A stretch of DNA of 64,000 nucleotides. Origin: Clostridia bacterium (GTDB lineage: Bacteria > Bacillota > Clostridia > Oscillospirales > CAG-272). The position numbers were made by a program, and so were the translations under genes. The first letter of the stretch is position 1, and the number at the start of each line of letters is the position of its first letter. The stretch lies in the NCBI GenBank assembly GCA_017520505.1, contig JAFXFN010000034.1, forward strand, positions 1 to 64,000, written 5' to 3'. The notes beneath the pieces are model-generated. The model was not told where the DNA came from, did not search any database, and saw only the letters and a program-made list of their open reading frames with translations. This document shows positions 1 to 64,000 of this stretch, in pieces.

Positions 1-67
1 ACGCTTCAACTGCTGATCTCTTAAATTCTGTACTGTATTTCTTGTTCTTGCGTGATTTTCTCGGCAT
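1..67 (-). CDS. Insertion-sequence transposase, N-terminus only (cut by window edge)
   Basis: Reading leftwards from the ATG at 67, the frame is open to the window edge and gives 22 residues beginning MPRKSRKNKKYSTEFKRSAV. A basic start followed by a 'Y..EFK..AV' pattern is typical of the helix-turn-helix protein (OrfA) of IS3-like elements, which binds the element ends during transposition. AGGGGG (minus strand) lies about 10 bases before the ATG. Family assignment rests only on this short stretch, so IS subgroup and integrity cannot be judged. Confidence 0.6.
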   Translation of the reverse strand, partial: MPRKSRKNKKYSTEFKRSAVEA

Positions 68-76
68 AAAAACAAC

Positions 77-131
77 CCCCTTAAAGTAATCTTGAAAACT
101 TTTTGTTTTTTCAAGTGTCTACTCTAAGGGG
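77..131. repeat. Nested inverted repeat at the insertion-sequence end
   Basis: CCCCTTAAAGT (77-87) pairs with ACTCTAAGGGG (121-131) with one mismatch. Inside it CTTGAAAA (91-98) pairs perfectly with TTTTCAAG (107-114). The structure sits directly before the transposase start. It may be the element terminus or a leader hairpin limiting transposase translation; the exact end and target duplication cannot be set because the other end is outside the window. Confidence 0.5.
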
Positions 132-167
132 ATTATATCAGATACCCTCTGCCGTATAATTTTAATT

Positions 168-1583
168 TTATTTAACGCATTCGACCTTAATTGTATTCGT
201 ATTGCCCGACGTGCCGTTTATCATACCGCCCGTGAGCACTACGTTATCTCCCGATTTAAGCGAGAAAATGCGCTGTGCGTGGTTGAGTCCCTGGAAAAAT
301 ACGATGTCGAGGGAGTTGTATTCCTCGCTCATAACGGGTGTTACACCCCAGCTCAAATTAAGCTGGCGCCACGCACGCTTGCTCGTCGTGATGCCGATTA
401 TATCGGCAGGACAGCGGAAGCGGCTGACCATACGCACGGTATTTCCCGAAATTGAGTTTACGACGATACATTTTGCCCCAACGTCTATTGCCATAGCGCA
501 CGTTGCGTGGGATATTGCATCAAGCGTATTTCTTATTTTGAATTCCGTTGACACGAACCAATTTTTGTAATCTATTCTTTCCTCTGTAAACTTTGCTATC
601 TGAGCCATATTCATAACAGCCTCAACAGGGTATTTGCCCATCGCCGTTTCACCCGAAAGCATAACAGCGGATGAGCCGTCATAAACGGCATTTGCAACGT
701 CTGATATTTCCGCCCTTGTAGGTCTCGGATTCTGTATCATAGATTCGAGCATTTCCGTTGCGGTGATAACACGCTTACCGAGCAGACGGCACTTCTGTAT
801 AAGATACTTCTGCACCGACGGCACCTCAACAAACGGAATTTCAACACCGAGGTCACCTCGTGCTACCATAATACCGTCTGCAATACTGCATATCTCGTCG
901 ATATTGTCAACGCCCGAACGGTTTTCTATCTTCGCAATTATATTTATCGCACCGCCGCCGTTTTCATCCAAGAACTCACGAAGCTCTGCGATGTCTTTCT
1001 TTGATGACACGAAGGAAGCGGCAACAAAATCTATCTCGTTTTCTATGCCGAACAAAAGGTCTGCCTTATCCTGCTCGCTCAAAAATTGATGCTTCAGCAC
1101 CTTGTTGGGGAAATGCATACTCTTTTTGTCGGAAAGCACACCGCCTATCTTGACACGGCAGATGACGTCCGGACCTTTAATTTCTTCGACGGTAAAGGCA
1201 ACGAGTCCGTTATTGACGGTCACGTTGTCACCGATAGAAAGGTCTTCTGTCAGATTTTTGTAGTTTACCGAAACACGTGTATTGTCACCCTCAATATCGT
1301 CCGTTGTGAAAATGAACGTGTCGCCCTCATTAAGTGTGATATTTTTTTCTTTAAAAACACCTATTCTGTATTCGGGGCCCTTTGTGTCAAGCATTATTGC
1401 TATCGGCAAGCCGAGCTCTTCTCTGACGCTTTTTATAAGGTCTATCAATATTTTATGGTCTGCATGTGAACCGTGCGAAAAGTTAAGTCTTGCAACATTC
1501 ATGCCCTCAAGACACATTTTCGTAAGCGTTTCCCTGTTATCGCACGCAGGGCCTATCGTGCATATTATTTTCGTTTTTCTCAT
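168..1583 (-). CDS. pyk: Pyruvate kinase
   Basis: Cytosolic glycolytic enzyme converting phosphoenolpyruvate and ADP to pyruvate and ATP. The 471-residue protein has the usual single-domain-set length, without the extra C-terminal PEP-utiliser domain seen in Bacillus. Visible hallmarks are the N-terminal KTKIICTIGPA, the substrate/metal region MVARGDLGVEIPFVEVPSVQ, the TATEMLESM loop and MLSGETAMGKYP. I chose the ATG at 1583 because GGAGGTTATT precedes it directly and the protein then begins MRKTKIICTIGP like its relatives; a longer in-frame reading upstream has no such support. The gene stands alone. Its 3' side abuts the insertion-sequence end and no clear terminator hairpin is visible there. 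Confidence 0.96.
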   Translation of the reverse strand: MRKTKIICTIGPACDNRETLTKMCLEGMNVARLNFSHGSHADHKILIDLIKSVREELGLPIAIMLDTKGPEYRIGVFKEKNITLNEGDTFIFTTDDIEGDNTRVSVNYKNLTEDLSIGDNVTVNNGLVAFTVEEIKGPDVICRVKIGGVLSDKKSMHFPNKVLKHQFLSEQDKADLLFGIENEIDFVAASFVSSKKDIAELREFLDENGGGAINIIAKIENRSGVDNIDEICSIADGIMVARGDLGVEIPFVEVPSVQKYLIQKCRLLGKRVITATEMLESMIQNPRPTRAEISDVANAVYDGSSAVMLSGETAMGKYPVEAVMNMAQIAKFTEERIDYKNWFVSTEFKIRNTLDAISHATCAMAIDVGAKCIVVNSISGNTVRMVSRFRCPADIIGITTSKRAWRQLNLSWGVTPVMSEEYNSLDIVFFQGLNHAQRIFSLKSGDNVVLTGGMINGTSGNTNTIKVECVK

Positions 1584-1649
1584 AATAACCTCCAAAAGCG
1601 TTCTGTGCATAATATACCATATTGTTTCAGTCAAAAGTCTGCAAAACAC

Positions 1650-1726
1650 ATTTCCGCAAGAAAATATATATGCACAGTAGTTCGCTGTTTGCAGCGAACT
1701 ACAAGGGGTTTGCGGACGGGGCGCAG
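1650..1726. repeat. Copy of the dispersed palindromic-repeat family upstream of pyk
   Basis: An imperfect ATTTCCGCAAGAAAAT hairpin (1650-1665) is followed by a palindrome beginning GTAGTTCGCTG and ending CAGCGAACTAC (1677-1702), then 'aaggggtttgcgga' and GCGC. The same modules in the same style recur at about 10.2, 34.6, 48.7, 57.5 and 62.7 kb. It lies between pyk and the superoxide reductase gene and appears non-coding. Confidence 0.7.
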
Positions 1727-1777
1727 TCAAATCACAGATACAATATTTGAATATAATTTCTTCGAGCTGTCTTTTTT

Positions 1778-2401
1778 TTATTTCTTTCCGTTCATAACGT
1801 CGGAAATAATATTTATTACTCTGCCGTAGCAGCCGCCGCAGCCTGTTGAGCAGTGAGTTGTGTTCTTGACGTTTTCAAAAAGCGACAAAAGACTGTCGAG
1901 GGATTTTGAGCCGTGAACGGCATCAAGAATGTCAAAATACTTTACGTTATTGCAGTAGCATACAGTATAGTTTTCGTCAGTATCCGTATTTACGGGCGGA
2001 AGATCGCACACGGGCTCGATCTTGTTTTCAGCCATCCAGAGGCTGTGGAGGTTACAATAAGCGTAAACCGCCTCAACTTCATCGTTTTCGCATATAGAGA
2101 AGCAAGCCGCAGGCTTTTGCTCGGGGCTCAGCGCCTTTCTCTGGTTGCCCATTTTCGTCTGAATGGATATCCATTCTATGTAGTGGTCGGGGCTCATCGG
2201 ATGCTCAACATCCCCTACCACAACGTAAACCTTGTTACCGTCAACCGTGAAAACGGGCACGTGCTTTTCGACGGATGCATCAACAGCCCCCGGTACAAGC
2301 TCACCCATTTTTTCGCCGCAGCACATCATAGGCACACCCGTGTCCTTTACGACACCGACAATATTCCCGCAGTGCGCACATCTTAAAAATCTCTGTTTCA
2401 T
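1778..2401 (-). CDS. Superoxide reductase (desulfoferrodoxin) fused to a BFD-like [2Fe-2S] domain
   Basis: 207 residues. The N-terminal half is a desulfoferrodoxin. Cys8, Cys11, Cys27 and Cys28 form the desulforedoxin iron site. The catalytic iron ligands are visible as EKHVPV (His47), the two histidines of EHPMSPDHY and Cys116/His119 in CNLHSLW. It would reduce superoxide to hydrogen peroxide using electrons from rubredoxin. The C-terminal ~65 residues carry CxC (148, 150) and CSTGCGGC (184, 188, 191), the spacing of bacterioferritin-associated-ferredoxin-type [2Fe-2S] domains; this extension is unusual for the family. The start at 2401 follows GAGGTGTG and gives MKQRFLRCAHCG. It is the last gene of the operon with the flavodiiron protein and rubredoxin, 8 bases after rubredoxin. 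Confidence 0.88.
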   Translation of the reverse strand: MKQRFLRCAHCGNIVGVVKDTGVPMMCCGEKMGELVPGAVDASVEKHVPVFTVDGNKVYVVVGDVEHPMSPDHYIEWISIQTKMGNQRKALSPEQKPAACFSICENDEVEAVYAYCNLHSLWMAENKIEPVCDLPPVNTDTDENYTVCYCNNVKYFDILDAVHGSKSLDSLLSLFENVKNTTHCSTGCGGCYGRVINIISDVMNGKK

Positions 2402-2409
2402 ATCACACC

Positions 2410-2568
2410 TCACGCCTCGCTGAAGCTGTCCTTGCCAACGCCGCAAATGGGGCAAACGAAATCGTCGGGAAGATCTTCGAATTTTGTGCCGGGCTCAATT
2501 CCGTTATCGGGATCACCGACTGATTCGTCATATTCCCATCCGCATACATCGCATACATACTTTTTCAT
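2410..2568 (-). CDS. Rubredoxin
   Basis: A 52-residue one-iron electron carrier. It has the canonical two CxxC pairs, [11 protein letters not shown] near the N-terminus and [11 protein letters not shown] near the C-terminus, the conserved [11 protein letters not shown] loop and LPDDFVCP. The gene lies between the flavodiiron gene (19 bases upstream) and the superoxide reductase gene (8 bases downstream). It is the expected donor to both enzymes. GGAGAAAAAATT precedes the ATG. Confidence 0.96.
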
Positions 2569-2586
2569 AATTTTTTCTCCTTTTTA

Positions 2587-4377
2587 TTATTTTGTAGGTT
2601 CAAAGTCAGCGGCACCGTGCTTACAAAGCGGACACACGAAATCATCGGGAAGTGTGTCACCCTCGTAAACGTAACCGCAGATCTTACATACATATCCTTT
2701 TTTACCCTCTGTCTTGGGCTTGGGCTTTACGTTGTTCTGATAATACGTGTATGTCATCGTTTCTCTGTCGGATATTACTCTTGATTCGACAACTGAGCAG
2801 ATAAACATACCGTGTGTATCAAGGTCGATATACTGCTCGACTTTAAGTGACATAAACGCATTGATATATCTCGGCAACACGACAAGACCGTTGTCGGAGC
2901 GAAGCGGCTCGCAGTTTGCAAATTTGTCAACGTTTCTTCCGCTTTGGAAGCCAAACGTTTCAAACACCTTGAACGGTGCGTCAACTGACAGACAGTTTAT
3001 ATTCATAACACCCGTCTGCATAATTACGTGGTGCGAATAATTTTCTTTATTTATCGTAACGGCGATACGGTTAGGCGTATTCGTAACCTGCGTTACGGTA
3101 TTAACGATAAGTCCGTTATCCTTTTTGCCGTCGTTTGACGTAACGACGTAAAGACCGTATCCGATATTGAAAAGCGCCGACGGATCGTTTTTATCGGTTC
3201 TGTCACCGGAAAGTGCAGAATATTCACGGCAAAGCTCATTTGCCATATCGTCAAGCTGTTTTTTGCTTTCGTCATTCAGACTTGAAACTATCTTGACCGT
3301 CGTATCGGTATACGTCAGATTCTTGCTGTTTTCAAGCATTTTCTTCATAACCTTGGCGGCAAGCGGTGCCCAGCTTCCGTTTTCGATAAACGCAACCGTT
3401 CTGTTCTGGAAATTTCTCTCGGTAAGGTGAGTGATAAACTCACGCATAAACGGGAATATTTCAGCGTTGTACGTCGTCGTGGCAAGCACGAGCTTGCTGT
3501 ATTTAAAAGCATCGGCAACAGCCGCTGACATATCGCATCTTGCAAGGTCATAAATGACCGTTTTGGGGCATCCGAGCGAATTGAGCTTGTCTGCAAGCTG
3601 CATTACGGCTTTTTTGGTATTTCCGTAGACGGAGGTATACGCAATTACGATTCCCTCCTCCTCAGCCTGATAGCTTGACCATGTACTGTAAAGGTCAATA
3701 TATTTTCCGAGGTTTTCTTTCAAAACCGGGCCGTGCAAAGGGCATATCATCTGAATATCAAGTCCTGATGCCTTTTTCAAAAGTGCTGTGACCTGTGCGC
3801 CGTACTTTCCGACGATGCCGATATAGTAACGTCTTGCCTCGTCCTCCCACGCCTCTTTTGCATCAAGCGCCCCGAACTTTCCAAATCCGTCAGCGGAAAA
3901 CAGCACCTTATCGTAAGAATCGTACGTTACGATGACCTCGGGCCAATGTACCATAGGAGCTGTGAAGAACGTGAGCGTGTGCTTGCCGAGGCAAAGCGTG
4001 TCACCCTCGCCGACGACCATACGGCGATCTGCAAAATCCGTACCGAAAAAGCCCTTCATCATTGTAAATGCCTTTGCCGATGAAACGACAACGGCATCGG
4101 GATATGCTTTTGTAAAGTTTATTATATTTGCCGAATGGTCAGGCTCCATATGCTGAACGATAAGAAAATCGGGAGTTCTGTCACCTAAAGCATTCTGAAT
4201 ATTATCAAGCCATTCGTGTGTATAAGCGGCATCGACCGTATCCATTACGGCTGTCACATCATCAAGTATAACGTAAGAATTATACGATATACCCGACGGT
4301 ATTTTATACTGACCTTCAAAAAGGTCTGTTTTTTTGTCGTTAACGCCGACATATTTTATATCATTTGTGATTATCAT
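2587..4377 (-). CDS. Flavodiiron protein with flavin-reductase and rubredoxin domains
   Basis: A 596-residue cytosolic oxygen (or NO) reductase that shields anaerobes. Domain order: metallo-beta-lactamase-like diiron domain (about 1-250) with the complete ligand set His76-x-Glu78-x-Asp80-His81, His144, Asp163 and His215; flavodoxin domain (about 255-395, starting IVIAYTSVYGNTKKA); flavin-reductase-like FMN domain (about 405-540); rubredoxin (about 550-596, GYVCKICGYVYEG and FVCPLCKHG). The last two domains would let it take electrons without a separate reductase chain. ATG at 4377 follows GAGG by 8 bases; a TTG 15 bases upstream is in frame but lacks a ribosome site. It leads the operon, with rubredoxin and superoxide reductase downstream. 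Confidence 0.95.
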   Translation of the reverse strand: MIITNDIKYVGVNDKKTDLFEGQYKIPSGISYNSYVILDDVTAVMDTVDAAYTHEWLDNIQNALGDRTPDFLIVQHMEPDHSANIINFTKAYPDAVVVSSAKAFTMMKGFFGTDFADRRMVVGEGDTLCLGKHTLTFFTAPMVHWPEVIVTYDSYDKVLFSADGFGKFGALDAKEAWEDEARRYYIGIVGKYGAQVTALLKKASGLDIQMICPLHGPVLKENLGKYIDLYSTWSSYQAEEEGIVIAYTSVYGNTKKAVMQLADKLNSLGCPKTVIYDLARCDMSAAVADAFKYSKLVLATTTYNAEIFPFMREFITHLTERNFQNRTVAFIENGSWAPLAAKVMKKMLENSKNLTYTDTTVKIVSSLNDESKKQLDDMANELCREYSALSGDRTDKNDPSALFNIGYGLYVVTSNDGKKDNGLIVNTVTQVTNTPNRIAVTINKENYSHHVIMQTGVMNINCLSVDAPFKVFETFGFQSGRNVDKFANCEPLRSDNGLVVLPRYINAFMSLKVEQYIDLDTHGMFICSVVESRVISDRETMTYTYYQNNVKPKPKTEGKKGYVCKICGYVYEGDTLPDDFVCPLCKHGAADFEPTK

Positions 4378-4417
4378 AAATAGACCTCGCAAGTGTTTCC
4401 TTTATTTTTCCCGAAAA

Positions 4418-4476
4418 GTATAAAAATAAACTTATACCTTTTTTATTATACTACCAAATTTTTTTGGAAATTTCAA
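4418..4476 (-). promoter_or_regulatory. Promoter region of the oxygen-defence operon with two inverted repeats
   Basis: On the minus strand a -10 TATAAT (4445-4450) lies downstream of TTGAAA (4471-4476) at an over-long 20-base spacing. CCAAA-N4-TTTGG (4454-4467) occupies the spacer, and GTATAA-N8-TTATAC (4418-4437) covers the likely start of transcription. An over-long spacer with operators in the spacer and at +1 suggests a regulated promoter. The regulator cannot be named; neither repeat is an obvious PerR or Rex consensus. Confidence 0.5.
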
Positions 4477-4502
4477 CCTGTAACACAAAAAATATATTAA
4501 AA

Positions 4503-4528
4503 ATTTGATAAACAGCCGTTTATCAAAT
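4503..4528. repeat. Perfect 11-bp inverted repeat
   Basis: ATTTGATAAAC (4503-4513), loop AGCC, GTTTATCAAAT (4518-4528). It lies between the terminator at 4545-4572 and the flavodiiron promoter and could be an upstream operator or a transcript hairpin. Nothing else is seen between it and the promoter. Confidence 0.5.
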
Positions 4529-4544
4529 ACAGAGCAATTTAAAA

Positions 4545-4572
4545 AGCGGAGAATATTTCTATACTCTCCGCC
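4545..4572 (-). terminator. Intrinsic terminator (works in either direction)
   Basis: GCGGAGAATA pairs imperfectly with TATACTCTCCGC around a short loop; on the minus strand it is followed by TTTTTAAATT and on the plus strand by CTTTTTGAC. It would end the minus-strand transcript that contains the pseudouridine synthase and the genes upstream of it. Confidence 0.75.
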
Positions 4573-4604
4573 TTTTTGACAAGTGTTATTTAATTTGCCG
4601 TTTC

Positions 4605-4690
4605 TCGTGCGAAGCACATATCGAGTCTGCAAAGACATATCGAGCACGAAGGGCATATCGATCGCCGCAGGCGAATATCGACACATACGC
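4605..4690. repeat. Array of small hairpins separated by ATATCGA
   Basis: ATATCGA begins at 4618, 4637, 4655 and 4675, a period of 18-20 bases. Between the copies are different mini-hairpins: GTGC-gaa-GCAC, GTCT-gcaa-AGAC, GCAC-gaa-GGGC (one mismatch) and TCGCC-gca-GGCGA. The stems change while the spacer is constant. No gene is visible here. The design parallels the array at 57613-57752. Confidence 0.75.
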
Positions 4691-4692
4691 CG

Positions 4693-5361
4693 TTATTTTT
4701 CATCAAACAAATTCCAAGGGGAAATATCGTGCGGGGTGCTTACTGCTTTTATTTTCTTCTTTGTAAACGGGTGAACAAACGAAATACTGTGCGACCAAAG
4801 GGCAACAAACGGACATTTCACAAGGCTTCCGTATTTGCCGTCACCGCACAAGGGACACCCACGTGAGGCGAACTGCACACGCACCTGATGCGTTCTGCCC
4901 GTCAAAAGCGTAACGGATATGAGTGTATGTCCGTCATCGCTCACCGCAAGCTTTTTCCATATAAGTTTTGCTTCTTTAACTCCCTTGCGAGGGGAGTCCG
5001 TGACAAACGATTTATTTTTCTGCTTATCGTGAAACAAAAGGTCACAAAGCTCGCCTTCGTCAAAATCGGGATTTTTTGACAAAACGGCAAGGTACGTTTT
5101 TGCCATACCGTCATCACCGTTTACGTCGTGATGCGCAAAAAGCTCTGACAGCTTTGCGGCACTCTTGCCGTTTTTGGCATAGAGCATAACACCGCCCGTC
5201 GGTATATCAAGTCTGTGCACGAGCTTTATATCACGGTATTTTTCCGAAAGCTTCGTCAAAACGTCACCGAGTCCCGATAAGTCGGGCTGTGACGGAGTGC
5301 CCGCAGGCTTTTCGCACAAAAGCAGGTGCTTATCCTCATAAAGAATTTTTATATCTTCCAT
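4693..5361 (-). CDS. RluA-family RNA pseudouridine synthase (no S4 domain)
   Basis: A 222-residue enzyme expected to isomerise uridine to pseudouridine in rRNA or tRNA. The catalytic motif HRLDIPTGGVMLYAK holds the essential Asp, and GRTHQVRVQFA is the second family signature. It begins at once with the catalytic domain (ILYEDKHLLLCEKPAG) and has no N-terminal S4 RNA-binding domain, unlike the second paralogue at 31.9-32.9 kb. Its ATG is only 6 bases after the ZIP stop codon, with no strong ribosome site, so translation is probably coupled. The target uridine cannot be read from sequence. Confidence 0.9.
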   Translation of the reverse strand: MEDIKILYEDKHLLLCEKPAGTPSQPDLSGLGDVLTKLSEKYRDIKLVHRLDIPTGGVMLYAKNGKSAAKLSELFAHHDVNGDDGMAKTYLAVLSKNPDFDEGELCDLLFHDKQKNKSFVTDSPRKGVKEAKLIWKKLAVSDDGHTLISVTLLTGRTHQVRVQFASRGCPLCGDGKYGSLVKCPFVALWSHSISFVHPFTKKKIKAVSTPHDISPWNLFDEK

Positions 5362-5367
5362 ATTTTA

Positions 5368-6126
5368 TCAGCCTAAAAGCACGTCAAAAACGAGCATCAC
5401 GCAAAATCCGAGCAAAAGCGTATACGTTGCGCCCGTTTCGTTTCCGTGTGCGTGCGTTTCGGGTATCATTTCGTCGCTGATAACGTAAAGCATCGTACCG
5501 CCCGCAAACGCAAGCGCAAAAGGCAGGACGGACGCGGAAATGCTTACCGCAAAGTACCCTATAAACGTTCCTACGACCTCAACAGCGCCCGTAAGAAGTG
5601 CTATGCCGAGCGTTCTTTTTGCATTTATTCCCGATGCCAACATCGGTGCAATTATGACCATACCCTCGGGGATATTCTGAAGCGCAATACCGCCTGCCAC
5701 AGTCAGCGCCTGCGCCATATCGCCAGTACCGAAGCCGACACCTGCGGCGATACCCTCAGGCAGATTGTGTATTGCGATGGCGATGACAAAAAGCAATACC
5801 TTGCTAAGCTGTTCTGTTTTGTCGGGGTGCGCTTCTATGTCAACGCCTGTCATTTTGTGCAAATGCGGAACTATCTTATCAATGAGATTAAGGCACACCG
5901 CACCGCAGAAAATACCTATAACGGTTACTGCAAGCGGGTATTTTCCGCCGTACTCAAGCGACGGAATGATAAGTCCGAGCACAGCTGCCGCCAGCATTAC
6001 TCCTGCGGCAAATGAGAGAACGATATCATTGAATTTATGCGATGTTTTTTTGAAAATAAGCCCTATGAGTGCGCCGACGGCGGTTGAGCCGCCGACGCCG
6101 AGAGCTGTTAAAAGTACATATTCCAT
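5368..6126 (-). CDS. ZIP-family metal (zinc/divalent cation) transporter
   Basis: A 252-residue polytopic membrane protein with about eight hydrophobic segments. The two metal-site helices carry HNLPEG (about residue 119) and QNIPEG (about residue 150), diagnostic of the ZIP/ZupT/GufA group. It should import Zn2+ or related divalent cations. AACGGAGACGTTT precedes the ATG. It lies 20 bases after the YidC-sulfatase fusion gene, whose catalytic domain needs a divalent metal; co-supply of metal is a possible link but is inference. Confidence 0.93.
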   Translation of the reverse strand: MEYVLLTALGVGGSTAVGALIGLIFKKTSHKFNDIVLSFAAGVMLAAAVLGLIIPSLEYGGKYPLAVTVIGIFCGAVCLNLIDKIVPHLHKMTGVDIEAHPDKTEQLSKVLLFVIAIAIHNLPEGIAAGVGFGTGDMAQALTVAGGIALQNIPEGMVIIAPMLASGINAKRTLGIALLTGAVEVVGTFIGYFAVSISASVLPFALAFAGGTMLYVISDEMIPETHAHGNETGATYTLLLGFCVMLVFDVLLG

Positions 6127-6146
6127 AAACGTCTCCGTTTTATATA

Positions 6147-8900
6147 TTACGGCGCTTTATGCTCTTTAAGCACCGTAGTTTTATCGTAGAATGTCCAGTT
6201 ATCCTTCTCCCACAAATTGTCCTTGACGCTTGCCCAGCGTGAAGGCAAAAATGTGTTGCCGTTGTTTTTGCTCGTGGAGAATGTGTCGGATACGATGATA
6301 AACTGCTCGTGAGCTGTTTTTTCGTCACTCGTTATTTTGTTACCCGTAAACGGATTCACGGGGTTTTCGATAAGTCCGTTCATCGCAATTACAGGCACGT
6401 CGGCATTCGTCATAAATTCCTCCGACACGGTAAACTCACGGCTGTTAAAGTCCTTTACCATAAACAAGGGATAGTAAAATTCAGCATCTATTTCACCCTT
6501 CTGAAGCTCTTTTATCTGTTTTAAATTTCGTCCGTGGTCTGCAACGATGATGATTTTTGTGTTATCGTACACGCCCTCTGCCTTCAAATGGTCAAGCCAC
6601 GTGCCAAGACGGAGCATTGATGCCATATTGATATGGTAATGGCTCATTTCAAACGTGCTGTCAACCGTCATTTTAACACCGTCAACATTGAATCTGTCCT
6701 TGTGGGCTTCATCGTATTCGGTATTATCGACGTTCATTGACGGAACGTAATCGGGCGTCTGAAGAAGTGCGGGCTCGTGTGTGGAATCGTTTGTCATAAA
6801 CAAGAACGTGTTTTTCTCCTCATCCGTGACATTCGTCATTCCTATCATATTTTCAAGCACCTCGTACGACTGCATAAACGGTGCGTAAAGTCCCTCTGCC
6901 GTTGACATATCGTGTATGGTCTGGCTGGTGGTATTTCCCTGCTCAAAATCAGCCTCAACCTGATTGTAAAGTCCGTCACCGTATACAGACGGCTGGAAGA
7001 ACAAGGGCATACACTTCATAAAGCTAAGACAGAAGAAATTTCTGTGATTGTTTTCTATGACCTTTTCCTTTTGCGAAAGCTCGCCGAATCTGCCCTTTGT
7101 GATGTAAGCATCAATGTCGGTATACTCCTCAAACACGGTAAGGTCGGGAATCCACTTATAGTTTGCATAAACAGGGTCAAATACCGTTACGTCGTAGCCG
7201 TTTTGGTCAAACAGCACGGGCATAACCTTCAAAGCCTCGTTGTGCTTTGAAACGAGGGATTCTTTATCACGTTTATTAAGCTCAACGGGGGTATACTCAT
7301 ATCCGCCGAGCAATGCGGGGGAGGCGAAATTCGTATAGCCGCCGAACGAGATCGTGTTTTTGTAGTACGTGAAGCCTGCAAACATCTCACGAAGCTCGGG
7401 CTTTTCGTTGAACATATAAGGCACATACTGTCCCATTGAACGGTCAAGCATAATTACAATTACGTTTTTGCCGTTTTTGGAAAGCGTGAAATCGGGGATA
7501 GAATCATTGTCAGCCGACACTTCATTTACAGAGGTGTTTATTGCCGAAACATTCACCGCCGACATACCACCGACAGCAATAATGGCTGTTAAAAGCACGC
7601 TTGACGTTATGCGCTTGAATTTGATACAGCAGAAAATGAGAAGTGCGCAAAGCGCAATTATTATAAGCACGTTTATCCACTGCTCAAGGATGCCGAAGCT
7701 GACACCGTTTTCGTACTGGAGCGTGGGGGAGATAACACCGAGGTCGGTACCGAAGAACATATAGTTTACGACCGTGACACCCGAAAGCACCCACATAAGT
7801 CTTTCAAATACTACCTTTCCTTTGGGGCTTGCAAGCCAATAGAACACTCCGAACCAAACGAGGAAGAAGCCGCCTGCCATACAAGCAGTACGCAAAACGT
7901 ACCAAAGAGGATTATGAAAATACGTAGCGTCGATATATTCCTGCGCTGAGGATGAAATGAACGCAGACGGTATAAGCACACCCAGAAGCACCGTCAGAAA
8001 CACACCGCCGAGGATAAATGAAAGTCGGTTAGGTGTATACTGCTTTTCCCCCGGCTTGATGCTTACGTTCTTCTTTATAACGTGGATCAAAAGCGGAAGC
8101 TGTAACAAAAATGCAAGCGCAAGAAGTGCATTTTTAAGCTCTGTTTTTGCTTCGGTTGACGTAAAGAATGCATAAAGGCATACGATTCCGACAACGGAAA
8201 GGCCGATGCGCAAAACCTTTTGAGGATTTTTTATCTTGTAGAAGATATTTTTGACAAGCGAGAAAAGGTTGTTGAGCGTCCAATAAAATACGAGACACGC
8301 AGGCGATGTGTAAAGGAACACAAGGAAAAATGCCGCCATTGCGTAAAGCTGTATTTTCGTTTTAAGCGGAAAGCCTTTTAAATAAATTGCGCTTGAAATG
8401 ACGTTTATCAGCGTCATAAGCACAGGAAGGACGTTTATTGCAAGTCCGCCTATAACGAGCATACCGTCAGGTGCGCCGAGGTCCTTTATAGGGCCGAATG
8501 AAACACCCTGAAGCACCGTGAGTCCCGACAAGAACTGATATGCAGCCATAAAAAACGGAATTTCAAGCAAAAGCGACACGGAGCCGTTGAGGGCATTCGT
8601 CGGCTTGTAGTTATTCTGTCTGTAATACGTCTGCAGCATCATCATTCTCTCATCACCCGAGAACGTTTTTTTGATGTGCGCAACACCCTTTGCAAGCTTT
8701 GCTTCGATGTCACGTGAACGCTCCTGCATTTCGTCAGCACGTCTGTAAAGAGGCAGGACGAGAATGTTCATCATAAGGCTCAAAAATATTATGGCAATAC
8801 CGGGGTTGCCGATAATATTGTTGGCATTTCTGAAAATTATTTCAAATATCAGCTTCAGCGGGCCTAAAAACACCGTTTCGATAATTGACCAGAACGACAT
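6147..8900 (-). CDS. YidC/Oxa1-like membrane domain fused to an LtaS/sulfatase-like phosphotransferase domain
   Basis: 917 residues. Residues ~1-225 follow the YidC/Oxa1 core: NPGIAIIFLSLMMNILVLPL, a charged helical hairpin (RRADEMQERSRDIEAKLAKG), a cytosolic YRQNNYKP stretch and LLEIPFFMAAYQFLSG. The position of the conserved groove arginine (usually ..IR/VR LL.LPL) is Asn45. Residues ~226-460 add further membrane segments. From ~475 an alkaline-phosphatase-superfamily domain begins (GKNVIVIMLDRS): Asp486, likely nucleophile Thr523 in GYTNFASP, His708 in STHEP, Asp788-His789 in VADHG, a complete metal/catalytic set comparable to LtaS and phosphoethanolamine transferases. The catalytic part should be outside the cell. 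Its start overlaps the stop of the TagF-like gene (TAATG), so the two are translationally coupled. A role in transferring glycerol-phosphate or a phospho-substituent to a surface polymer is inferred. Confidence 0.88.
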   Translation of the reverse strand: MSFWSIIETVFLGPLKLIFEIIFRNANNIIGNPGIAIIFLSLMMNILVLPLYRRADEMQERSRDIEAKLAKGVAHIKKTFSGDERMMMLQTYYRQNNYKPTNALNGSVSLLLEIPFFMAAYQFLSGLTVLQGVSFGPIKDLGAPDGMLVIGGLAINVLPVLMTLINVISSAIYLKGFPLKTKIQLYAMAAFFLVFLYTSPACLVFYWTLNNLFSLVKNIFYKIKNPQKVLRIGLSVVGIVCLYAFFTSTEAKTELKNALLALAFLLQLPLLIHVIKKNVSIKPGEKQYTPNRLSFILGGVFLTVLLGVLIPSAFISSSAQEYIDATYFHNPLWYVLRTACMAGGFFLVWFGVFYWLASPKGKVVFERLMWVLSGVTVVNYMFFGTDLGVISPTLQYENGVSFGILEQWINVLIIIALCALLIFCCIKFKRITSSVLLTAIIAVGGMSAVNVSAINTSVNEVSADNDSIPDFTLSKNGKNVIVIMLDRSMGQYVPYMFNEKPELREMFAGFTYYKNTISFGGYTNFASPALLGGYEYTPVELNKRDKESLVSKHNEALKVMPVLFDQNGYDVTVFDPVYANYKWIPDLTVFEEYTDIDAYITKGRFGELSQKEKVIENNHRNFFCLSFMKCMPLFFQPSVYGDGLYNQVEADFEQGNTTSQTIHDMSTAEGLYAPFMQSYEVLENMIGMTNVTDEEKNTFLFMTNDSTHEPALLQTPDYVPSMNVDNTEYDEAHKDRFNVDGVKMTVDSTFEMSHYHINMASMLRLGTWLDHLKAEGVYDNTKIIIVADHGRNLKQIKELQKGEIDAEFYYPLFMVKDFNSREFTVSEEFMTNADVPVIAMNGLIENPVNPFTGNKITSDEKTAHEQFIIVSDTFSTSKNNGNTFLPSRWASVKDNLWEKDNWTFYDKTTVLKEHKAP

Positions 8901-10141
8901 TATTTCTCCTCCTCCTTCGTTGTAAGCTCATTCAGCTTTTGTTCTATGTAATCGGCTGTGCGAACGGCACCTTCACCGAAATGCTCCCACGTTTCAGCCT
9001 TTACCTGCCGTCTTCCCTCTGCATATTTGGGGTCTTCAAGGCAAGCGTCTATCACGTTTTTAAGGTCGCCCATATTTTCGTCAGTCAGTCTTTGACCGAT
9101 TCTCGGAAGTGCCGACGCCGTCCAAAGCGGCTTATCAAGCCACCACGCATCGTACGGACTCAGATCGAAATCGGGGTCGGTGTATATAACGGGCTTATCG
9201 TATACGAGCGTAAAGTCAAATATAACACCCGAAAAGTCGGAAATAAGTATATCGGAGCGTGAAAGCACGTTAAAGTTATCCGTATCCTTGTTCCACTGCA
9301 ATCTGTCGCTTTCGGGATACTCTGCCATCAGCTTATCGAGCATTTCCTTTTCCGAGGTGAACGACTGCGGGTGGGGACGGACTATGACGTTATAGCCCGT
9401 ATTCAAAAGCACGTCGAGTATTTTTCCGCCGTACACGCTCAAAATGGCGCTTTTGCCCCAGGAGGGCGCAAGAAGCACGGTGCGTTTTTCGTCCTTACGC
9501 TCAGCGCTTCCCTCTTTTTGCAGTCTTTTTGCCATTTCGTCCATATAGGGGATTCCAACCTTTACAAGCTCCTTTTCGGGAAGCTCTCTCAGCTTTTCAA
9601 GCGCACGGACGTCCTCTGCCTGATATTCACCCGACAGAAGAACTGCGTCGTAATAGTCTATGCCGAACATTCTGTAAAGTGTTATTTCACTTGCCGCATG
9701 CGGAATATGAACGTAAAAATCTGCAAGCTTTGATTTTTTCCACTGATACACCTCAAGACCGGGAGTTGTGGAAAGAACTATCGAAGCGTTCAAAAAATTA
9801 AGCTTCATAAACGCACGGCTTTCCTTGCCTATAAATTCAGCCTTTACGTGCTCAAATTTGCTTTCAAGCGCCTTGTCATCGTCAGACATCGTCATATATA
9901 CGGTGTCAATACCGCGTTCATCAAGCTCACGGCATATAGGCTCAAATATAGACCAGTACCTTTTGTTGTCAGAAAATATGACAACAGGTATCTTGTTCAT
10001 ATCCGTCTTTGCGCTTCCTCCGCCGAGGCGGAAACGAAACTTGATAAAAAACATTCTCAAAGAAAAGATACTTGCGCCTATAACGCCTATAAGTATCGTA
10101 AAAAGCATACTCCCCGTGCCGGGGTCAATATACAGCAGCAT
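8900..10141 (-). CDS. TagB/TagF-like CDP-glycerol glycerophosphotransferase
   Basis: A 413-residue protein with one N-terminal membrane segment (LLYIDPGTGSMLFTILIG...) and a GT-B-like catalytic part. The hallmarks are HIPHAASEITLYRMFG, VIVRPHPQS and SDILISDFSGVIFDF, which carry the conserved His and the Ser/Asp motif of the teichoic-acid glycerophosphotransferase family (Glyphos_transf). It should transfer glycerol-phosphate from CDP-glycerol to a membrane-linked acceptor or chain. ATG at 10141 follows GGAGATAATT; a TTG further upstream is in frame but lacks a ribosome site. It is coupled to the YidC-sulfatase fusion by a 1-base stop/start overlap and lies downstream of licCAB on the same strand. 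Confidence 0.9.
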   Translation of the reverse strand: MLLYIDPGTGSMLFTILIGVIGASIFSLRMFFIKFRFRLGGGSAKTDMNKIPVVIFSDNKRYWSIFEPICRELDERGIDTVYMTMSDDDKALESKFEHVKAEFIGKESRAFMKLNFLNASIVLSTTPGLEVYQWKKSKLADFYVHIPHAASEITLYRMFGIDYYDAVLLSGEYQAEDVRALEKLRELPEKELVKVGIPYMDEMAKRLQKEGSAERKDEKRTVLLAPSWGKSAILSVYGGKILDVLLNTGYNVIVRPHPQSFTSEKEMLDKLMAEYPESDRLQWNKDTDNFNVLSRSDILISDFSGVIFDFTLVYDKPVIYTDPDFDLSPYDAWWLDKPLWTASALPRIGQRLTDENMGDLKNVIDACLEDPKYAEGRRQVKAETWEHFGEGAVRTADYIEQKLNELTTKEEEK

Positions 10142-10214
10142 AATTATCTCCGTTTTCAAATTTAATGCTATTCGTTTTAAACGAATAGCATTTCGTGTTT
10201 TTATATGTAATACC

Positions 10215-10365
10215 TTGTTTCATCTTAAAATTGACAAATAGATTTCCGCAGGAAATCTATGCGCCTTGTAGTTGACAAAGTCAACTACGGTAGTTCGCTG
10301 TTTCCAGCGAACTACAAGGGGCTTGCGGGCATGGAGCTGTCATCGTAAAGATTTAGATGAAACAA
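10215..10365. repeat. Nested palindromic repeat element with terminal inverted repeats
   Basis: Outer ends TTGTTTCATCT (10215) and AGATGAAACAA (ending 10365) are perfect inverted repeats. Inside are ATTTCC-gca-GGAAAT, then a hairpin GTAGTTGAC-aaa-GTCAACTAC, then GTAGTTCGCTG...CAGCGAACTAC. It separates licB from the TagF-like gene. The 34550-34727 copy has the same order of parts. The layout resembles a small non-autonomous mobile element. Confidence 0.75.
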
Positions 10366-10372
10366 CATAGCA

Positions 10373-10420
10373 GGGGCGGACGTCCCCGACCGCCCGTTTC
10401 AAATCAAATTCGATTTGAAA
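10373..10420. repeat. GGGCGG...CCGCCC module and TTTCAAATC hairpin after licB
   Basis: GGGGCGGACGTCCCCGACCGCCC (two arms over 10373-10395) is one copy of a dispersed module with the general form GGGCG(variable)CGCCCCTACAA. It is followed by TTTCAAATC (10397-10405) and GATTTGAAA (10412-10420), a 9-bp stem immediately past the licB stop that could end or pause the licCAB transcript; there is no strong T tract. Confidence 0.55.
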
Positions 10421-10422
10421 TT

Positions 10423-11373
10423 TTATTCGCCTTTTTTGAATATTTCCTTGAAGTCGGCGGCGGCAAATATACCGCAGACGAGAACGACGACGGTACAGAT
10501 TATCTGAAGAGCGCTGAATGTCGGCATCGCACCGCCGAAAATAACGAGCGCAAGCGGAATAACCGCTATCCACGCACAGTACGTTACGTTAAGTGCCATA
10601 GCCTTCGATGCGCCAATCTGCGAAATCGCCTTGTAGTAGTAAAGATATGAAAGCGTTGCGAAAAGTCCTGCAATAACTATCGTGGGGATAAGCCACTTTG
10701 TGTCGGGTGTGAAAAGATTTGCCGTAAAGCCCCAGCCCTTGATAACGGGGAGAATAATGACGGCATAAGTAAGCGCCGACGTTGTCTGACGTATCTGCAA
10801 GGCGTATTCGTCCTTGACCTCGGGGTCTGTAAGGCACTTTGCAAGAATGACCGCCTCAATGCCCCAGCCGAATGCACACATAGCCGCACCGACGATACCG
10901 AGGGCGAAGTTCTGTATATCAAGCTCGGGTGAGTAGCTGAGACCGTAAACGCCGAGAAGTGTGAATATAAGGAACACCCACTGATACCATTTCATCTTTT
11001 CTTTAAGGAAGATGTAAGCAAGTATTGCGCCTATTGCGGGGAACACAGCACTTGCAACAGCACCGACCGATGCGCCCATATAAGTAAGCGCCATAACGTA
11101 GCCCGTCATACCGACAGGGCCGCCGATAACTGCGGCAACGACTACCCATTTACCGCTTTTCGTCTTCGTAAGGGCGTTCCATACGTTTTTGAGATTTCCT
11201 CTGACACCGTTGTACGCTGTCGCCCAAACGGCTGAGGAAGCATCGTGAATGAATGTGCTGATGAACGTAACGAATAAAAGCGATTCTGCCGAAAACGCTT
11301 CCATTCCCGTTGCGAGTGTAAGAATGTATGATGCGATCGCCCAAGTAATTCCTGCGATAATTCCTGCTGTCAT
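10423..11373 (-). CDS. licB: Choline permease, EamA/DMT superfamily (LicB-like)
   Basis: A 316-residue integral membrane protein with about ten hydrophobic helices in two EamA-like halves, e.g. GGPVGMTGYVMALTYMGASV and LFATLSYLYYYKAISQIGASK. Alone this would be only a drug/metabolite-type transporter, but its immediate coupling to a choline-kinase-like and a LicC-like gene points to LicB, which imports choline for phosphocholine surface decoration. Its ATG overlaps the licA stop by one base (TAATG) and GGAGGAAACAA serves as ribosome site. Substrate is inferred from neighbours. Confidence 0.85.
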   Translation of the reverse strand: MTAGIIAGITWAIASYILTLATGMEAFSAESLLFVTFISTFIHDASSAVWATAYNGVRGNLKNVWNALTKTKSGKWVVVAAVIGGPVGMTGYVMALTYMGASVGAVASAVFPAIGAILAYIFLKEKMKWYQWVFLIFTLLGVYGLSYSPELDIQNFALGIVGAAMCAFGWGIEAVILAKCLTDPEVKDEYALQIRQTTSALTYAVIILPVIKGWGFTANLFTPDTKWLIPTIVIAGLFATLSYLYYYKAISQIGASKAMALNVTYCAWIAVIPLALVIFGGAMPTFSALQIICTVVVLVCGIFAAADFKEIFKKGE

Positions 11374-12272
11374 TATTTGTTTCCTCCCTTGATACTCATA
11401 TATTCTTTTATGAAGCCTTTAAGACGTGTATATCTTTCCGTTGCCCAGTCCTCCATAGGCTGTCCGTCATAAGGAACTCTCGTTTTTGCCCACAGAGTCC
11501 ACAGATAGTCAACGTAAATTTTGCTTGCCAAAAAGTGCTTTTTGTCCTTTTCGTCGGGTGTGTGTCCGAGATATGCTGTCAAAAGCTTTTCGTCGCACTC
11601 GCCGTCGAAGCCTGCTTCAATGGAAACGTCGGCAACGTCCCACATACCGTCGTTCATTCCTGCATATTCCCAGTCGATAAGGTACATTCTGTCAGCACCG
11701 AGCACCCAGTTTTCGCAAAGCGGGTCATTGTGGCACGGCACCTTTTCAGCGCAAATAAGCGCATCAATTTCCGTTTTCACGTCCATAACGTGATTTTTCA
11801 TCTCATCATAATCGTCATACATCACCACTTTTTTGTCGGCAATTATCTTTTCGTATCCGCTTGCCATTTCAAACACCTCAAACGGTACGCCCGTGTTGAC
11901 ACCCGACGTATGCACCTTTTTGAAGATGTCTGCCATACGCTTTATGTTTTCATCATTTTTAAGCGTTTCACTTGACATTGTAACGGCATCCTTTATGTAT
12001 CTCGTCACCTTTGAGCCGTCGTCACCGAAGTAAAGAAGCTCTGCATCAACACCGAGGTCACACGCAAGGCGTGTGCTTACCATTTCGTCACGGCGGTTTA
12101 TAAGCTCCTCCGTTCCCTCTCCGGGAATACGCACGACGTAGTCCTCACCGTCTACGGTCACCTTATACGTGCGATTCGTAAGTCCACCCATACGGGAAAT
12201 TGCGCTGTAATCATCGGTTTTGAGTACCTTTTGAAGCAGTTGCTTCACGGCTGAGTATTCTGTTTTTTCCAC
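11373..12272 (-). CDS. licA: Choline kinase (LicA-like)
   Basis: A 299-residue cytosolic kinase expected to make phosphocholine from choline and ATP. It has the aminoglycoside/choline kinase motifs: GGLTNRTYKV near the N-terminus, VPCHNDPLCENWVL (Brenner motif HxDxxxxN) and LIDWEYAGMNDGMWDVAD (choline kinase motif). Start choice: a TTG at 12278 overlaps the licC stop but sits only 2-3 bases from the GGAG, whereas GTG at 12272 lies 8 bases from it, so I prefer GTG. It is translationally linked to licC upstream and licB downstream. Ethanolamine is a possible alternative substrate. Confidence 0.9.
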   Translation of the reverse strand: MEKTEYSAVKQLLQKVLKTDDYSAISRMGGLTNRTYKVTVDGEDYVVRIPGEGTEELINRRDEMVSTRLACDLGVDAELLYFGDDGSKVTRYIKDAVTMSSETLKNDENIKRMADIFKKVHTSGVNTGVPFEVFEMASGYEKIIADKKVVMYDDYDEMKNHVMDVKTEIDALICAEKVPCHNDPLCENWVLGADRMYLIDWEYAGMNDGMWDVADVSIEAGFDGECDEKLLTAYLGHTPDEKDKKHFLASKIYVDYLWTLWAKTRVPYDGQPMEDWATERYTRLKGFIKEYMSIKGGNK

Positions 12273-12274
12273 TT

Positions 12275-13144
12275 TCAAATCTCCTTTAATATTTTTTCGC
12301 TGTATGAGTATTTATATTTTTTGTCTTTGCAAACGAACGTAAAGCCGCCTGCGGCATTTGTGCCGTCCTTATATGATAAGACGGATTTTATATCACTTTC
12401 GTTACAGTCAAGCGATGAACAAATGCTTTTTAAAATATTCGAGCGTGTGTCGTTTACATAGCTTTCGTCAAATTCACGAAGCTCGTCAAGCGTGTCAAAC
12501 TCAAAAATAACGCCGTCCTTGTACTTTCTTATCTTCATTTCAAGGCTGTCAATGTTATTTATATAAATGCTCTCCCACAAAAGGTCGGCAGTTTCGGGCT
12601 TGTCGTAATCAGAGCGCAAAATCTCAAGAAATTTCTTTGTAAAATCCTCACACCAGAACACGTGGCCGAGCATATACCAGGCGTTCTCACCGCCTATTTT
12701 AACATTTCGAATGGTGCCGTTTTCATCATACTCCATACACCATTCCTTTGTTGCCCCGTCTGCGTAGAGTGCCGAATAATAGCAATCCGACACTTCCTTT
12801 TCAAACGGATTTTCGGAAAAATAATTATCCGCTGAGCAAATATATGAGTTTTTAAGTATACCCTTAACGGCGTAAATGCTTGCGTTGTTGTTTCTCGTCA
12901 GAAAGTCGGGATTATGCACGAGCTTAACGGAAAATTTTTCTTCAAGATACGAAAACATCTCCGCCTTGTAGCCTGTAACGACGTATATTTCATCAATGCC
13001 CGCTTCCTTAAGCTGGCGTATCTGACGTTCTATAAGCACCTCACCCTTGACGGTGATAAGCGCCTTGGGCATTTCGTACGAAAGCGGTGCAAAACGGCTT
13101 GAAGTTCCTGCCGCCATAATTACCGCGTTATCAACAATATGCAT
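12275..13144 (-). CDS. licC: CTP:phosphocholine cytidylyltransferase (LicC-like) with C-terminal extension
   Basis: A 289-residue nucleotidyltransferase. The N-terminal signature AVIMAAGTSSRFAPLSYEMPKALI is that of sugar-1-phosphate/phosphocholine nucleotidyltransferases. ICSADNYF supplies the metal-binding Asp, and the short Rossmann-like core matches LicC, which makes CDP-choline. The last ~60 residues (from about 228, NDTRSNILKSICSSLDCNES) extend beyond the usual ~230-residue LicC and have no function I recognise. First gene of the licCAB operon; GGGGACAAAAA precedes the ATG. Confidence 0.87.
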   Translation of the reverse strand: MHIVDNAVIMAAGTSSRFAPLSYEMPKALITVKGEVLIERQIRQLKEAGIDEIYVVTGYKAEMFSYLEEKFSVKLVHNPDFLTRNNNASIYAVKGILKNSYICSADNYFSENPFEKEVSDCYYSALYADGATKEWCMEYDENGTIRNVKIGGENAWYMLGHVFWCEDFTKKFLEILRSDYDKPETADLLWESIYINNIDSLEMKIRKYKDGVIFEFDTLDELREFDESYVNDTRSNILKSICSSLDCNESDIKSVLSYKDGTNAAGGFTFVCKDKKYKYSYSEKILKEI

Positions 13145-13190
13145 TTTTTGTCCCCTTTTTCACATAAAAAAACAATAATCGACATTCGGT

Positions 13191-13219
13191 ATTATAGCAC
13201 TAACTATTTACGTTGTCAA
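13191..13219 (-). promoter_or_regulatory. Consensus sigma-A promoter of licCAB
   Basis: Minus strand TTGACA (13214-13219), 17-base spacer, TATAAT (13191-13196): a perfect match at both hexamers, about 47 bases before the licC start. Strong constitutive expression is expected unless a repressor acts; no operator is evident. Confidence 0.85.
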
Positions 13220-13248
13220 TATTATTATATATATAAATAAATAATAAA

Positions 13249-13275
13249 ATATGGCGGGAGTATCTCCCGCCATAT
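13249..13275 (-). terminator. Intrinsic terminator of the FAD oxidoreductase gene
   Basis: ATGGCGGGA pairs with TCCCGCCAT around a 5-base loop, extended by flanking A-T pairs. On the minus strand it is followed by TTTTATTATTTATTT. It isolates licCAB from the upstream gene. Confidence 0.85.
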
Positions 13276-13288
13276 ATTTCAAATCAGG

Positions 13289-14653
13289 TTATTCCGTAAT
13301 TTTTCTTGCCACGTATACACCGCTTGCACTTGCGTGTGAAAGTGAATGTGTGATACCGCTTCCGTCACCGATAACGTAAAGACCGTCATATTTCGTCTGC
13401 AGATTTTTATCAACGGATACTTCCATATTGTAAAACTTGACCTCAACTCCATACAAAAGCGTGTCGTCATTTGCAGTACCGGGGGCTATTTCATCAAGTG
13501 CGTATATCATCTCGATTATTCCGTCAAGTATACGCTTGGGAAGCACGAGGCTGAGATCTCCCGGTGTTGCATTGAGCGTGGGAGTCACGAACGATTCCTC
13601 TATTCTGTTCGGTGTTGACCTCTGTCCTCTTATAAGGTCGCCGAAGCGCTGTAATATAACACCTCCGCCGAGCATATTGCTGAGTCTTGCTATAGATTCG
13701 GCGTATCCGTTTGAATCACGGAACGGCTCTGAAAAATGCTTTGCAACAAGCAGGGCAAAGTTCGTATTTTCCGTCTGCTTTGCAGGGTCCTCATAGCTGT
13801 GGCCGTTGACGGTGATGATTCCGTTTGTGTTTTCGTTAACGACAGCACCCTTCGGGTTCATACAGAACGTGCGCACCTTGTCGCCGTACTTGCTCGTTCT
13901 GTAAACTATCTTACTTTCATAAAGCTCGTCTGTCAGATGTGAAAATACCTCTGCGGGAAGCTCAACTCTTACACCGATGTCAACACGGTTTGAATTGACC
14001 TCGATATCAAGGTCACGGCAAATGCTTTCCATCCACTTGCTTCCGCTTCGTCCGACGGAAACAACGCAGTATTTGCACGTATATTCTCCGTTTTGACACG
14101 TTATCTTATATCCGCCGTCAACAATCGACAGCGTTTCAACGGGTGTATCGAAGAAGAACGTAACCTTTTCTTTGAGATAAGCGTACATATTTTCAAGCAC
14201 GATATAGTTTATATCCGTTCCCAGATGGCGCACGGAAGCGTCAAGCAGGTGAAGATCGTTCTGAACGCAAAGCTTCTTGAACTTTGAGCCTGATGTGGAA
14301 TAAAGCTTCGTGCCCTCGCCGCCGTACTGCATATTGATGTCATCAACATACCTCATCAGCTCAAGTGCGTGCTTTTTGCCTATATATTCGTAAAGTGTAC
14401 CGCCGAAATCGTTTGTTATATTATATTTACCGTCAGAAAATGCACCCGCACCGCCGAAGCCACTCATTATCGAACAGCTTTTACAGCCGATACAGGTCTT
14501 TATTTTATCGCCGTCTATAGGGCATTTGCGTTTGTTGAGTGCGTGTCCCGCTTCAAAAACCGCAACCTTTAACATAGGATTCTTTTTTACAAGCTCATAA
14601 GCCGAAAAAATACCGCCGGGGCCTGCGCCTATTATAATTACGTCGTACGTCAT
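13289..14653 (-). CDS. FAD-dependent oxidoreductase (uncharacterised COG2509-type)
   Basis: 454 residues. An N-terminal FAD Rossmann motif DVIIIGAGPGGIFSAYEL is followed by a Cys-rich stretch with KRKCP, TCIGCKSC and GFGGAGAFSDGKYN, then a C-terminal GLYVIGDGSGITHSLSHA that binds FAD. These are the marks of a conserved 'NAD(FAD)-utilising dehydrogenase' family whose substrate is not known to me. Soluble and single-gene: it has its own promoter (14685-14712) and terminator. GGAATAATA precedes the ATG. Confidence 0.85.
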   Translation of the reverse strand: MTYDVIIIGAGPGGIFSAYELVKKNPMLKVAVFEAGHALNKRKCPIDGDKIKTCIGCKSCSIMSGFGGAGAFSDGKYNITNDFGGTLYEYIGKKHALELMRYVDDINMQYGGEGTKLYSTSGSKFKKLCVQNDLHLLDASVRHLGTDINYIVLENMYAYLKEKVTFFFDTPVETLSIVDGGYKITCQNGEYTCKYCVVSVGRSGSKWMESICRDLDIEVNSNRVDIGVRVELPAEVFSHLTDELYESKIVYRTSKYGDKVRTFCMNPKGAVVNENTNGIITVNGHSYEDPAKQTENTNFALLVAKHFSEPFRDSNGYAESIARLSNMLGGGVILQRFGDLIRGQRSTPNRIEESFVTPTLNATPGDLSLVLPKRILDGIIEMIYALDEIAPGTANDDTLLYGVEVKFYNMEVSVDKNLQTKYDGLYVIGDGSGITHSLSHASASGVYVARKITE

Positions 14654-14684
14654 TATTATTCCTTTCGTTTTTTATATCAGTATT

Positions 14685-14740
14685 ATTATACAATGTTTTT
14701 CAAAAAAGTCAACAAAGCTGTTCCGAAAACGGAACAGCTT
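14685..14740 (-). promoter_or_regulatory. M23-gene terminator interlocked with the FAD-gene promoter
   Basis: Reading leftwards: a terminator stem AAGCTGTTCCG (14715-14725), loop AAAA, CGGAACAGCTT (14730-14740), whose T-rich tail contains TTGACT (14707-14712). That hexamer is the -35 of a promoter with TATAAT at 14685-14690 and a 16-base spacer. The upstream transcript thus ends exactly where the next one is set up. Confidence 0.8.
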
Positions 14741-14751
14741 TAAGCTCAGAT

Positions 14752-16104
14752 TTATCTTTCGGGCAAATACTTTTCGGGGTCAACCTTGGTTCTGTCGTTG
14801 ATAATGACCTCAAAATGCAGATGGTTGCCTGTGGAAAATCCCGTCGTACCGACTTCGCCCAGCTTTTGTCCTTGATATACTCTGTCACCCTCGGATACGG
14901 AGCACTTCGACATATGTGCATAAAGCGTCTTTGTGCCGTCATCGTGCTGTACGATAACGTGTATACCGTAGCTGTTGTGAGTATATGCGGCAATAACAAG
15001 TCCGCCGTCTGCCGCCATTATCGTCACACCCTTGTTGGCAGCCATATCAAGACCGTAATGGTATGTTCTTGAGCCCATATCTCTCGGACCGAAGCGGCTG
15101 GAAATAATATATGTACCCTTCTGAAGCGGCCAGATGAACGCACCCGTGGATGCCGTTTTCGGCTTTTCCTTGATGCCCATATAAACGACCTTGTCAACGG
15201 GCGCATCTGTCATTGTTCTTTCAATAGCTGTACGTGAAATTTCCGTACCGTTTTCATATTTTATCTCATATAAAACTGTTACAGAACCGTTTTTACCGTC
15301 GCTTTTCTTTACGTAAACGCCTTCAAAATACTTTTCCGTTTCCTCATATACCGTTGCAAAGGGAACGTCCTCATTTACGGTAATGTACTTTGTCTGTGCC
15401 TGTACATCAACACTTGTGCTTATATCAGAGGAGCTGTTTGATGCCGAAATATCCGGTGCGAACGATTTGTCCGCATCATCGGAAAGGAAAATATCAAGAA
15501 CGACCTCGTCTGTATCGTCAGTGTAAGATATTCCGCCTGAAAGCAAGGACAAAATACGTTCCTCGCCGTGCGCATATTCACCCGTGCAGTATATCTTTTT
15601 AATTTCAAGCGATGATGTGATGCTGACACCCTCACCCTGAGCCTTGACAGTGTCCTCGACAGTCTTCACGACCTTTGACAGCACATCTATGCTTTCGTTT
15701 GCGGCGGCAAATCTGCCGTCAACGTAAAGACCGAACATCTCACGGTATCCTTCCGTGGCGATGCCGTAAACCTTTTCGTATATCTGCTTTTGTGAAAGAG
15801 CCTCTGAATTTCTTTCAAGCTTTACCTCAAAGGTAATGCTCGGTGCTTTTGCGGGGGGATACGTTATAAGGCTTGCATCATTCGATGCCTGCATAACGGG
15901 CGCAAACACATCGGCTGAATCAACAACGCCTATGCGCTCACCGTCTGCATACGCAACCGTCACCGCCGTAAACGTACACATATAGCACATATATACCATA
16001 CATATACAGCCGAACAATGCGACAGCTGTTATCTTTGCGGCTTTCACGGGATTGGCAAGCACGCTTGCGTATACCCTTTTCGCCGTCTGTCTTATCTTAT
16101 TCAT
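14752..16104 (-). CDS. G5-domain M23-family peptidoglycan endopeptidase, membrane-anchored
   Basis: 450 residues. One membrane segment at about 24-48 (ITAVALFGCICMVYMCYMCTF), a long outside region, a G5-like domain at about 240-315 (TKYITVNEDVPFATVYEETEKYFEG), and a C-terminal M23 domain (about 340-447) with HYGLDMAA and NHLHFEV, the zinc ligands of lysostaphin-type metallopeptidases. It should cut peptide cross-links in peptidoglycan during growth or sporulation. Its own likely promoter is at 16158-16186 and its terminator at 14715-14740. The ATG follows ACGGAG closely. Confidence 0.9.
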   Translation of the reverse strand: MNKIRQTAKRVYASVLANPVKAAKITAVALFGCICMVYMCYMCTFTAVTVAYADGERIGVVDSADVFAPVMQASNDASLITYPPAKAPSITFEVKLERNSEALSQKQIYEKVYGIATEGYREMFGLYVDGRFAAANESIDVLSKVVKTVEDTVKAQGEGVSITSSLEIKKIYCTGEYAHGEERILSLLSGGISYTDDTDEVVLDIFLSDDADKSFAPDISASNSSSDISTSVDVQAQTKYITVNEDVPFATVYEETEKYFEGVYVKKSDGKNGSVTVLYEIKYENGTEISRTAIERTMTDAPVDKVVYMGIKEKPKTASTGAFIWPLQKGTYIISSRFGPRDMGSRTYHYGLDMAANKGVTIMAADGGLVIAAYTHNSYGIHVIVQHDDGTKTLYAHMSKCSVSEGDRVYQGQKLGEVGTTGFSTGNHLHFEVIINDRTKVDPEKYLPER

Positions 16105-16157
16105 TGAATTCTCCGTTAAAATGTGATATCATTTGATTTTTTTCACACGCACCTTTC

Positions 16158-16186
16158 ATTTTACTACTTTTTTTTAAACAAATCAA
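16158..16186 (-). promoter_or_regulatory. Likely promoter of the G5-M23 gene
   Basis: Minus strand TTGATT (16181-16186), 17-base spacer, TAAAAT (16158-16163), about 55 bases before the gene. The rest of 16105-16324 is AT-rich with nothing else recognised. Confidence 0.6.
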
Positions 16187-16324
16187 GTTTTTTCGCACTT
16201 TCCCGCACCATTTTATCGTTGTTGTAATAAACAAAAATTTCGTGGTGTTTTTGTGTATTTTGCATAATTTTCGCAAAAATCATCGCTTTAGAGTTTAGTT
16301 TTTTTGATTTTTTGTGAATAAGTG

Positions 16325-16353
16325 TTGATTTTTTTTGAATAGTAATGTACAAT
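16325..16353 (+). promoter_or_regulatory. Promoter of the CPBP protease-tadA pair
   Basis: TTGATT (16325-16330), 17-base spacer, TACAAT (16348-16353), 30 bases upstream of the TTG start at 16383. Confidence 0.7.
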
Positions 16354-16382
16354 GGTCATATATTGACAAAGGGGGTAATAAA

Positions 16383-17192
16383 TTGTTCCAAAAACAAAAT
16401 ACAGCTATACTTTCGCTGTATCTTTTCATCCTTTGCCAAATGATTTTTGCACGCTTCTCCCCCGATGATTCTGCGCTTTTTTCAGCCGTCGCATACGGTG
16501 TGTCAATGGCTGTGCCAATATTTTTTCTTTCCGTATATGAAAAGCCGATAAAAAAGCAACCGCAGAGACTCCCCAAAAAGCCTTTTTGGTGTATCGCTTT
16601 CACGCTTTGCGTTATTTTTTTCGGCAATCTTATTTCATTTGCGCTCTCGGAGCTTTTTGCCCGTTTCGGCTACGGCATTTCCGCCGACTTTCCCGTGTAC
16701 AGCGATGGTGTGTCAGTTATAATATCATTTATACACCTTGTTGTTTTACCGCCTTTACTTGAAGAAACTCTTATGCGGAAATACATTCTCGGTATGATGC
16801 TGCCTTACGGCAAAAGCGGCGCTGTGCTGTTTTCTTCCCTTGTGTTTGCGCTTTTCCACGCAAATCTGATGCAGATTCCGTTTGCGCTTTTATGCGGTAT
16901 TTTGTTCGGATATTTCACGGTAAAAACAGGCTCTCTTGCCTTTGCTGTGCTTATGCACTTTTTGAATAATCTTTCGGCGTTTATAGCTTCATATATCGGA
17001 ATACACACAACGCTTCCGCAGTTTTTGTTGTACAGCTTGTTTGTCCTTCCTTTGGGTGTAATATGCGGTGTTATCCTTTATAAAAACGGATATTTCAGAG
17101 AAAAATTAACACCTATGAAGGTATCGTTTACCGTCATAGCATACGCTGTTGTTTGTTTATCCCTATCAATACTTGCGGTAAGACCGCTTTAA
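16383..17192 (+). CDS. CPBP-family intramembrane glutamic endopeptidase (Rce1/CAAX-like)
   Basis: A 269-residue membrane protein with about eight hydrophobic helices. Family motifs are LLEETLMRKYIL (EExxxR), FALFHANLM (FxxxH) and LMHFLNNL (HxxxN), the intramembrane active site. The start is TTG at 16383: AGGGGG lies 7 bases upstream, while an in-frame TTG at 16335 sits in front of the -10 hexamer and so cannot be transcribed from the promoter seen. tadA follows 11 bases downstream. Substrate unknown; bacterial members are linked to bacteriocin immunity or membrane-protein processing, but nothing here says which. Confidence 0.85.
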   Translation: MFQKQNTAILSLYLFILCQMIFARFSPDDSALFSAVAYGVSMAVPIFFLSVYEKPIKKQPQRLPKKPFWCIAFTLCVIFFGNLISFALSELFARFGYGISADFPVYSDGVSVIISFIHLVVLPPLLEETLMRKYILGMMLPYGKSGAVLFSSLVFALFHANLMQIPFALLCGILFGYFTVKTGSLAFAVLMHFLNNLSAFIASYIGIHTTLPQFLLYSLFVLPLGVICGVILYKNGYFREKLTPMKVSFTVIAYAVVCLSLSILAVRPL

Positions 17193-17203
17193 ATGAGGTA
17201 ATT

Positions 17204-17674
17204 ATGGCTTATACCTATGAAGAAATATCATTTTTTATGAAAAATGCCCTTTCCGAGGCGGAAAAGGCACTTGATAAGAACGAAGTCCCCGTTGGGGCTG
17301 TCATCGTTAAAAACGGAAAAATAATCGCAAAGGGACATAATACGAGAGAAAGCGAAAAAAATGCGCTTCACCATGCAGAGATCTCCGCCATTGACAACGC
17401 CTGCAAAGCCCTCGGCGGCTGGCGGCTGTGCGGATGCGACATTTTCGTAACGCTTGAGCCGTGCGTTATGTGCGCAGGGGCAATAATAAACGCAAGGCTT
17501 GACCGTGTTTTTTACGGTGCGCCCGACACAAAGGCAGGCGCATTCGGCTCTGTTGCCGACCTCAATATTTTTCCGTTCAATCATCACCCCGAGGTGATAG
17601 GGGGTATAATGGAAAAAGAAGCGATGTCGCTTCTTTCCGAGTTTTTTCAAAAATTGAGAAGTAAACAGCGTTAA
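17204..17674 (+). CDS. tadA: tRNA-specific adenosine deaminase
   Basis: A 156-residue cytosolic zinc deaminase converting A34 to inosine in tRNA-Arg(ACG). The zinc and catalytic motifs are HHAEISAI (HAE) and PCVMCAGAI (PCxxC), with KNEVPVGAVIVKNGKIIAKGHN at the N-terminus as in TadA. GAGGTAATT precedes the ATG at 17204. It is co-transcribed with the CPBP gene. Its stop codon overlaps the converging PHP gene stop (TTAA shared by both strands). Confidence 0.95.
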   Translation: MAYTYEEISFFMKNALSEAEKALDKNEVPVGAVIVKNGKIIAKGHNTRESEKNALHHAEISAIDNACKALGGWRLCGCDIFVTLEPCVMCAGAIINARLDRVFYGAPDTKAGAFGSVADLNIFPFNHHPEVIGGIMEKEAMSLLSEFFQKLRSKQR

Positions 17675-18351
17675 AATTCCTGAACATTAAAGCCGTTATT
17701 TGCAATAAATTCATTCATCGTGCGTACTCTTTCGGGGGCGTAATCATAGACACGGTGGCCGTCAAAGCCGACTGTCAGCTTGATTCCCGAATCACGCACG
17801 ATCTTTTGTGTTTCGGGGTTTTCAAAGAAATCACGAACGTATCCGTGCTCATTAAAGCCGTGGATGCTGTCGTAGTTTACGTTCATCTCCCAGAAAATAT
17901 CAGCCTCTGCAAATTTGCGCAGAAATTCTGTGGGGTCATAACCCTTGCTTCTTGCCATACTTATAAGGTCGGTGTGGGCAATTCCCGTCTTGCAGGAGAA
18001 GTGCTTGACATATTCAAATATATCCTCGCCCACGGTGCTTTCGGGACGGTCGATGTGCTCGATAAGACAGTATTCAAAATCGGGCAAAAGGTTTTCCGGA
18101 TCATATACACCGAGCCCCGGAACGGTCGCAATTTCAATACCGCACAAAAGCTTTATTCTGTCCTTGTACTTTTCCTTCATTTCGTAAATGATACGACAGT
18201 ATTCCTCACGTCTGTCACCGATGCCGTAGCAATGGTCGCAGATGCCGAACACCTCAATTCCGCCGTTTATCGCCGCTTCTATTATATCCTCGTGCTTGTC
18301 AGCGCCGCAAGCGCTGAAATACGTGTGTGAATGTATATCTGTTATCTTCAT
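17671..18351 (-). CDS. PHP-domain metal-dependent phosphatase/phosphoesterase
   Basis: A 226-residue PHP-fold protein. Metal ligands are in DIHSHTYFSACG, GICDHCYG, CGIEI, CLIEHID, IAHTDL and VGFDGHRV. The closest named relatives are YcdX-like and histidinol-phosphatase-like PHP hydrolases, but no biosynthetic neighbours support a histidine role. It stands alone behind its own promoter (18377-18405) and converges with tadA, the stop codons overlapping. Confidence 0.83.
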   Translation of the reverse strand: MKITDIHSHTYFSACGADKHEDIIEAAINGGIEVFGICDHCYGIGDRREEYCRIIYEMKEKYKDRIKLLCGIEIATVPGLGVYDPENLLPDFEYCLIEHIDRPESTVGEDIFEYVKHFSCKTGIAHTDLISMARSKGYDPTEFLRKFAEADIFWEMNVNYDSIHGFNEHGYVRDFFENPETQKIVRDSGIKLTVGFDGHRVYDYAPERVRTMNEFIANNGFNVQEF

Positions 18352-18376
18352 AAGATCCGCCTTTCTTTTCTGTCAA

Positions 18377-18405
18377 ATTATATACCCTGTGACGATTTTT
18401 GTCAA
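18377..18405 (-). promoter_or_regulatory. Promoter of the PHP gene
   Basis: Minus strand TTGACA (18400-18405), 17-base spacer, TATAAT (18377-18382), both hexamers perfect. The divergent MBL promoter begins 11 bases away. Confidence 0.8.
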
Positions 18406-18415
18406 GCGGATATTA

Positions 18416-18444
18416 TTGACTTTTAGCGTAATTTGTGATACAGT
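18416..18444 (+). promoter_or_regulatory. Promoter of the MBL-fold hydrolase gene
   Basis: TTGACT (18416-18421), 17-base spacer, TACAGT (18439-18444), followed by AGAGAGG before the ATG at 18469. Confidence 0.7.
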
Positions 18445-18468
18445 TTATCTGAAAGAGAGGTTAGTAAA

Positions 18469-19308
18469 ATGAGCACATTGCTTTATCAGATACATTCCGC
18501 AACACCCATTCAGATGATGTCTTACGTCATTAAGACGGAAAACGGCAAGCTTATCGTCGTAGACGGAGGAAACACAGCCGATGCGTGTTCGCTTCTTGAT
18601 TTTCTTTATTCGCTGACAAACGGCGAAAAGCCGACGATCGACTGTTGGTTTATCACTCACAGCCACACAGACCACGCAGATGCACTCGGCGAAATTATGA
18701 AAAACAGCTTTGACAAGCTCGAAGTAAAAAAGGTCGTCTGGCATCTTATCGATGATGATTTCTTCAACAGAGTGCAAGCCCCCGCATACGCAAAGGAAAG
18801 CACCGACATTATTGAAAAAATGCTCGGGGACGCCGTGTATGTTGCAGAGGTCGGCGACAAAATAACGGTTGACAACGTTGAATTTGAGATAATTTACGTC
18901 AGCGAGGACAAGTTTGAATATGACCTTATCAACAACACCTCAATGGCGTTTATAATGAGGGCAGAGGGACAAAAGGTGCTGTTTTTGGGCGACCTTGCAG
19001 AGGAAGCGGGCAACCGTGTTTTGCAAATGCACTCCCCCGAAAAGCTGAAATGCGACATCGTGCAGATGGCGCACCACGGTCAGAACGGCGTTAATTTTGA
19101 TTTTTACAAGGCTGTTAAGCCGAAAATGTGTCTTTGGACAACACCCAAATGGCTTTGGGACAACGATGCGGGACTCGGCTATAACACGCACACGTTCAAA
19201 ACGATCGAAACACGAAGCTGGATGGATGAGCTGGGCGTCAAGCACCACGTAAAGGAGTACGAAGGCACAAAAGAGATAACTTTGCCATTCGATTTCAGCA
19301 AAAAATAA
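18469..19308 (+). CDS. Metallo-beta-lactamase-fold hydrolase (ComEC-like MBL)
   Basis: A 279-residue soluble protein. THSHTDHADA is the HxHxDH metal motif, FLGDLAEEAG supplies the Asp and MAHHGQNG the further His, as in the stand-alone or C-terminal MBL domain of the ComEC/Rec2 group. There are no membrane helices, so it is not ComEC itself. Substrate unknown. Monocistronic by appearance: own promoter, with the rny promoter 54 bases downstream. Confidence 0.85.
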   Translation: MSTLLYQIHSATPIQMMSYVIKTENGKLIVVDGGNTADACSLLDFLYSLTNGEKPTIDCWFITHSHTDHADALGEIMKNSFDKLEVKKVVWHLIDDDFFNRVQAPAYAKESTDIIEKMLGDAVYVAEVGDKITVDNVEFEIIYVSEDKFEYDLINNTSMAFIMRAEGQKVLFLGDLAEEAGNRVLQMHSPEKLKCDIVQMAHHGQNGVNFDFYKAVKPKMCLWTTPKWLWDNDAGLGYNTHTFKTIETRSWMDELGVKHHVKEYEGTKEITLPFDFSKK

Positions 19309-19361
19309 CACAGCAATGTGCAAAATTTATAAAAAAACACACATTTTGCCTTGTTTTACTG

Positions 19362-19390
19362 TTGACAAAACAAATAGTTTTTATTATAAT
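19362..19390 (+). promoter_or_regulatory. Consensus promoter of rny
   Basis: TTGACA (19362-19367), 17-base spacer, TATAAT (19385-19390). About 70 bases of leader follow before the ATG, with AAGGAGG at 19442-19448. Confidence 0.85.
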
Positions 19391-19463
19391 ATTGGGTGAG
19401 GTATAATATATATCTCACCCATTGATTTAAAATTTCACAGAAAAGGAGGTAATTGTTGGAATT

Positions 19464-21014
19464 ATGACAACAACAGGAATAATTATAGCTGTTGTTTGTT
19501 CCGTTGTATTCCTTGCTCTCGGTATCGTTATAGGTATAGTTTACCGTAAAAAGGTTGCCGAAGCGGCTATCGGCTCTGCTGAAGAAAAGGCAAAGCAGAT
19601 AATCGACGAAGCGGCAAAAACCGCAGAAACGAAGAAAAAGGAAGCTCTGATAGAAGCGAAAGAAGAAATTCTCCGCCAGAAAACAGAAGCCGACCGTGAT
19701 ATCAAGGAACGCAGAAAAGAAGTGTCCCGTCTTGAATCAAGGGCAGTTGCCAAAGAGGAAGCACTTGACAAAAAGTACGAATCACTTGAGAAAAAAGAAG
19801 AGACGCTCAATAAAAAGATCCGTGAAAATACGGAGCTGACGGATGAGATCGAGAAGATCAAGCTGGCACAAAAGGAAAAGCTTGAAAAGATCGCAGGTCT
19901 CACAGCGGAAGAAGCAAAGGCAGAATTACTTGAAAAGATCGAAGCGGAAGTCCGTCACGAGGAAGCCGCAAAGATCAGAGAGATCGAAGCACAGTTCAAG
20001 GAAGAAGCGGAAACAAAGGCAAAGAACATCATTTCCTTGGCTATTCAGAAATGTGCGGCTGATCACGTTGCGGAAGCAACCGTATCGGTAGTTGCACTTC
20101 CCAACGATGAAATGAAGGGCAGAATAATCGGACGTGAGGGCAGAAATATCAGAACGATAGAAACTCTCACAGGTGTTGACCTCATCATTGATGACACACC
20201 CGAGGCTATAACCCTTTCAAGCTTTGACCCCGTAAGACGTGAGGTTGCACGCCTTACACTTGAAAAGCTTATTTCAGACGGCAGAATACATCCCACGAGA
20301 ATCGAGGAGACTGTCGAAAAATCAAAGCGTGAGGTTGACGTTGCAATCAAGCAGGCAGGTGAGCGTGCTGTATTTGAAACGGGCATCCACGGAATAAATT
20401 CCGAGCTTGTAAGACTTCTCGGAAGACTTAAATACCGTACAAGCTACGGTCAGAACGTACTGAACCACTCTATGGAGGTTGCTTACCTTGCAGGTATTAT
20501 GGCATCGGAGCTCGGTGTTGACGTTAACCTTGCAAAGCGTGCGGGACTTTTGCACGATATAGGTAAGGCAATGACACAGGAAATTGAGGGCTCACACGTT
20601 CAGATCGGTGTTGATATCGCAAGAAAATACAAGGAAAACAAAGAGATCGTTCACGCAATCGAAGCGCACCACGGTGACGTTGAAGCACAGACGATCATTG
20701 CAGTTCTTGTTCAGGCGGCTGACGCAATTTCAGCGGCTCGCCCCGGTGCAAGACGTGAAGACCTTGAAAACTATATCAAGCGTCTGCAGAAGCTTGAAGA
20801 AATTTCAAAGAGCTTCAGCGGAGTTGACAAATCCTATGCAATTCAGGCGGGTCGTGAGATCCGTATAATGGTCAAGCCCGAAGAGGTTAATGACGAGCAG
20901 ATGATCGTAGTCGCAAGACAGATCGTTAAAAAGATTGAAAGTGAGCTTGAGTATCCCGGACAGATCAAGATCCATATGATACGAGAAAGCCGTGCGGTGG
21001 ACTACGCAAAATAA
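19464..21014 (+). CDS. rny: Ribonuclease Y
   Basis: A 516-residue membrane-anchored endoribonuclease that starts mRNA decay in Bacillota. In order: N-terminal membrane helix (about 5-26), long Lys/Glu-rich coiled coil (about 30-195), KH domain (about 205-270, [20 protein letters not shown]) and HD domain (about 330-425) with catalytic His364-Asp365 in [10 protein letters not shown]. Length matches the family (about 520). ATG at 19464; a strong AAGGAGG lies about 15 bases upstream. Monocistronic, with a clear terminator at 21121-21150. Confidence 0.97.
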
Positions 21015-21120
21015 AGTCCTCACAGCCTTAGTGCTTTAATAAATATATTTTAACATAAAACTAAAACGAGTAATATCATTGCTGTTTGGCATGTTTAATC
21101 TGATATATTTATTGAATAAA

Positions 21121-21150
21121 AAACTGACACTCTTGTGTGTCAGTTTTTTT
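21121..21150 (+). terminator. Intrinsic terminator of rny
   Basis: AAACTGACAC (21121-21130), loop TCTTGT, GTGTCAGTTT followed by TTTT. About 105 bases after the rny stop; the interval shows nothing else. Confidence 0.85.
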
Positions 21151-21158
21151 ATTCAACG

Positions 21159-21269
21159 TTGTTTCATCTAAATCTTTACAATGACAGCGCCATGCCTGCG
21201 CCCCCCACAGTCCGCAGGACTGCCCGCAGGCAAATGGCGCATATTTCCTACGGAAATATTGTCAGAAAC
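21159..21269. repeat. Nested palindromic repeat element (reverse orientation)
   Basis: Begins TTGTTTCATCTAAATC, the same terminus as the copies at 10.2 and 34.6 kb but inverted. Inside, GCGCCAT pairs with ATGGCGC, GCCTGCG with CGCAGGC, and AGTCC-gca-GGACT forms the apex. ATTTCC-tac-GGAAAT follows, then a decayed end ATTGTCAGAAAC. The core stem sequence differs from the other copies while the architecture is kept. Confidence 0.75.
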
Positions 21270-21296
21270 GAAAGAATATTGGTTTCAATACAAAAC

Positions 21297-21325
21297 CCCG
21301 ACAGACTGTTAAAAAAACTGTCGGG
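21297..21325 (-). terminator. Terminator of the 149-residue orphan gene
   Basis: CCCGACAG (21297-21304) pairs with CTGTCGGG (21318-21325); the minus-strand transcript continues GTTTTGTATTG. It lies 8 bases past the stop of the gene at 21333-21782. Confidence 0.65.
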
Positions 21326-21332
21326 ATTCGTT

Positions 21333-21782
21333 TTACTCATCTTGAACGGTTTGAGAATATACCACCGTATGCGGAACGTCTATGTTGCCCTGTCTGAAAA
21401 TGCGCCATTGTTCACGGTCATCACCGTAATGGGGACAGGAATGTGAAATAAACATTTGTATGCACACATCATTTTCCAACCAGATAAGCAGGTCATTCGT
21501 GTCTGTAAGCTGAGTTTCGATAACCTTTTTGTTTATTATCAAATCTATGTGACGGGCTAAATTATACCACATATCATTATGCTTTTCGTTTTCACCATCC
21601 CAATTCTGATAATCCGAAGTCGTCAGTAAAATCTGTTCATTACGGATAATTCTTGTAAAACACTGCGAATGTATGCTTATGTCGCCGAAACAAAACATCA
21701 TCATCTCGCAAGCTAAATTCAAATCATCAAGATTTCTTCCATCAAGCTCTTTTAAATAGTCTTTGATTTTTTGTCTGCTCAT
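21333..21782 (-). CDS. Hypothetical protein, 149 residues
   Basis: I do not recognise this protein. It is soluble, acidic and without a signal peptide or cysteine motif. The C-terminal half (LTDTNDLLIWLENDVCIQMF..., ending in EQWRIF) has the 'short strands then WR.F' look of small immunity-type proteins (for example DUF6188-like), a weak resemblance only. It is a real gene by signals: GAGGAACAAA ribosome site, a good promoter at 21819-21847 and a terminator directly behind it. It is flanked by repeat elements on both sides and has no toxin partner in view. Codon use looks more AT-rich than neighbouring rny. Confidence 0.75.
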   Translation of the reverse strand: MSRQKIKDYLKELDGRNLDDLNLACEMMMFCFGDISIHSQCFTRIIRNEQILLTTSDYQNWDGENEKHNDMWYNLARHIDLIINKKVIETQLTDTNDLLIWLENDVCIQMFISHSCPHYGDDREQWRIFRQGNIDVPHTVVYSQTVQDE

Positions 21783-21818
21783 TTTGTTCCTCTGTATATA
21801 AACTATATTTCCATACTC

Positions 21819-21847
21819 AATATATCATAGTGCTATATGAAAGTCAA
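21819..21847 (-). promoter_or_regulatory. Promoter of the 149-residue orphan gene
   Basis: Minus strand TTGACT (21842-21847), 17-base spacer, TATATT (21819-21824), 37 bases before the ATG. Confidence 0.7.
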
Positions 21848-21936
21848 TATTTATTACTGTTTTTAAGAAAAAATCGCAGTCGAGTGTCCTGCAATATCTA
21901 TACAAAATAAGAGAAAACAGACTCAAAGCGGGCGAT

Positions 21937-22012
21937 TAATAATCGCCCCTACAAATATAGATTTCCGCAGGAAATCTGCGTCCCCGCCGTCCCCCCCACC
22001 TGGCGGGGCGCT
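21937..22012. repeat. Repeat cluster: GGGCGATT module, ATTTCC hairpin and GC-rich stem
   Basis: GCGGGCGATTAATAATCGCCCC followed by TACAA (two arms, 21938-21957), then ATTTCC-gca-GGAAAT (21961-21975), then GCGTCCCCGCC pairing with GGCGGGGCGC (to 22012, one bulge). A reduced member of the nested-palindrome family lacking the GTAGTT hairpins. The rest of 21848-22080 shows no gene. Confidence 0.65.
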
Positions 22013-22080
22013 TGTTTTAAAACATTTGGTGGGTAAATTTATTAATGAAATGCTGTTTCTACAAACAGCATTAAAAAAAT

Positions 22081-22104
22081 AAGGGAATGCTTACGCATTC
22101 CCTT
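22081..22104 (-). terminator. Terminator of the transaldolase-like gene
   Basis: AAGGGAATGC (22081-22090), loop TTAC, GCATTCCCTT (22095-22104); minus-strand tail ATTTTTTTAATGC. 17 bases past the stop codon. Confidence 0.88.
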
Positions 22105-22121
22105 ATGTTTTTAAGTTTTGA

Positions 22122-22772
22122 TTACTGGGGAATTGTAGCCCAGTCCTTCATGAACTTTTCAAGGCCGCTCTTTGTGAGGGGGTGGTCAATCATCTGCATG
22201 ATAACCTTGAAAGGAACTGTTGCAACGTCTGCACCTGCCTTAGCAAGCTCGATAACGTGAACAGGGTGACGAGTAGAAGCAGCAACGATCTGTGTTGTGC
22301 TGTTCTGGATAGCGAACATGTCAGCGATCTCTGTAACGAGGTCAAGACCGTTCCAGCCTATATCATCAACTCTGCCGAGGAAGGGTGCAACGTATGTAGC
22401 ACCTGCGTTGGAAGCGAGAAGCGCCTGACCTGCGGAGAAGCAAAGTGTAACGCAAGTTCTGTAGCCTTCCTTGGAAAGACGGGAAACTGCCTTAAGACCT
22501 TCTGCGCACATAGGAATCTTGATGATCATGTTTTCACGGATCTTCTTGATTTCAGCAGCCTCTTTGCACATACCGTCAGCATCGAGAGAAATAACTTCAC
22601 CGAAGATAAGTGTATCAGCGGAAACGATGTTGTCGATCTCCTTGATAGCATCTTCGAACTTCTTGCCTTCTTTAGCGATGATGGAAGGGTTAGTTGTAAC
22701 GCCTTCTACGATACCGAGATCATAAGCTGTCTTGATCTCATTGATATTGGCTGTATCGATGAAAATTTTCAT
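22122..22772 (-). CDS. fsa: Transaldolase / fructose-6-phosphate aldolase family enzyme
   Basis: A 216-residue TIM-barrel class I aldolase of the small TalC/FSA group. It has [41 protein letters not shown] (the Schiff-base Lys in KIP) and [13 protein letters not shown]. It works in pentose-phosphate or fructose-6-phosphate metabolism; sequence alone does not separate true transaldolase (TalC) from Fsa. GGAG lies 11 bases before the ATG. It has its own terminator, and a long palindrome (22801-22841) covers its upstream region. Confidence 0.92.
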
Positions 22773-22800
22773 TTTTCGTATCTCCTGTTAATTTTATTTT

Positions 22801-22841
22801 ATCATATCTCAATTCGGAATAATTCCGAATTGAGATATGAT
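22801..22841. repeat. Near-perfect 41-bp palindrome upstream of fsa
   Basis: Two 20-bp arms around a single central base (22821), beginning ATCATATCTCAATTCGGAAT. It lies 29 bases before the fsa ATG and about 100 bases past the E1 stop. Neither strand has a convincing T tract on its own side, and a weak -10 (TATGAT, minus strand) falls within the palindrome's edge, so an operator is as likely as a terminator. Confidence 0.7.
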
Positions 22842-22888
22842 TGTCTTTTTATAAATGCGGTGTAAAGACTCGGCATCAGTTCAAGACG

Positions 22889-22932
22889 CCTCATCCGACG
22901 GCTACGCCGCCACCTTCTCCCACCGGAGAAGG
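22889..22932. repeat. CCTCATCCGACGG...GGAGAAGG dispersed module
   Basis: CCTCATCCGACGGC, a CGGC-tac-GCCG mini-hairpin, then CCTTCTCC-cacc-GGAGAAGG. Related pieces are at 28506-28590 and 62904-62950. It lies between the E1 stop and fsa; the CCTTCTCC stem could help end the dehydrogenase transcript but lacks a T tract. Confidence 0.55.
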
Positions 22933-22944
22933 CTTATTGTGGGA

Positions 22945-25413
22945 TTAAACACCCTTCTTGCTCTTTCTGATGAGCTCTTCGCTTGTGAAGCTTTCTTCAG
23001 CAACGTATCCGGGAATGGGCATGAGCTTTTCGTGGATAGCGTCGATGAACCAAGAAGGCTGCGGGAAGAATTCCTTATCGTATTCGAATGCGGGCGTGAT
23101 CCAGTTCTTAGCACCAACAACTACAGGGGGAGCATCGAGGTAATCGAATGCGAGCTGTGTGATGTTCTGTGCCATATCGTTGAGGATGTTACCTCTTGTG
23201 CAAGCATCGGAAGCGAGAAGGATCTTACCTGTCTTCTTAACGGATTCAACAACGGGCTCGTAGTTGAAAGGAACAACGGAACGAGCGTCGATAACTTCTG
23301 CTGTGATACCGTACTTTTCTTCGAGGATCTTAGCAGCGTCGAGAACTCTGTAAAGTGTTGCACCGATTGTAAGGATCGTGAGGTCTTTACCTTCACGTCT
23401 TACAGCGGGTTCACCGAAGGGAACTTCGTATGTGCCTGTGGGAACACCTTCCTTAACGAATCTTTCACCCATATCGTAGATTCTCTGGCTTTCAAAGAAT
23501 ACAACGGGGTCTGTGCCGTTAAGTGCTGTTGTCATAAGACCCTTAGCATCGTAAGGTGTTACAGGGAATACAACCTTCAAGCCGGGGATGTGAGCACAAA
23601 GTGCTGTCCAGTCCTGGCTGTGCTGTGCGCCGTACTTGGAACCAACGGAAACACGGAGAACAACGGGCATCTTCAAGCCGCCTGCAGACATTGACTGCCA
23701 CTTAGCCATCTGGTTGAAGATTTCGTCGCCTGCGCAACCGATAAAGTCACAGTACATAAGCTCAACAATAACACGACCGCCTGCCATACCGTAGCCGCAA
23801 GCTGTACCGCAGATAGCGGATTCGGAAATGGGGGAGTTGAAGAGTCTGTGGTAAGGAAGCGCTTCTGTAAGACCTCTGTATACTGCGAATGCACCGTTCC
23901 AGAAACGAACGTCTTCACCGTATGCGATAAGTGTGGGGTCTTCGTAGAACTTAGCGATGATAGCTTCGAAGATACCGTCTCTGATGTTGTACATCTTCAT
24001 CTTGGAAACTTCCTTGCCCTTTTCATCGTAAGCATAACGGATCTTTGTAGCAAGCTTCTTAACGTTTTCGTTTTCTTCCATAGGCTGGGAAACTTCAACG
24101 GGTCTGTCTTCCATCTTAAGAACCTTTTCATTGGAGAACATAAGGTCTTCAAGGAATGCGGGGTTCTTGTCATAGTCTGTGTAAGGAGCTATTTCAAGAT
24201 CGGAAGCAAGCATGAACATTCTGTGGTTTCTGTCGATAACAGCAGCCTTAACAGCTTCAAGCTCTTCTGCTGTTGCAACGCCTGCATCTACGATCTGCTG
24301 GGGGAATATTGTAAGGGGATCGAGCTTCTGCCATTCAGCTTCCTCTTCGGGTGTTCTGTATGACATAACGTCGGATGTGGAGTGTCCGCCGAGACGGTAA
24401 GTAACGAGGTCGAGAAGAACAGGACCCTTACCTTCCTTGATGAGAGCCATCTTGCGCTTGTAAGCGTCGATAACTGCCAAGGGGTTCCAACCGTTTACTC
24501 TTTCAGCGTTCATCTGGTTCTGTGCGATGCAACCGAGTCTTACGAGGTCGCCGTAAGCCATTGTTTCGCCTCTTGTCTGACCGCCCATACCGTAGTGGTT
24601 GTTGTTGAAGTTGAAGATGATCGGAAGACCACCCTTGTAGCCGTCTTCCCAGAGTTCATTGAACTGGTCCATAGCTGCGAAGTTCATAGCTTCGAATACG
24701 GGACCGCGTCCTGCGGCGCCGTCGCCTGCGTTAGCAACTACGATACCGTCTTTCTTATTACACTTCTTAAAGAGAGCAACACCTGTTGCGATGGGGCCTG
24801 CGCCGCCAACGATAGCGTTGTTCGGGAAAATACCGAAGGGAAGGAAGAATGCGTGCATGGAGCCGCCGAGACCTCTGGAGAAGCCCATATCCTTAGCGAA
24901 AAGCTCGCACATAAGGCCGTACATAAAGTAGTCCTTTGCAAGATCCTTAACGTTTGTAGCTGTGGAGTACTTCTTAACAACTTCGTACTGAACACCGCCG
25001 TTGTATGTTTCCATTATCTTTGTAAGCTCTTCATCGGAAAGCTTCTTGATAGCGGACATCGCCTTAGCGATAACCTCGTGGTGGGAACGGTGTGTACCGA
25101 AAATGAAGTCGTTAACACCGAGGTTGTAAGCCTGACCTACAGCTGTTGCTTCTTCACCGAGACCGAGGTGAGAAGGGCCGGGATATGTGAATTCCTTGCC
25201 GTTATAGATACCCTTCTTCTTGATATCCATAAGCATTTCTTCAAATTCTCTGATAGCAACCATATCGGCATACATACCGATAAAGTCTTCCTTGGAGTAG
25301 TTGTCCTTTTCATCAGCAACTGTCTTGTCGTATTCACATACGGGAATATCTTCAAATGTCACTGTGCGCTTTTTAAAGCTTTCTTTAGGGTCTACAAACA
25401 TTGACTTAGGCAT
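22945..25413 (-). CDS. 2-oxoacid (pyruvate-type) dehydrogenase E1, alpha and beta chains fused
   Basis: 822 residues. Residues ~30-430 are an E1-alpha chain (THRSHHEVIAKAM, then GDGAAGRG and NFNNNHYGMGG, the thiamine-diphosphate motif). Residues ~475-822 are an E1-beta chain (IAYGEDVRFWNGAFAVYRGL, FNSPISESAICGTACGYGMA, ARSVVPFNYEPVVESVKKTG). It should decarboxylate a 2-oxo acid and acylate the lipoyl group of E2. Pyruvate, acetoin or branched-chain substrates are all possible. Alpha and beta are separate genes in most bacteria, so the fusion is worth noting. It follows E3 by 32 bases in the E2-E3-E1 operon; GGAG precedes the ATG by 10 bases. Confidence 0.92.
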   Translation of the reverse strand: MPKSMFVDPKESFKKRTVTFEDIPVCEYDKTVADEKDNYSKEDFIGMYADMVAIREFEEMLMDIKKKGIYNGKEFTYPGPSHLGLGEEATAVGQAYNLGVNDFIFGTHRSHHEVIAKAMSAIKKLSDEELTKIMETYNGGVQYEVVKKYSTATNVKDLAKDYFMYGLMCELFAKDMGFSRGLGGSMHAFFLPFGIFPNNAIVGGAGPIATGVALFKKCNKKDGIVVANAGDGAAGRGPVFEAMNFAAMDQFNELWEDGYKGGLPIIFNFNNNHYGMGGQTRGETMAYGDLVRLGCIAQNQMNAERVNGWNPLAVIDAYKRKMALIKEGKGPVLLDLVTYRLGGHSTSDVMSYRTPEEEAEWQKLDPLTIFPQQIVDAGVATAEELEAVKAAVIDRNHRMFMLASDLEIAPYTDYDKNPAFLEDLMFSNEKVLKMEDRPVEVSQPMEENENVKKLATKIRYAYDEKGKEVSKMKMYNIRDGIFEAIIAKFYEDPTLIAYGEDVRFWNGAFAVYRGLTEALPYHRLFNSPISESAICGTACGYGMAGGRVIVELMYCDFIGCAGDEIFNQMAKWQSMSAGGLKMPVVLRVSVGSKYGAQHSQDWTALCAHIPGLKVVFPVTPYDAKGLMTTALNGTDPVVFFESQRIYDMGERFVKEGVPTGTYEVPFGEPAVRREGKDLTILTIGATLYRVLDAAKILEEKYGITAEVIDARSVVPFNYEPVVESVKKTGKILLASDACTRGNILNDMAQNITQLAFDYLDAPPVVVGAKNWITPAFEYDKEFFPQPSWFIDAIHEKLMPIPGYVAEESFTSEELIRKSKKGV

Positions 25414-25445
25414 AGTTTTTATTCTCCTATATTATTAATTATAAA

Positions 25446-26818
25446 TTATTTTACTTCAAACAAAGCTTCTCTGATAACTTCGCATACTGTGGGATGGGGG
25501 AATACGATCTCCTTGAGTGAATCAAGTGTCATTTCCGTTTCAACCATCATAGCTGCGCCGTAGATTATTTCGGAAGCATAATTTGCGATCATATGAACAC
25601 CGAGAACACGGTTGTACTTCTTGTCAACGATGACCTTAACGATACCGTTTCCGCCTTCGTTTTCAGCAACGTAACGTCCGCTGTAGTTCATTGTAAGGTT
25701 TACAACTTCAACGTCATAGCCCTTAGCCTTAGCGGATGCCTCTGTTTCACCTACAGCACCTACTTCGGGGTTTGTGTAGATAACGGAGGGGATAGCGTTG
25801 TATCTCATTCTGTCCTTCTTGCCGAGGATGTTGTTGATAGCAACCTCACCCTCACGGTAAGCTGTGTGAGCAAGCATTGATACGCCGTTGATATCGCCTG
25901 CGGCATAGAGACCGGGATATTCGTCTTCATCTGCTCGTCAGTCTTTACAGCGCCTCTTTCCATATATACGTTGAGGTTTTCAAGACCGTAGCCTGTTGTA
26001 ACAGCACGGCGGCCGATGGAGCAAAGAACCTTGTCAGCCTTAACCGTTACGGATTCGCCCTTTTCGTTTTCGTACGTTACGGAATCAGCGGAAAGGCTCT
26101 TAACTGCGCACTTGAGGCAGAAGTCGATGCCCTTCTTCTGATAGTTGCCGAGAAGTATTTTTGCAATGTCCGCATCTGTGGGACCTGCGATATGGTCAAG
26201 CATTTCGATAACGGTTACGTGTGCGCCTACGGAGTTGTAGTAGGAAGCCATTTCAAGACCGATAACGCCGCCGCCGATAACTACCATTTCCTTCGGAATT
26301 TCTTCAAGGTCGAGAACTTCTCTGTTAGTCATAACAAAGCCTGTTTCAACGCCCTCACGAAGACCGGGGATCGGGGGGATAACGGGCATAGAGCCTGTTG
26401 CAAGAAGCATCTGCTTACCGCAGTAAACTTCGTCGCCTGCTTTAACCTTGAAGCCCTCGGAATCCTTGCCTTCGATCATAGCTTCAGCGTAAACTACCTT
26501 AACGCCTGCAGCCTTTTCCTGCATACCGATACCGCCGACAAGTGTCTTTACGACCTTGTTCTTACGTGCAACGACAGCCTTCTGATCGATGGATGAGCCT
26601 GTTACGGTAACACCGTACTGTGAGGAGTGCTTTGTGTAGTCATACACCTTAGCGGAGTAAAGGAGCGCCTTGGAAGGGATACATCCTTCGTTGAGGCAAA
26701 CACCGCCGAGTGCTCTTTTTTCAATAATAACTGTTTTAAGTCCTGCGTGGCCAGCCTTGAGAGCCGCATTGTAGCCTGCGGGGCCGCCGCCGAGGATTAT
26801 AAGATCAAACATTTCCAT
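25446..26818 (-). CDS. lpdA: Dihydrolipoamide dehydrogenase (E3), interrupted by a one-base frameshift
   Basis: FAD flavoenzyme that reoxidises dihydrolipoamide. The first part (from ATG 26818, RBS GAGGTG) reads MEMFDLIILGGGPAGYNAALK, the redox pair GGVCLNEGCIPSK and the NAD motif MVVIGGGVIGLEMASYY, then KTDEQMKTNIP. There the frame is lost at a CCC run (25914-25916, minus strand) where ..NIPGLYAAGDINGVSMLAHTAYREG.. is expected. The next frame carries on exactly with that sequence to the catalytic FPHPTVCEVIRE and stop at 25446. One missing C restores a 457-residue protein of normal length. Either a sequencing/assembly error or a recent mutation. It lies between E2 (12 bases) and E1 (32 bases). 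Confidence 0.93.
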
Positions 26819-26830
26819 TTCGTTCACCTC

Positions 26831-28168
26831 TTACTTGGAAAGAAGAATGGAGAAGTTTTCAAGGGATGCACAGAGGTCCTTAAGGAACTTGGAAGCGGGT
26901 GCGCCGTCAACTGCTCTGTGGTCGTATGTGAGCGACAAGGGCATTGCGCTGTAAGCCTTGAGCTCGCCGTTAACTTCCTTAACTCTCGTCATAATTGTAT
27001 TTACGCCGAGGATACCTGTCTGGGGGGGATTGATAACGGGTGTGAAGCTTTCGATGCCGAATGAACCGAGGTTGGAAATTGTGAAGGATGCGCCCTTGAG
27101 CTTATCCGGAGCGATAGAACCGGACTGAGCAGCCTTAGCCAATTCCTTAGCTTCCTTGGATATTTCAGCAAGAGACTTCTTGTCTGCATTCATAATCGTG
27201 GGAACCATAAGTCCGCGTTCTGTATCTACAGCGATACCGATGTGAACACCGTTGAACTTGCGGAGTATGTCGCCTTCGAGAAGGTGAGCGTTGAGAAGTG
27301 AGTGCTCGGGCTTAGCAAGAACTCTTGATACAGCGTAGATGATGATATCGTTGAGTGTGATGTTGGGAAGACCGAGAGCCTCTGCTCCTGCCTTGAGCTT
27401 CTTTCTGAAGCCCATTATCTCGCCTGCATCGAAGGATGCTGTATTTGTAAGCTGTGCTGTTGTTGCAAGAGAGTTCATCATATTCTTTGCAATAGCACGG
27501 CGGATACCTGACATCTTTTCATCTGTGTACGCGGGAGCTGCTTCAACTGCTGCCGCAGGTGCTTCAGCGGGAGCTACAGCACCGATGTCGTTTACAGAGA
27601 ACTTGCCGGAAAGGCCTGTGCCTGCTGCACCTTCAAATGCGCCCTGAGCCGCATATGTGGGTGTAGGACCGTTTGCGATCATAGCACGGACGTCAGCCTC
27701 TGTGATTCTGCCTTCAGCGCCCGTGGGAACTGCGTATCTGTAATCAACGCCTGATTTCGCAGCGAAAGCCTTTGCTCTGGGGGATGCCTTAACGAAGCCT
27801 GTGGGAGCTTCTGTCTGAACAGCTGCTGCAACAGGTGCTGTTGTGGGAGCTGCTGCTGCAACTGCTTCTGCTGCTGCGGGTGCTTCTTCTTCAGCTGCGC
27901 CTGCAGGAGCAAATTCTGCTGTGGATTCACCGGGGTTACCGATGACAGCGATGTTTGTCATTACGGGGATCTCTTCACCCTCTTCGAAGAATACCTCGAT
28001 AAGAGTACCTGAAGCGGTCGCCTTTTCGTCTGTTGTGGTCTTGTCTGTTTCGTAAGTAAAAAGTACGTCGCCTTCATTTACGGTGTCGCCTTTTTTCTTG
28101 TGCCACTCGGTCAAAATACAACTTTCAACCGAAATACCCACGTTGGGCATTTGTACGGGTGTTGCCAT
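26831..28168 (-). CDS. 2-oxoacid dehydrogenase E2, dihydrolipoamide acyltransferase
   Basis: 445 residues in the classic order. One lipoyl domain (about 1-78) with the lipoylated Lys43 in TYETDKTTTDEKA; an Ala/Pro-rich linker; the E1/E3-binding domain (about 127-165, KASPRAKAFAAKSGVDY, RITEADVRAMI); a second Ala-rich linker; and the catalytic domain (about 215-445) with the active-site LTYDHRAVDGAPASKF. It passes the acyl group to CoA and forms the core of the complex. First gene of the operon, AGGAGG before the ATG, promoter at 28229-28257. No lipoate ligase or lipoyl synthase is in view. Confidence 0.95.
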   Translation of the reverse strand: MATPVQMPNVGISVESCILTEWHKKKGDTVNEGDVLFTYETDKTTTDEKATASGTLIEVFFEEGEEIPVMTNIAVIGNPGESTAEFAPAGAAEEEAPAAAEAVAAAAPTTAPVAAAVQTEAPTGFVKASPRAKAFAAKSGVDYRYAVPTGAEGRITEADVRAMIANGPTPTYAAQGAFEGAAGTGLSGKFSVNDIGAVAPAEAPAAAVEAAPAYTDEKMSGIRRAIAKNMMNSLATTAQLTNTASFDAGEIMGFRKKLKAGAEALGLPNITLNDIIIYAVSRVLAKPEHSLLNAHLLEGDILRKFNGVHIGIAVDTERGLMVPTIMNADKKSLAEISKEAKELAKAAQSGSIAPDKLKGASFTISNLGSFGIESFTPVINPPQTGILGVNTIMTRVKEVNGELKAYSAMPLSLTYDHRAVDGAPASKFLKDLCASLENFSILLSK

Positions 28169-28228
28169 AATTGTTCCTCCTGTTTATTAAAACACAATTA
28201 ATGTGCCGATATTTTTTCAATCACCATA

Positions 28229-28257
28229 ATAATATAACATATACGCATTTTTGTCAA
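28229..28257 (-). promoter_or_regulatory. Promoter of the 2-oxoacid dehydrogenase operon
   Basis: Minus strand TTGACA (28252-28257), 17-base spacer, TATTAT (28229-28234), about 60 bases upstream of the E2 ATG. Confidence 0.8.
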
Positions 28258-28435
28258 GTCGGTAATGTAAAAAAACATTAATAATTAAGTGAAATATTTT
28301 GTTACATATCTGCCCGAGGTGTTAAATCCTATGTTAATTTTCACATTATATGTGTTATTTCTTCAAAAAAGTTATCAAAAATCATCCGGATAGATCGGTA
28401 TGTGCAGAAATCGACGTTCACAATTTCCGTATAAA
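28258..28435. other. AT-rich upstream region with a CACAT-TAT-ATGTG palindrome
   Basis: No gene is seen. CACATTATATGTG (28342-28354) is a perfect 13-bp palindrome and GTGAAATATTTTGTTAC nearby is loosely symmetrical. Either could bind a regulator of the dehydrogenase operon; both are too far upstream (over 30 bases from -35) to be sure, and neither fits a Rex consensus well. Confidence 0.35.
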
Positions 28436-28785
28436 ATGAACGGTAATGGGTTTCAAACGGGACGCCGATGGCGTCGTCCCCTACAACGCCTCCCCAGAAT
28501 GCAATGAACGGAAATGGGTTTCGCCCTCTCCGTCACGACGGTGTCGTGCCACCTCCCCCATGCCGACGTTCCTTACGGCGGTGGGAGGCATAATACCACA
28601 CCCGAATTTAATTATCAAAAATGAGAATTTCCCCATTTATCCGTAGGGGTTGTGTGCCAAGTAGTTCGTGGCTACCACGAACTACACAACCCGTATGAAA
28701 CAAACGAAAATGGGTTTAAAACGGGCGGTCGAGGACGTCCGCCCCTACAACATCACGTTGAATATAACGAACAAAAACGGGTTTG
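28436..28785. repeat. Intergenic mosaic of dispersed repeat modules
   Basis: Contains four reverse-oriented copies of a unit whose core is GAACGAAAATGGGTTT (at about 28437, 28503, 28704 and 28767), two GGGCG...CCCCTACAA modules (28459-28483 and 28723-28752), a CCTCC...GGAGG-type module (28506-28590) and a palindrome starting GTAGTTCGTGG and ending CCACGAACTAC (28661-28685). Open frames here are short and repeat-derived, so I call no genes. Confidence 0.7.
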
Positions 28786-28791
28786 TTTTCA

Positions 28792-28911
28792 GGGGGCGTC
28801 ACGTTTCGCTTTTTGCGAAACTGTCGGTGCGCATAGATGTTTTTTGTTTTTTTTGAAAGGCAACTGTGCGCATCCGTCAAATTCACGCACGGCGTGAATT
28901 GTGACGCCCCC
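28792..28911. repeat. 120-bp cloverleaf-like nested inverted repeat
   Basis: Outer stem GGGGGCGTCAC (28792-28802) pairs perfectly with GTGACGCCCCC (28901-28911). Inside are GTTTCGC-ttttt-GCGAAAC (28803-28821), an imperfect middle stem TGTCGGTGCGCA / TGCGCATCCGTCA with a T-rich loop, and AATTCACGC-acg-GCGTGAATT (28880-28900). No coding capacity. It could be a folded RNA or a mobile-element core. Confidence 0.65.
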
Positions 28912-28954
28912 GAAAACGATGCCAGCCTTTTTGACGAAATTTAAAGAAAATCTA

Positions 28955-28983
28955 TTGAAAAAATAAAAATAGACGTTTATAAT
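28955..28983 (+). promoter_or_regulatory. Promoter of the cwlD-radA-trmH-rluA-lnt operon
   Basis: TTGAAA (28955-28960), 17-base spacer, TATAAT (28978-28983). About 60 bases of leader precede the ATG at 29048. Confidence 0.8.
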
Positions 28984-29047
28984 AGATAAAAGCATAATAT
29001 AAAGTGGCGTTTTCATATAATCTACCAAAAAAAGAAACGGAGAATAT

Positions 29048-29788
29048 ATGAAAAAATACAGCTTTGAGCTTAAAATACTTACGACGGGCATTTCGTTTAT
29101 TCTGGTATTTTTTATTTTGGCTCACACCCTTGCCCCGTCTGTGTCCGTTGAAACGCTGACCGAGCTTATCGTCAAACCGCAGTCCGTCCCCTCTTTCTGT
29201 GTACTTATCGATCCCGGCCACGGAGGTGCTGACGGTGGCGCTTCGTCAGATTCGGGTATACTCGAAAAGGACGTAAACCTGCAAATATCAGAAAAGCTTT
29301 TCGCAATTTTCAAAACACTCGGCATAAAATGCGAAATGACGAGATACGATGACGTAATGCTTGACGGCGGCGCATCCTCGCACAAAAAGATGCACGACTT
29401 GAAAAACCGTGTTCTCGCCTCGGAAAAATACGAAAACTGCGTTTTCGTAAGTATTCATCAAAACAAATTTCCTCAAAAAAAGTACACGGGAACACAGGTA
29501 TATTATTCAAAAAACGATCCAGGCTCCGAAATACTTGCAGAACTTATTCAGTCATCTGTACGTGAAAACGTTCAGCCCGACAACACGAGGCAAACAAAAA
29601 AGGCAACCTCAAGCATTTACGTGCTCGACAGGATAACCTGTCCTGCCGTTTTGACCGAATGCGGTTTTCTTTCAAACGACGGCGAGGCACAAAGGCTTTC
29701 GGAGCAATCATATCAAAAGCAGTTAGCTTGTGCAATAACTGCGGGAATAGTGAAATTTCTTGCCGTGAACACGGCGCAGGGAGAATAA
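29048..29788 (+). CDS. cwlD: N-acetylmuramoyl-L-alanine amidase (CwlD-like)
   Basis: A 246-residue amidase_3 enzyme that removes the peptide from muramic acid. An uncleaved-looking N-terminal membrane segment (about 9-30) exports it. The zinc and catalytic motifs are VLIDPGHGGADGG, LEKDVNLQ (Glu), VFVSIHQNK and VLTECGFLSN. Size and anchor fit CwlD, which prepares spore-cortex muramic lactam, hinting at a spore-forming ancestry. GGAGAATAT precedes the ATG. It heads a tightly packed operon; radA begins 2 bases after its stop. Confidence 0.9.
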   Translation: MKKYSFELKILTTGISFILVFFILAHTLAPSVSVETLTELIVKPQSVPSFCVLIDPGHGGADGGASSDSGILEKDVNLQISEKLFAIFKTLGIKCEMTRYDDVMLDGGASSHKKMHDLKNRVLASEKYENCVFVSIHQNKFPQKKYTGTQVYYSKNDPGSEILAELIQSSVRENVQPDNTRQTKKATSSIYVLDRITCPAVLTECGFLSNDGEAQRLSEQSYQKQLACAITAGIVKFLAVNTAQGE

Positions 29789-29790
29789 AT

Positions 29791-31155
29791 ATGAAAAAAA
29801 ATACACAGTTTGTATGCTCGGAATGTGGGTACACAAGCGCAAAGTGGCTCGGCAAATGCCCCTCTTGCGGGCAGTGGAACACAATGGAGGAGCACACGGC
29901 TATCGAAGAAGATAAAAAAGGTGCTAACAAGAGACTTTTGTCATTCGGAGATGACGAGCCCGTACTTCTGAGCACCTCCGACAACGAAGAATATCTGCGC
30001 TCTGACACAGGCTGCGGTGAGCTTAACCGTGTGCTTGGCGGCGGTCTTGTTGACGGCTCTGCCGTGCTTTTATGCGGTGAGCCCGGCATCGGAAAATCCA
30101 CCCTGCTTTTACAGATAAGCAGCACCGTCGGCGGCGGTTCTCCCGTTTTATACGTTTCGGGTGAGGAATCGAGGGGGCAGATAAAGCTCCGTGCCAACCG
30201 TCTTTGTGCAAATTACAACAATCTTTACGTTCTGACGGAAGCAAACGTAGAAAAAATACTTAATTATATAGATAAAATAAAGCCTGCCGTCGTTGTCATC
30301 GACTCGATACAGACGATGTATCTTGACAGGATAAATTCCGCCCCCGGCTCCGTTTCGCAGGTGCGTGAGGGCGCTATGTGCTTTATCAACAAGGCAAAAA
30401 GCGAAGGAATTTCGATGATACTCGTCGGTCACGTCAATAAAGAAGGCGCTATAGCAGGGCCCAAGGTGCTTGAGCACATGGTCGATGCCGTTCTCTATTT
30501 CGAGGGTGAGCGCCGTCAGTCGGTGCGTGTGATACGTGCCGCCAAAAACCGCTTCGGCTCAACGAATGAGATAGGCGTTTTTGAAATGACGGACAAGGGG
30601 CTGTGCGAAGTACCGAATCCGTCAGAAATGCTGTTATCGGGAAGGCCCGTCGGTGTTTCTGGCAACTGCACCGTTTGCGTAGTCGAGGGAAGCCGTCCGC
30701 TTCTTGCGGAGATACAGGCACTCGTCACAACGACGTACTTTCCCTCCCCACGCCGTACGTCAAGCGGATACGATACGAACCGTGCGTGTCTTATAATCGC
30801 CGTGCTTGAAAAAAGGCTCGGTCTTCGTTTTTCACAGTTTGACGCTTACATAAACGTCATCGGCGGTCTTCGTATTGACGAGCCCGCATCAGACCTTGCC
30901 TTGGCGCTTGCGCTCGTTTCAAGCATCAAGGACATCCCCATACCCGATGACATCGCCGTTATGGGTGAGCTTGGCTTATCGGGTGAATTGCGTGCCGTAA
31001 GCGGTGCCGTTATGCGTGTAAAGGAATGTGCACGTCTTGGATTCCGCCGTGTTATGGTTCCCGCCCTCAACTCCGAGGAACTGAAGGAAATAAACGATAT
31101 TGAAATAATAAAAGTAAAAAGCATCTTCGATGCTATAAGAATATTCGGAAATTGA
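29791..31155 (+). CDS. radA: DNA repair protein RadA (Sms)
   Basis: A 454-residue RecA-like ATPase promoting branch migration in recombination. Order: C4 zinc finger (FVCSECGYTSAKWLGKCPSC), RecA core with Walker A GEPGIGKSTL, the RadA-specific KNRFG motif in AAKNRFGSTNEIGVFEM, and a C-terminal Lon-protease-like domain (INVIGGLRIDEPASDLALAL). Length is standard. GGGAGAATAA precedes ATG 29791, which overlaps the amidase 3' end; a longer in-frame reading upstream would overlap cwlD and is rejected. Confidence 0.97.
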   Translation: MKKNTQFVCSECGYTSAKWLGKCPSCGQWNTMEEHTAIEEDKKGANKRLLSFGDDEPVLLSTSDNEEYLRSDTGCGELNRVLGGGLVDGSAVLLCGEPGIGKSTLLLQISSTVGGGSPVLYVSGEESRGQIKLRANRLCANYNNLYVLTEANVEKILNYIDKIKPAVVVIDSIQTMYLDRINSAPGSVSQVREGAMCFINKAKSEGISMILVGHVNKEGAIAGPKVLEHMVDAVLYFEGERRQSVRVIRAAKNRFGSTNEIGVFEMTDKGLCEVPNPSEMLLSGRPVGVSGNCTVCVVEGSRPLLAEIQALVTTTYFPSPRRTSSGYDTNRACLIIAVLEKRLGLRFSQFDAYINVIGGLRIDEPASDLALALALVSSIKDIPIPDDIAVMGELGLSGELRAVSGAVMRVKECARLGFRRVMVPALNSEELKEINDIEIIKVKSIFDAIRIFGN

Positions 31156-31156
31156 A

Positions 31157-31912
31157 ATGAAAGAAAAGATTTTTGACAAGGAAGAATTTATTTTTGAGGG
31201 TATGGTGTCTGTTTCAGCCGTCATAAACTCTGAACTAAAGTGCAGAAAAATAACGAAAGTTCTGTTTGACCGTGACAAGATAAAATCAAAAAAGAAGCAA
31301 TATGACTATCTTCGTGCTATGTCATCGATTCACGGCTTTGACATAGAGCTGACCGATGAAAAAACACTTGACAGCCTTACCGTCGGCACGACTCACGGCG
31401 GTGTTATCGCCTACTGTACCGACAGAAAAATTGAGGAAATAACTAAAGACGACATAAAAGACGGCGGTTTTTACGTCTATATCGAGGGCATTGAGGATCC
31501 GTATAATTTCGGATATGCCCTGCGCTCACTGTACGCATCGGGCGTTGACGGGGTGATACTTTCCCCACGCAACTGGATGACAGCCGCAGCAACCGTGTGC
31601 CGTGCCTCGGCAGGCGCATCGGAAAGATGTCCCTTGTTCATATCAAATGACGGTATGATAAATATTTTCAAGGAAAAGGGCTACAAAATCGTATGTGCAG
31701 GCATCAGAGATTCTGTAAGCGCATACGATGCCGATTTGAAAAAGCCCGTTTTGCTCATTGTCGGCGGTGAAAAAAGAGGCATTTCATCAAGCCTTTTGCA
31801 AAATGCCGACACGGTTGTGCGCCTTGACTACGGCCGTGAATTTATGCAGTCGCTTTCAGCCGCCTCTGCCGCAGGCATACTTGCCTTTGAGGTATTACGT
31901 CAGAACAGATAA
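31157..31912 (+). CDS. TrmH/SpoU-family RNA 2'-O-methyltransferase
   Basis: 251 residues, SPOUT fold. An N-terminal RNA-binding part is followed by the SAM-knot motifs IEGIEDPYNFGYALRSLYA, LLIVGGEKRGIS and LSAASAAGILAFEVL. It should methylate a ribose 2'-OH in rRNA or tRNA; the exact site is not evident. It starts one base after the radA stop and is followed 12 bases later by the RluA paralogue, so two RNA-modifying enzymes are adjacent. Confidence 0.9.
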   Translation: MKEKIFDKEEFIFEGMVSVSAVINSELKCRKITKVLFDRDKIKSKKKQYDYLRAMSSIHGFDIELTDEKTLDSLTVGTTHGGVIAYCTDRKIEEITKDDIKDGGFYVYIEGIEDPYNFGYALRSLYASGVDGVILSPRNWMTAAATVCRASAGASERCPLFISNDGMINIFKEKGYKIVCAGIRDSVSAYDADLKKPVLLIVGGEKRGISSSLLQNADTVVRLDYGREFMQSLSAASAAGILAFEVLRQNR

Positions 31913-31924
31913 GAGGAAATAAAA

Positions 31925-32881
31925 ATGACAGAGCTTACCGTCGGTAAAAACGATGCGGGAAAAAGGCTTGACGCCTTTCTTTTAAAGGTGTTCCCCACAA
32001 TGCCCAACTCCTTGCTTTACAAATATATAAGAACTAAAAAAATAAAGGTCAACCGTAAGCGCACGGAGCTTAATTACAGACTCGCCGAGGGCGACACGCT
32101 TCAATGCTTTATAAGCGAGGAATTTACAAATCCCCCGAAAAAAGAGGAGCTTTTCAAGACTCTTTCAGGCAATATCGAGATAGTTTACGAGGATGAAAAC
32201 ATCATCCTTGCTGACAAAAAGCCGGGGCTTCTCGCCCATTCGGGTGAGGATGAGGGCTTACCGACGCTCATTGACGAGATAAAAGCATACCTTTACAAAA
32301 AAGGTGAGTACAACCCTGAAAACGAGCTGTCCTTTGCCCCTGCCCTCTGCAACCGCATTGACCGCAACACGGGCGGCATAGTTATTGCGGCGAAGAACGC
32401 CGAGGCGCTTCGCATAATGAATGACAAAATCAAAAACCGAAATCTTGAAAAAAGGTATCTTTGTGCCGTTCACGGAAGACCTTCCAAGGAACACGCAACG
32501 CTCACGGCTTATCTTTTCAAGGATTCCGCAAAGGGACAAGCCTTCGTTTACGACACCCCCGGAAAAGGAAGAATGAAGATAGTGACGGAGTACACCGTCA
32601 AAAAGCATAAAGACGGGCTTTCACTTCTTGAAGTCAATCTGATAACGGGCAAAACGCATCAGATACGTGCGCACATGGCTCACGTCGGCTATCCGCTTTT
32701 GGGTGAGGGCAAATACGGAACTAACAAGGACGACAGAAAAAAAGGGTACAAGCATCAGGCGCTTTATTCCTACAAGCTGAAGTTTTTGTCAGATGGGGAG
32801 AAAAACGCCCTTTCGTATCTTGACGGCCGTGAATTCACCGTCAAAAAAGAAAATATTTATTTTCTGGAGAGCTTCAAATGA
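31925..32881 (+). CDS. RluA-family RNA pseudouridine synthase with S4 domain
   Basis: 318 residues. An N-terminal S4 domain (about 12-75, GKRLDAFLLKVFPTMPNSLL) binds RNA; the catalytic domain follows with CNRIDRNTGGIVIAAKN (catalytic Asp; RID instead of the more common RLD) and GKTHQIRAHMAH. Relative of RluC/RluD, acting on 23S rRNA. AAGAGGAAATAAAA precedes the ATG. Its stop overlaps the lnt start by four bases (ATGA), so both are coupled. Confidence 0.93.
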   Translation: MTELTVGKNDAGKRLDAFLLKVFPTMPNSLLYKYIRTKKIKVNRKRTELNYRLAEGDTLQCFISEEFTNPPKKEELFKTLSGNIEIVYEDENIILADKKPGLLAHSGEDEGLPTLIDEIKAYLYKKGEYNPENELSFAPALCNRIDRNTGGIVIAAKNAEALRIMNDKIKNRNLEKRYLCAVHGRPSKEHATLTAYLFKDSAKGQAFVYDTPGKGRMKIVTEYTVKKHKDGLSLLEVNLITGKTHQIRAHMAHVGYPLLGEGKYGTNKDDRKKGYKHQALYSYKLKFLSDGEKNALSYLDGREFTVKKENIYFLESFK

Positions 32882-34449
32882 ACGTCATTTTGCTTATTTT
32901 AAGCGGTGCGGTAAGCGGAATGGCTTATGCCGTTTACGATATTCCCTACATAATTTTTCTTGCACTTATCCCGTTTTTCTACGTGATATTCAAAAAAGCA
33001 CCCGAAGCAGGTGGTGGCAAGATGTACTTATACGGCTTTGCGTTTTTCTATCCTTACTACATCGCCGTATTTCATTGGTTTATTTATCAATATCCGCTTG
33101 ACTTCCTCGGCTTTTCAAAAACGATGAGCATAATTTATATTCTGCTCGCCGTCTTCGGCGTTGCGCTTTTAATGACTATTCTGTTTGCATTTATCCCCGT
33201 TGTTTTACGCTTTTACGTAAAATTCTTCTCACGCGGGGCTGATGCGCTGTCGCCTTTATTTATAAGCTGTGTATGGTGTCTTACAGAGTGGTTGAACTCA
33301 AAGACTTTTATGGCTGTGCCCTGGGCACGTCTTGCCGTAACACAGCAGTCGAATATCTTTTATATACAGAGCGCAAGCGTTTTCGGCTCGTTTTTCATTT
33401 CTTTCATCATCGTGTTTTTTGCATCGAGTATTGCCTATGCGATACTGCACAGAGAAGACAACAAAAAAAGCGCTGTTATTTGCACGCTTTGCGCCTCGTG
33501 TCTTGTTTTCGCCAATGCCGTTTGGGGCGTTGCGCTTTATTATACGGACATTTTCGGTGAGCCTACGGATGAAATGGTTACGGTCAGCGCAATTCAAGGA
33601 AATGTATCTTCAACGGAAAAAGCCGACGGCTCGTTTTTATACGAGGTCGACAAGTATCTTGAAATGATATACGATGAAGATAAAAGAACCGATCCCGATA
33701 TTATCGTCACACCCGAATCGGCTGTGCCGTTAAATCTCAATCATTTCTCATCAGTTGCAGAGCGCTTTGCGCTTGCATCAGAGCAAACGGGTGCTGTTAT
33801 TCTGCTCGGTGCTTTTCACGAAACGGAAAGCCATTCGTACAATTCGATATTTATGTTCACACCCGACGGCAAAGTATCACAAACGGTATACAACAAGCGC
33901 CATCTCGTTCCGTTCGGTGAATTTTTACCGTTCCGACCCGTTTTGCAAACGCTTCTTCCGTTTCTCGACGATATAAACTATATGGACAATGACCTGACAG
34001 CAGGCGAGGATGCCGCAGTATTTGATACAGGTCACGGACTTGTCGGCTCGGTCATCTGCTTCGACTCCATATTTGAGCTTTTATCCGCCGAAAGCGTACA
34101 AAACGGCGCAGAAATGCTTGCGGTGTCAACGAATGACTCGTGGTTTTCCGACTCTTCGGCAATTTTTGAGCATAACGGCCATGCAATTCTCCGTGCAGTT
34201 GAAAACAGACGGTACGTTGTGCGTGCGGCAAACACGGGACTTTCCTCGGTACTGACACCGAGAGGCGAGATACTTGCAAAGCTCGATCCGCTTCTGACAG
34301 GTACTATCTCGTCAAAAATCCCGATGCGTGACGACCTTACATTTTTCACAAAGCATCCGAATCTTTTCCCCATTTTACTCGTTTCGTGCGCCGTCATCGT
34401 CTTTGCTTTACCGAGTGTATATCAAATCAAAAAACGAAACGATTTATAA
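32878..34449 (+). CDS. lnt: Apolipoprotein N-acyltransferase
   Basis: 523 residues. About six N-terminal membrane helices, a carbon-nitrogen hydrolase domain (about 230-490) and a final helix. The nitrilase-type triad is present: Glu in VTPESAVPLN, Lys in VYNKRHLVPFGEFLP, Cys in GSVICFDSIFE. It N-acylates the lipid-modified cysteine of lipoproteins at the membrane. Lnt is a hallmark of diderms and actinobacteria and is less common in Clostridia, so a triacylated lipoprotein pool is predicted here. Last gene of the operon, with a terminator directly after it. Confidence 0.9.
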   Translation: MNVILLILSGAVSGMAYAVYDIPYIIFLALIPFFYVIFKKAPEAGGGKMYLYGFAFFYPYYIAVFHWFIYQYPLDFLGFSKTMSIIYILLAVFGVALLMTILFAFIPVVLRFYVKFFSRGADALSPLFISCVWCLTEWLNSKTFMAVPWARLAVTQQSNIFYIQSASVFGSFFISFIIVFFASSIAYAILHREDNKKSAVICTLCASCLVFANAVWGVALYYTDIFGEPTDEMVTVSAIQGNVSSTEKADGSFLYEVDKYLEMIYDEDKRTDPDIIVTPESAVPLNLNHFSSVAERFALASEQTGAVILLGAFHETESHSYNSIFMFTPDGKVSQTVYNKRHLVPFGEFLPFRPVLQTLLPFLDDINYMDNDLTAGEDAAVFDTGHGLVGSVICFDSIFELLSAESVQNGAEMLAVSTNDSWFSDSSAIFEHNGHAILRAVENRRYVVRAANTGLSSVLTPRGEILAKLDPLLTGTISSKIPMRDDLTFFTKHPNLFPILLVSCAVIVFALPSVYQIKKRNDL

Positions 34450-34454
34450 AAAAT

Positions 34455-34489
34455 TTCCTGACAGACATTTGACCTGTCAGGAATTTTTT
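34455..34489 (+). terminator. Intrinsic terminator of the cwlD-lnt operon
   Basis: TTCCTGACAG (34455-34464) pairs with CTGTCAGGAA (34474-34483), followed by TTTTTT. 5 bases after the lnt stop codon. Confidence 0.9.
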
Positions 34490-34514
34490 AATTCAAAATA
34501 TGTATGGTTTTGTT

Positions 34515-34727
34515 TATGCGGGACGTCGAAGGCGCCGTCCCCTACCACCTTGTTTTATCTTAAAATTGACAAATAGATTTCCGCAGGAAATCTGCACACC
34601 TTCGCCCGTGGCGGTAGGCAAAGCCAACGTGTAGTTGACTTTGTCAACTACAGTAGTTCGCTGTACAGCGAACTACAAGGGGGCTACGGGCAGGTGTGCC
34701 GTTATCGTAAAGATTTAGATGAAACAA
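34515..34727. repeat. Nested palindromic repeat element, best-preserved copy, plus GGGACG module
   Basis: A GCGGGACG...CGTCCCCTACC module (34518-34546) precedes the element 34550-34727, whose ends are TTGTTTTATCT and AGATGAAACAA. Inside: ATTTCC-gca-GGAAAT; outer stem GCACACC/GGTGTGC; next stem GCCCGTGG/CTACGGGC; then GTAGTTGAC-ttt-GTCAACTAC and the GTAGTTCGCTGT palindrome at the core. 178 bp in all. The rest of 34450-34817 holds a TATGGC-tcccc-GCCATA hairpin and no gene. Confidence 0.8.
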
Positions 34728-34817
34728 GATACTACAATGTTTTATAAATCGAGGAAATACCATTTTTGTTCGTTAGATTCAACGTGGTGTTATGGCTCCC
34801 CGCCATACAACATTCAA

Positions 34818-36044
34818 TCACTCTTTTATCAAATTCAAGAGATTATTCAAATTCTCCGTGATGTCATTTTGTACCTGCATTTCAAAATCGCACGTTTGGC
34901 GGTATATTGGCAGGCGTTTTTGGTACATTTTTTCAATTGCATTGTCGCCTTGTGAAAGCGGTCTGCCATCCTTCGGAAGTGCATTTATGTCACGGTTAAG
35001 AAAGACAACACGGCTGTTATGGTGAAGATAACGTCTGTTTTCCTCACGAAGCACCGCACCGCCGCCTGTGGCGATTATCTTTCCCTGCTTAATCGACGCT
35101 TCAAATACGGCATCTGATTCAAGGCATCTGAAATATTCTTCGCCGTGATGCGCAAATATATCGGGGATATTACCGTATTTTTCTTCTATCATTGAATCGG
35201 TATCGATAAACTCACGCCCAAGCTTTTCAGCAAGAAGACATCCGAGTGTGCTTTTGCCGCACCCCGGCATACCGACAAGCACGATGTTTTCAACCGTTTC
35301 AAGCACCTCTTGTTCAGCCGTCACCATTTCTTCCTCGGTGTATGAGCAGTTCAAAAACTGCTCTGCCGCACGGAAGCCCTGGCGCACAAGCATCATTATA
35401 CCGCCTGTCGCCTTTATTCCTCTTTTCCTTGCTTCAAGCACAAGTGCTGTATTGAGGGGATTGAAAATAAGGTCAACCACGCCCACACATTCGGGAAACA
35501 TATCGAGGTCAACAGGGCAGTCCTTTATTTTATCCGGGAACATTCCCACGGGTGTCGTGTTAACAATGACTGCGGCATCTGCGTGAAGATGAAGATTTGA
35601 ATAGTTGTTTTCTCCGCTTCTTGAAATATATACTATCTGCCCTGCGCCGAGGTCTTCAAGCACCGCATGCGCTGTCAGCGACGAGCCGCCCGTGCCGAGA
35701 ATAAGCACCTTTTTGCCCCTCGGTGATATACCGTTTTTCTCGAACATACAGCGAAGACCGTAATAATCGGTGTTATCTCCGTAAAGTGTTCCGTCACATC
35801 TTTTAACGACCGTGTTGACAGCACCGATGCGCTTTGCAAGCGGAGATAATTCATCACACAGCCTGAACGCTTCTGTTTTATAAGGAATCGTCACATTGAT
35901 TCCGTCAAATTCCCTCTTTTTAAAAAATTCTTCAACACATTCCGGCTCAAGCTCGCAAAGCTCATAGGGCAGTGCGCCCGTTTTCGTATGGATAAGCGGT
36001 GAAAGACTGTGCGGAAGCTTTCTGCCTATAAGACCGTATTTCAT
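34818..36044 (-). CDS. aroE-aroK: Bifunctional shikimate dehydrogenase - shikimate kinase (AroE-AroK fusion)
   Basis: 408 residues covering two steps of aromatic amino acid biosynthesis. AroE part (about 1-245): GRKLPHSLSPLIHTKTG (shikimate site), INVTIPYK (catalytic Lys), YGDNTDYYGL and the nucleotide loop LILGTGGSS. AroK part (about 252-408): Walker A VGMPGCGKST, FIDTDSMIEEKYG, EEYFRCLESDAV, ATGGGAVLREENRRYL and the lid DGRPLSQGDN. Both active sites look intact. The two enzymes are usually separate polypeptides. It is the third gene of an operon with the MBOAT and SGNH genes, 3 bases after the latter. Confidence 0.93.
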   Translation of the reverse strand: MKYGLIGRKLPHSLSPLIHTKTGALPYELCELEPECVEEFFKKREFDGINVTIPYKTEAFRLCDELSPLAKRIGAVNTVVKRCDGTLYGDNTDYYGLRCMFEKNGISPRGKKVLILGTGGSSLTAHAVLEDLGAGQIVYISRSGENNYSNLHLHADAAVIVNTTPVGMFPDKIKDCPVDLDMFPECVGVVDLIFNPLNTALVLEARKRGIKATGGIMMLVRQGFRAAEQFLNCSYTEEEMVTAEQEVLETVENIVLVGMPGCGKSTLGCLLAEKLGREFIDTDSMIEEKYGNIPDIFAHHGEEYFRCLESDAVFEASIKQGKIIATGGGAVLREENRRYLHHNSRVVFLNRDINALPKDGRPLSQGDNAIEKMYQKRLPIYRQTCDFEMQVQNDITENLNNLLNLIKE

Positions 36045-36047
36045 AAT

Positions 36048-37127
36048 TTACCTTTTTCCGTTTTGCAAAATGTAATCACGCCAGATTGAGTAACTGCTTC
36101 CTTTAAAGTGAACGCCGTCGCCCGAATAGCTTGCAACGAGGTTGCCCTCTGCATCGTCAAACGGTGTCGTTGTGTCAAGATAGAACACCTTTTCATTGTC
36201 GGCGTATGTTGCAAGACGTGCGTTAAGCGCATCTATATTTGAATTTTTAAAGGGATTGGGGTCGGGTGCTTCCGACTTTTTCTTCGTTACGTGCATATTC
36301 GACTGGATAATGATTATCGCATCGGGCTGAAGCGCCTTGAGCGTTGCAATTATCTGCTTATAGTTATTCTCTATCCACGAAAGCGAATAGCCGATCTCAT
36401 TGATTCCGAGCAAAATATATATTTTGCCGTAGCGGTTCTTCTGCAAAAGCTGTGCTAAATTGTAGTTACCCGTGCCTGTTTCCGACGGTGCATCGTTGAA
36501 GCACGTTTTAACCGTCATAGATGTTCTGCCGAAGTACGTTGCGCCCTCTATTCTTGCATAGTTATGAAATCCGACCGTACGTGAGTCACCGATAAACAGC
36601 GCATCCTTGAAATAATCGGGATCGTTTACCCTGTCAGACGGTGTTATGGGAGGTGACGGAGGTGTTGTCACGGGCGGGTCTGTAACCACAGGCTTTGTTG
36701 TTACATCAGCAGGCTTATCCGTATTTTCAGGCGGTTTTACAGTCGGCTTTTCAGTATCAGAAGGTACTTTTGTATCCTCAACAGGCGCATTTGTTCCGTC
36801 AATGACGGGCGGTACTACGTCCGGGAGCGTTACATCCTCACCCTCGGTTTCCGCAGGGGGAAGTATTATCCCCTCGGGAAGCGTGAAAACGTCGTTTTCG
36901 TCAAAGCCCTCCTCAGCCACAGTCTCACCCGATGCGTTTGTTTCAGGCTCTTTTTCCTCATCCTCGGGCATTTCAAAGCCGTTTTGTATATACTGCATCA
37001 CAGTCTTTATGGGGTTTCCCGGCTTTACGGAAACGATAAGCCCCAAGGCTATTGCCACAAGCGTTGTAAGCACAACTGCGATGATAAGCAGACCGTGAAG
37101 AAGCGCATTTTCATTTTTCTTTTTCAT
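36048..37127 (-). CDS. SGNH/GDSL-family hydrolase or acyltransferase, membrane-anchored
   Basis: 359 residues. An N-terminal membrane helix (about 10-35), an acidic and Pro/Thr-rich linker (about 50-170, rich in PPV, TKP and TDPP) that likely spans the wall, then an SGNH domain: FIGDSRTVGF (nucleophile Ser), LLGINEIGY (Gly/Asn), SGDGVHF (Asp-His). With the neighbouring MBOAT gene it probably O-acylates (acetylates) a surface polymer. Start: ATG 37127 has GGGAG 8 bases upstream; an ATG at 37142 overlapping the MBOAT stop lacks one, though coupling could use it. Confidence 0.85.
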   Translation of the reverse strand: MKKKNENALLHGLLIIAVVLTTLVAIALGLIVSVKPGNPIKTVMQYIQNGFEMPEDEEKEPETNASGETVAEEGFDENDVFTLPEGIILPPAETEGEDVTLPDVVPPVIDGTNAPVEDTKVPSDTEKPTVKPPENTDKPADVTTKPVVTDPPVTTPPSPPITPSDRVNDPDYFKDALFIGDSRTVGFHNYARIEGATYFGRTSMTVKTCFNDAPSETGTGNYNLAQLLQKNRYGKIYILLGINEIGYSLSWIENNYKQIIATLKALQPDAIIIIQSNMHVTKKKSEAPDPNPFKNSNIDALNARLATYADNEKVFYLDTTTPFDDAEGNLVASYSGDGVHFKGSSYSIWRDYILQNGKR

Positions 37128-37141
37128 CAGTTTATCTCCCA

Positions 37142-38539
37142 TCAGTAATTAACGTACAAGAACGGATTGTTTTCTCCTGTTGCCGAAAGATACACAGCAT
37201 ACCAGAATATGCAAAGCATAACAGGAATTATGACCGCTTTATACTTTTTGAGCTTCATATATATTATTCTCGGAAGCGGTGTTGTAAATACAACGCCTGC
37301 CGCCATAAGCGTTCCGAGTCCCTTTACGTATCTCACCCAGTCGTCAGCGAAAACATATTCGGGCGTTTCCGTAAAGAACGGAAACATACGGCTTAAATAT
37401 ACCGCAATGCCGTCAAGCGTCGGCACCTTGAATATCATCCACGACATAAAGATGAAAAATACCGTGTAAACTCTCGACGTCACATTGAATTTAAGTATCG
37501 GCTTCATAAATTTCTGTCTTTCAAGCACTATAAGCACAAACAAGAACATTCCCCAGATGATATAATTTATACTGTCGCCGTGCCAGATGCCTGTAAAGAG
37601 CCAGACAACAAACATATTTCTTATCGTCTTTGCTTTACTGCATCTGCTTCCGCCTAGGGGAAAATAGATATTTTCCTTGAACCATTCACCGAGCGTCATG
37701 TGCCAACGGCGCCAGAATTCGGAAACGGAGCGTGACATATACGGATGCGTAAAGTTGTCGGGTGTCATATATCCGAGCATCATACCGATACCCTTTGACA
37801 TAAGCGAATAGCCGTAAAAGTCAAAATAAAGCTGTAAGGTAAAAGCAAGAACGCCTATCCACGCAAGCGGTGTTGATACCGAGTCATATCCTATCGTTTC
37901 AACCCCGTTCCACACAGCGGCAAGACGGTTTGCAAATATCATTTTAAGTCCGAAGCCGAGTATAAACTCATAAAGTCCCTCGTTGACCTTTGCTACTGTT
38001 ACCGTACGGCGCTTGAGTGCGGGACGGAAATCGCAATAAGTCTGTATCGGGCCCATCGTGACCTGCGGAAAAAGTGTAACGTATGCACCGAAATCAATAA
38101 ACGAAAGCTCTGCTTTTACCTTTCCCGAATACACCTGATGCAGATACGATATGCATTTGAAAATGTAAAAGCTGAAGCCAAGCGGCAAAACGACGTTGAG
38201 TGCGGAAATGCTGTCGGGTGTCAGTGCTGAAAATGCGCTGACAACGGGCTTGAAATATTTAAACAGCAAAAGTGCGGAAACGTTTGCCGTCACACCCATA
38301 ATAAATATGCCGGTTTTAAGCTCTTTTTTTGATTTGCCTATCAATACCCCTGCAAGATAGTTGCCGAGCGTAGATATAATAAGCCAGGCAAATGAATATA
38401 TTCCGCCCGATGCCAGATAGTAAAATAAAAGACTTCCCGCAAATAGAACAGCATTTTTAAGCCTTGACGGTATTAAACTGTGTACAAGAACTAATACAGG
38501 CAGAAATATGAAAATAAAATCTAAACTGCAAAAATTCAC
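37142..38539 (-). CDS. MBOAT-family membrane O-acyltransferase (PatA/AlgI/DltB-like)
   Basis: A 465-residue polytopic protein with about eleven hydrophobic segments. Family marks: FPQVTMGPIQTYCDF, LYFDFYGYSLMSKGIGMMLG, SVSEFWRRWHMTLGEWFKENIYFPLGG and the catalytic-His motif FTGIWHGDSINYIIWG. It moves an acyl group across the membrane for transfer by an extracellular SGNH partner, encoded next. GTG start at 38539 with GGGAG 6 bases upstream; no in-frame ATG fits. Its promoter is at 38571-38599. The acceptor polymer is unknown. Confidence 0.9.
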   Translation of the reverse strand: MNFCSLDFIFIFLPVLVLVHSLIPSRLKNAVLFAGSLLFYYLASGGIYSFAWLIISTLGNYLAGVLIGKSKKELKTGIFIMGVTANVSALLLFKYFKPVVSAFSALTPDSISALNVVLPLGFSFYIFKCISYLHQVYSGKVKAELSFIDFGAYVTLFPQVTMGPIQTYCDFRPALKRRTVTVAKVNEGLYEFILGFGLKMIFANRLAAVWNGVETIGYDSVSTPLAWIGVLAFTLQLYFDFYGYSLMSKGIGMMLGYMTPDNFTHPYMSRSVSEFWRRWHMTLGEWFKENIYFPLGGSRCSKAKTIRNMFVVWLFTGIWHGDSINYIIWGMFLFVLIVLERQKFMKPILKFNVTSRVYTVFFIFMSWMIFKVPTLDGIAVYLSRMFPFFTETPEYVFADDWVRYVKGLGTLMAAGVVFTTPLPRIIYMKLKKYKAVIIPVMLCIFWYAVYLSATGENNPFLYVNY

Positions 38540-38570
38540 ATTATACTCCCAAAATTATCATCAACTTGAT

Positions 38571-38599
38571 ATTATATCACGTTTTTTTATATATTACAA
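38571..38599 (-). promoter_or_regulatory. Promoter of the MBOAT-SGNH-aroEK operon
   Basis: Minus strand TTGTAA (38594-38599), 17-base spacer, TATAAT (38571-38576), 32 bases before the GTG start. Confidence 0.65.
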
Positions 38600-38662
38600 T
38601 TAAAATTAATACTATTATTTATTAATAAATTTTATTTTAAAAAATAAATTACATTTTATGCA

Positions 38663-38691
38663 TTACAAGAGATAATAAAATTTTGTATAAT
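38663..38691 (+). promoter_or_regulatory. Promoter of the tyrosine recombinase gene
   Basis: TTACAA (38663-38668), 17-base spacer, TATAAT (38686-38691), followed by AAAGGAGG and the TTG start. The 60 bases between the divergent promoters are almost pure A/T. Confidence 0.65.
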
Positions 38692-38720
38692 AATTATATA
38701 ATTCAAAAGGAGGCATATTT

Positions 38721-39737
38721 TTGGCAAGCGAACGAATTATAGCCGATGCGATAATGTCGCCTGTTTTACGTGATTTTCGCTCATACAAGCTCATAAGTCA
38801 GAACAGAACACCGAAAACGGTCGATGAATACGTGTGCGACTTGCGCATCTTCTTTAAATTTATAATTGCGAACAGAGGCGACTTGCCTGTTTTGGGCGAG
38901 GAATTTGAAAATATATCGCTGGCGGGTGTAAACGCCGAATTTATAGACAGCGTGCAAACGACGGAAATATACGATTATCAGCTTTATATGCGTAACGAAA
39001 GAGGAAATTCCGCAAGAAGCCTTGCAAGGAAAATGTCCGCAATAAAGTCATTCTACAAGTATGCGACCGTCGCCGTGCGCATCTGCAAAAACAACCCCGC
39101 AAAGGACATTGAGGGTGCTTTTATCCGCAATTCGTCCCCGAAATTTTTAACGCTTGATGAAAGTGCGCACCTGCTTGACACGGTAAACGGCGACACAAAA
39201 TGCTGTACACGCCTGCGTGATTATGCAATCATTCTGCTGTTTTTAAACACGGGGCTTCGTCTTTCGGAGCTTGTTATGATAAACATCGAGGATTTTGACC
39301 GTGAAATGACACGGATAAACGTAATCGGTAAGGGCAGAAAGGAGCGTGTTGTCTACATCAATCCCGCTTGCAGAAATGCAATCGTTGACTATTTGGAGGA
39401 AAGACGTGACACACCGTGCGTTGAGCGTGGACGCCATCCGCTTTTTCTGTCAACAAGAGGCAAGCGAATTTCAAACAACGCCGTGCAGAAACGTGTGGAA
39501 AAATATTTGACAGATGCAGGCTTTGAATACAAAAAGCTGTCAACGCACAAGCTCCGCCACACGGCGGCAACGCTTATGTACCGTGAGGGAGGCGTTGACG
39601 TGCGTGTGCTTCAGGAGATACTCGGTCACGAGCAGCTCAACACGACGCAGATATACACCCACGTTGTAAACGAGGATATTGAGCGTGCAACGATGCAGAA
39701 TCCCTTGTCAAGATACCGACCGAAGCCGAAGGAATGA
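38721..39737 (+). CDS. xerC: XerC/XerD-type tyrosine recombinase
   Basis: 338 residues. An N-terminal core-binding domain (about 15-120, TPKTVDEYVCDLRIFFKFI) precedes the catalytic domain with the full tyrosine-recombinase set: Arg in NTGLRLSELV, Lys in VIGKGRKERVV, HKLRHTAA (His, Arg), LGHEQLNTTQIYTHV (His and nucleophile Tyr). It would resolve chromosome dimers or act on a mobile element; nothing nearby is mobile and no dif-like site is recognised, so housekeeping is preferred. Start is TTG at 38721, 7 bases after GGAGG, with no ATG in a better place. Confidence 0.9.
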   Translation: MASERIIADAIMSPVLRDFRSYKLISQNRTPKTVDEYVCDLRIFFKFIIANRGDLPVLGEEFENISLAGVNAEFIDSVQTTEIYDYQLYMRNERGNSARSLARKMSAIKSFYKYATVAVRICKNNPAKDIEGAFIRNSSPKFLTLDESAHLLDTVNGDTKCCTRLRDYAIILLFLNTGLRLSELVMINIEDFDREMTRINVIGKGRKERVVYINPACRNAIVDYLEERRDTPCVERGRHPLFLSTRGKRISNNAVQKRVEKYLTDAGFEYKKLSTHKLRHTAATLMYREGGVDVRVLQEILGHEQLNTTQIYTHVVNEDIERATMQNPLSRYRPKPKE

Positions 39738-39748
39738 TTCAGGTATTC

Positions 39749-39780
39749 TTCACATCGCTTTCACATAAAAGATGTAGAAT
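39749..39780 (+). promoter_or_regulatory. Direct-repeat operator and -10 for the two-component genes
   Basis: TTCACA at 39749-39754 and again at 39760-39765 (centre distance 11 bases), then TAGAAT at 39775-39780. Two hexamers one helical turn apart in place of a -35 is the arrangement bound by PhoB/PhoP-type response regulators; the next gene encodes one. Confidence 0.6.
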
Positions 39781-39806
39781 GAAGCATCAAAATACAGGAG
39801 AAGATT

Positions 39807-40481
39807 ATGTACCGACTTCTTATCGTTGACGACGAAGAAAAAATAAGAGAAATAATTAAAAAATATGCCGTATTCGAGGGCTATGAAACAGATGAAGCCA
39901 CAGACGGTATGGATGCGGTGGAAAAGTGCAGGGGCAATGATTACGACCTCATCATAATGGATATTATGATGCCGTTTCTTGACGGCTTTTCAGCCGCAAA
40001 GGAAATAAGAAGATCAAAGGATATTCCCGTCATAATGCTTTCGGCAAGAGGCGAGGAATACGATAAGATACACGGCTTTGAGGTGGGTGCTGACGATTAC
40101 GTTGTCAAGCCGTTTTCACCCAAGGAGCTTATGATGCGTGTGAGTGCCGTCATAAACAGAACGAAGAAAAACGCAAGCTCAAGCGAAAAGGAAATAGTAT
40201 CGTTTGGCGGTCTTACCGTTGATTTTACGGGAAGGCTCGTATACGTTGACGGTGAAAAAGCGGAGCTTACACCGAAGGAGTATGAGCTTTTATTCTATCT
40301 TGTCAGAAACCGAGGCATTGCCCTGTCACGTGAAAAGCTTATAACAGAGGTGTGGGGATATGACTTTTACGGCGATGACAGAACGCTTGACACACACATA
40401 AAGCTTTTGCGCAAAAGCCTCGGAGAATACGCAAATCTCATCGTTACGCTCCGCGGTGTCGGCTACCGATTCGAGGGTTGA
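39807..40481 (+). CDS. OmpR/PhoB-family response regulator
   Basis: 224 residues. Receiver domain (about 1-115) with the acidic pair in IVDDEEKI, phospho-acceptor Asp in LIIMDIMMPFLDG, MLSARGEEYDK and the Lys of DDYVVKPFSPKEL. C-terminal winged helix (about 130-224) with ELTPKEYELLFYLVRN, DDRTLDTHIKLLRKSL and TLRGVGYRFEG. It binds DNA after phosphorylation by the kinase encoded next, and probably its own promoter. GGAGAAGATT precedes the ATG. The signal is unknown. Confidence 0.95.
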   Translation: MYRLLIVDDEEKIREIIKKYAVFEGYETDEATDGMDAVEKCRGNDYDLIIMDIMMPFLDGFSAAKEIRRSKDIPVIMLSARGEEYDKIHGFEVGADDYVVKPFSPKELMMRVSAVINRTKKNASSSEKEIVSFGGLTVDFTGRLVYVDGEKAELTPKEYELLFYLVRNRGIALSREKLITEVWGYDFYGDDRTLDTHIKLLRKSLGEYANLIVTLRGVGYRFEG

Positions 40482-40483
40482 GT

Positions 40484-41974
40484 ATGTCGGAAAACAAAAA
40501 AGTGAAAAAGCGTACGAGCATAAAAACAAAAGCAATAATTTATACATCGGTATTTGCTTTACTGCTGCTCGTTACGGTGTGGATATTTCAGGTCGTGCTT
40601 CTTGATTCGTTTTACGAAGCGGCTGTCAACAGAACCATCGTAAAAACGGCGCAGACGGTAAGCGACGACATCGACACGGATGATATGGACAGATTCATCA
40701 AAACGCTGTCAGACCGCACGAAGGCGGATATCAAGGTCGTATTTGCAGACGGCTCATCTGTTCAATCTCTTTCATACAAAAGCATACTGAACAATGACGG
40801 CTTGGTAAAATACTACATTCAGCAAGCGGATGAAGAGGGCGGCGAATATTTTTCACGTCACGTAGAAGAGGTAAAAACACAGTCAGACGGTCAAAGACCT
40901 CCCGAAAATCCGGGCGGCGGTATGCCGCCTCAAAAGAAAGAGGAAAAGAAAAAGCCGTTTGAAACAGCTTACGAATCGGAAAGTCTGATATACTGTCTTA
41001 AAGCAACGACCGCATCGGGCGAAAACGCATACATTGCGGTAAGCGCTGAGCTTTCACCCATTGATTCAACGGTCGAAACGATAAAAAATCAGCTTCTCGT
41101 CATCAGTATTTTGTTCATCGTCATTGCCGCACTCATGGGCGCATTGATCGCAAAAAAGCTGTCCTCACCCATAATCGCCATAAATAATTCGGCGAAAAAG
41201 CTTGCAGACGGAAATTACAGCGCAGACTTCGACGGCGGAACGATAAAAGAAACAGCAGAGCTTTCCGATACGCTCAACTATGCCGCACGTGAGCTTTCAA
41301 AGGTCGATTCCCTGCGCCGTGAGCTTATTGCAAACGTTTCCCACGATTTGAAAACACCGCTTACGATGATACGTGGCTACAGCGAGGTCATACGTGACAT
41401 TCCATCGGAAAACACACCCGAAAACGTGCAGGTCATAATTGACGAGGCGGTACATCTGCAAAGGCTCGTCGATGATATTCTTTCAATTTCAAAAATCGAA
41501 TCAGGAATGGATACGGCAAATCTCTCCTACGAAAGCATAACCGACCTTATTTGCGATATAAGCGCAAGATATTCAAAGCTGAAGGGTGCTGAGGGTTACG
41601 AGATAATTTTTGAGCATCGTGAGAACATTTCCCTTTCATTTGACAGCGTCAAAATTTCTCAGGTCATATACAATCTTATCAACAACGCAATAAATTATTC
41701 GTCAGATGACAAGCGTGTTACCATCGTACAGACACGCACGCAGACGGGTGTCAGAATCGAAGTCATCGACACGGGCTGCGGCATCTCTGAGGAAAACATA
41801 AAACATATTTTCGACAGATATTACAAGGAGAACAAGGCTCACAAAAGGGCGGAAATAGGCACGGGGCTCGGTCTTTCCATCGTCAAGGGAATAATTGAGC
41901 TTCACGGCGGTACATACGGCGTTGTAAGCCGTATGGGCGTCGGCTCGTCCTTCTGGTTTGAGCTTAAAATTTGA
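40484..41974 (+). CDS. Sensor histidine kinase, membrane-bound
   Basis: 496 residues. Two membrane helices (about 18-42 and 202-226) enclose an extracellular sensor of about 160 residues with a Pro/Gly-rich, Lys/Glu-rich insert (RPPENPGGGMPPQKKEEKK). Then HAMP, HisKA with the phospho-His in NVSHDLKTPLTMIRGYSEV, and HATPase_c with NLINNAINYS, DTGCGISEENIKHIFDRYY and GTGLGLSIVKGI. ATG 40484 follows GAGG by 7 bases; a TTG overlapping the regulator stop is less likely. The sensor resembles no domain I can name. Confidence 0.93.
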   Translation: MSENKKVKKRTSIKTKAIIYTSVFALLLLVTVWIFQVVLLDSFYEAAVNRTIVKTAQTVSDDIDTDDMDRFIKTLSDRTKADIKVVFADGSSVQSLSYKSILNNDGLVKYYIQQADEEGGEYFSRHVEEVKTQSDGQRPPENPGGGMPPQKKEEKKKPFETAYESESLIYCLKATTASGENAYIAVSAELSPIDSTVETIKNQLLVISILFIVIAALMGALIAKKLSSPIIAINNSAKKLADGNYSADFDGGTIKETAELSDTLNYAARELSKVDSLRRELIANVSHDLKTPLTMIRGYSEVIRDIPSENTPENVQVIIDEAVHLQRLVDDILSISKIESGMDTANLSYESITDLICDISARYSKLKGAEGYEIIFEHRENISLSFDSVKISQVIYNLINNAINYSSDDKRVTIVQTRTQTGVRIEVIDTGCGISEENIKHIFDRYYKENKAHKRAEIGTGLGLSIVKGIIELHGGTYGVVSRMGVGSSFWFELKI

Positions 41975-41975
41975 T

Positions 41976-42629
41976 ATGAACAAAAAACAAAAGGCGGCGC
42001 TTTGCGTGTCAATTCTTGAGGGGATATATCCCGAAGCCGTCTGCGCACTTGAGTCGGGAGGCGACCCGTGGCGACTGCTCGTCATGGGCAGGCTTTCGGC
42101 GCAATGCACCGATGCAAGGGTAAACGAGGTCTGCCGACAGCTTTTTCGTGAAATTCCCGACATAAACGCAATGGCAAAGGCGGAGCTTTCGCAGATAGAA
42201 CGGCTCATTTTCTCCTGCGGACTTTACAAAACAAAGGCGCAAAGCCTTAAAGGAATGGCTGAAAAGATAGTAAATGAGTATGACAGCCGTGTTCCCGACA
42301 CGATGGAGGAGCTTTTAACACTCCCCGGTGTTGGACGGAAGATAGCAAACCTCATTTTAGGAGACGTGTACGGCAAGCCTGCAATAGTTGCCGACACGCA
42401 TTGCATCAGAATAAGCGCAAGACTTGGATTTTGTCCGCCGAAGTCCTCTCCCGAAAAGACGGAGAAGATATTGAAAGAGCTGATAGCACCCGAAAAGCAA
42501 TCCGATTTCTGCCACAGAATAGTTCAGTTCGGACGTGACACGTGCTCCTCCCGTTCACCGAAATGCGCCGAATGTCCTCTTTCCGAGGTGTGTACCGAAT
42601 ACAAGAAAAACAAAAGCAAGGAATCATAA
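41976..42629 (+). CDS. nth: Endonuclease III (DNA glycosylase/AP lyase)
   Basis: A 217-residue base-excision repair enzyme removing oxidised pyrimidines. The helix-hairpin-helix is in LLTLPGVGRKIANLILG with the catalytic Lys, the catalytic Asp is in VADTHCIRISARLG, and the [4Fe-4S] loop is CSSRSPKCAECPLSEVC (C-x6-C-x2-C-x5-C). ATG at 41976 lies one base after the kinase stop. Expression is probably coupled to the two-component genes and the following mtaB. Confidence 0.95.
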   Translation: MNKKQKAALCVSILEGIYPEAVCALESGGDPWRLLVMGRLSAQCTDARVNEVCRQLFREIPDINAMAKAELSQIERLIFSCGLYKTKAQSLKGMAEKIVNEYDSRVPDTMEELLTLPGVGRKIANLILGDVYGKPAIVADTHCIRISARLGFCPPKSSPEKTEKILKELIAPEKQSDFCHRIVQFGRDTCSSRSPKCAECPLSEVCTEYKKNKSKES

Positions 42630-42630
42630 T

Positions 42631-43911
42631 ATGGCTTATACAATAGGTATTTGCACGCTTGGATGCCGTGTGAATCAGTACGAATCGTCAGCACTCGCAA
42701 GGCTTTTTGAAAACGAAGGCTTTGTAATTTCACCGTTTGATGAAAAATGCGACGCTTACGTAATAAACACCTGTACTGTCACCGCCGAAAGCGACAGAAA
42801 ATCACGTCAGACGGTGCGCCGTGCGCTGTCAAACGGAACTGTTGTCGCCGTTTGCGGCTGTTCTTCACAGCTTAACGCACAGGTTTTCTATGACCTCGGC
42901 GCACATTACGTTTGCGGAACACGAAATAAGCTGTCCGTGTTTGATTACATAAAAGAAAACATCGGGAAAGCTCCCGAAAGAAAAATAAACTCCACAGCGC
43001 CGTCAAGTCTGCCATACGAAAATATGAACGGCATCTCAACGGAAAGAACAAGGGCATACATCAAAATTCAAGACGGCTGTGACGGCGCTTGTACGTACTG
43101 CGCAATTAAAAACGCACGTGGATGCTCCGTTTCAAGGGACGAGGAGGAAATACTTTGCGAGGTAAAAACCCTTGTAAATGAGGGATTTTGTGAGTTTGTG
43201 CTTACAGGCATCGAAACATCATCATACAAAAATCTGCCCTCGCTTATAAAAAAGGTGTCGGACATCGGCGGAGTACAGCGCATCAGGCTCGGCTCACTTG
43301 ACCCGTCGTTCTTGCGCCCCGATGTCACAGATGCACTCCTTTCGTGTGACAAGCTGTGTCCGCATTTTCATTTGTCCGTCCAAAGCGGAAGCGACAGAAT
43401 TTTAGCACTTATGAAAAGAAAATATAATTCCGCAATTTTAAGGCGGAATATTGACTATATTCTTTCAAAAAACAAAGATTTCCGCTTCAGCTGTGACATA
43501 ATTGCAGGCTTTCCGACAGAAACGGAGGATGACCTTGAGGACACCGCAAGCCTTTTAAAAGATTATCCGTTTGTCCACGCACACATTTTCCCGTATTCGG
43601 AAAGGTCGGGGACCCCTGCCGCCGAAATGATTGGTATGTTACCTAAAGCAGAGCGCAAAAAGCACGCAGAGTATCTTGACAAGATCAGCGCCGCCAAAGC
43701 GCAAGAGCTTATGGAAAAGAAAATAAACGAGAAAAAACAGCACACCGTGCTGTTTGAAACGTATAAAAACGGCATTTTATGCGGCCACGCCGAGGATTTT
43801 ACCGAGGTGTTTATGCACAGCACCGAAGATTTAAAAGGAAAAATAATAGCCGTGCGCGCCGACAGTATCATAGACGGTAAGCTGTTTTGCGTTATGATGT
43901 CCGCAAATTGA
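42631..43911 (+). CDS. mtaB: tRNA t6A37 methylthiotransferase MtaB
   Basis: A 426-residue radical-SAM enzyme that adds a methylthio group to t6A37 of tRNA-Lys. The N-terminal UPF0004 domain holds ICTLGCRVNQYES, VINTCTV and AVCGCSS (second cluster Cys). The radical SAM triad is in KIQDGCDGACTYCAIKNARG (CxxxCxxC), with GIETSSY and FSCDIIAGFPTETEDD. A reduced TRAM-like tail closes it. 'TLGCRVNQYE' favours MtaB over MiaB. ATG follows the nth stop by one base, AAGGAATC serves as ribosome site and a strong terminator follows. Confidence 0.93.
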   Translation: MAYTIGICTLGCRVNQYESSALARLFENEGFVISPFDEKCDAYVINTCTVTAESDRKSRQTVRRALSNGTVVAVCGCSSQLNAQVFYDLGAHYVCGTRNKLSVFDYIKENIGKAPERKINSTAPSSLPYENMNGISTERTRAYIKIQDGCDGACTYCAIKNARGCSVSRDEEEILCEVKTLVNEGFCEFVLTGIETSSYKNLPSLIKKVSDIGGVQRIRLGSLDPSFLRPDVTDALLSCDKLCPHFHLSVQSGSDRILALMKRKYNSAILRRNIDYILSKNKDFRFSCDIIAGFPTETEDDLEDTASLLKDYPFVHAHIFPYSERSGTPAAEMIGMLPKAERKKHAEYLDKISAAKAQELMEKKINEKKQHTVLFETYKNGILCGHAEDFTEVFMHSTEDLKGKIIAVRADSIIDGKLFCVMMSAN

Positions 43912-43933
43912 AATATTGAATAGTCATACACAT

Positions 43934-43988
43934 AAATTCGGCTCATAATCGAAAATGATTTACGATTATGAGCCGAATTTTATTTTTA
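43934..43988 (+). terminator. Strong intrinsic terminator after mtaB
   Basis: AAATTCGGCTCATAATCG (43934-43951) pairs perfectly over 18 bp with CGATTATGAGCCGAATTT (43963-43980), followed by TATTTTTAT. Its loop holds AAAATGATTTA. It also blocks read-through towards the converging lipoprotein gene. Confidence 0.9.
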
Positions 43989-44022
43989 TATCATACTAAA
44001 AATTGCTGAACAAAAAGAACGT

Positions 44023-44952
44023 CTATTCTTTTGTACTATCCGCATCAACATACTTTTCAAGTTCAAAATTTAATAGCCATTCATCTGTCGGATCTTCCGT
44101 CAAATCATCTAAACAAACAAAATTGTACCATTCATCTGATGAACAATATAACGATACCGAAGCCGGTATTGCGGAGGATACGGGAAGGTCAAAATAATCC
44201 ATTTTCAACCTGAATTTTTTAAAAACGGTCATAACTTTATCTTCGGCAATTACAGTATATCGTATAAACTTGAGCTCGGCTGTACCTGTTTTGCAATATA
44301 TCACCTCTTTGCCATCATCAAGAGTTTCCATTTTAGTAACTACAATACGACTATTATTAAAAAAATCCAAATATTTCCTTTTATACAGCTCATCGAATTG
44401 ACTTTTTGTAAAGCAATGAGAATATCCCGAGCTGCCATTCTCGAATTTATACGAAAAGGAATAATATGAACCACTCCACGATACGCTATTTATCCAGCCG
44501 TCTTCCGGAAGCTTCTGTATATACAGATTATTAAAATCACAAGACACAATAGCGCCTTTGTCATCTTTAGGGAAGGCGGTAACCATTATTCTTTTTTGCT
44601 GTTCAGTTAGTCTTCCTTTGATCACACTATCTCTGAATTCCTTCATTGAAGAAAAAATGACAGTAGCTAATTGCTGATTCTGTACTTTGTATACAGAAGG
44701 ATCATCGAACACGATAAAATTGCCATCATTGTTACAGACAATGTTATAATCTGAATTATTATCTTCTATATCGACTATGCTATCGTTAGTCTGTGTTGTT
44801 ACCTCATCGGTGTTTTCGCCAATGTCGGTATTCTCATTTGTTACCTCGGCTGTGCTTGTATCAGTGGCGGTATCAACGTAATCGCCGTTTCTGCACGAGC
44901 AGATTACCAGCATCAAAGTCAAACAAATAACAATTGTCAATTTCTTTTTCAT
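44023..44952 (-). CDS. Hypothetical lipoprotein
   Basis: 309 residues, not recognised. The N-terminus MKKKLTIVICLTLMLVICSC has a signal peptide with lipobox ICSC, so it should be a lipid-anchored surface protein. It is followed by an acidic Thr/Asn/Asp linker (about 22-75) and a globular part of mixed strands with several aromatic pairs (SWSGSYYSFSYKF, DEWYNF). Start ATG 44952 has GGAGG 8 bases upstream. It has its own promoter (45013-45041). Base composition is clearly more AT-rich than the neighbouring ribosomal and mtaB genes, consistent with recent acquisition. Confidence 0.8.
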   Translation of the reverse strand: MKKKLTIVICLTLMLVICSCRNGDYVDTATDTSTAEVTNENTDIGENTDEVTTQTNDSIVDIEDNNSDYNIVCNNDGNFIVFDDPSVYKVQNQQLATVIFSSMKEFRDSVIKGRLTEQQKRIMVTAFPKDDKGAIVSCDFNNLYIQKLPEDGWINSVSWSGSYYSFSYKFENGSSGYSHCFTKSQFDELYKRKYLDFFNNSRIVVTKMETLDDGKEVIYCKTGTAELKFIRYTVIAEDKVMTVFKKFRLKMDYFDLPVSSAIPASVSLYCSSDEWYNFVCLDDLTEDPTDEWLLNFELEKYVDADSTKE

Positions 44953-45012
44953 AACAATATCCTCCGTATTTTTGACCATAAGCTATTACCGCTGTATTGC
45001 CTTTCCGAAATA

Positions 45013-45041
45013 ATTATACCACACGATTTTTACTTTTTCAA
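45013..45041 (-). promoter_or_regulatory. Promoter of the lipoprotein gene
   Basis: Minus strand TTGAAA (45036-45041), 17-base spacer, TATAAT (45013-45018), about 60 bases before the ATG. Confidence 0.75.
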
Positions 45042-45103
45042 TGCCCCCCGCTGTGATTTTACACAAATTTTGACACTCTGACTTGTGCAAATTGAATAAC
45101 GGA

Positions 45104-45137
45104 AAATAACCGAGTATCAAACGATACTCGGTTATTT
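45104..45137 (-). terminator. Terminator of rplJL
   Basis: AAATAACCGAGTATC (45104-45118), loop AAAC, GATACTCGGTTATTT (45123-45137): 15-bp perfect stem with TTTTCC next on the minus strand. 20 bases past the rplL stop. Confidence 0.88.
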
Positions 45138-45157
45138 GAGACTTATTTAAAAGTCTA

Positions 45158-45535
45158 TTATTTGATTTCAACAGTAGCGCCAGCTTCTGTGAGCTTAGCC
45201 TTGTATTCTTCAGCTGTAGCCTTGTCAACGCCTTCCTTAAGAGCCTTAGGAGCACCCTCAACGATGTCCTTAGCTTCCTTAAGACCAAGACCTGTAAGTT
45301 CACGAACAACCTTGATAACTCCGAGCTTGGAGGAACCGAAGGAAGCGAGAATTACGTCGAATTCTGTCTTTTCTTCTGCAGCAGCTGCAGCAGGAGCAGC
45401 AGCGCCTGCAACTGCAACGGGAGCAGCAGCGCTTACGCCGTATTTTTCTTCGAGACCTTTAACGAGGTCAGCGAGTTCGAGTATTGTAAGGGAATCAAGT
45501 TCTTCAAGAATCTTTTCGATTTTTTCGTTAGCCAT
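45158..45535 (-). CDS. rplL: Ribosomal protein L7/L12
   Basis: A 125-residue stalk protein recruiting translation GTPases. N-terminal dimerisation part ([31 protein letters not shown]), Ala-rich hinge, and C-terminal domain with [23 protein letters not shown]-like [21 protein letters not shown] and GATVEIK at the end. Ordinary length. Second gene of rplJL, 47 bases after rplJ. The usual higher dosage of L12 over L10 would be set at translation; AGGTGTATTAAAA precedes the ATG. Confidence 0.97.
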
Positions 45536-45582
45536 TTTTAATACACCTTTCGTATTTTTTCAGTAAATTTTATGAAGCCGAA

Positions 45583-46128
45583 TTATTCTGCTGCAGCTTC
45601 TTCAGCAGGTGCTGCCTCAGCAGCGGGTGCGCCTTCACCCTGCTTGTCGATAACAGCCTGGAGTACATAAGCCAGGTTGTACAAGGGGGAGCGAACACAT
45701 CCGAGGATCTTCGCAATAAGAGTTTCCTTGGACGGAATTTCAGCAAGAGCCATAACGCCTGCCTTGTCAAGGATCTCACCGTCAACAAAGCCTGCCTTTA
45801 TGTCAAACGTCTCAACTGTGTCAGCGTACTTCTTGAGGATCTTTGCGGGAGCAACCGCATCGTTCTGGCTGATAGCAACCGCTGTCATGCCTTCAAGAAC
45901 TTCGCCAAGCTGTGCGTAGCCTACTTCTTCAACAGCTCTCTTTGTCATTGTATTCTTAATAACAGAATACTCAACGCCTGCTTCTCTGAGCTCAGCTCTC
46001 ATCTTTGTGTCGTTTTCAACCGTGATGCCGGCATATGTTACGATAACGCAAGAGGAAGCTGTCTTGAGCTTTTCAGCAAGGTCAGCAACGATCTGTTGTT
46101 TTTGAGCCTTGATCTTTTCGCTTGCCAT
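45583..46128 (-). CDS. rplJ: Ribosomal protein L10
   Basis: A 181-residue base of the L7/L12 stalk. It begins MASEKIKAQKQQIVADLAEK, with YAGITVENDTKMRAELREAGVEYSVIKNTM typical of L10 and an acidic Ala-rich tail that binds L12 dimers. Preceded by a clear L10 leader (46145-46281) and GGAGGTAAATAATC. Expressed from the promoter at 46293-46321. Confidence 0.97.
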   Translation of the reverse strand: MASEKIKAQKQQIVADLAEKLKTASSCVIVTYAGITVENDTKMRAELREAGVEYSVIKNTMTKRAVEEVGYAQLGEVLEGMTAVAISQNDAVAPAKILKKYADTVETFDIKAGFVDGEILDKAGVMALAEIPSKETLIAKILGCVRSPLYNLAYVLQAVIDKQGEGAPAAEAAPAEEAAAE

Positions 46129-46144
46129 TTGATTATTTACCTCC

Positions 46145-46281
46145 GTTTTGGTTTTGTCTTCCGAAAACAGAAAACGCCTTCTTTTCTCGACCGAAAAGAA
46201 AGCGTAAAAATACTTAAAGTATATACCGTTTTCCCCTCGGCAGGAAAGCTTTCGCTTTTACCGAAACCTGCTGTCTTCGGA
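46145..46281 (-). ncRNA. L10 leader (ribosomal protein autoregulatory RNA)
   Basis: The minus-strand transcript carries GACAGCAGGTTTCGG and CCTGCCGAGG, the conserved kink-turn-like internal loop of the Bacillota L10 leader, then a second stem (CTTTTCTCGACCGAAAAG-type pairing) just upstream of the rplJ ribosome site. The L10(L12)4 complex is known to bind this RNA and repress rplJL. It lies directly between promoter and gene, as expected. Confidence 0.85.
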
Positions 46282-46292
46282 TTAACACGTGG

Positions 46293-46321
46293 ATTATATC
46301 ATATATTTTATTATTTGTCAA
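46293..46321 (-). promoter_or_regulatory. Consensus promoter of rplJL
   Basis: Minus strand TTGACA (46316-46321), 17-base spacer, TATAAT (46293-46298). No terminator is visible between lexA and this promoter, so lexA read-through is possible. Confidence 0.85.
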
Positions 46322-46348
46322 TAGGTAAACACAACGTTTACATTTTAT

Positions 46349-46942
46349 TTACTTATAAAATCTGATATTTGCGATTACCTTTCCGACGATCGTGACGTCC
46401 TTGACGATTATCGGGCGCATAGTGCTGTTTTCAGGCTGAAGCCTTATATGCCCTTTTTCCTTATAAAACGTCTTGACCGTTGCCTCGTCCTCGATAAGTG
46501 CCACAACGATCTCGCCGTTTTCGGCGCACGGTGTTTTGCTTATGACAACGTAATCTCCGTCAAGAATTCCCGCCTCTATCATACTTTCACCCTTGACACG
46601 AAGCGCAAATACCTCGCTTGACCTGTAATTTGCGGGAATTTGCACGCTTATATAGCCGTCGTAATTTTCCTCTGCAAATATGGGAAGACCTGCGGCGACC
46701 TTGCCGAGAACGGGAACTGCAGGTGTCGTACTTCCGCCTGCACGCACGGTACGGCATTTGCCCTGCTCTCTTTGAATATACCCTTTTTCTTCAAGCTTGC
46801 GCAGATAGCCGTGTACGGTCGATGTGCTTGCAAAGCCTATAGCGTCCTTGATGTCACGCACACTCGGCGAGCATTTTCCTTTATTTATTTCATCAACGAT
46901 AAATTCGTATATTTTCCGTTCTTTTTCGGTGAGCTGTACCAT
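46349..46942 (-). CDS. lexA: LexA SOS repressor
   Basis: A 197-residue repressor of the SOS regulon. N-terminal winged helix (about 1-65, SPSVRDIKDAIGFASTSTVHGYL), self-cleavage site Ala-Gly in LGKVAAGLPIFAEEN, catalytic Ser in RVKGESMIEAG and Lys in DEATVKTFYKE. RecA-stimulated autocleavage removes repression on DNA damage. AGAGGTTTACT precedes the ATG. A LexA box lies upstream, so the gene is autoregulated. Confidence 0.96.
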   Translation of the reverse strand: MVQLTEKERKIYEFIVDEINKGKCSPSVRDIKDAIGFASTSTVHGYLRKLEEKGYIQREQGKCRTVRAGGSTTPAVPVLGKVAAGLPIFAEENYDGYISVQIPANYRSSEVFALRVKGESMIEAGILDGDYVVISKTPCAENGEIVVALIEDEATVKTFYKEKGHIRLQPENSTMRPIIVKDVTIVGKVIANIRFYK

Positions 46943-46973
46943 AGTAAACCTCTGAATATTTTAATACACTATC

Positions 46974-47024
46974 ATTATATCACGGAAAAATGAACAAATA
47001 TACAAAAAATCGAATATTTGTTCG
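46974..47024 (-). promoter_or_regulatory. lexA promoter region with LexA (SOS) box
   Basis: Minus strand CGAACAAATATTCG (47011-47024) matches the Bacillota SOS box CGAAC-N4-GTTCG with one change. A second half-like site GAACAAATAT lies at 46992-47001 on the plus strand, making a larger inverted repeat with ATATTTGTTC (47014-47023). TATAAT is at 46974-46979 (as ATTATA on the plus strand). Confidence 0.7.
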
Positions 47025-47090
47025 CTTTTTTAACGAGAAAATCTGTAAATCCGCAAAGAAAACATAAATACTTTTCCATTTCATTCAGCG

Positions 47091-47171
47091 TGCATATGCG
47101 CCCGCCTGCGCCCCCCCACAGTCCGCAGGACTGCCCGCAGGCATAGGGCGCAGATTTCCTGCGGAAATCTA
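47091..47171. repeat. Nested palindromic repeat element
   Basis: TGCGCCC pairs with GGGCGCA, GCCTGCG with GCAGGC, and AGTCC-gca-GGACT is the apex; an ATTTCC-tgc-GGAAAT hairpin closes it. Nearly the same core as the 21.2-kb copy (AGTCCGCAGGACT apex) but without its TTGTTTCATCT terminus. Between lexA and the rplT terminator; no gene in 46943-47245. Confidence 0.7.
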
Positions 47172-47180
47172 ATCAGATTC

Positions 47181-47234
47181 AAAAAAACGTGGACGGCTCA
47201 TTCGGGAAATAATTCTCCAAACGAGCCACCCACC
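47181..47234 (-). terminator. Terminator of infC-rpmI-rplT
   Basis: GTGGGTGGCTCGTT pairs with AATGAGCCGTCCAC across a central bulge/loop; the minus-strand tail is GTTTTTTTGAATC. It begins 12 bases after the rplT stop. Confidence 0.75.
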
Positions 47235-47245
47235 TTTTAAGTAGC

Positions 47246-47602
47246 TTATTTAAGTGCTGCCTTTGCCTGTTCTGCAAGTGCTGCGAAAGCATCCTTGTCG
47301 TAAACAGCGATCTCAGCGAGCATCTTACGGTTGAGTGTTACTCCAGCCTTCTTAAGACCGTTCATGAATGTGGAGTAGTTCATACCGTTAACCTTTGCCT
47401 GAGCAGAGATTCTCGTGATCCAGAGACGACGGAAGTCTCTCTTCTTCATCTTTCTGCCTGCGAAAGCGTAGTTGCCGCTCTTCATTACCTGCTGCTTAGC
47501 CATCTTGAAGTGCTTGCTCTTTGCACCCCAGTAGCCTTTTGCGAGCTTGAGCATTTTATTTCTTCTCTTACGAGTTGCTAATGCGCCTTTAATTCTTGCC
47601 AT
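47246..47602 (-). CDS. rplT: Ribosomal protein L20
   Basis: A 118-residue early-assembly large-subunit protein. It starts [20 protein letters not shown], with [23 protein letters not shown] and [16 protein letters not shown] as in all L20. Third gene of the infC operon, 27 bases after rpmI. In Bacillota L20 represses its own operon by binding the leader. Confidence 0.98.
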
Positions 47603-47629
47603 TTTTTATTTCCTCCTATTCTTCCTAAA

Positions 47630-47827
47630 TCAGTCCTTGGGGATAAGAGACTTAACAGTCTTCGTGAAGCAATCGCTGAGGTAGCCTCTCTGTCTGAGGT
47701 CTCTCTTACGCTTTGTGCTCTTCTTGCCGAGCTTGTGACGGCGGTTTGTGTGATTGATCTTTACCTTGCCTGTGCCTGTGAGACTGAATCTTTTGGACGA
47801 GGCCTTATGTGACTTGATTTTTCCCAT
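47630..47827 (-). CDS. rpmI: Ribosomal protein L35
   Basis: A 65-residue basic protein: MGKIKSHKASSKRFSLTGTG, then RRHKLGKKSTKRKRDLRQRG, ordinary for L35. Middle gene of infC-rpmI-rplT. AGGAAAAAATC precedes the ATG. Confidence 0.98.
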   Translation of the reverse strand: MGKIKSHKASSKRFSLTGTGKVKINHTNRRHKLGKKSTKRKRDLRQRGYLSDCFTKTVKSLIPKD

Positions 47828-47885
47828 GATTTTTTCCTTTCCTGTAAATAAATTCTGTGATACTACGCATCAAAGGGGCATAATA

Positions 47886-48419
47886 TCAGCCTTTGTTTTT
47901 TGCGTCGGGTTTGATGGGAGAAAGCATCATCGTGATGTTTCTGCCTTCTGCCACCGGGGGCTTATCGCAAGCACCGTATTCGGCGCAAGCATCGGCAAAG
48001 CGTTGGAGAATATCGTAGCCCATGCTCTGATGAGTGATCTGTCTTCCCCTGAATCTGACAACGACCTTAACCTTATCCATTCCCTTTAAGAAACGGTGGG
48101 CGTGCTTAACCTTTGTCATGAAATCGTGCGTGTCGATAGTAAGCGAAAGCTGGATTTCCTTGACTTCGGCATTCTGCTGTTTTTTCTTTGCTTCCTTTTC
48201 CCTTTTGTCACGGTCGAAGCGGTACTTACCGTAATCAATAACCTTGCACACAGGGGGATTTGCAGTGGGTGCGATAAGAACGAGGTCAAGACCTCTGTCG
48301 TATGCGATCTCACGTGCTTCGTCGGCGCTCATTATTCCGAAAACCTCGCCGTCGTCACCGACAACTCTCACCTGCGCGAGCTTAATGTCGTCATTGATTA
48401 AAAGATCCTTAGTGCTTAT
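47886..48419 (-). CDS. infC: Translation initiation factor IF-3, probable AUA start
   Basis: 177 residues from the proposed start. N-domain (LLINDDIKLAQVRVVGDDGEVFGIM), linker and C-domain (SLTIDTHDFMTKVKHAHRFL, VRFRGRQITHQSMG) match IF-3. No ATG/GTG fits the N-terminus. GGAGG lies 9 bases upstream of an ATA at 48417-48419, giving (M)STKDLLINDD, which aligns with the Bacillus start MISKDFIIN. A TTG two codons earlier is only 3 bases from GGAGG. Rare start codons are known for infC, where IF-3 itself discriminates against them and so represses its own synthesis. A longer in-frame extension into the leader is rejected. Confidence 0.93.
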   Translation of the reverse strand: MSTKDLLINDDIKLAQVRVVGDDGEVFGIMSADEAREIAYDRGLDLVLIAPTANPPVCKVIDYGKYRFDRDKREKEAKKKQQNAEVKEIQLSLTIDTHDFMTKVKHAHRFLKGMDKVKVVVRFRGRQITHQSMGYDILQRFADACAEYGACDKPPVAEGRNITMMLSPIKPDAKNKG

Positions 48420-48442
48420 TGCCAAACACCTCCAAAATAGAT

Positions 48443-48576
48443 TAAAAAAATGCGGTGAAACATTTTTCCCGCATACCAAAACCACGGCACAATACAGCCG
48501 TTTGTAAGTATTAACCCACAGCTTTAAGCGGTCAAGGTGAGAACGGAAAATCGTTTCTGCTTTTTTTGTACAAGAT
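48443..48576 (-). promoter_or_regulatory. infC leader with internal terminator (L20-leader-like attenuator)
   Basis: The ~155-base leader ends in ATGCGG...CCGCATTTTTTTAATC on the minus strand (48443-48474), a factor-independent terminator just before the infC ribosome site. Upstream pieces such as ACGGCTGTATTGTGCCGT can pair alternatively. This is the architecture of the Bacillota L20 leader, in which L20 promotes termination. Confidence 0.7.
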
Positions 48577-48605
48577 ATAATATCATATTTATGATGTTTT
48601 GTCAA
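48577..48605 (-). promoter_or_regulatory. Promoter of infC-rpmI-rplT
   Basis: Minus strand TTGACA (48600-48605), 17-base spacer, TATTAT (48577-48582). Confidence 0.82.
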
Positions 48606-48634
48606 GTGGTTTTAATAACTTTTTTTATTTCAAA

Positions 48635-48746
48635 GCACCGCTATGCGGTGTGCGCCCTATGTCCGCAGGCAGTTCGTAGTAGTTCGTTATACGAACTACT
48701 ACGAACTGTGGGGGGTGCGGACGGGCGCTTATTTCCTTGCGGAAAT
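48635..48746. repeat. Nested palindromic repeat element with doubled GTTCGTA core
   Basis: GCACCGC-tat-GCGGTGTGC; then GCGCC/GGCGC outer stem; GTCCGCA/TGCGGAC second stem; and a 39-base palindrome with arms CAGTTCGTAGTAGTTCGT and ACGAACTACTACGAACTG at the core; closed by ATTTCC-ttgc-GGAAAT. It lies between the MFS gene and the infC promoter and may also stop the MFS transcript. No gene in 48420-48778. Confidence 0.75.
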
Positions 48747-48778
48747 ATATAATGTTAATTTTCAAGCACCGTAATATT

Positions 48779-49996
48779 TTATTTATTCCTTATATAATGG
48801 AATAGGCACAGTGCCATTGTGACGGGGAATATGATTATAACGAATATTCCGCATTTGAGTGCTATCTGCTCGCCCGACATACCGTCAAAAAACGCAAGAC
48901 CTTCAAAAAACGACGTATTTTTCTCGATAGCATCGGAAACGATGCCCGTTATCCACGGTCCTGCCGAGCAACCGATGTCACCCATAACCGAAAGAAGTGC
49001 GAACATCACCGCTCCGCCGTGCGGAAAATCACCGTCTGCCCCTGCAACCGTTCCCGGCCACATAAGCGCAACCGAAATACCGCAAAGAACACAGCCGATA
49101 AGCGACACTGCGGGCGAATTAACAAGACAGATGAGCGCATACGAAGCAACGCAGAGAAGGGATGAGCACAAAAGCACCTTTTTTATATCAAATCGCTCTC
49201 CGAAAATTCCGTAAAGCATACGGCAAAGAGCCATACAGAGTGCAAAGCCGCACACGCCGATGACGTCACCGTATATTTTCGGTATCTGCAAGCCTATCTC
49301 CGCAAAATATGATACCCACTGCGCCACTGCTTGTTCAGCCGCACCTGAGCAGACCATAACGAGCATAAGCGTCAAAAACGCTTTTGACTTCAAAAGCTTG
49401 CCGATGGGCGTTCTTTCGCCCTCTTTTTCAAATTCGGGAAGCGGTGCTTTTGTAAACAAAACCGTCGCCGTCAGGGGAACTATCGACCACAAAACGGGAA
49501 GCACCTGCCAATTATCGGAAAAATGCAGATACACCGTTGACAAAAGGCACGTGAGCAAATGTCCCCAGCAGTAAAACGAATGCAAAAGCGGAATTTCGAC
49601 CTTTGTGTTTGTTTCGGGCAGATGTGACACAACGGGATTGAGCAGTACCTCGATAAGTCCCCCACCGACGGAATACATCACCACAGCACATACAAGTCCT
49701 ATATAAGGCGGTAAAACATTCGGAAGCACCGACATACCGACAAGGCCCGAAAAGCACAGTATGTGTGCTGTCAGAAGCTGAATGCGAAGCGGTACACGCT
49801 CAAGCACCTTGATGGAAACAACATCGGTTGCTATCTGCACGGCAAAATTTATGAGGATAAGACGTCCCAGCTCCTCATAGGAAAGCCCGAACTGTCCTTT
49901 GAAAACGATGAACAGCACGGGCGCAAGATTGATTATAACAGCCTGTGTGAAAAATCCTATGTAACAGGCAATTTTTGTAGTTTTAAACGATTTCAT
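48779..49996 (-). CDS. Major facilitator superfamily transporter
   Basis: A 405-residue, twelve-helix membrane protein. It begins MKSFKTTKIACYIGFFTQAVIIN; helix 5 region has GGGLIEVLLNPVVSHLPE and the second half CGISVALMWPGTVAGADGDF, resembling fucose/sugar MFS permeases (FucP-like 'G(G)LIE..NP'). Sugar or sugar-derivative import is the best guess and fits the operon. It is the last of the seven-gene operon, 6 bases after the PAP2 gene. No terminator hairpin other than the repeat element downstream. Confidence 0.85.
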   Translation of the reverse strand: MKSFKTTKIACYIGFFTQAVIINLAPVLFIVFKGQFGLSYEELGRLILINFAVQIATDVVSIKVLERVPLRIQLLTAHILCFSGLVGMSVLPNVLPPYIGLVCAVVMYSVGGGLIEVLLNPVVSHLPETNTKVEIPLLHSFYCWGHLLTCLLSTVYLHFSDNWQVLPVLWSIVPLTATVLFTKAPLPEFEKEGERTPIGKLLKSKAFLTLMLVMVCSGAAEQAVAQWVSYFAEIGLQIPKIYGDVIGVCGFALCMALCRMLYGIFGERFDIKKVLLCSSLLCVASYALICLVNSPAVSLIGCVLCGISVALMWPGTVAGADGDFPHGGAVMFALLSVMGDIGCSAGPWITGIVSDAIEKNTSFFEGLAFFDGMSGEQIALKCGIFVIIIFPVTMALCLFHYIRNK

Positions 49997-50002
49997 AGCA
50001 CC

Positions 50003-50845
50003 TTAAAGGCTTTTTGTGTCCTTACAGAATATTTTACGGCACACGATAACGATAGTCATTGTAATGATCGCACCTGCACACGTATCGGAAAGGAAATGCG
50101 CACCGCACACCATTCTCGAAAACATAACGAGAGCAACCCAAAGAATTGCAAGTCCCTTGATGATGCCCGCTTTCTTTTTGTCGCCGAGCTTATCATAGAT
50201 AAACGAAACCGTGTATATAATGACCGCATTTGACGTATGTCCCGACGGGAACGATTTGTGCGCATCATCCGCCGCACGTCCTACGGGTATGTACCATCTT
50301 GTAAAGTGGGAAATATCCTCCATTGCACGGAAGCGTTCCCTGCCCCATACGGTCTTGACAGCGGATATTATAACGAGCGTTGCAAGACCTACGGCAACAA
50401 CCGTCACAAATGCAGGCTTTATTTTTTTGAGCGTTTCGTCCTTTATCATAGACGCAAGCTTCATAAACAGAGCCATTATAATGACCGTACCGACAACCGA
50501 CAAAATCTTCGTCAAGGTCATTTCGTAGACCTCTACACTGTAATACTCAACCGTTCTTGTGATGGTCGAATACGTTGATATAGCACCGCCGACGGCACAA
50601 AGCACCGACAGATAAACGTGTCCCTTTACCTTTTGCTTTAAAACGTATACCGCAAGTGCGGCAAACGAAAACGCAACAAAAAGAAGTGACGGCGGCTCTG
50701 CCCATATTTCCATAAAGCGAGCCCACGAATCCTCCATCTGCGTCAGCGTCTGCGATATTTGATAATCATAAAACGTACCCACTGCAAGTCCTGCAAAAAG
50801 CAGGACGTACAGTATAACGGGTACAAAACAGTTTTTAATTTTCAT
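50003..50845 (-). CDS. PAP2-family membrane phosphatase
   Basis: A 280-residue, six-helix membrane protein with the acid-phosphatase motifs KTVWGRERFR (KxxxxxxRP-like), SFPSGHTSN and SRMVCGAHFLSD, whose histidines and arginine form the outward-facing site. It dephosphorylates lipid phosphates or undecaprenyl pyrophosphate. ATG 50845 lies one base after the ROK stop; a longer in-frame reading through the ROK gene end is rejected. Its presence within a sugar-type operon is unexplained. Confidence 0.88.
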   Translation of the reverse strand: MKIKNCFVPVILYVLLFAGLAVGTFYDYQISQTLTQMEDSWARFMEIWAEPPSLLFVAFSFAALAVYVLKQKVKGHVYLSVLCAVGGAISTYSTITRTVEYYSVEVYEMTLTKILSVVGTVIIMALFMKLASMIKDETLKKIKPAFVTVVAVGLATLVIISAVKTVWGRERFRAMEDISHFTRWYIPVGRAADDAHKSFPSGHTSNAVIIYTVSFIYDKLGDKKKAGIIKGLAILWVALVMFSRMVCGAHFLSDTCAGAIITMTIVIVCRKIFCKDTKSL

Positions 50846-50846
50846 A

Positions 50847-51797
50847 TCATTTACCGAGATTAGCCGCACCGACGATACCTGCGTCGTTTGCAAGTGTTGC
50901 AAGACGGATAACCGTCTGTCTTTCGGGTGCGATAGTCTTTGTAAACACCTCGTTGTTTATTTTGTCCAAAAGCGGTTCAATAAGTCCTTTTCCCTCGTTT
51001 GAGATACCGCCGCCGATGCAGACGATATCGGGCTGGAACAGATTTATTACGTTTGTGATACCGCAAGCAAGGTAATCAAGATATTTTTCAACGACTCTTG
51101 CACCCGCTTCGTCACCCTTATTTTTTGCAATAAATGCGGTTCTGCCGTTGACCTTGCCGTTTTCCTTGGCAACCTGTGCAAGGCCTGATTCGGGGTATTT
51201 TTCAATTTCTTCTCTTGTCATTGCGGCAAGGGCGGTTGCGGAGCTGTATGCTTCAAAACAGCCGCGACGTCCGCAGTTGCACTGTCTGCCGTTATGCTCA
51301 ATAACCATATGGCCTATCTCACCGCCTGCATAGTTGAAGCCCGAATAAACCTTTCCGTCCATAACGATACCGCCGCCGACACCTGTGCCGAGCGTTATCA
51401 TAACGGAATATTTTGCTCCCTTTGCCGCACCTGCAACAGCCTCTCCGAGAGCCGCCGCATTAGCGTCATTTTCAAGATATATCTTGACGGGAGTAAGTGC
51501 TGAAAGCTTATCGACGATGGGGTAATCCTCCATGAGAAGATTACACGCTCTGTCGATCTTACCCGTGTCGCAATCGATAGCACCGGGAGTTGCAAGGCCT
51601 GCATAAGCCACCTCGTCAAGGCTGATGCCGTAAGATGAAGCAAGGTCGCTTATAAGCTTTGCAATATCTGCCGTTACCGCATCGTTTCCTCTTTCGGGAA
51701 GCGTGGGCACGGACATTTTTTTAACGATATTATTATCTTCGTCAACAAGACCTGCGGCGATATTTGTACCGCCGAGGTCAATACCTACATAATACAT
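50847..51797 (-). CDS. ROK-family sugar kinase (glucokinase-like)
   Basis: A 316-residue cytosolic kinase. ATP motif YVGIDLGGTNIAAGLVDE; LENDANAAALGE with the catalytic Asp; ITLGTGVGGGIVMDGK; zinc motif with GEIGHMVIEHNGRQCNCGRRGC; IVCIGGGISNEG. Typical for bacterial glucokinase of Bacillota, though other hexoses or N-acetyl sugars are possible. AGAGG precedes the ATG; 12 bases after the isomerase-like gene. Confidence 0.92.
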   Translation of the reverse strand: MYYVGIDLGGTNIAAGLVDEDNNIVKKMSVPTLPERGNDAVTADIAKLISDLASSYGISLDEVAYAGLATPGAIDCDTGKIDRACNLLMEDYPIVDKLSALTPVKIYLENDANAAALGEAVAGAAKGAKYSVMITLGTGVGGGIVMDGKVYSGFNYAGGEIGHMVIEHNGRQCNCGRRGCFEAYSSATALAAMTREEIEKYPESGLAQVAKENGKVNGRTAFIAKNKGDEAGARVVEKYLDYLACGITNVINLFQPDIVCIGGGISNEGKGLIEPLLDKINNEVFTKTIAPERQTVIRLATLANDAGIVGAANLGK

Positions 51798-51809
51798 ACA
51801 AAAACCTCT

Positions 51810-53192
51810 TTATTTAATTACGGAAACTTCCCAGCCCATTATCTTACCGAAGGAAGCGAGGGCAGAAATGTCACCGCCGTACACCATAGCGCCGTGGTGG
51901 ATACCGCCGAGACGGCTGAATTCGGGGAGGAATTCCGTCAAGGGCTTACAAACCTTCATCCATCCGCTGACGTCGTTTCTGAACGATGTTTCATAGGGAG
52001 CTTCAAGCACCTCGACATCTGTGAGAATGAGTCTGTACTTACCGCCTCCGATGGGGTTAAGCGCAACGTATACAGCCTTGCCCGGCTTGAACACCGTCAT
52101 CATATTGACGGGCTTACCTGCATTCTTGCCGTAGGGGAAGTTGCTGATTCTGCAATCGGGCTTGGAGCCTGCGCACTTTACGTTATATTCGCCCATGTGG
52201 GAAAGGTAGATAGTATCATCTCTCCAGTTGGGGCAGAACATTTCAGCAAACGTCGTTTCATCGTATACAGACAGAAGCGAGCCGACAAATGCCGCTGTCA
52301 GGCAGTCGCCCTCACCTGCGTAGCCGATACCTCTGCCCATAGCCTTACAAGCCTCTGCAAAGGGCATATGGTCAAACTGTGTTGAGCCGTCAACGCCCAT
52401 AAAGTTCATTGTGAACGCTGTAAGGCCATATTTTTCTATCCATTTTCTGATGCCGAGTGCTGTACGGCAAGAGCCTTTATACTGTGCATACGTAACGCTG
52501 TTCATAACGAAGCGTTCGCAGTCAGCCTTGTATTCAGCTTCCATTTCTTCCTCGGTTACCGAGGGAAGCTCACCGTCAACAAACGGCTTTACCTGCATAC
52601 CTATAGTCTTTTCAAGCTCGTCGGCGGGAATTGCAAAGTCACCCATACCTGCGAAAGGACCGCCGAGGTGTCCGACCTTTGCGTTTTTCATTGACTTCGC
52701 CATTTTAGCACCTTTAGCGGCACTTGCAACATCGTCAAGCACCGTTGAATTATCCCAATGGCCTGCAAATATCTGGAAGTCCTTGCCGTTTCTGATGAGA
52801 AGGTTACACATATCCTGAACGCCGTGGATGCCGTGGTTAGCACCGACCTTGTCGGAGGATATCGTATAGTCAAACTCATAGTGAGGTGTCGTATCAAGAA
52901 CGATTATGGGAAGACGTGTGTTTTTAAGCACGTCGGAGGATTCAAGCGAGGGAGAGTAAGCAAGGTGAAGCGTTACGATAGCGTCAACGTCAGCCGCTTC
53001 AAAATCAGCAACAGCCTTTTCAAATTCGGGCTTTATACGGCACGTATCGGCTTCAACGACATCGATACCTCTGAAACGGAGCTCCATACATATCTGCTGA
53101 TAAAATCCCTCAAGCCATACACGTCTTTTGGGGCTTGTTTCATCATAAAGCGCCACGTAAAGGGGCAAAAGACCTATTTTAGGATTGCTCAT
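51810..53192 (-). CDS. L-fucose/L-arabinose isomerase-family protein
   Basis: 460 residues. It shows the layout of the COG2407-type sugar isomerase-like family: SNPKIGLLPLYVALYDE at the N-terminus, an alternating Rossmann-like region (VDAIVTLHLAYSPSLESSDVL, RLPIIVLDTTPHYEFD), GHLGGPFAGMGDFAIP, FMGVDGSTQFDHMPFAEAC and an acidic cluster with YAGEGDCLTAAFVG that could hold the metal. Reaction probably aldose-ketose isomerisation; exact sugar unknown. ATG 53192 follows AAAGGA; an in-frame extension upstream lacks a ribosome site. Confidence 0.82.
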   Translation of the reverse strand: MSNPKIGLLPLYVALYDETSPKRRVWLEGFYQQICMELRFRGIDVVEADTCRIKPEFEKAVADFEAADVDAIVTLHLAYSPSLESSDVLKNTRLPIIVLDTTPHYEFDYTISSDKVGANHGIHGVQDMCNLLIRNGKDFQIFAGHWDNSTVLDDVASAAKGAKMAKSMKNAKVGHLGGPFAGMGDFAIPADELEKTIGMQVKPFVDGELPSVTEEEMEAEYKADCERFVMNSVTYAQYKGSCRTALGIRKWIEKYGLTAFTMNFMGVDGSTQFDHMPFAEACKAMGRGIGYAGEGDCLTAAFVGSLLSVYDETTFAEMFCPNWRDDTIYLSHMGEYNVKCAGSKPDCRISNFPYGKNAGKPVNMMTVFKPGKAVYVALNPIGGGKYRLILTDVEVLEAPYETSFRNDVSGWMKVCKPLTEFLPEFSRLGGIHHGAMVYGGDISALASFGKIMGWEVSVIK

Positions 53193-53208
53193 TTTATTTT
53201 TTCCTTTC

Positions 53209-54222
53209 TTAACCCAAGAATTTAACTGCGTTGTTGTAGAAGATGTCCTCAGCAAACTTTCTGCCGCCTACCTTGTAGGTTGCATCGAGAATGCTCTTGA
53301 GCTGTTCGTATATGAAGAACGTATACTTTGCTTCTGCCTCGGGGCCTTCGATGTGCTTGTTGAACGGGAAGTCCTCACGGGGCATATTGATATACTTGAC
53401 GTCTGTCCACTGACGCTTACCGTGCCAGAGGAATATGGGAAGGTCAGTACCGTACATTATCTGGTCAAGCGGATAATGCTCAAATACGTAGTCAAGAACT
53501 ACGGGGTTGATAAGAGCCGCCAGGTCATAGTGGAAGTAGTTACGGTCATCACCGAGCTTTTCAGTCGCTCTTACTATCCAGTCGATAGAATAGCATCTGC
53601 CGACGTGAGCAATAATGAGCTTGATATCCGGGAATTTATCCTTTATGTAGCGTATTTCCTTGATGTTGTTGTCATCGGGAAATCTGCCTGCACGTGGCAG
53701 GTGAAGCACGATGGACTTTTTGTATTTGTTCGCAAGTGCAAGCTGGTCGGGGCGGATAAAGTCAAGAAGACCGATTTCAGCGCCCTGAACGCCCGAAACG
53801 AAGTCGGGGTACGGCTTGAAGCCTGTGAATTCACCCTCAACGAGCATTTTTTCCGTAAATTCAACGTCCCAAGTAGGGTCAACCATCATGTGTGCATATC
53901 TTGCCTTGCCCGATTTTTTAAGCTCGGAGAGGTAGTTGTTGTTTGCAACAACGTCAAGTCCTCTCGTAACGCAGGGAAGCACGTTTGCTTCAACCTCGGA
54001 ATCGGGATAAAATGCATCACGGTAGAACTCATAGTCCTGGAAACGCATTATGGAGTTGCACTGGTTTGACCAGTCCGTGGGGTCAGCCACGCAGTTTTTA
54101 CGCATTTCAACATCGGAGATGTGAATGTGCATATCAATAATTTTCTTCGGAATTCTGTCCTTGATAAACTCGTTATAAAATTCCTCGTCTACCTTTGTTC
54201 TTTCAAAATAATCTACTATCAT
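53209..54222 (-). CDS. Amidohydrolase-2-family metal-dependent hydrolase
   Basis: 337 residues, TIM barrel. Metal ligands: IIDMHIHIS (HxH), SIVLHLPRAGR, LIIAHVGRCYS and YGTDLPIFLWHG (Asp). This family includes lactonases, decarboxylases and sugar-lactone hydrolases. Ten-to-eleven-fold barrel positions are intact, so it should be active. The ATG overlaps the FGGY kinase stop (ATGA), tying the two. Its product may be the acid or aldehyde handled by the neighbouring kinase and isomerase; that is inference. Confidence 0.85.
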   Translation of the reverse strand: MIVDYFERTKVDEEFYNEFIKDRIPKKIIDMHIHISDVEMRKNCVADPTDWSNQCNSIMRFQDYEFYRDAFYPDSEVEANVLPCVTRGLDVVANNNYLSELKKSGKARYAHMMVDPTWDVEFTEKMLVEGEFTGFKPYPDFVSGVQGAEIGLLDFIRPDQLALANKYKKSIVLHLPRAGRFPDDNNIKEIRYIKDKFPDIKLIIAHVGRCYSIDWIVRATEKLGDDRNYFHYDLAALINPVVLDYVFEHYPLDQIMYGTDLPIFLWHGKRQWTDVKYINMPREDFPFNKHIEGPEAEAKYTFFIYEQLKSILDATYKVGGRKFAEDIFYNNAVKFLG

Positions 54223-55670
54223 TTGTGTACCGCCTTTTCTACCGCTTCATACAAAGCGACGTATTTTTTATATTTTTCGTTGTAATGCTTATAAATTTTT
54301 TCGTCATCGAGGTTCATTACCTCGCCCTTTGAAAGTGACACGTAACCGTCTGTAAGTCCGCATCCGACAGCGGCTATTGCCGCAGCACCGACAGCACAAG
54401 CCTCGGCATTTTCCATTCTCGTTATCTTACAGCCCGTAACGTAGCCGACAATGGAGCACCAGAGGTCGCTTCTTGATGCGCCGCCCATTATTTTGAGTGC
54501 GGAAATGTCAACGCCCTGCTCTGCATACTTTTCAAGTCCTGCACGGACGTTGAACGCAACGCCCTCCATCAGCGCTCTTGCAATATCGTATTTATCATTT
54601 CCAAGGCGCAGACCGTATATACCGCCTGACATTGCGCTGTCACGGCGGGGGAAGCAAGCGCCCGAAAAATGGGGCAGGAAAATAATGTCCTTTGCACTTT
54701 CAAGACGTTTTTCAGCCTCGATATCAAGCGTTTTATAGTCACTTTCAAACGTGTCCTTCACCCATTTCATTGCGTTTCCGACACCCGAAAGGGAGGCAAT
54801 ATTGCCGTAAAGTCCCGTCTTGGGGTGAATACCGGGAACGATGTGAGCCTTCGAGTACGTCAGCTTGTCGCTGATGCCGAGAAGCACCCAAGCCGTACCC
54901 GTTGACAGCATCATATCCCCTGCTGTCAGCGCACCGCATCCGATGGATGCGCAGTATTGGTCGTGCGCACCGTTATATACCTTGACGCTTTCGGGAATAC
55001 CGAGAGTGTCGGCGGCTTTCTTCGTCAGCGTTCCGATATATGCACCCGAGGGCATAACACGGGGAAGTCTTGATTCGTCAATTCCGATTATATCAAGTAT
55101 TTCTTTATCCCACTTGCCCGTGTTGATATTGAAAAATTCTCTTATTGATGCGTTTGTGGGGTCTACCACGTTTTGTCCTGTCAGCTTTTCGTTTACAAAC
55201 TCTATCGTTGACAAAAAGCTGTACGTTTTTTCAAACACTTCAGGCTCGTGCTTCTTTATCCACAAAAGCTTTGCCGCATCACTTCCCGGATCAGTCGTCC
55301 AGCCGCAGCGGTTGTATATTCCATCCTCACCGAGGGCATCGTCAAGAATCTTACATTCTTCTGTTGCACGCATATCCATCCAAGTGATAGCAGGGCGGAT
55401 AGAGTTGAAGCTTTCGTCAACGAACGCAGTTGTAGCACCTTGTGTTGAAAGTGATAAAGCAAGTATCTTTGTTTTGTCGATATCCTTCGTGCTTTCCTTG
55501 ACCGTATAAACCACGGCATCCCACCAGTCCTCGGCACTTTGCTCCGAGATGCCGCCGGGGGCGGAGGTTATCGGATAGTCCTTATACGCAAGACCGTGTA
55601 TTTTTCCGTCTTTGTCGAGAACAACGGTTTTCGTACCCGTTGTTCCGACATCTATTCCAAGTACGTACAT
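54219..55670 (-). CDS. FGGY-family carbohydrate kinase (xylulokinase-like)
   Basis: 483 residues, actin-like two-domain kinase. N-terminal phosphate loop LGIDVGTTGTKTVVLD; SLSTQGATTAFVDES; the catalytic base in YNGAHDQYCASIGCG; DMMLSTGTAW; C-terminal MGGASRSDLWCSIVGYVTG and ACAVGAAAIAAVG. Closest named relatives are xylulokinases, but substrates in this family vary widely. Second gene of the operon, 16 bases after the aminotransferase and overlapping the amidohydrolase start. Confidence 0.92.
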   Translation of the reverse strand: MYVLGIDVGTTGTKTVVLDKDGKIHGLAYKDYPITSAPGGISEQSAEDWWDAVVYTVKESTKDIDKTKILALSLSTQGATTAFVDESFNSIRPAITWMDMRATEECKILDDALGEDGIYNRCGWTTDPGSDAAKLLWIKKHEPEVFEKTYSFLSTIEFVNEKLTGQNVVDPTNASIREFFNINTGKWDKEILDIIGIDESRLPRVMPSGAYIGTLTKKAADTLGIPESVKVYNGAHDQYCASIGCGALTAGDMMLSTGTAWVLLGISDKLTYSKAHIVPGIHPKTGLYGNIASLSGVGNAMKWVKDTFESDYKTLDIEAEKRLESAKDIIFLPHFSGACFPRRDSAMSGGIYGLRLGNDKYDIARALMEGVAFNVRAGLEKYAEQGVDISALKIMGGASRSDLWCSIVGYVTGCKITRMENAEACAVGAAAIAAVGCGLTDGYVSLSKGEVMNLDDEKIYKHYNEKYKKYVALYEAVEKAVHK

Positions 55671-55686
55671 AGTTTACCTCAAAAGC

Positions 55687-57222
55687 TTACATAAGCTTGA
55701 TAGCTTCTTTGATCTTTCCGCAGAGGAAGTCCATAGCGTATCTTGAAGCTATAAGCGGGGGCTTTACAAGAACAACAGGGGGACAGTTTGCTTTGTAAAG
55801 CTGTGCGGAGATGTCAACACACATATCGTTGAGTATCTTCGCAAACTTTGCCGCCTCATCGACCTTTGCAAAGCGAAGACCTGCCAAGTGACCGAAGCCG
55901 TCTGCTCTTACGATGAGGCTGCTGTTCTCCTCTGCTATCTTTTCAAGGCTTTCGTAGAAGTATTCGCCCGCATCCTTTATTTCCTCGCTGTTTGCCTTGG
56001 AGAATTCCATCGTTACGAGGTAGGAAAGCGATGCAAGCTCCTCCTGACCGTTTGTAACGAGTGCGCCGAAGAGGTTGAGCGCATCCATTTCAGCCGTTGT
56101 GATGAGCTTACTTGCAGGGTATTCACCGCCGGGGAAGCCCTTACCTACAACAGCAAAGTCGGGGTTAAGTCCCCATTTTCTGAACAGGAACATTCCGTCG
56201 TACCACATGCAGGACTGAATTTCATCACACATCGTAGGTGTGTCGTACTCACGGCAGAGCTTATATGCACCCTGCAAAAATTCCTTTGTGAGTCTTATTG
56301 CGCCGTAGTTCATAAGGATGATTTCGTGCGCAAAGCCTGCTGTCTTGTAGTTGCCGCTGTTGTACTGCTTCAGCTTTGCTTCAAAGTCAGCAAGGTCGTT
56401 TATCATAACGGGAACTATCTTGTAAAGGCCTGCCTTTTCGGCTTCTTTTGCAAAGCCGCCCCAAAGACCTCTGAGAGTCTGTGCGAATATCGTCGTACCG
56501 TGATAGTTTGCTTCGTTTGTGCCCTTCATATCAGCCATTACGAAGAAAACGGGTGTTTTGCCGTAATATTTGGGGTTTTCAAATGTGCCGTCAAGCTTAT
56601 AGAATCTTGAAAGCATCATTTTAAATCCTGCTTCGCACGCAAGGCTTCCCGTTTCAAGGTTGATACAGCGGTTGAGCACCTTCGGCTCTCTTGAAGCAAG
56701 TATCTTTTCAAGCTCAGCATCGTCAACACCGCCGTTTGCCGCACGGATAAGCTCACGCTCTGCAAGTCTTGTTATGTAACCGCGTGTGTTGTTGTGTGTT
56801 GCGTTGGGAACGCCGAGCTTGCGTGCGTTATCGATAAGCTTGTAACCGCCGAAGCCGTGGCCGAGAGATGCGTGGTAGTGCTCACTCTTACCGATGAAGT
56901 AAACCTTACCGTCTTCACCTATACGGCAAAGACCTCTTGCTGAAAGCGGTGCCATACACTTGTGAAGCGCCTTTGAAAACGCATCCGTTGCCGCACCGTC
57001 ATTCGTTGTTTCAAATGCGGGAACGACAGACGTACCGACGTCGTCAAGCATCTTTTCGTTTGCCTTCTGTCTTTCTTCGGACATAAAATCAATTTTTTCG
57101 GAAACTATCTTTTCAGCTTCCTCTTTCGTTGCATAGCCGTTGTAAACAGCGGAATTGCAAAGTGCGGCAGCGTAATCCGCACCCAAAATATCCTTAAGGG
57201 ACATACAGGGAGATTTAAACAT
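55687..57222 (-). CDS. Class III pyridoxal-phosphate aminotransferase
   Basis: 511 residues, longer than the ~430 usual in the class because of an N-terminal helical region (about 1-95). The cofactor site is visible: Asp333 in TMCDEIQSCMWYDG and Schiff-base Lys361 in VVGKGFPGGEYPAS. It should move an amino group between a 2-oxo acid and an aldehyde or keto compound, possibly an amino sugar or amino acid derivative. Start: ATG 57222 has AGG 8 bases upstream; a GTG 9 bases earlier is the alternative. First gene of the operon, with a consensus promoter. Confidence 0.88.
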   Translation of the reverse strand: MFKSPCMSLKDILGADYAAALCNSAVYNGYATKEEAEKIVSEKIDFMSEERQKANEKMLDDVGTSVVPAFETTNDGAATDAFSKALHKCMAPLSARGLCRIGEDGKVYFIGKSEHYHASLGHGFGGYKLIDNARKLGVPNATHNNTRGYITRLAERELIRAANGGVDDAELEKILASREPKVLNRCINLETGSLACEAGFKMMLSRFYKLDGTFENPKYYGKTPVFFVMADMKGTNEANYHGTTIFAQTLRGLWGGFAKEAEKAGLYKIVPVMINDLADFEAKLKQYNSGNYKTAGFAHEIILMNYGAIRLTKEFLQGAYKLCREYDTPTMCDEIQSCMWYDGMFLFRKWGLNPDFAVVGKGFPGGEYPASKLITTAEMDALNLFGALVTNGQEELASLSYLVTMEFSKANSEEIKDAGEYFYESLEKIAEENSSLIVRADGFGHLAGLRFAKVDEAAKFAKILNDMCVDISAQLYKANCPPVVLVKPPLIASRYAMDFLCGKIKEAIKLM

Positions 57223-57269
57223 ATCTTTCACCTATCCTTTATTTAATTACAAAATTATTTATCGTGGTT

Positions 57270-57298
57270 ATTATATATAATATTTTCTTAAATGTCAA
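57270..57298 (-). promoter_or_regulatory. Promoter of the seven-gene carbohydrate-type operon
   Basis: Minus strand TTGACA (57293-57298), 17-base spacer, TATAAT (57270-57275), 48 bases before the aminotransferase ATG. No operator or regulator gene is evident beside it. Confidence 0.85.
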
Positions 57299-57345
57299 TA
57301 GAATGACGGCTTTATCAATGAAGCAGGCTGTTTTTGTTCATTTAT

Positions 57346-57394
57346 ATTTCCGCAGGAAATATGCGCATCCACAGCCCCACCGGGGGATGCGCCG
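57346..57394. repeat. ATTTCC hairpin plus GCGCATCC stem
   Basis: ATTTCC-gca-GGAAAT (57346-57360) is followed by GCGCATCC pairing with GGATGCGC around CACAGCCCCACCGGG-type loop. A short member of the nested-palindrome family. Confidence 0.6.
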
Positions 57395-57433
57395 TCTTGA
57401 AGTCATTTCTGCTTGTTGCATTAACACCTCATA

Positions 57434-57555
57434 CACCGCTTGCGGTGTGCGCCATTGCCCGCAAGGCAATTTGCTTCGCCAACGTGTAGTTGACTTTGTC
57501 AACTACGGCAGTTCGCTGTACAGCGAACTGCAAGGGGGCTGTGGGCGATGGCGCT
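57434..57555. repeat. Nested palindromic repeat element
   Basis: CACCGC-tt-GCGGTG leads into GCGCCAT/ATGGCGC (outer stem) and GCCC/GGGC, enclosing GTAGTTGAC-ttt-GTCAACTAC and a palindrome starting GCAGTTCGCTGT (the first G-C pair changed from GTAG to GCAG on one side and CTAC to CTGC on the other, keeping the pairing). This compensated change supports selection for the folded form. It ends in CTTTTT. Confidence 0.75.
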
Positions 57556-57612
57556 TTTTATCTATTATCTCTTATTTCTTATCTATTATCTTTTGTTTCT
57601 TGCGGGAGGATA

Positions 57613-57752
57613 ATTATTAGTTATGAGTTATGAGGCTCGCTTTCGCTCACCGTTATGAGCTTGCTTCGCAAGCGTTTATAACTATGCCGCAGGCATATCA
57701 TAACTTGGCAAAGCCAATCATAACTCTAAACTCGCCACAGGCGATTATAACT
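57613..57752. repeat. Array of small hairpins separated by AGTTATGA / TCATAACT
   Basis: GCTTGC-ttc-GCAAGC, ATGCC-gca-GGCAT, TTGGC-aaa-GCCAA and TCGCC-aca-GGCGA alternate with TATAACT or CATAACT; the left part uses the inverse TTATGAG. Loops are three bases throughout. Spacing is 18-20 bases, as in the ATATCGA array at 4605-4690. No gene is seen in 57223-57795. Confidence 0.7.
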
Positions 57753-57795
57753 TAATAAATATCCTCCCCTGCAATGCTCAAATTCGGGTGTGATG

Positions 57796-60045
57796 TTATG
57801 CCGAATCGAGGTCGTCTTCCTCATTTTCGGGCGGTGAGTCCTCGTTTTCGGGCGGCTCTATATCCTCACCGTGTTCACCGTCCGGAACTGTTATTTCCTC
57901 TGTATCCTCGACAGGTGTGTTTACCTCCTCGGTCACAGGGGGCTTTGTTGCCGTCGGCTTTTTTGTAACAACAGCTTCCGTTTCGGGTGCTTCCGTTTCC
58001 TCGGGTAATTTCACACCGTTTTCATCAAGTCCGAAGCGGTAAGAAATGACACCTGCAACAGACGTTGCCGCATTTCTGCCTGCCGCACCGTTTTCAATAA
58101 CGCAGGAAACAACGATTTCGGGGTTATCATACGGAGCAAATGCCGTAAATACAGCATTGTTATTCTGCTTTGACGTCTGCGCCGTACCTGTTTTTGAGCC
58201 TATTGGGAACTTGTACTTCCGGAGCGTTGACGTTCCTTCCTGCGAGAGCTTCATACCCTGCTTTATAAGCAATGTATGCTCGTCGGAAAGCTCTGCCTCT
58301 CCGAGTATCTCGGTCTGATTATACTGAACGTCAGCACCCGAAAACGTTTCGGTCTTATAAAGCACGGTCGCCTTGTATCTCGTTCCGCTGTTTATAATCG
58401 TTGAAATGTACATCGAAAGCTGAAGCGGTGTCACGGCGTTCGTGTTCTGACCGATAGCCGCCTGAAGCGTGTCACCCGGCATCCACACACCGAGATTTTT
58501 TTCCGAATAGTAAACGGGGCCTGCAAGCACACCGTTTGATTCGGCAAGCTCGATTCCCGTGTACTGACCGAGTCCGAGCGTTGTGCAATACTCATTCATC
58601 GCTTCGATACCGAGACGCCGTCCGACATCATAATAATAGCAGTTGCAGGAAACGCCGAGCGCCTTTTTCAAATCAACGTCGCCGTGGCCGTATCTGTACC
58701 AACAATGCGGCTGATAGTCATTGTAATATTTGTACACACCGATACATTCAACACTGCTTCCGCCCGTCATAACTCCGCACGTCAGCGCCGCCGCAGATAC
58801 GCCGAGCTTGAATGTTGAGCCGGGTGCGTAATTACCGAACAATGCACGGTTGAAAAGCGGTCTTTTTTCGTCATTTACAAGCTTTGAATAATCCTCTGTA
58901 AACGTCGTAAGGTCAAAGCTCGGATAAGAGGCAAGCGCATATACCTGGCCTGTATTCGGGTCAACAGCGCTTATCGCACCGCTGTCAGCAAGCTTACCCG
59001 TCATATCGTCCGTGGCATTATTGACTATCTTATCTATATTCGCCTTGAGCTGCTCCTCTGCCGCCCTTTGCAGGTCTATGTCAATAGTCAGATACACGTT
59101 TCGTCCGGGAACAGGCTCAACAACGGTTTCCGTTGAAATGATACCGCCGTATTCATCCTCGGTTATCTTGACCTGTCCCTCCGTGCCCTTTAAAAGCTCC
59201 TCGAAGGCATGCTCTGCGCCGTCAATGCCGACTATCGCATCGTACTTATATCCCATCTCGAGATATTTTTCTATTTCATCCGCAGGTATCTTGCCGACAC
59301 GTCCGAGTATATGAGAGGCAAGCCCCGGATAATTATATACTCTTTTCCATTCCTTTTCGATGTATATGCCCGTAGAAGCACGTTCAAGTATTGCCGTGAC
59401 GAGCTTCAAGGGTGCTTCTTCCTTTACAATAAACGGATTGTCGGAGGAGAAGTTCATCGTGTCAAGCTCATATCTGACTGCTATGACATCGTACTGTGTG
59501 CGCCCCTCATAAATATATGCGCCGTTTTTGTTTTTCAAGCCGTAATAATCAATGAGCCATTCAAAAAGGTCAACGCAGGAGATGTCCTCATCAAGTCCGT
59601 TCGTCTTCAGAAAGCTCTTGAATCTGTTTTTGGTAACGGAATTTTCAAGTGCTTCTTCATTATATGAAACGTGCGGATACGTTCCCGTTACGGGAAAATG
59701 CGTTGTGAAATCTCCGTAATAATCCTCAAGCACAAAGCTCAACTGTGCTATCACACCGTTTTTACCCGTTGAAGTATAATTTTTCAGTGAATTGTAGCTG
59801 AGCTGAACCGTATTCGTATATTCATTCGTTATAAGCGGTTTACCGTTTCTGTCATATATCTCGCCTCTCACCGCCTGAACGGTTTCGTACCTTGAATACG
59901 TTTTCGTATTCAGCGAAATATATTTATTCACGCCCGTTATCTGCATATTGACAAGCCTTATTATGTAGATAAAGCACACGGCGAGAAATACTGCGCCGAG
60001 TATAAACAGACCGCTTGTATAAAATTTCTTCTTTTTATTCCTCAT
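57796..60045 (-). CDS. mrdA: Penicillin-binding protein 2 (elongasome transpeptidase)
   Basis: 749 residues. Cytosolic basic start MRNKKKKFYTSG, one membrane helix (about 10-32), the dimerisation/allosteric region (AVRGEIYDRNGKPLIT...), and the transpeptidase domain with PGSTFKLG (catalytic Ser), SCNCYYYDVG (SxN) and GSKTGTAQT (KTG). It cross-links peptidoglycan during rod elongation. The last ~75 residues form an unusual Pro/Glu/Thr-rich acidic tail ending near PPENEEDDLDSA. Start ATG 60045 gives the expected N-terminus and overlaps mreD by 11 bases; longer readings run through mreD. Confidence 0.93.
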   Translation of the reverse strand: MRNKKKKFYTSGLFILGAVFLAVCFIYIIRLVNMQITGVNKYISLNTKTYSRYETVQAVRGEIYDRNGKPLITNEYTNTVQLSYNSLKNYTSTGKNGVIAQLSFVLEDYYGDFTTHFPVTGTYPHVSYNEEALENSVTKNRFKSFLKTNGLDEDISCVDLFEWLIDYYGLKNKNGAYIYEGRTQYDVIAVRYELDTMNFSSDNPFIVKEEAPLKLVTAILERASTGIYIEKEWKRVYNYPGLASHILGRVGKIPADEIEKYLEMGYKYDAIVGIDGAEHAFEELLKGTEGQVKITEDEYGGIISTETVVEPVPGRNVYLTIDIDLQRAAEEQLKANIDKIVNNATDDMTGKLADSGAISAVDPNTGQVYALASYPSFDLTTFTEDYSKLVNDEKRPLFNRALFGNYAPGSTFKLGVSAAALTCGVMTGGSSVECIGVYKYYNDYQPHCWYRYGHGDVDLKKALGVSCNCYYYDVGRRLGIEAMNEYCTTLGLGQYTGIELAESNGVLAGPVYYSEKNLGVWMPGDTLQAAIGQNTNAVTPLQLSMYISTIINSGTRYKATVLYKTETFSGADVQYNQTEILGEAELSDEHTLLIKQGMKLSQEGTSTLRKYKFPIGSKTGTAQTSKQNNNAVFTAFAPYDNPEIVVSCVIENGAAGRNAATSVAGVISYRFGLDENGVKLPEETEAPETEAVVTKKPTATKPPVTEEVNTPVEDTEEITVPDGEHGEDIEPPENEDSPPENEEDDLDSA

Positions 60046-60571
60046 AGTAATCAGCTTTTCTCCGTATACCAAAGACACTGTCGTGAAGTCTGCAAATGGG
60101 ATATACCGCCGCCGTGCAGACAAGCGAATACACAAGCTGCGGAAGCACCGCGCCTGTAAAGGTATCCGCATAGGATGCGCCGTCAGACATCAGAAATATG
60201 CTTGTAAGCACGCCCTCGGCAACAAATGTTATCAATGCGGCTGTCATAACGCTCAAAAATCTGTTTTTGAAAAACACGTTTGAAAGCACCATACAAACAC
60301 AAACCGCCGCAAGATATAAAAGCGGATAGTACGAAACGCCCCGTGTGCCTATTGAATGAAGCACAACACCTGCGCACACAGAAAGCACGCACACCGTTTT
60401 TTCGTTTTCAAAAAGAGCAAGACAGATCAAGCACGCCGCTGTTATATCGGGTATACATCCGAAAAACCGCAGATACGGAAAAACGGATACCTGAAGCAGG
60501 GCGCACGTAAGCACGCCGAGGCACGACAAAACGGTTCGTATGACCGTTCTTGCGGTGTTTTTTCCGTACAT
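60035..60571 (-). CDS. mreD: Rod shape-determining protein MreD
   Basis: A 178-residue hydrophobic protein with five to six membrane helices (VIRTVLSCLGVLTCALLQVSVFPYL; ITAACLICLALFENEK). Little sequence conservation, but size, topology and place between mreC and the PBP2 gene fix the call. Part of the elongasome. GGGAGTGAGAGA precedes the ATG. Confidence 0.88.
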   Translation of the reverse strand: MYGKNTARTVIRTVLSCLGVLTCALLQVSVFPYLRFFGCIPDITAACLICLALFENEKTVCVLSVCAGVVLHSIGTRGVSYYPLLYLAAVCVCMVLSNVFFKNRFLSVMTAALITFVAEGVLTSIFLMSDGASYADTFTGAVLPQLVYSLVCTAAVYPICRLHDSVFGIRRKADYYEE

Positions 60572-60584
60572 TCTCTCACTCCCT

Positions 60585-61424
60585 TTAGTCTATCTTTTCA
60601 AATCCCGTTATTATCATTACACGCTCCGTTTCCGTAAGGTCGGCAAACGGACGGACTATGGCATATTTTGTGCGGAGGTTATCGTCAAACTCCACACGCT
60701 CGACAGTACCTACAAGTATTCCCTCCGGGTATATCGAGCCGAGCCCCGAGGTCATCACTCTGTCGCCTACGGTGACATCAGAATCTCCCGAAAGATAATT
60801 TATTCTGCAAAGTCCCTCTTTTTTAAGGGAAAATTCACCCGAAAGCACGCCTGCCTCGCCTGTGCGTTCAACGTAAACGCCGACAGACGATGACGTATCG
60901 ATAACGGTCGATGCCTTTGCCCAGTTTACACCCGCCTCGCTTATATAGCCGACGATGCCTCCGCCCTCGGAAATGATAGGCATATTTTTTTCAATTCCAT
61001 CACGTGTGCCCTTGTTGAGAGAAAACACGCTGACGTAGTTCCCCGCCTCACGGTTTATCACCGTTGCATCGAGAAAGATGTAATCGGAATGCTCCTCTTT
61101 TATACCGAGAAAGTTTTTGTAAAACTCATTTTCCTTTTTCATAGCCTCAGCATCGTAAATAAGCCCCTTGAGGTCATTCACCTCGTTTTTGAGTGCTTCG
61201 TTTTCAGCCCTCAGCGCATCAACGGAGTCAAAATACTGCTTGTACCCCTTGATCGCAAGCCCTACGCTTCCGAAGCCCTCAGAAAACGGAGCAAGCATCA
61301 CGTTTACACCGTTCGTTATCACCGACGCATGTCCCGATGCCGCAAGTGCGCTGAGTATCACCGTCAGCACCATCGCAATACAAAGAGTGACTATAAAAAA
61401 TCTGCTTTTAAAAAATCTCATCAT
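60585..61424 (-). CDS. mreC: Rod shape-determining protein MreC
   Basis: 279 residues: an N-terminal membrane helix (about 8-28), a coiled coil (about 60-105, DSVDALRAENEALKNEVNDL) and two beta-barrel domains (DATVINREAGNYVSVFSLNKG; GDRVMTSGLGSIYPEGILVGTV, typical MreC). It scaffolds MreB, MreD and PBP2 at the membrane. It starts MM; the second ATG (61421) fits the GGA spacing as well. Its start nearly abuts the mreB stop. Confidence 0.94.
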   Translation of the reverse strand: MMRFFKSRFFIVTLCIAMVLTVILSALAASGHASVITNGVNVMLAPFSEGFGSVGLAIKGYKQYFDSVDALRAENEALKNEVNDLKGLIYDAEAMKKENEFYKNFLGIKEEHSDYIFLDATVINREAGNYVSVFSLNKGTRDGIEKNMPIISEGGGIVGYISEAGVNWAKASTVIDTSSSVGVYVERTGEAGVLSGEFSLKKEGLCRINYLSGDSDVTVGDRVMTSGLGSIYPEGILVGTVERVEFDDNLRTKYAIVRPFADLTETERVMIITGFEKID

Positions 61425-61425
61425 T

Positions 61426-62442
61426 TCAATCCAACATTTCCTGTCTGCTCACGATCTCCGCAAGCTCACCGGGCGAATCTATTATTTTTCCTATTCCCTT
61501 TACGATACAGTCAAGCGGACGTGATGCACGTCTTACAGGCATACCGAGTGCCTGCTCGAGCAGCTTGTCAATACCCGGCAGAAGCGAAGTGCCTCCGCAC
61601 AGAGTCATTCCGTTATCGTATATATCCGATGCAATTCTCGGCGGCATATCCTCAAGCGTTGCGTGTATTCCGTCAACTATTCTTTCAAACGATTCTATCA
61701 TAGCACCGCGAACCTCCGCCGAGGTTATGCTGACTGCCGTTGCCCTGCCTGTCACGATGTCCTTTCCGTATACACGGAAATTGCCCTTGTCAAACATAGG
61801 GTGCGCAGAGCCTGCCGTTTTTTTGATAAGCTCCGCCGTGTTTTCACCGATAAGCACGTTGAATGTGTTTTTGATGTAGGATATTATCGCCGCATCAAGG
61901 TCACATCCGCCGACACGTGTGATACCTGCGTGAAGCACGCCTCGGTACGATATAACAGCCGTCTGCGTTTTTCCTCCGCCGATATCGCATATAAGATTGC
62001 CTTTTGCTTTAAGCACATTTATTCCTGCGCCGAGTGCCGCCGCCATAGGCTGTGCAACAAGGTGTGTAACACCCGATGCACCTGCTTCCATACATACGTT
62101 TTCAAAGGCGTTGCGCTCAACCTCCGATATGCCCCACGGCACACCTACAGCAATTTTCGGGCGGTTAAAAAGTCCTGTGTATCCGTTTTTGACAAAAAAC
62201 GAATAAAGCACCTCCGATGTATCAACAAAGCTGTCGATAACACCGCCTTTAAGCGGAAGCACCGCTTCCTTATCCTTCGGCGTTCTGCCGTACATTTTTC
62301 TTGCATCCTTACCGACGGCGATAACATCGCCCCTGACGGTATCGTATGCAATGGCAGTAGGCTCACGAAGCACGATGCCCCTGCCCTTTTCATATATTTT
62401 CGTCGTCGCCTGACCGAGGTCAAGCCCTATATATTTAGGCAT
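61426..62442 (-). CDS. mreB: Rod shape-determining protein MreB (divergent)
   Basis: A 338-residue actin homologue guiding cell elongation. It shows YIGLDLGQATTKIYEKGRGIVLREPTAIA, IAVGVPWGISEVERNAF, CDIGGGKTQTAVISYRG and LCGGTSLLPGIDKLL. The phosphate-1 loop usually reads DLGTANT and phosphate-2 GGGTTE; here they are DLGQATT and GGGKTQ, so nucleotide handling may differ. GAAAGAGG precedes the ATG. First gene of mreBCD-pbp2; a 650-bp repeat mosaic lies upstream and hides its promoter. Confidence 0.93.
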   Translation of the reverse strand: MPKYIGLDLGQATTKIYEKGRGIVLREPTAIAYDTVRGDVIAVGKDARKMYGRTPKDKEAVLPLKGGVIDSFVDTSEVLYSFFVKNGYTGLFNRPKIAVGVPWGISEVERNAFENVCMEAGASGVTHLVAQPMAAALGAGINVLKAKGNLICDIGGGKTQTAVISYRGVLHAGITRVGGCDLDAAIISYIKNTFNVLIGENTAELIKKTAGSAHPMFDKGNFRVYGKDIVTGRATAVSITSAEVRGAMIESFERIVDGIHATLEDMPPRIASDIYDNGMTLCGGTSLLPGIDKLLEQALGMPVRRASRPLDCIVKGIGKIIDSPGELAEIVSRQEMLD

Positions 62443-62465
62443 TTCATTCCTCTTTCATTTCATTG

Positions 62466-63080
62466 TCAAACCCATTTTCGTTCGTTTCATTCAACGTGAC
62501 TCGTAGGGCGGGGGTTTACTCCCGCCGATTTAAACCCGTTTTGTTAATTTAATACGGGAGGATAATATCCTCCCCTACAAGGTTTGGTTAATCGGGGAAA
62601 TCCCATTTCTGTTCATTTCATACGATGTGGTGACGGCACACCCGCCCGTCACCCCCATGTAGTTCGCCGTACAGCGAACTACCGTAGTTGACAAAGTCAA
62701 CTACACCGGGCAGTAGGGGTGTGCATATTTCCTGACGGAAATATCATTTTCGTTTGTTTTATTCGGGCGGTCGGGGACGTCCGCCTCTACAAAATATCTA
62801 TTATCTGTTGTTTGATACGGGTCGTGTAGTTCGTGGTAGCCACGAACTACCGAGCGCCGCCCCCTACTCTCCCCCACTTCAAACCCATTTCCGCTCACTC
62901 TATGCCCTCCTTGTGTAAAGGAGGGTGGCAAGCGAAGCTTGACGGGAGGATTGTTCATAATGTTATCCGACATCGGATAACATTTCATGTTTGTAAACAA
63001 ACATTTCATGCGGTTTACCGCATTTAATGCCGAAGGCATTTCATTACCAAACCCATCTTCGTTCGTCACATTCAATGTAG
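62466..63080. repeat. 650-bp intergenic mosaic of repeat modules
   Basis: Five or more copies of the AAACCCATTTTCGTTC unit (at about 62468, 62605, 62746, 62880, 63050), several GGGCG...CTACAA modules (62509-62540, 62556-62580, 62763-62791), a nested palindrome element (62633-62743: GCACACC/GGTGTGC, GTAGTTCGCCGT...ACAGCGAACTAC, GTAGTTGAC-aaa-GTCAACTAC, ATTTCC-tgac-GGAAAT), a GTAGTTCGTGG palindrome (62826-62850), CCTCC-ttgtgtaaa-GGAGG, and the run TGTTATCCGACATCGGATAACA (two arms). Open frames here are repeat-derived; no gene is called. Confidence 0.75.
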
Positions 63081-63095
63081 CGTTGTATGGTCAAT

Positions 63096-63653
63096 TCACA
63101 TTCCCAATTTCAAAAGATGCTCATACACCTTGCAAAGCGGCAAGCCCACGACGTTGTGGTAGCTTCCGTTTATGCCCTCGACGAACACGCCTCCGATGCC
63201 CTGAATGGCATAAGAGCCTGCCTTGTCACGGCATTCGCCCGTGGAAATATACCGCATTATTTCGTCTGCGGTCATTTCACGCATCTTGACGTCAGTCACG
63301 TCGTAGTCAAGTATGTACTTCTTGCCCTTTTTGAGAGCAATTCCTGTATAGACCTTGTGATATTCGCCCGAAAGCATAGACAGCATTCTGAAAGCATCCT
63401 CGTCATCACGGGGCTTGCCCAGAACGATTCCGTCATAGCAAACAATGGTATCTGCGGCAATGATTATATCGCCGTCATTTGCCTCTACCTGAGCCGATTG
63501 AAGCTTACGGCTCGCCAAGCCCATAACAAGCTCCTCAGGAGCAGGTGTAAAGCCGCAGCTTTCGTCGGCATCCGACGATACCGTTTCAAATATTATCCCT
63601 GCCGTTTTCAGTATTTCACAGCGTCTGGGGGATTTGGAAGCCAAATATATCAT
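63096..63653 (-). CDS. maf: Maf-family nucleotide pyrophosphatase
   Basis: A 185-residue house-cleaning enzyme hydrolysing non-canonical or modified nucleotides (dTTP/UTP type in YhdE relatives). Signatures: IYLASKSPRRCEILKTAG at the N-terminus, IIAADTIVCYDGIVLGKPRDDEDAF, VYTGIAL and GECRDKAGSYAIQGIGG. GGAGATGCT precedes the ATG. It lies 15 bases after dut, giving two nucleotide-sanitising genes in a row. Confidence 0.95.
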   Translation of the reverse strand: MIYLASKSPRRCEILKTAGIIFETVSSDADESCGFTPAPEELVMGLASRKLQSAQVEANDGDIIIAADTIVCYDGIVLGKPRDDEDAFRMLSMLSGEYHKVYTGIALKKGKKYILDYDVTDVKMREMTADEIMRYISTGECRDKAGSYAIQGIGGVFVEGINGSYHNVVGLPLCKVYEHLLKLGM

Positions 63654-63668
63654 AGCATCTCCGTTTTG

Positions 63669-64000
63669 TCAGTTTTTTCCCGTCGAGCCGAAGCCGCCGA
63701 CACCTCTTTGCGTATCGGAAAGCTCGCCCTCTGTAAATTCTCCTCTTATCACGGGCAGAAGCATAAGCTGTGCTATACGCTCGCCGTTTGAAACCGTGTA
63801 GGGCTTATCGGAAAGATTTACAAGCGACACCATTATTTCTCCTCTGTAGTCGCTGTCAACCACACCGACACCGTTTGCAAGCGTTATGCCGTGCTTTGAT
63901 GCAAGTCCGCTTCTTGCGCAAATGATTGCCGCAATGTCACGTCTTTCGCACTCAATGGCAATACCCGTGGGTATAAGCTTACGCTGTGACGGCATTATCA
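63669..64000 (-). CDS. dut: dUTP diphosphatase, N-terminus cut by window edge
   Basis: The C-terminal ~110 residues are in view. Hallmark motifs: KLIPTGIAIECERR, ICARSGLASKHGI (motif II), GVVDSDYRGEIMVSLVN (motif III), SNGERIAQLMLLPV (motif IV) and the C-terminal GVGGFGSTG arm (motif V). The trimeric enzyme converts dUTP to dUMP. An ATG at 63995 is internal: the preceding family region (motif I) must lie beyond the window. Confidence 0.93.
   Translation of the reverse strand, partial: IMPSQRKLIPTGIAIECERRDIAAIICARSGLASKHGITLANGVGVVDSDYRGEIMVSLVNLSDKPYTVSNGERIAQLMLLPVIRGEFTEGELSDTQRGVGGFGSTGKN

Follow-up and report, generated by a model that had tools for sequence, protein, structure and literature searches.

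A YidC-like domain fused to an LtaS/EptA-like membrane enzyme beside a TagF-like gene and choline-activation genes in Clostridia: a candidate head-group relay

The locus described here lies in a window of 64,000 nt (the whole stretch of DNA that was analyzed) from a Clostridia bacterium. Its central gene occupies 6147-8900 on the minus strand, where the frame is open; the plus strand has 20 stop codons over the same interval. The gene order is licC-licA-licB upstream of a tagF-like gene and the central fusion gene, all in the same direction. The features are as follows.

6147-8900, minus strand: yidC-ltaS fusion gene, 917 aa, ATG start (open reading frame, Pfam, AlphaFold2)
8226-8900, minus strand: YidC/Oxa1-like domain, residues 1-225 (60KD_IMP; match to YidC 3wo7)
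8766-8768, minus strand: codon of Asn45, at the conserved YidC groove Arg/Lys position (alignments)
8061-8225, minus strand: two linker transmembrane (TM) helices, residues 226-280 (AlphaFold2 helices; positive-inside loops)
7521-8033, minus strand: five-TM domain of the LtaS/PbgA type, residues 290-460 (AlphaFold2 helices; PbgA 6xlp)
6150-7478, minus strand: extracytoplasmic domain of the alkaline-phosphatase superfamily, residues 475-917 (Pfam, conservation, structure matches)
8900-10141, minus strand: TagF-like CDP-alcohol transferase (Glyphos_transf), ATG at 10141, overlapping the fusion gene by 1 nt
10100-10132, minus strand: YIDPGTGSMLF motif, N-terminal membrane anchor of the TagF-like protein (conservation)
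10423-11373, minus strand: licB-like choline permease, EamA fold (Pfam E-value 3.3e-16; gene order)
11373-12278, minus strand: licA-like choline kinase (Pfam Choline_kinase E-value 2e-21)
12275-13144, minus strand: licC-like nucleotidyltransferase, i.e., phosphocholine cytidylyltransferase (Pfam NTP_transf_3 E-value 3.7e-13)
13191-13219, minus strand: promoter-like site upstream of licC, sigma-70-like 12/12 with TG before the -10 (consensus match only)

A strong terminator-like hairpin spans 13275-13249, and the promoter-like site at 13219-13191 lies just downstream of it. Elsewhere in the window, two other minus-strand genes encode fused proteins: 1778-2455 (225 aa) joins desulfoferrodoxin (N and C domains) to a BFD-like [2Fe-2S] domain, and 2587-4392 (601 aa) joins a flavodiiron-type protein to flavin reductase and rubredoxin-like domains.

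Judged from the DNA sequence, a transcription unit likely starts at licC. The gap of 281 nt between licB and the tagF-like gene holds inverted repeats, so that a single transcript for the lic genes, tagF and the fusion is no more than a possibility, which counts against the relay proposed below.

An earlier note on this DNA had described a single 917-residue frame that joins a YidC-like core to a phosphotransferase-type domain, and the open reading frame, the Pfam matches, and the AlphaFold2 model all agree with that description. The model (85-sequence alignment) has a pLDDT of 89.9 and a pTM of 0.84, and its TM layout is 5 (YidC) + 2 (linker) + 5, with the linker helices at residues 226-247 and 253-278. 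Since positive charges fall in the predicted inside loops, the catalytic domain of the fusion is predicted to face outside. Structure prediction had been suggested in the same note as a check, and AlphaFold2 with Foldseek matches the N-terminus to YidC and the C-terminal part to LtaS/EptA relatives.

Residues 34-221 match Pfam 60KD_IMP (E-value 1.5e-21), and the model matches Bacillus halodurans YidC (3wo7) in Foldseek with a TM-score of 0.70 over the target and an rmsd of 3.6, which bears out the YidC fold assigned to residues ~1-225. Against the NCBIfam domain TIGR03592, the fusion scores 78.7 bits, below the 84.3 cut-off. A YidC core is strongly conserved in the fusion family (P50, Y52, P115, P159, P200, Y206-W207, and N210). 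Asn45 aligns with the groove arginine of the E. coli and B. halodurans proteins, as had been read from the sequence; these arginines are R366 and R72, respectively. The groove position is Asn, Ser or Thr in all 29 window-type sequences and never Arg or Lys, is Lys or Arg in 21/21 solitary YidCs compared, and is lysine in the swapped arrangement described below. An ordinary yidC is also present in the genome of the window, flanked by genes resembling rnpA and jag, and more than one YidC-family match was found in 33 of 35 carrier genomes.

The Pfam Sulfatase domain covers residues 478-835 of the fusion (E-value 1.2e-5, just above the cut-off). The complete active site that had been proposed (Asp486, Thr523, His708, and Asp788-His789) is upheld by conservation, as the first three residues are present in 95/95 relatives and the Asp-His pair in 94, the remaining one having a gap. 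These residues are taken here to be the equivalents of the LtaS threonine nucleophile and its Asp/His metal ligands. Foldseek matches of the C-terminal part include LtaP, MCR-1, PbgA, EptA, and LtaS; PbgA (6xlp) aligns over model residues 286-909 with a Z-score of 19.7 and an rmsd of 14.9 over two domains (VIA-align). In the model, five TM helices within about residues 292-459 precede the catalytic domain, and with these helices of its own the C-terminal part is more than a catalytic domain alone. Residues of about 286-917 are, in the model, a complete five-TM LtaS/EptA/PbgA-like enzyme with a predicted transferase role. An LtaS model was absent among the NCBIfam matches of the fusion, and the likeness to LtaS is a structural match. 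The same genome encodes a separate LtaS-like protein of 663 aa. Another sulfatase-family match in this genome (L083) was considered as a transferase and rejected, as it reads like a phosphopentomutase.

The TagF-like protein matches Glyphos_transf with an E-value of 4.9e-14 (52.5 bits against a cut-off of 22.1), and its score against the TarF equivalog is 15.3 bits, far below the cut-off of 550. Across 65 TagF-like sequences, the RPHP and SDFSG motifs are conserved, and YIDPGTGSMLF, which stands ahead of a hydrophobic stretch, is at least 95% conserved.

A genome survey, which had likewise been proposed in the earlier note, recovered the same fusion at 78 loci when genomes of 84,980 species were scanned. 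The carriers belong to Clostridia, Treponema, and other groups and include a cultured species, Mediterraneibacter agrestimuris (L013); the lowest identity among the relatives is 34%, in Treponema. At 62 of the 78 loci, the fusion has a TagF-like gene no more than 300 nt away, and in most cases the two overlap or touch. Because these loci are in separate genomes, an assembly artefact was rejected. Within the family of the window the fusion occurs in 9/78 genomes, each time as one match spanning both halves, and in a sample across the class in 12/391; the fusion is an accessory trait. Some genomes carry two to four tandem copies, and at L060 (7983-16350) and L062 (2715-13511) three and four tandem fusion genes, respectively, adjoin one TagF-like gene. 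Three split fusion genes were seen. In two of them (L025 and L053), the frames overlap in the late part of the catalytic domain. In the third (L072:2772-5473), a frameshift at eight consecutive C breaks the gene, due to either sequencing error or phase variation, and on account of this C run the case was rejected as evidence of a natural gene split. In Neisseria, a G tract makes pptA phase-variable (PMC10434233). At six loci (L042, L044, L051, L055, L056, and L064), the pair occupies a fixed site upstream of uvrB-uvrA-like genes and downstream of ftsE-ftsX-like genes and an M23-type peptidase gene.

A swapped arrangement, with the TagF-like enzyme as the fusion partner of YidC, was found in seven genomes: four (L085, L086, L087, and L088, with open reading frames of 634-719 aa) through YidC-family matches in carrier genomes and three (L134, L135, and L136) through a class-wide search. 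In five of these seven genomes, a membrane sulfatase/LtaS-like protein is encoded by a gene of its own, either next to YidC-TagF or within one small cluster with it; Sulfatase is above the cut-off in four of these, with L088 at 20.1 against 25 bits. At L136, a sulfatase-type gene with a sub-threshold match is about 2 kb away, and no sulfatase/LtaS-like gene was recognized near YidC-TagF at L135. There, YidC-TagF is followed by genes for phosphonopyruvate decarboxylase, a nucleotidyltransferase, and PEP mutase with a cytidylyltransferase domain. At L087 it is followed by a LicB that is 63% identical to that of the window. The AlphaFold2 model of the L087 protein (7 sequences, pLDDT 85.9) matches TagF with a Z-score of 21.5 and YidC with a Z-score of 18.7 (rmsd 2.8). 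Since YidC is found fused to either partner, the YidC, TagF-like, and LtaS-like domains are very likely parts of one process, and little doubt attaches to their acting in one pathway.

As to common ancestry of the two YidC fusions, the YidC-domain tree sets the window type apart from the swapped type and the solitary YidCs (support 100, branch length 2.38). This split would fit two separate recruitments of YidC, a reading weakened by the long branch. An apparent TagF-YidC-LtaS triple fusion (L047) was rejected, its N-terminal extension being an out-of-frame translation over the upstream gene. Around the swapped loci, a YIDP-type membrane segment was seen as a separate 113-aa gene (L085:2063-2404) or as the first part of the sulfatase gene (L134:3781-6051), and this segment is possibly a fourth module. 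Three swapped loci have small genes nearby whose sequences read as signal peptidase I (L085:2424-2927, L086:4997-5482, and L134:3252-3713).

Head-group genes accompany part of the 78 loci: lic-type genes alone at 31, PEP mutase alone at 2, both at 1, and at 7 a gene that joins a nucleotidyltransferase to a CobD/HisC-like aminotransferase. At L073, PEP mutase with a cytidylyltransferase domain, phosphonopyruvate decarboxylase, and a fusion of nucleotidyltransferase and AEP transaminase are all encoded between the TagF-like gene and the yidC-ltaS fusion. The transporters vary between loci (LicB-type, BCCT, and SSF). The type of head-group gene follows the tree of the fusion protein, with 6 changes on it against a shuffled mean of 10.2 (0/300 shuffles were as low). 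In the family of the window, LicB is present in 5/9 fusion-positive against 2/69 fusion-negative genomes (p 1e-4, relatedness ignored). Taken together with the genomic context, transfer of a phospho(no)-amine to the surface is a well-supported and probable role for the system. Counting against a head-group relay, 37 of the 78 loci have no recognized head-group genes within the fetched flank, and LicB is absent from 4/9 fusion-positive family genomes.

LicD (PF04991) was not found in the 96%-complete genome of the window, in which the control was detected, and it was absent from 13 of the 22 lic-type carrier genomes searched, an absence that is soft since most of these carriers are metagenome assemblies. 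These absences agree with the TagF-like and YidC-LtaS proteins replacing LicD. LicD-family genes are present in the other 9 carrier genomes, which counts against such replacement. A search for choline-binding repeats in the genome of the window returned no match, but neither did its control, and the result carries no weight.

These data suggest a two-step head-group relay in which the fusion would be the membrane and outer-face half, a reading for which the arguments are about evenly balanced. LicB, LicA, and LicC would import choline and make CDP-choline; at other loci, CMP-aminoethylphosphonate or the product of the nucleotidyltransferase-CobD-like enzyme would take its place. The membrane-anchored TagF-like enzyme would then use CDP-choline to place phosphocholine on a membrane lipid at the inner face, the YidC-derived domain could act as a dedicated lipid scramblase in which the charged head group crosses through the hydrophilic groove, and the LtaS/EptA-like domain would take the group onto Thr523 and pass it to a surface glycan or protein, replacing LicD. 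The observations comprise the domain composition and how well it is conserved, the topology as predicted, the pairing with the TagF-like gene, the domain swap, and the presence of head-group genes; the lipid nature of the TagF-like product, scrambling by the YidC domain, and the final acceptor are inferred. Known LtaS/EptA-like relatives draw head groups from membrane lipids. With a CDP-alcohol transferase inside and a second transferase outside, a carrier across the membrane is needed, and the YidC fold is the one domain common to both fusions. A lipid intermediate is accordingly favored to some degree, and a scramblase role for the YidC domain has about an equal chance of being right or wrong. 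E. coli YidC scrambles lipids when reconstituted in liposomes (PMC10491306); as scrambling is reported to be general for insertases, it need not be the selected function of the YidC domain of the fusion. Neisseria PptA puts phosphocholine on pilin, and phosphatidylcholine has been discussed as its possible donor (PMC10434233). The earlier suggestion of a membrane platform or substrate channel therefore pointed in the right direction; the TagF-like partner had been overlooked, and with that partner and the head-group pathway, an LtaS-type polymerase working by itself does not fit.

Other readings of the same genes are less probable. The TagF-like enzyme could resemble LicD or TarF and add phosphocholine to a polyprenyl-linked glycan on the inside, with the fusion flipping and/or transferring that glycan or a further cap. 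TagF/TarL relatives do work on lipid-linked glycans, and the swapped fusion matches TagF in its TagF half (the Z-score given above); yet the pair has no constant set of flippase or polymerase genes at its side, and since one pair occurs with choline, phosphonate, or CobD-like genes, a head-group carrier is a better fit than a fixed glycan, so that this is an unlikely account. The YidC domain as a mere membrane anchor or assembly hub for the two enzymes, the lipid crossing otherwise, is somewhat less likely again: fusion of YidC to either partner and the loss of the groove Arg/Lys in the window arrangement would suit it, but the YidC core is strongly conserved for an anchor and the LtaS-like part has five TM helices of its own.

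That same loss of the groove arginine weighs against a proposal in which the YidC domain presents membrane proteins or lipoproteins, to which the LtaS-like domain adds phosphocholine in the manner of PptA. The pilin precedent (PMC10434233) and the long helices that the AlphaFold2 model retains where YidC has its cytoplasmic hairpin speak for protein targets, but Lic-1 genes pair with carbohydrate targets in surveyed species (PMC10434233), and the proposal is improbable. Least credible, and very improbable, is a lipoteichoic-acid polymerase (an LtaS variant) that neighbors unrelated decoration genes of the lic type. LtaP and LtaS are among its best Foldseek matches; however, the genome has its separate LtaS-like protein, NCBIfam returned no LtaS model, and the partners across loci are choline, phosphonate, and CobD-like genes.

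In the open literature, outside which most subscription journals lie, no description of a YidC-sulfatase/LtaS architecture or of its function was found, nor anything relevant on YidC with TagF or on CDP-choline with glycerophosphotransferases. Each part of the system belongs to a known family. A 2023 survey found no evidence for Lic-1 and PptA enzymes coexisting in one species (PMC10434233), and the locus in the window joins lic genes with an enzyme of the PptA superfamily, i.e., two phosphocholine routes. If the relay is true, insertase lipid scrambling, known in vitro (PMC10491306), would have a dedicated biological role, activated aminoethylphosphonate would have a named candidate for its final transferase, and the pathway would be directly testable in gut commensals and treponemes. 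A broader proposal, that a YidC/Oxa1-family domain became a dedicated scramblase in two fusions and serves a general, LicD-bypassing lipid relay for phosphocholine, aminoethylphosphonate, and related groups, is offered tentatively, with the balance slightly against it.

Several known systems share components with this locus. The fusion has the fold, the 60KD_IMP domain, and the core motifs of YidC/Oxa1 insertases such as those of B. halodurans (3wo7) and E. coli; in contrast to them, it has Asn/Ser/Thr for the groove Arg/Lys, carries an attached enzyme, and lies at a locus other than rnpA-yidC-jag. With EptA/PptA/MCR-1 and LtaS/LtaP/PbgA it shares five TM helices and an extracytoplasmic domain with the conserved threonine and metal ligands, and PptA, which moves phosphocholine, is of the same superfamily; here, however, the enzyme sits behind a YidC domain, pairs with a TagF-like enzyme, and is only distant in sequence. 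The TagF-like partner has the Glyphos_transf domain and RPHP motif of TagF/TarF/TarL, and in the swapped fusion the TagF half folds like TagF (3l7i), whereas the partner in the window begins with a YIDPGTGS membrane anchor and elsewhere the TagF-like enzyme is fused to YidC. Genes for nucleotide-activated aminoethylphosphonate, as in the PntC phosphonate pathway (PMC6697681), also occur in some fusion loci; the paper on that pathway mentions LicD-like phosphotransferases nearby, whereas the final transferases at the fusion loci appear to be the TagF-like/YidC-LtaS set. Finally, the window shares LicA, LicB, and LicC homologues for CDP-choline with the Lic-1 pathway (LicABCD), but in place of LicD, which was not found, it has the TagF-like enzyme and YidC-LtaS.

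Follow-up and report, generated by a model that had tools for sequence, protein, structure and literature searches.

LicD is the standard marker of phosphocholine decoration on bacterial glycans, and the question raised by the locus described here is how phosphocholine might be transferred where the genes for CDP-choline synthesis are present and licD is not. The window, a 64,000-nucleotide stretch of the genome of a gut-type Clostridia bacterium, carries licC, licA and licB on the minus strand, followed on the same strand by a TagF-like gene of the PF04464 family and by a gene encoding a YidC-sulfatase fusion (Table 1). Our sequence analysis suggests that these last two genes, here called the pair, probably encode a phosphocholine transfer module that uses CDP-choline and stands in for LicD at this LicD-free lic locus.

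Table 1. Features of the lic locus, in positions of the window
Feature	Coordinates	Strand	Basis
licC, CTP:phosphocholine cytidylyltransferase, 289 aa	12275..13144	-	phmmer to 1jyk; PF12804
licA, choline kinase, 301 aa	11373..12278	-	phmmer to 4r77; PF01633 2e-21
licB, choline importer, DMT/EamA type, 316 aa	10423..11373	-	phmmer to 7b0k; PF00892
licB/TagF-like intergenic gap, several inverted repeats	10142..10422	-	direct sequence reading; stem-loops 10371-10388 and 10164-10192
TagF-like gene (PF04464, GT-B fold), N-terminal membrane helix	8900..10141	-	PF04464, Foldseek, conservation
YidC-sulfatase fusion, 917 aa, ~12 predicted TM helices, C-terminal extracytoplasmic sulfatase-type domain	6147..8900	-	
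YidC/Oxa1 domain of the fusion (PF02096), residues 34-221	8238..8801	-	PF02096 1.5e-21; HMMER alignment to YidC 3wo7
Sulfatase/alkaline-phosphatase-superfamily domain of the fusion (PF00884), residues 478-835	6396..7469	-	PF00884 1.2e-5, just above cut-off; conservation; Foldseek
Promoter-like site just 5' of licC, TG ahead of -10	13191..13219	-	consensus scan, 12/12; a match, not proof
Terminator-like hairpin at the close of the gene upstream of licC	13249..13275	-	consensus scan

The lic cluster and the missing LicD

The original prediction placed licC, licA and licB in overlapping order, with the two further genes behind them on one strand. Strand and order hold: licC and licA overlap by 4 nt, licA and licB have 1 nt in common, and the fusion ORF starts at 8900, the very base on which the TagF-like ORF ends; a gap of about 280 bp, however, follows licB, so that the locus consists of two overlapping blocks rather than one continuous overlap. 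For the TagF-like gene, an ATG start at 10141 with a GGAG-like Shine-Dalgarno sequence was preferred over the TTG at 10159. No regulatory RNA was found near the locus in an Rfam scan of the window. The same arrangement was found again in many genomes, and is therefore neither a chance occurrence nor an assembly artefact.

All three Lic proteins matched counterparts of known structure from Streptococcus pneumoniae: LicC the LicC entry 1jyk (phmmer E 1.9e-40, residues 6-231), LicA the choline kinase 4r77 (E 2.7e-43), and LicB the LicB entry 7b0k (E 6e-27), its sole PDB match. Choline import by LicB, phosphorylation by LicA and CDP-choline synthesis by LicC are thus shown by homology, which bears out what had been predicted for these genes. 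The cluster resembles the Lic-1 locus (licA-licB-licC-licD) of Haemophilus influenzae, S. pneumoniae and relatives in uniting LicB, LicA and LicC, but differs from it in that the source genome is without LicD and that the TagF-like protein and the fusion adjoin the cluster instead. Lic-1 was reported to occur together with LicD in organisms bearing phosphocholine on glycans (PMC10434233). The absence of LicD from the window, already noted in the original prediction, extends to the genome, as a profile search for PF04991 across all 35 contigs (96.4% complete) returned no match. On this basis we rejected a missed LicD in the source genome, and the unlinked LicD previously considered for the transfer step was not detected there.

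Among the genomes encoding both the TagF-like protein and the fusion (pair genomes), LicD was absent in 23 of the 38 with choline kinase (8/9 related and 15/29 further genomes), most of the genomes compared being metagenome-assembled, with completeness partial or not known. The other 15 do carry LicD, and in these an unlinked LicD is possible. Isolates that combine the pair with linked choline genes include [Clostridium] aminophilum DSM 10710 (L090), whose genome has LicD too, and Bacterium 1XD8-76 (L065), which is LicD-free. Because LicD is present in 28 of the 50 further pair genomes and a strong choline kinase is absent in 21, replacement of LicD is not universal. It also counts against replacement that LicD adjoins the pair at some loci, namely directly upstream of the fusion in Schwartzia (L075) and at L083. 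Depletion of LicD across fusion genomes overall was not significant (p=1.0) and was dropped as support.

The TagF-like protein and the fusion

The TagF-like protein belongs to PF04464 (4.9e-14; 52.5 bits, cut-off 22.1), and its best Foldseek match was TagF (3l7k). It has in common with TagF, TarF and TarL the GT-B fold, a PF04464 score above cut-off, both histidine motifs (His148 in 74 of 75 homologues, His257 in all 75), which have aligned counterparts in the genome's own TarF-like protein, and, as a family property, a CDP-activated donor. It differs from them as a remote subfamily, scoring just 15 bits against the NCBIfam TarF model, and in an N-terminal membrane helix with an invariant YIDPGT motif (LYIDPGTGS-type N-terminus, 74-75 of 75 overall). 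Furthermore, it has SDFSG where the TarF-like gene of the same genome has TDYSS, partners CDP-choline genes, and persists without TagD.

This last point bears on the product of the locus, which had been predicted to be a phosphocholine-bearing glycerol-phosphate polymer. According to such a reading, the TagF-like protein would make poly(glycerol phosphate) or an LTA-like polymer, the fusion would act in the manner of an LTA synthase, and phosphocholine would be added by the fusion or else by an overlooked LicD. Membership of PF04464, LtaS-like fold matches and a TagD-like gene in the source genome all agree with it. A TagD-like CDP-glycerol synthase (TIGR01518 match at E 0.001), however, was absent in 27 of 62 pair genomes, including three that are 91-98% complete and carry choline kinase (G038, G045, G057), while in 12 pair genomes with choline kinase LicD and a TagD-like match were both missing. 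At the named loci, TagD was not noticed among the genes recurring beside the pair, and the source genome's own TagD-like gene adjoins a TarF-like partner on another contig than the lic cluster. Given also that no LtaS model matches the fusion and that LicD was not found, we regard this reading as improbable, and the comparison does not support a glycerol-phosphate polymer as the product that pair loci share.

In the sulfatase domain of the fusion, residues D486, T523, H708, D788 and H789 are invariant in 97 of 97 fusions. T523 aligns, albeit weakly (E 0.04), with the motif that holds the nucleophilic threonine in E. coli EptA, and Foldseek matches of this domain include LtaS/LtaP, MCR-1 and a phosphonate monoester hydrolase; the structure model of the fusion has a mean pLDDT of 70. 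The catalytic threonine, the metal-ligand pattern and the extracytoplasmic position, the domain being predicted to lie outside the membrane, are common to the fusion and to enzymes of the PptA/EptA/MCR and LtaS types. In the fusion, however, this domain follows a YidC-like domain and some seven additional TM helices, and is paired with a TagF-like gene. The resemblance to LtaS is one of fold only, since no LtaS model in NCBIfam matched the fusion, and about 12 TM helices plus a YidC domain depart from the five-TM architecture of LtaS. PptA moves phosphocholine; this member of the alkaline phosphatase superfamily transfers it to pilin (PMC10434233).

The PptA precedent also favours a pathway in which CDP-choline would be turned into phosphatidylcholine by an unlinked PF01066 CDP-alcohol phosphatidyltransferase and the fusion would draw on phosphatidylcholine, the donor proposed for PptA, leaving the TagF-like protein otherwise occupied, for example in acceptor synthesis. 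The genome does encode three PF01066 proteins, namely PgsA, a PssA-like protein (77.7 bits, PssA cut-off 107) and a further, unassigned CDP-alcohol phosphatidyltransferase (L002) that could use CDP-choline in place of the pair. None of the NCBIfam models links L002 to choline, though, none of the recurring neighbours was recognised as a PF01066 family, and both the tight pairing of the TagF-like and fusion genes and the linkage to lic would be left unexplained, all of which makes this route unlikely in our opinion.

The YidC-like part of the fusion has the PF02096 domain and the five-TM topology of YidC/Oxa1 insertases. A recognisable YidC domain with conserved topology would be expected if the fusion were a protein-insertion or chaperone device whose link to choline genes is incidental. 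Yet 14 of 14 pair genomes checked encode a separate, ordinary YidC, the catalytic residues of the sulfatase domain do not vary, and arrays of several fusion genes with one TagF-like gene fit several acceptors better, and we give this explanation very little credence. The fusion is further set apart from the insertases by the attached transferase domain, and it has Asn at the groove position (94 of 97 fusions), where the ordinary YidC of the source genome has Lys. We no longer take the uncharged groove to prove that insertase function was lost, as ordinary YidCs of the same group of genomes vary at that position (K, R, Q, E).

Linkage to choline genes and the nature of the headgroup

At the named loci, which are the best 80 by similarity and not independent of one another, the TagF-like gene accompanies the fusion in 72 of 79 cases, which makes the two a conserved pair. 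LicC/LicA-like genes occur at 37 loci and, apparent shadow ORFs of the pair excepted, are the only families outside the pair found at more than 15; LicB is found at 15. The position of licCAB varies, being upstream of the pair at some loci (L035-L037) and downstream at others (L040, L045), wHTH-LicC-LicA fusions are among the architectures, and three unrelated importers (EamA-type LicB, NCS1 and BCCT) are seen at pair loci. Counted on well-supported branches, the TagF-like tree shows at least 11 changes in linkage of the choline module. Among related genomes, choline kinase was present in 9 of the 12 that encode the fusion and in 7 of the 184 that do not (p=2.3e-9). The possibility that relatives would never carry licCAB and the fusion together, which would have spoken against the original prediction, gave way to strong co-occurrence. 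A search of plasmids returned no matches to the TagF-like protein, and no description of the pair was found in the open-access literature.

Since many pair genomes carry LicD or are without choline genes, the headgroup handled by the pair probably differs between genomes. It is conceivable, although we would not favour it outright, that the pair is a surface-modification module of general use, its headgroup (for example phosphocholine, 2-aminoethylphosphonate or ethanolamine) being set by whichever cytidylyltransferase module was acquired, with choline as the commonest cargo; this is compatible with a LicD-free phosphocholine pathway. In Schwartzia succinivorans (L075), the pair lies beside genes for PepM, phosphonopyruvate decarboxylase, AEP aminotransferase and a LicC-like protein. 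Elsewhere it adjoins LicC-CobD-like fusions (L083 and L099; at L087 only the YidC-sulfatase fusion gene is present), and at L103 the neighbour of the fusion gene encodes a PhnU2-like permease with a LicC-like domain joined to it. These loci recall PntC/Pnt phosphonate tailoring (CMP-AEP), where a LicC-like cytidylyltransferase likewise activates a small headgroup for surface tailoring; the PntC paper reports LicD-like phosphotransferases nearby, while TagF, YidC and sulfatase go unmentioned (PMC6697681). Against a variable headgroup, LicD also adjoins the fusion in Schwartzia, phosphonate genes are often near LicD in these genomes, and mutual exclusion of PepM and choline kinase was not significant (p=0.07). 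With LicD near PepM in many genomes and no significant exclusion from choline kinase, wide occurrence of PepM was not used as proof of an AEP headgroup.

A proposed pathway for phosphocholine transfer

The case for the pair rests on association and homology throughout, and its chemistry, acceptor and order of steps are what we infer from them. The firmer part of this case is the role of the pair as a dedicated CDP-choline consumer replacing LicD, which we hold to be likely. Choline would be imported by LicB and converted to phosphocholine and then CDP-choline by LicA and LicC. The membrane-anchored TagF-like protein would act first, with CDP-choline as donor where its relatives use CDP-glycerol or CDP-ribitol, and would place phosphocholine on an acceptor, either a lipid or lipid-linked, on the cytoplasmic side of the membrane. 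The fusion would act second, outside, passing phosphocholine to a surface acceptor through a phospho-threonine intermediate at T523, a step modelled on transfer from lipid donors by EptA/PptA-type and LtaS-type enzymes. We put forward tentatively that the work is divided in this way between the inner and outer sides of the membrane. As the catalytic domain of the fusion has a predicted location outside, and CDP-choline would not be expected there, the TagF-like protein is the likelier user of that donor. The earlier idea that the fusion performs the transfer thus survives insofar as the adjoining genes are the likely place of transfer, but not with the fusion as the CDP-choline consumer; it is better placed second and outside the cytoplasm.

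YidC/Oxa1 insertases scramble lipids in vitro (PMC10491306), and for this reason passage of the lipid-linked intermediate across the membrane may be aided by the YidC-like part, although we consider a role as lipid scrambler doubtful. Equally speculative is the broader notion of an undescribed and widespread two-protein surface-modification machine in Clostridia, in which a PF04464 enzyme would charge a lipid carrier from CDP-choline (perhaps from other cytidylylated headgroups in some lineages), and the fusion, a repurposed insertase fold joined to a transferase, would flip the lipid and transfer the headgroup outside.

Some phosphocholine-expressing species are reported to be without any known pathway (PMC10434233). 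If the pair does replace LicD, many gut and rumen Clostridia with CDP-choline genes would have been overlooked as displayers of phosphocholine, with a bearing on anti-phosphocholine antibodies, C-reactive protein binding and gut choline use. The fusion would also offer a natural test of whether an insertase fold was recruited as a lipid scramblase.

The choline genes and the search for LicD

The licC, licA and licB genes, each overlapping or abutting its neighbour, are convincingly identified by homology (see the table below), and they lie beside a TagF-like gene and the gene for a YidC-sulfatase fusion protein, which starts at the last base of the TagF-like gene. Directly upstream of licC is a promoter-like site (12/12, with TG before the -10), preceded by a terminator-like hairpin of the preceding gene, while licB and the TagF-like gene are separated by about 280 bp (10142-10422) with several inverted repeats inside; a 30-base piece of this gap occurs only once in the window. 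The original prediction had asked for a LicD search in the rest of the genome; no match turned up anywhere in the 35 contigs of the assembly (1.97 Mb, 96.4% complete). The arrangement is real. The locus ranks as a variant of the Lic-1 phosphocholine pathway, and no description of the pair (TagF-like gene plus fusion gene) was found in the open-access literature.

Features of the locus and of LicC-like fusion genes near the pair in other genomes
Feature	Position	Strand	Evidence
licC	12275-13144	-	S. pneumoniae LicC 1jyk, 1.9e-40
licA	11373-12278	-	choline kinase 4r77, 2.7e-43
licB	10423-11373	-	LicB 7b0k, 6e-27, sole PDB match
TagF-like gene	8900-10141	-	PF04464
YidC-sulfatase fusion gene	6147-8900	-	917 aa
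LicC-like cytidylyltransferase fused to CobD/HisC-like PLP enzyme	L083:4886-6736
LicC-like cytidylyltransferase fused to CobD/HisC-like PLP enzyme	L087:2834-4714
LicC-like cytidylyltransferase fused to CobD/HisC-like PLP enzyme	L099:4876-6732

Conservation of the pair and its association with choline kinase

The fusion was found in 12 of 196 related genomes, and at least 554 relatives lie on named GTDB contigs; among the 79 of these loci that were read, the TagF-like gene was present at 72, and the pair is a conserved unit. Not counting ORFs that overlie the pair in antisense or in another frame, LicC/LicA-like proteins (37 loci) were the sole other neighbour families in more than 15 of the 79 loci, with LicB at 15. 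Near the pair, the CDP-choline module occurs as licCAB, upstream or downstream, or as wHTH-LicC-LicA fusions, and in some modules NCS1 or BCCT importers replace LicB. On the TagF-like protein tree, linkage to a choline module requires 14 changes, at least 11 of them forced by well-supported branches.

Choline kinase (counted at 50 bits or more, one split match included) was found in 9 of the 12 fusion genomes versus 7 of the 184 others (p=2.3e-9), and 8 of those 9 lack LicD, although relatedness among the genomes, and the incompleteness of many of them, means that such counts are not independent events. Fifty further pair genomes added 29 with choline kinase, 15 of them without LicD, for a total of 23 LicD-free genomes out of 38. 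LicD was present in 3 of the 7 related genomes with choline kinase and no fusion, in one of which (G051) it lies 1.2 kb from the kinase. Because LicD is not depleted in fusion genomes overall (p=1.0), the claim is limited to choline-bearing genomes and does not cover all pair genomes. Association supports the central idea of the original prediction, namely that neighbouring genes stand in for LicD at the transfer step.

The two proteins and a possible division of labour

The TagF-like protein matches PF04464 at 4.9e-14 and, weakly, the NCBIfam TarF/TarL models; TagF 3l7k is the top PDB match of its AlphaFold model (mean pLDDT 82; TM about 0.55). Its N-terminal helix carries an invariant YIDPGT motif, and His148 and His257, retained in nearly all 75 homologues, lie in motifs that align with their counterparts in the TarF-like protein of the same genome. 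The gene for the latter adjoins a TagD-like gene beside a GT2 glycosyltransferase (contig C7:46441-47999), which is a separate glycerol-phosphate-type locus; any glycerol-phosphate chemistry in this genome would thus be encoded there. A TagD-like match is also lacking in 12 of the 23 LicD-free, choline-kinase-bearing pair genomes, and the glycerol-phosphate polymer envisaged as the product is not supported.

In the fusion, a YidC/Oxa1 domain (residues 34-221) is followed by about 7 further TM helices and a C-terminal sulfatase-type domain, predicted from average hydropathy and charge to lie outside the membrane. D486, T523, H708, D788 and H789 are identical across 97 of 97 fusions, T523 aligning weakly (E 0.04) with the E. 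coli EptA threonine motif, and Foldseek matches were to phosphonate monoester hydrolase, MCR-1, sulfatases and LtaS/LtaP. An ordinary YidC is also encoded in 14 of 14 pair genomes checked. Two genomes additionally have a YidC domain (G010 C4:97018-97785; G023 C13:1523-2290) inside 725-726-aa open frames that are neither ordinary YidC nor the fusion.

Since CDP-choline is presumably a cytoplasmic product whereas the sulfatase domain faces outwards, an inner step plus an outer step would be the simplest reading: the TagF-like protein would charge a lipid or lipid-linked acceptor inside, from which the fusion would move the headgroup outside. A precedent is Neisseria PptA, which transfers phosphocholine and belongs to the superfamily of the sulfatase domain (PMC10434233). 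Insertases including YidC scramble lipids in vitro (PMC10491306), which may explain why the fusion carries a YidC domain. At L097, L051 and L100 and in genome G241, several fusions are arrayed with a single TagF-like gene; the arrays at L097 and L051 would suit one donor and several acceptors.

Other headgroups and further observations

In Schwartzia succinivorans DSM 10502 (L075:7152-15455), LicD, the fusion, phosphonate genes and a LicC-like gene share one stretch, with LicD directly upstream of the fusion and with PepM (listed with cytidylyltransferase), phosphonopyruvate decarboxylase, AEP aminotransferase and the LicC-like gene between the fusion and TagF-like genes. The LicC-CobD/HisC-like fusions, which adjoin the pair in L083 and L099 and the fusion gene in L087, could start from a phosphorylated amino acid and yield CDP-ethanolamine or a comparable headgroup. 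At L103, a PhnU2-like ABC permease and a LicC-like nucleotidyltransferase form a single 895-aa ORF (15915-18599), preceded by a PhnT2-like ATPase; no kinase was seen, which would fit the import of a ready-made phosphonate. By tree labels, and counting some cut contigs, 43 of the 79 loci show no cytidylyltransferase; these variants together indicate that the headgroup probably varies between loci.

Upstream of the pair at L079 (2326-3720), a TagD-like cytidylyltransferase is fused to a GFO/IDH/MocA oxidoreductase, and TagD-like matches fall in similar-sized ORFs (445-466 aa) in other pair genomes. Elsewhere in the window are a Ribosomal protein L10 leader (RF00557; 46160-46298) and an 822-aa ORF (22945-25413) that by eye resembles the E1 of a 2-oxo-acid dehydrogenase, its alpha and beta parts joined in one chain.
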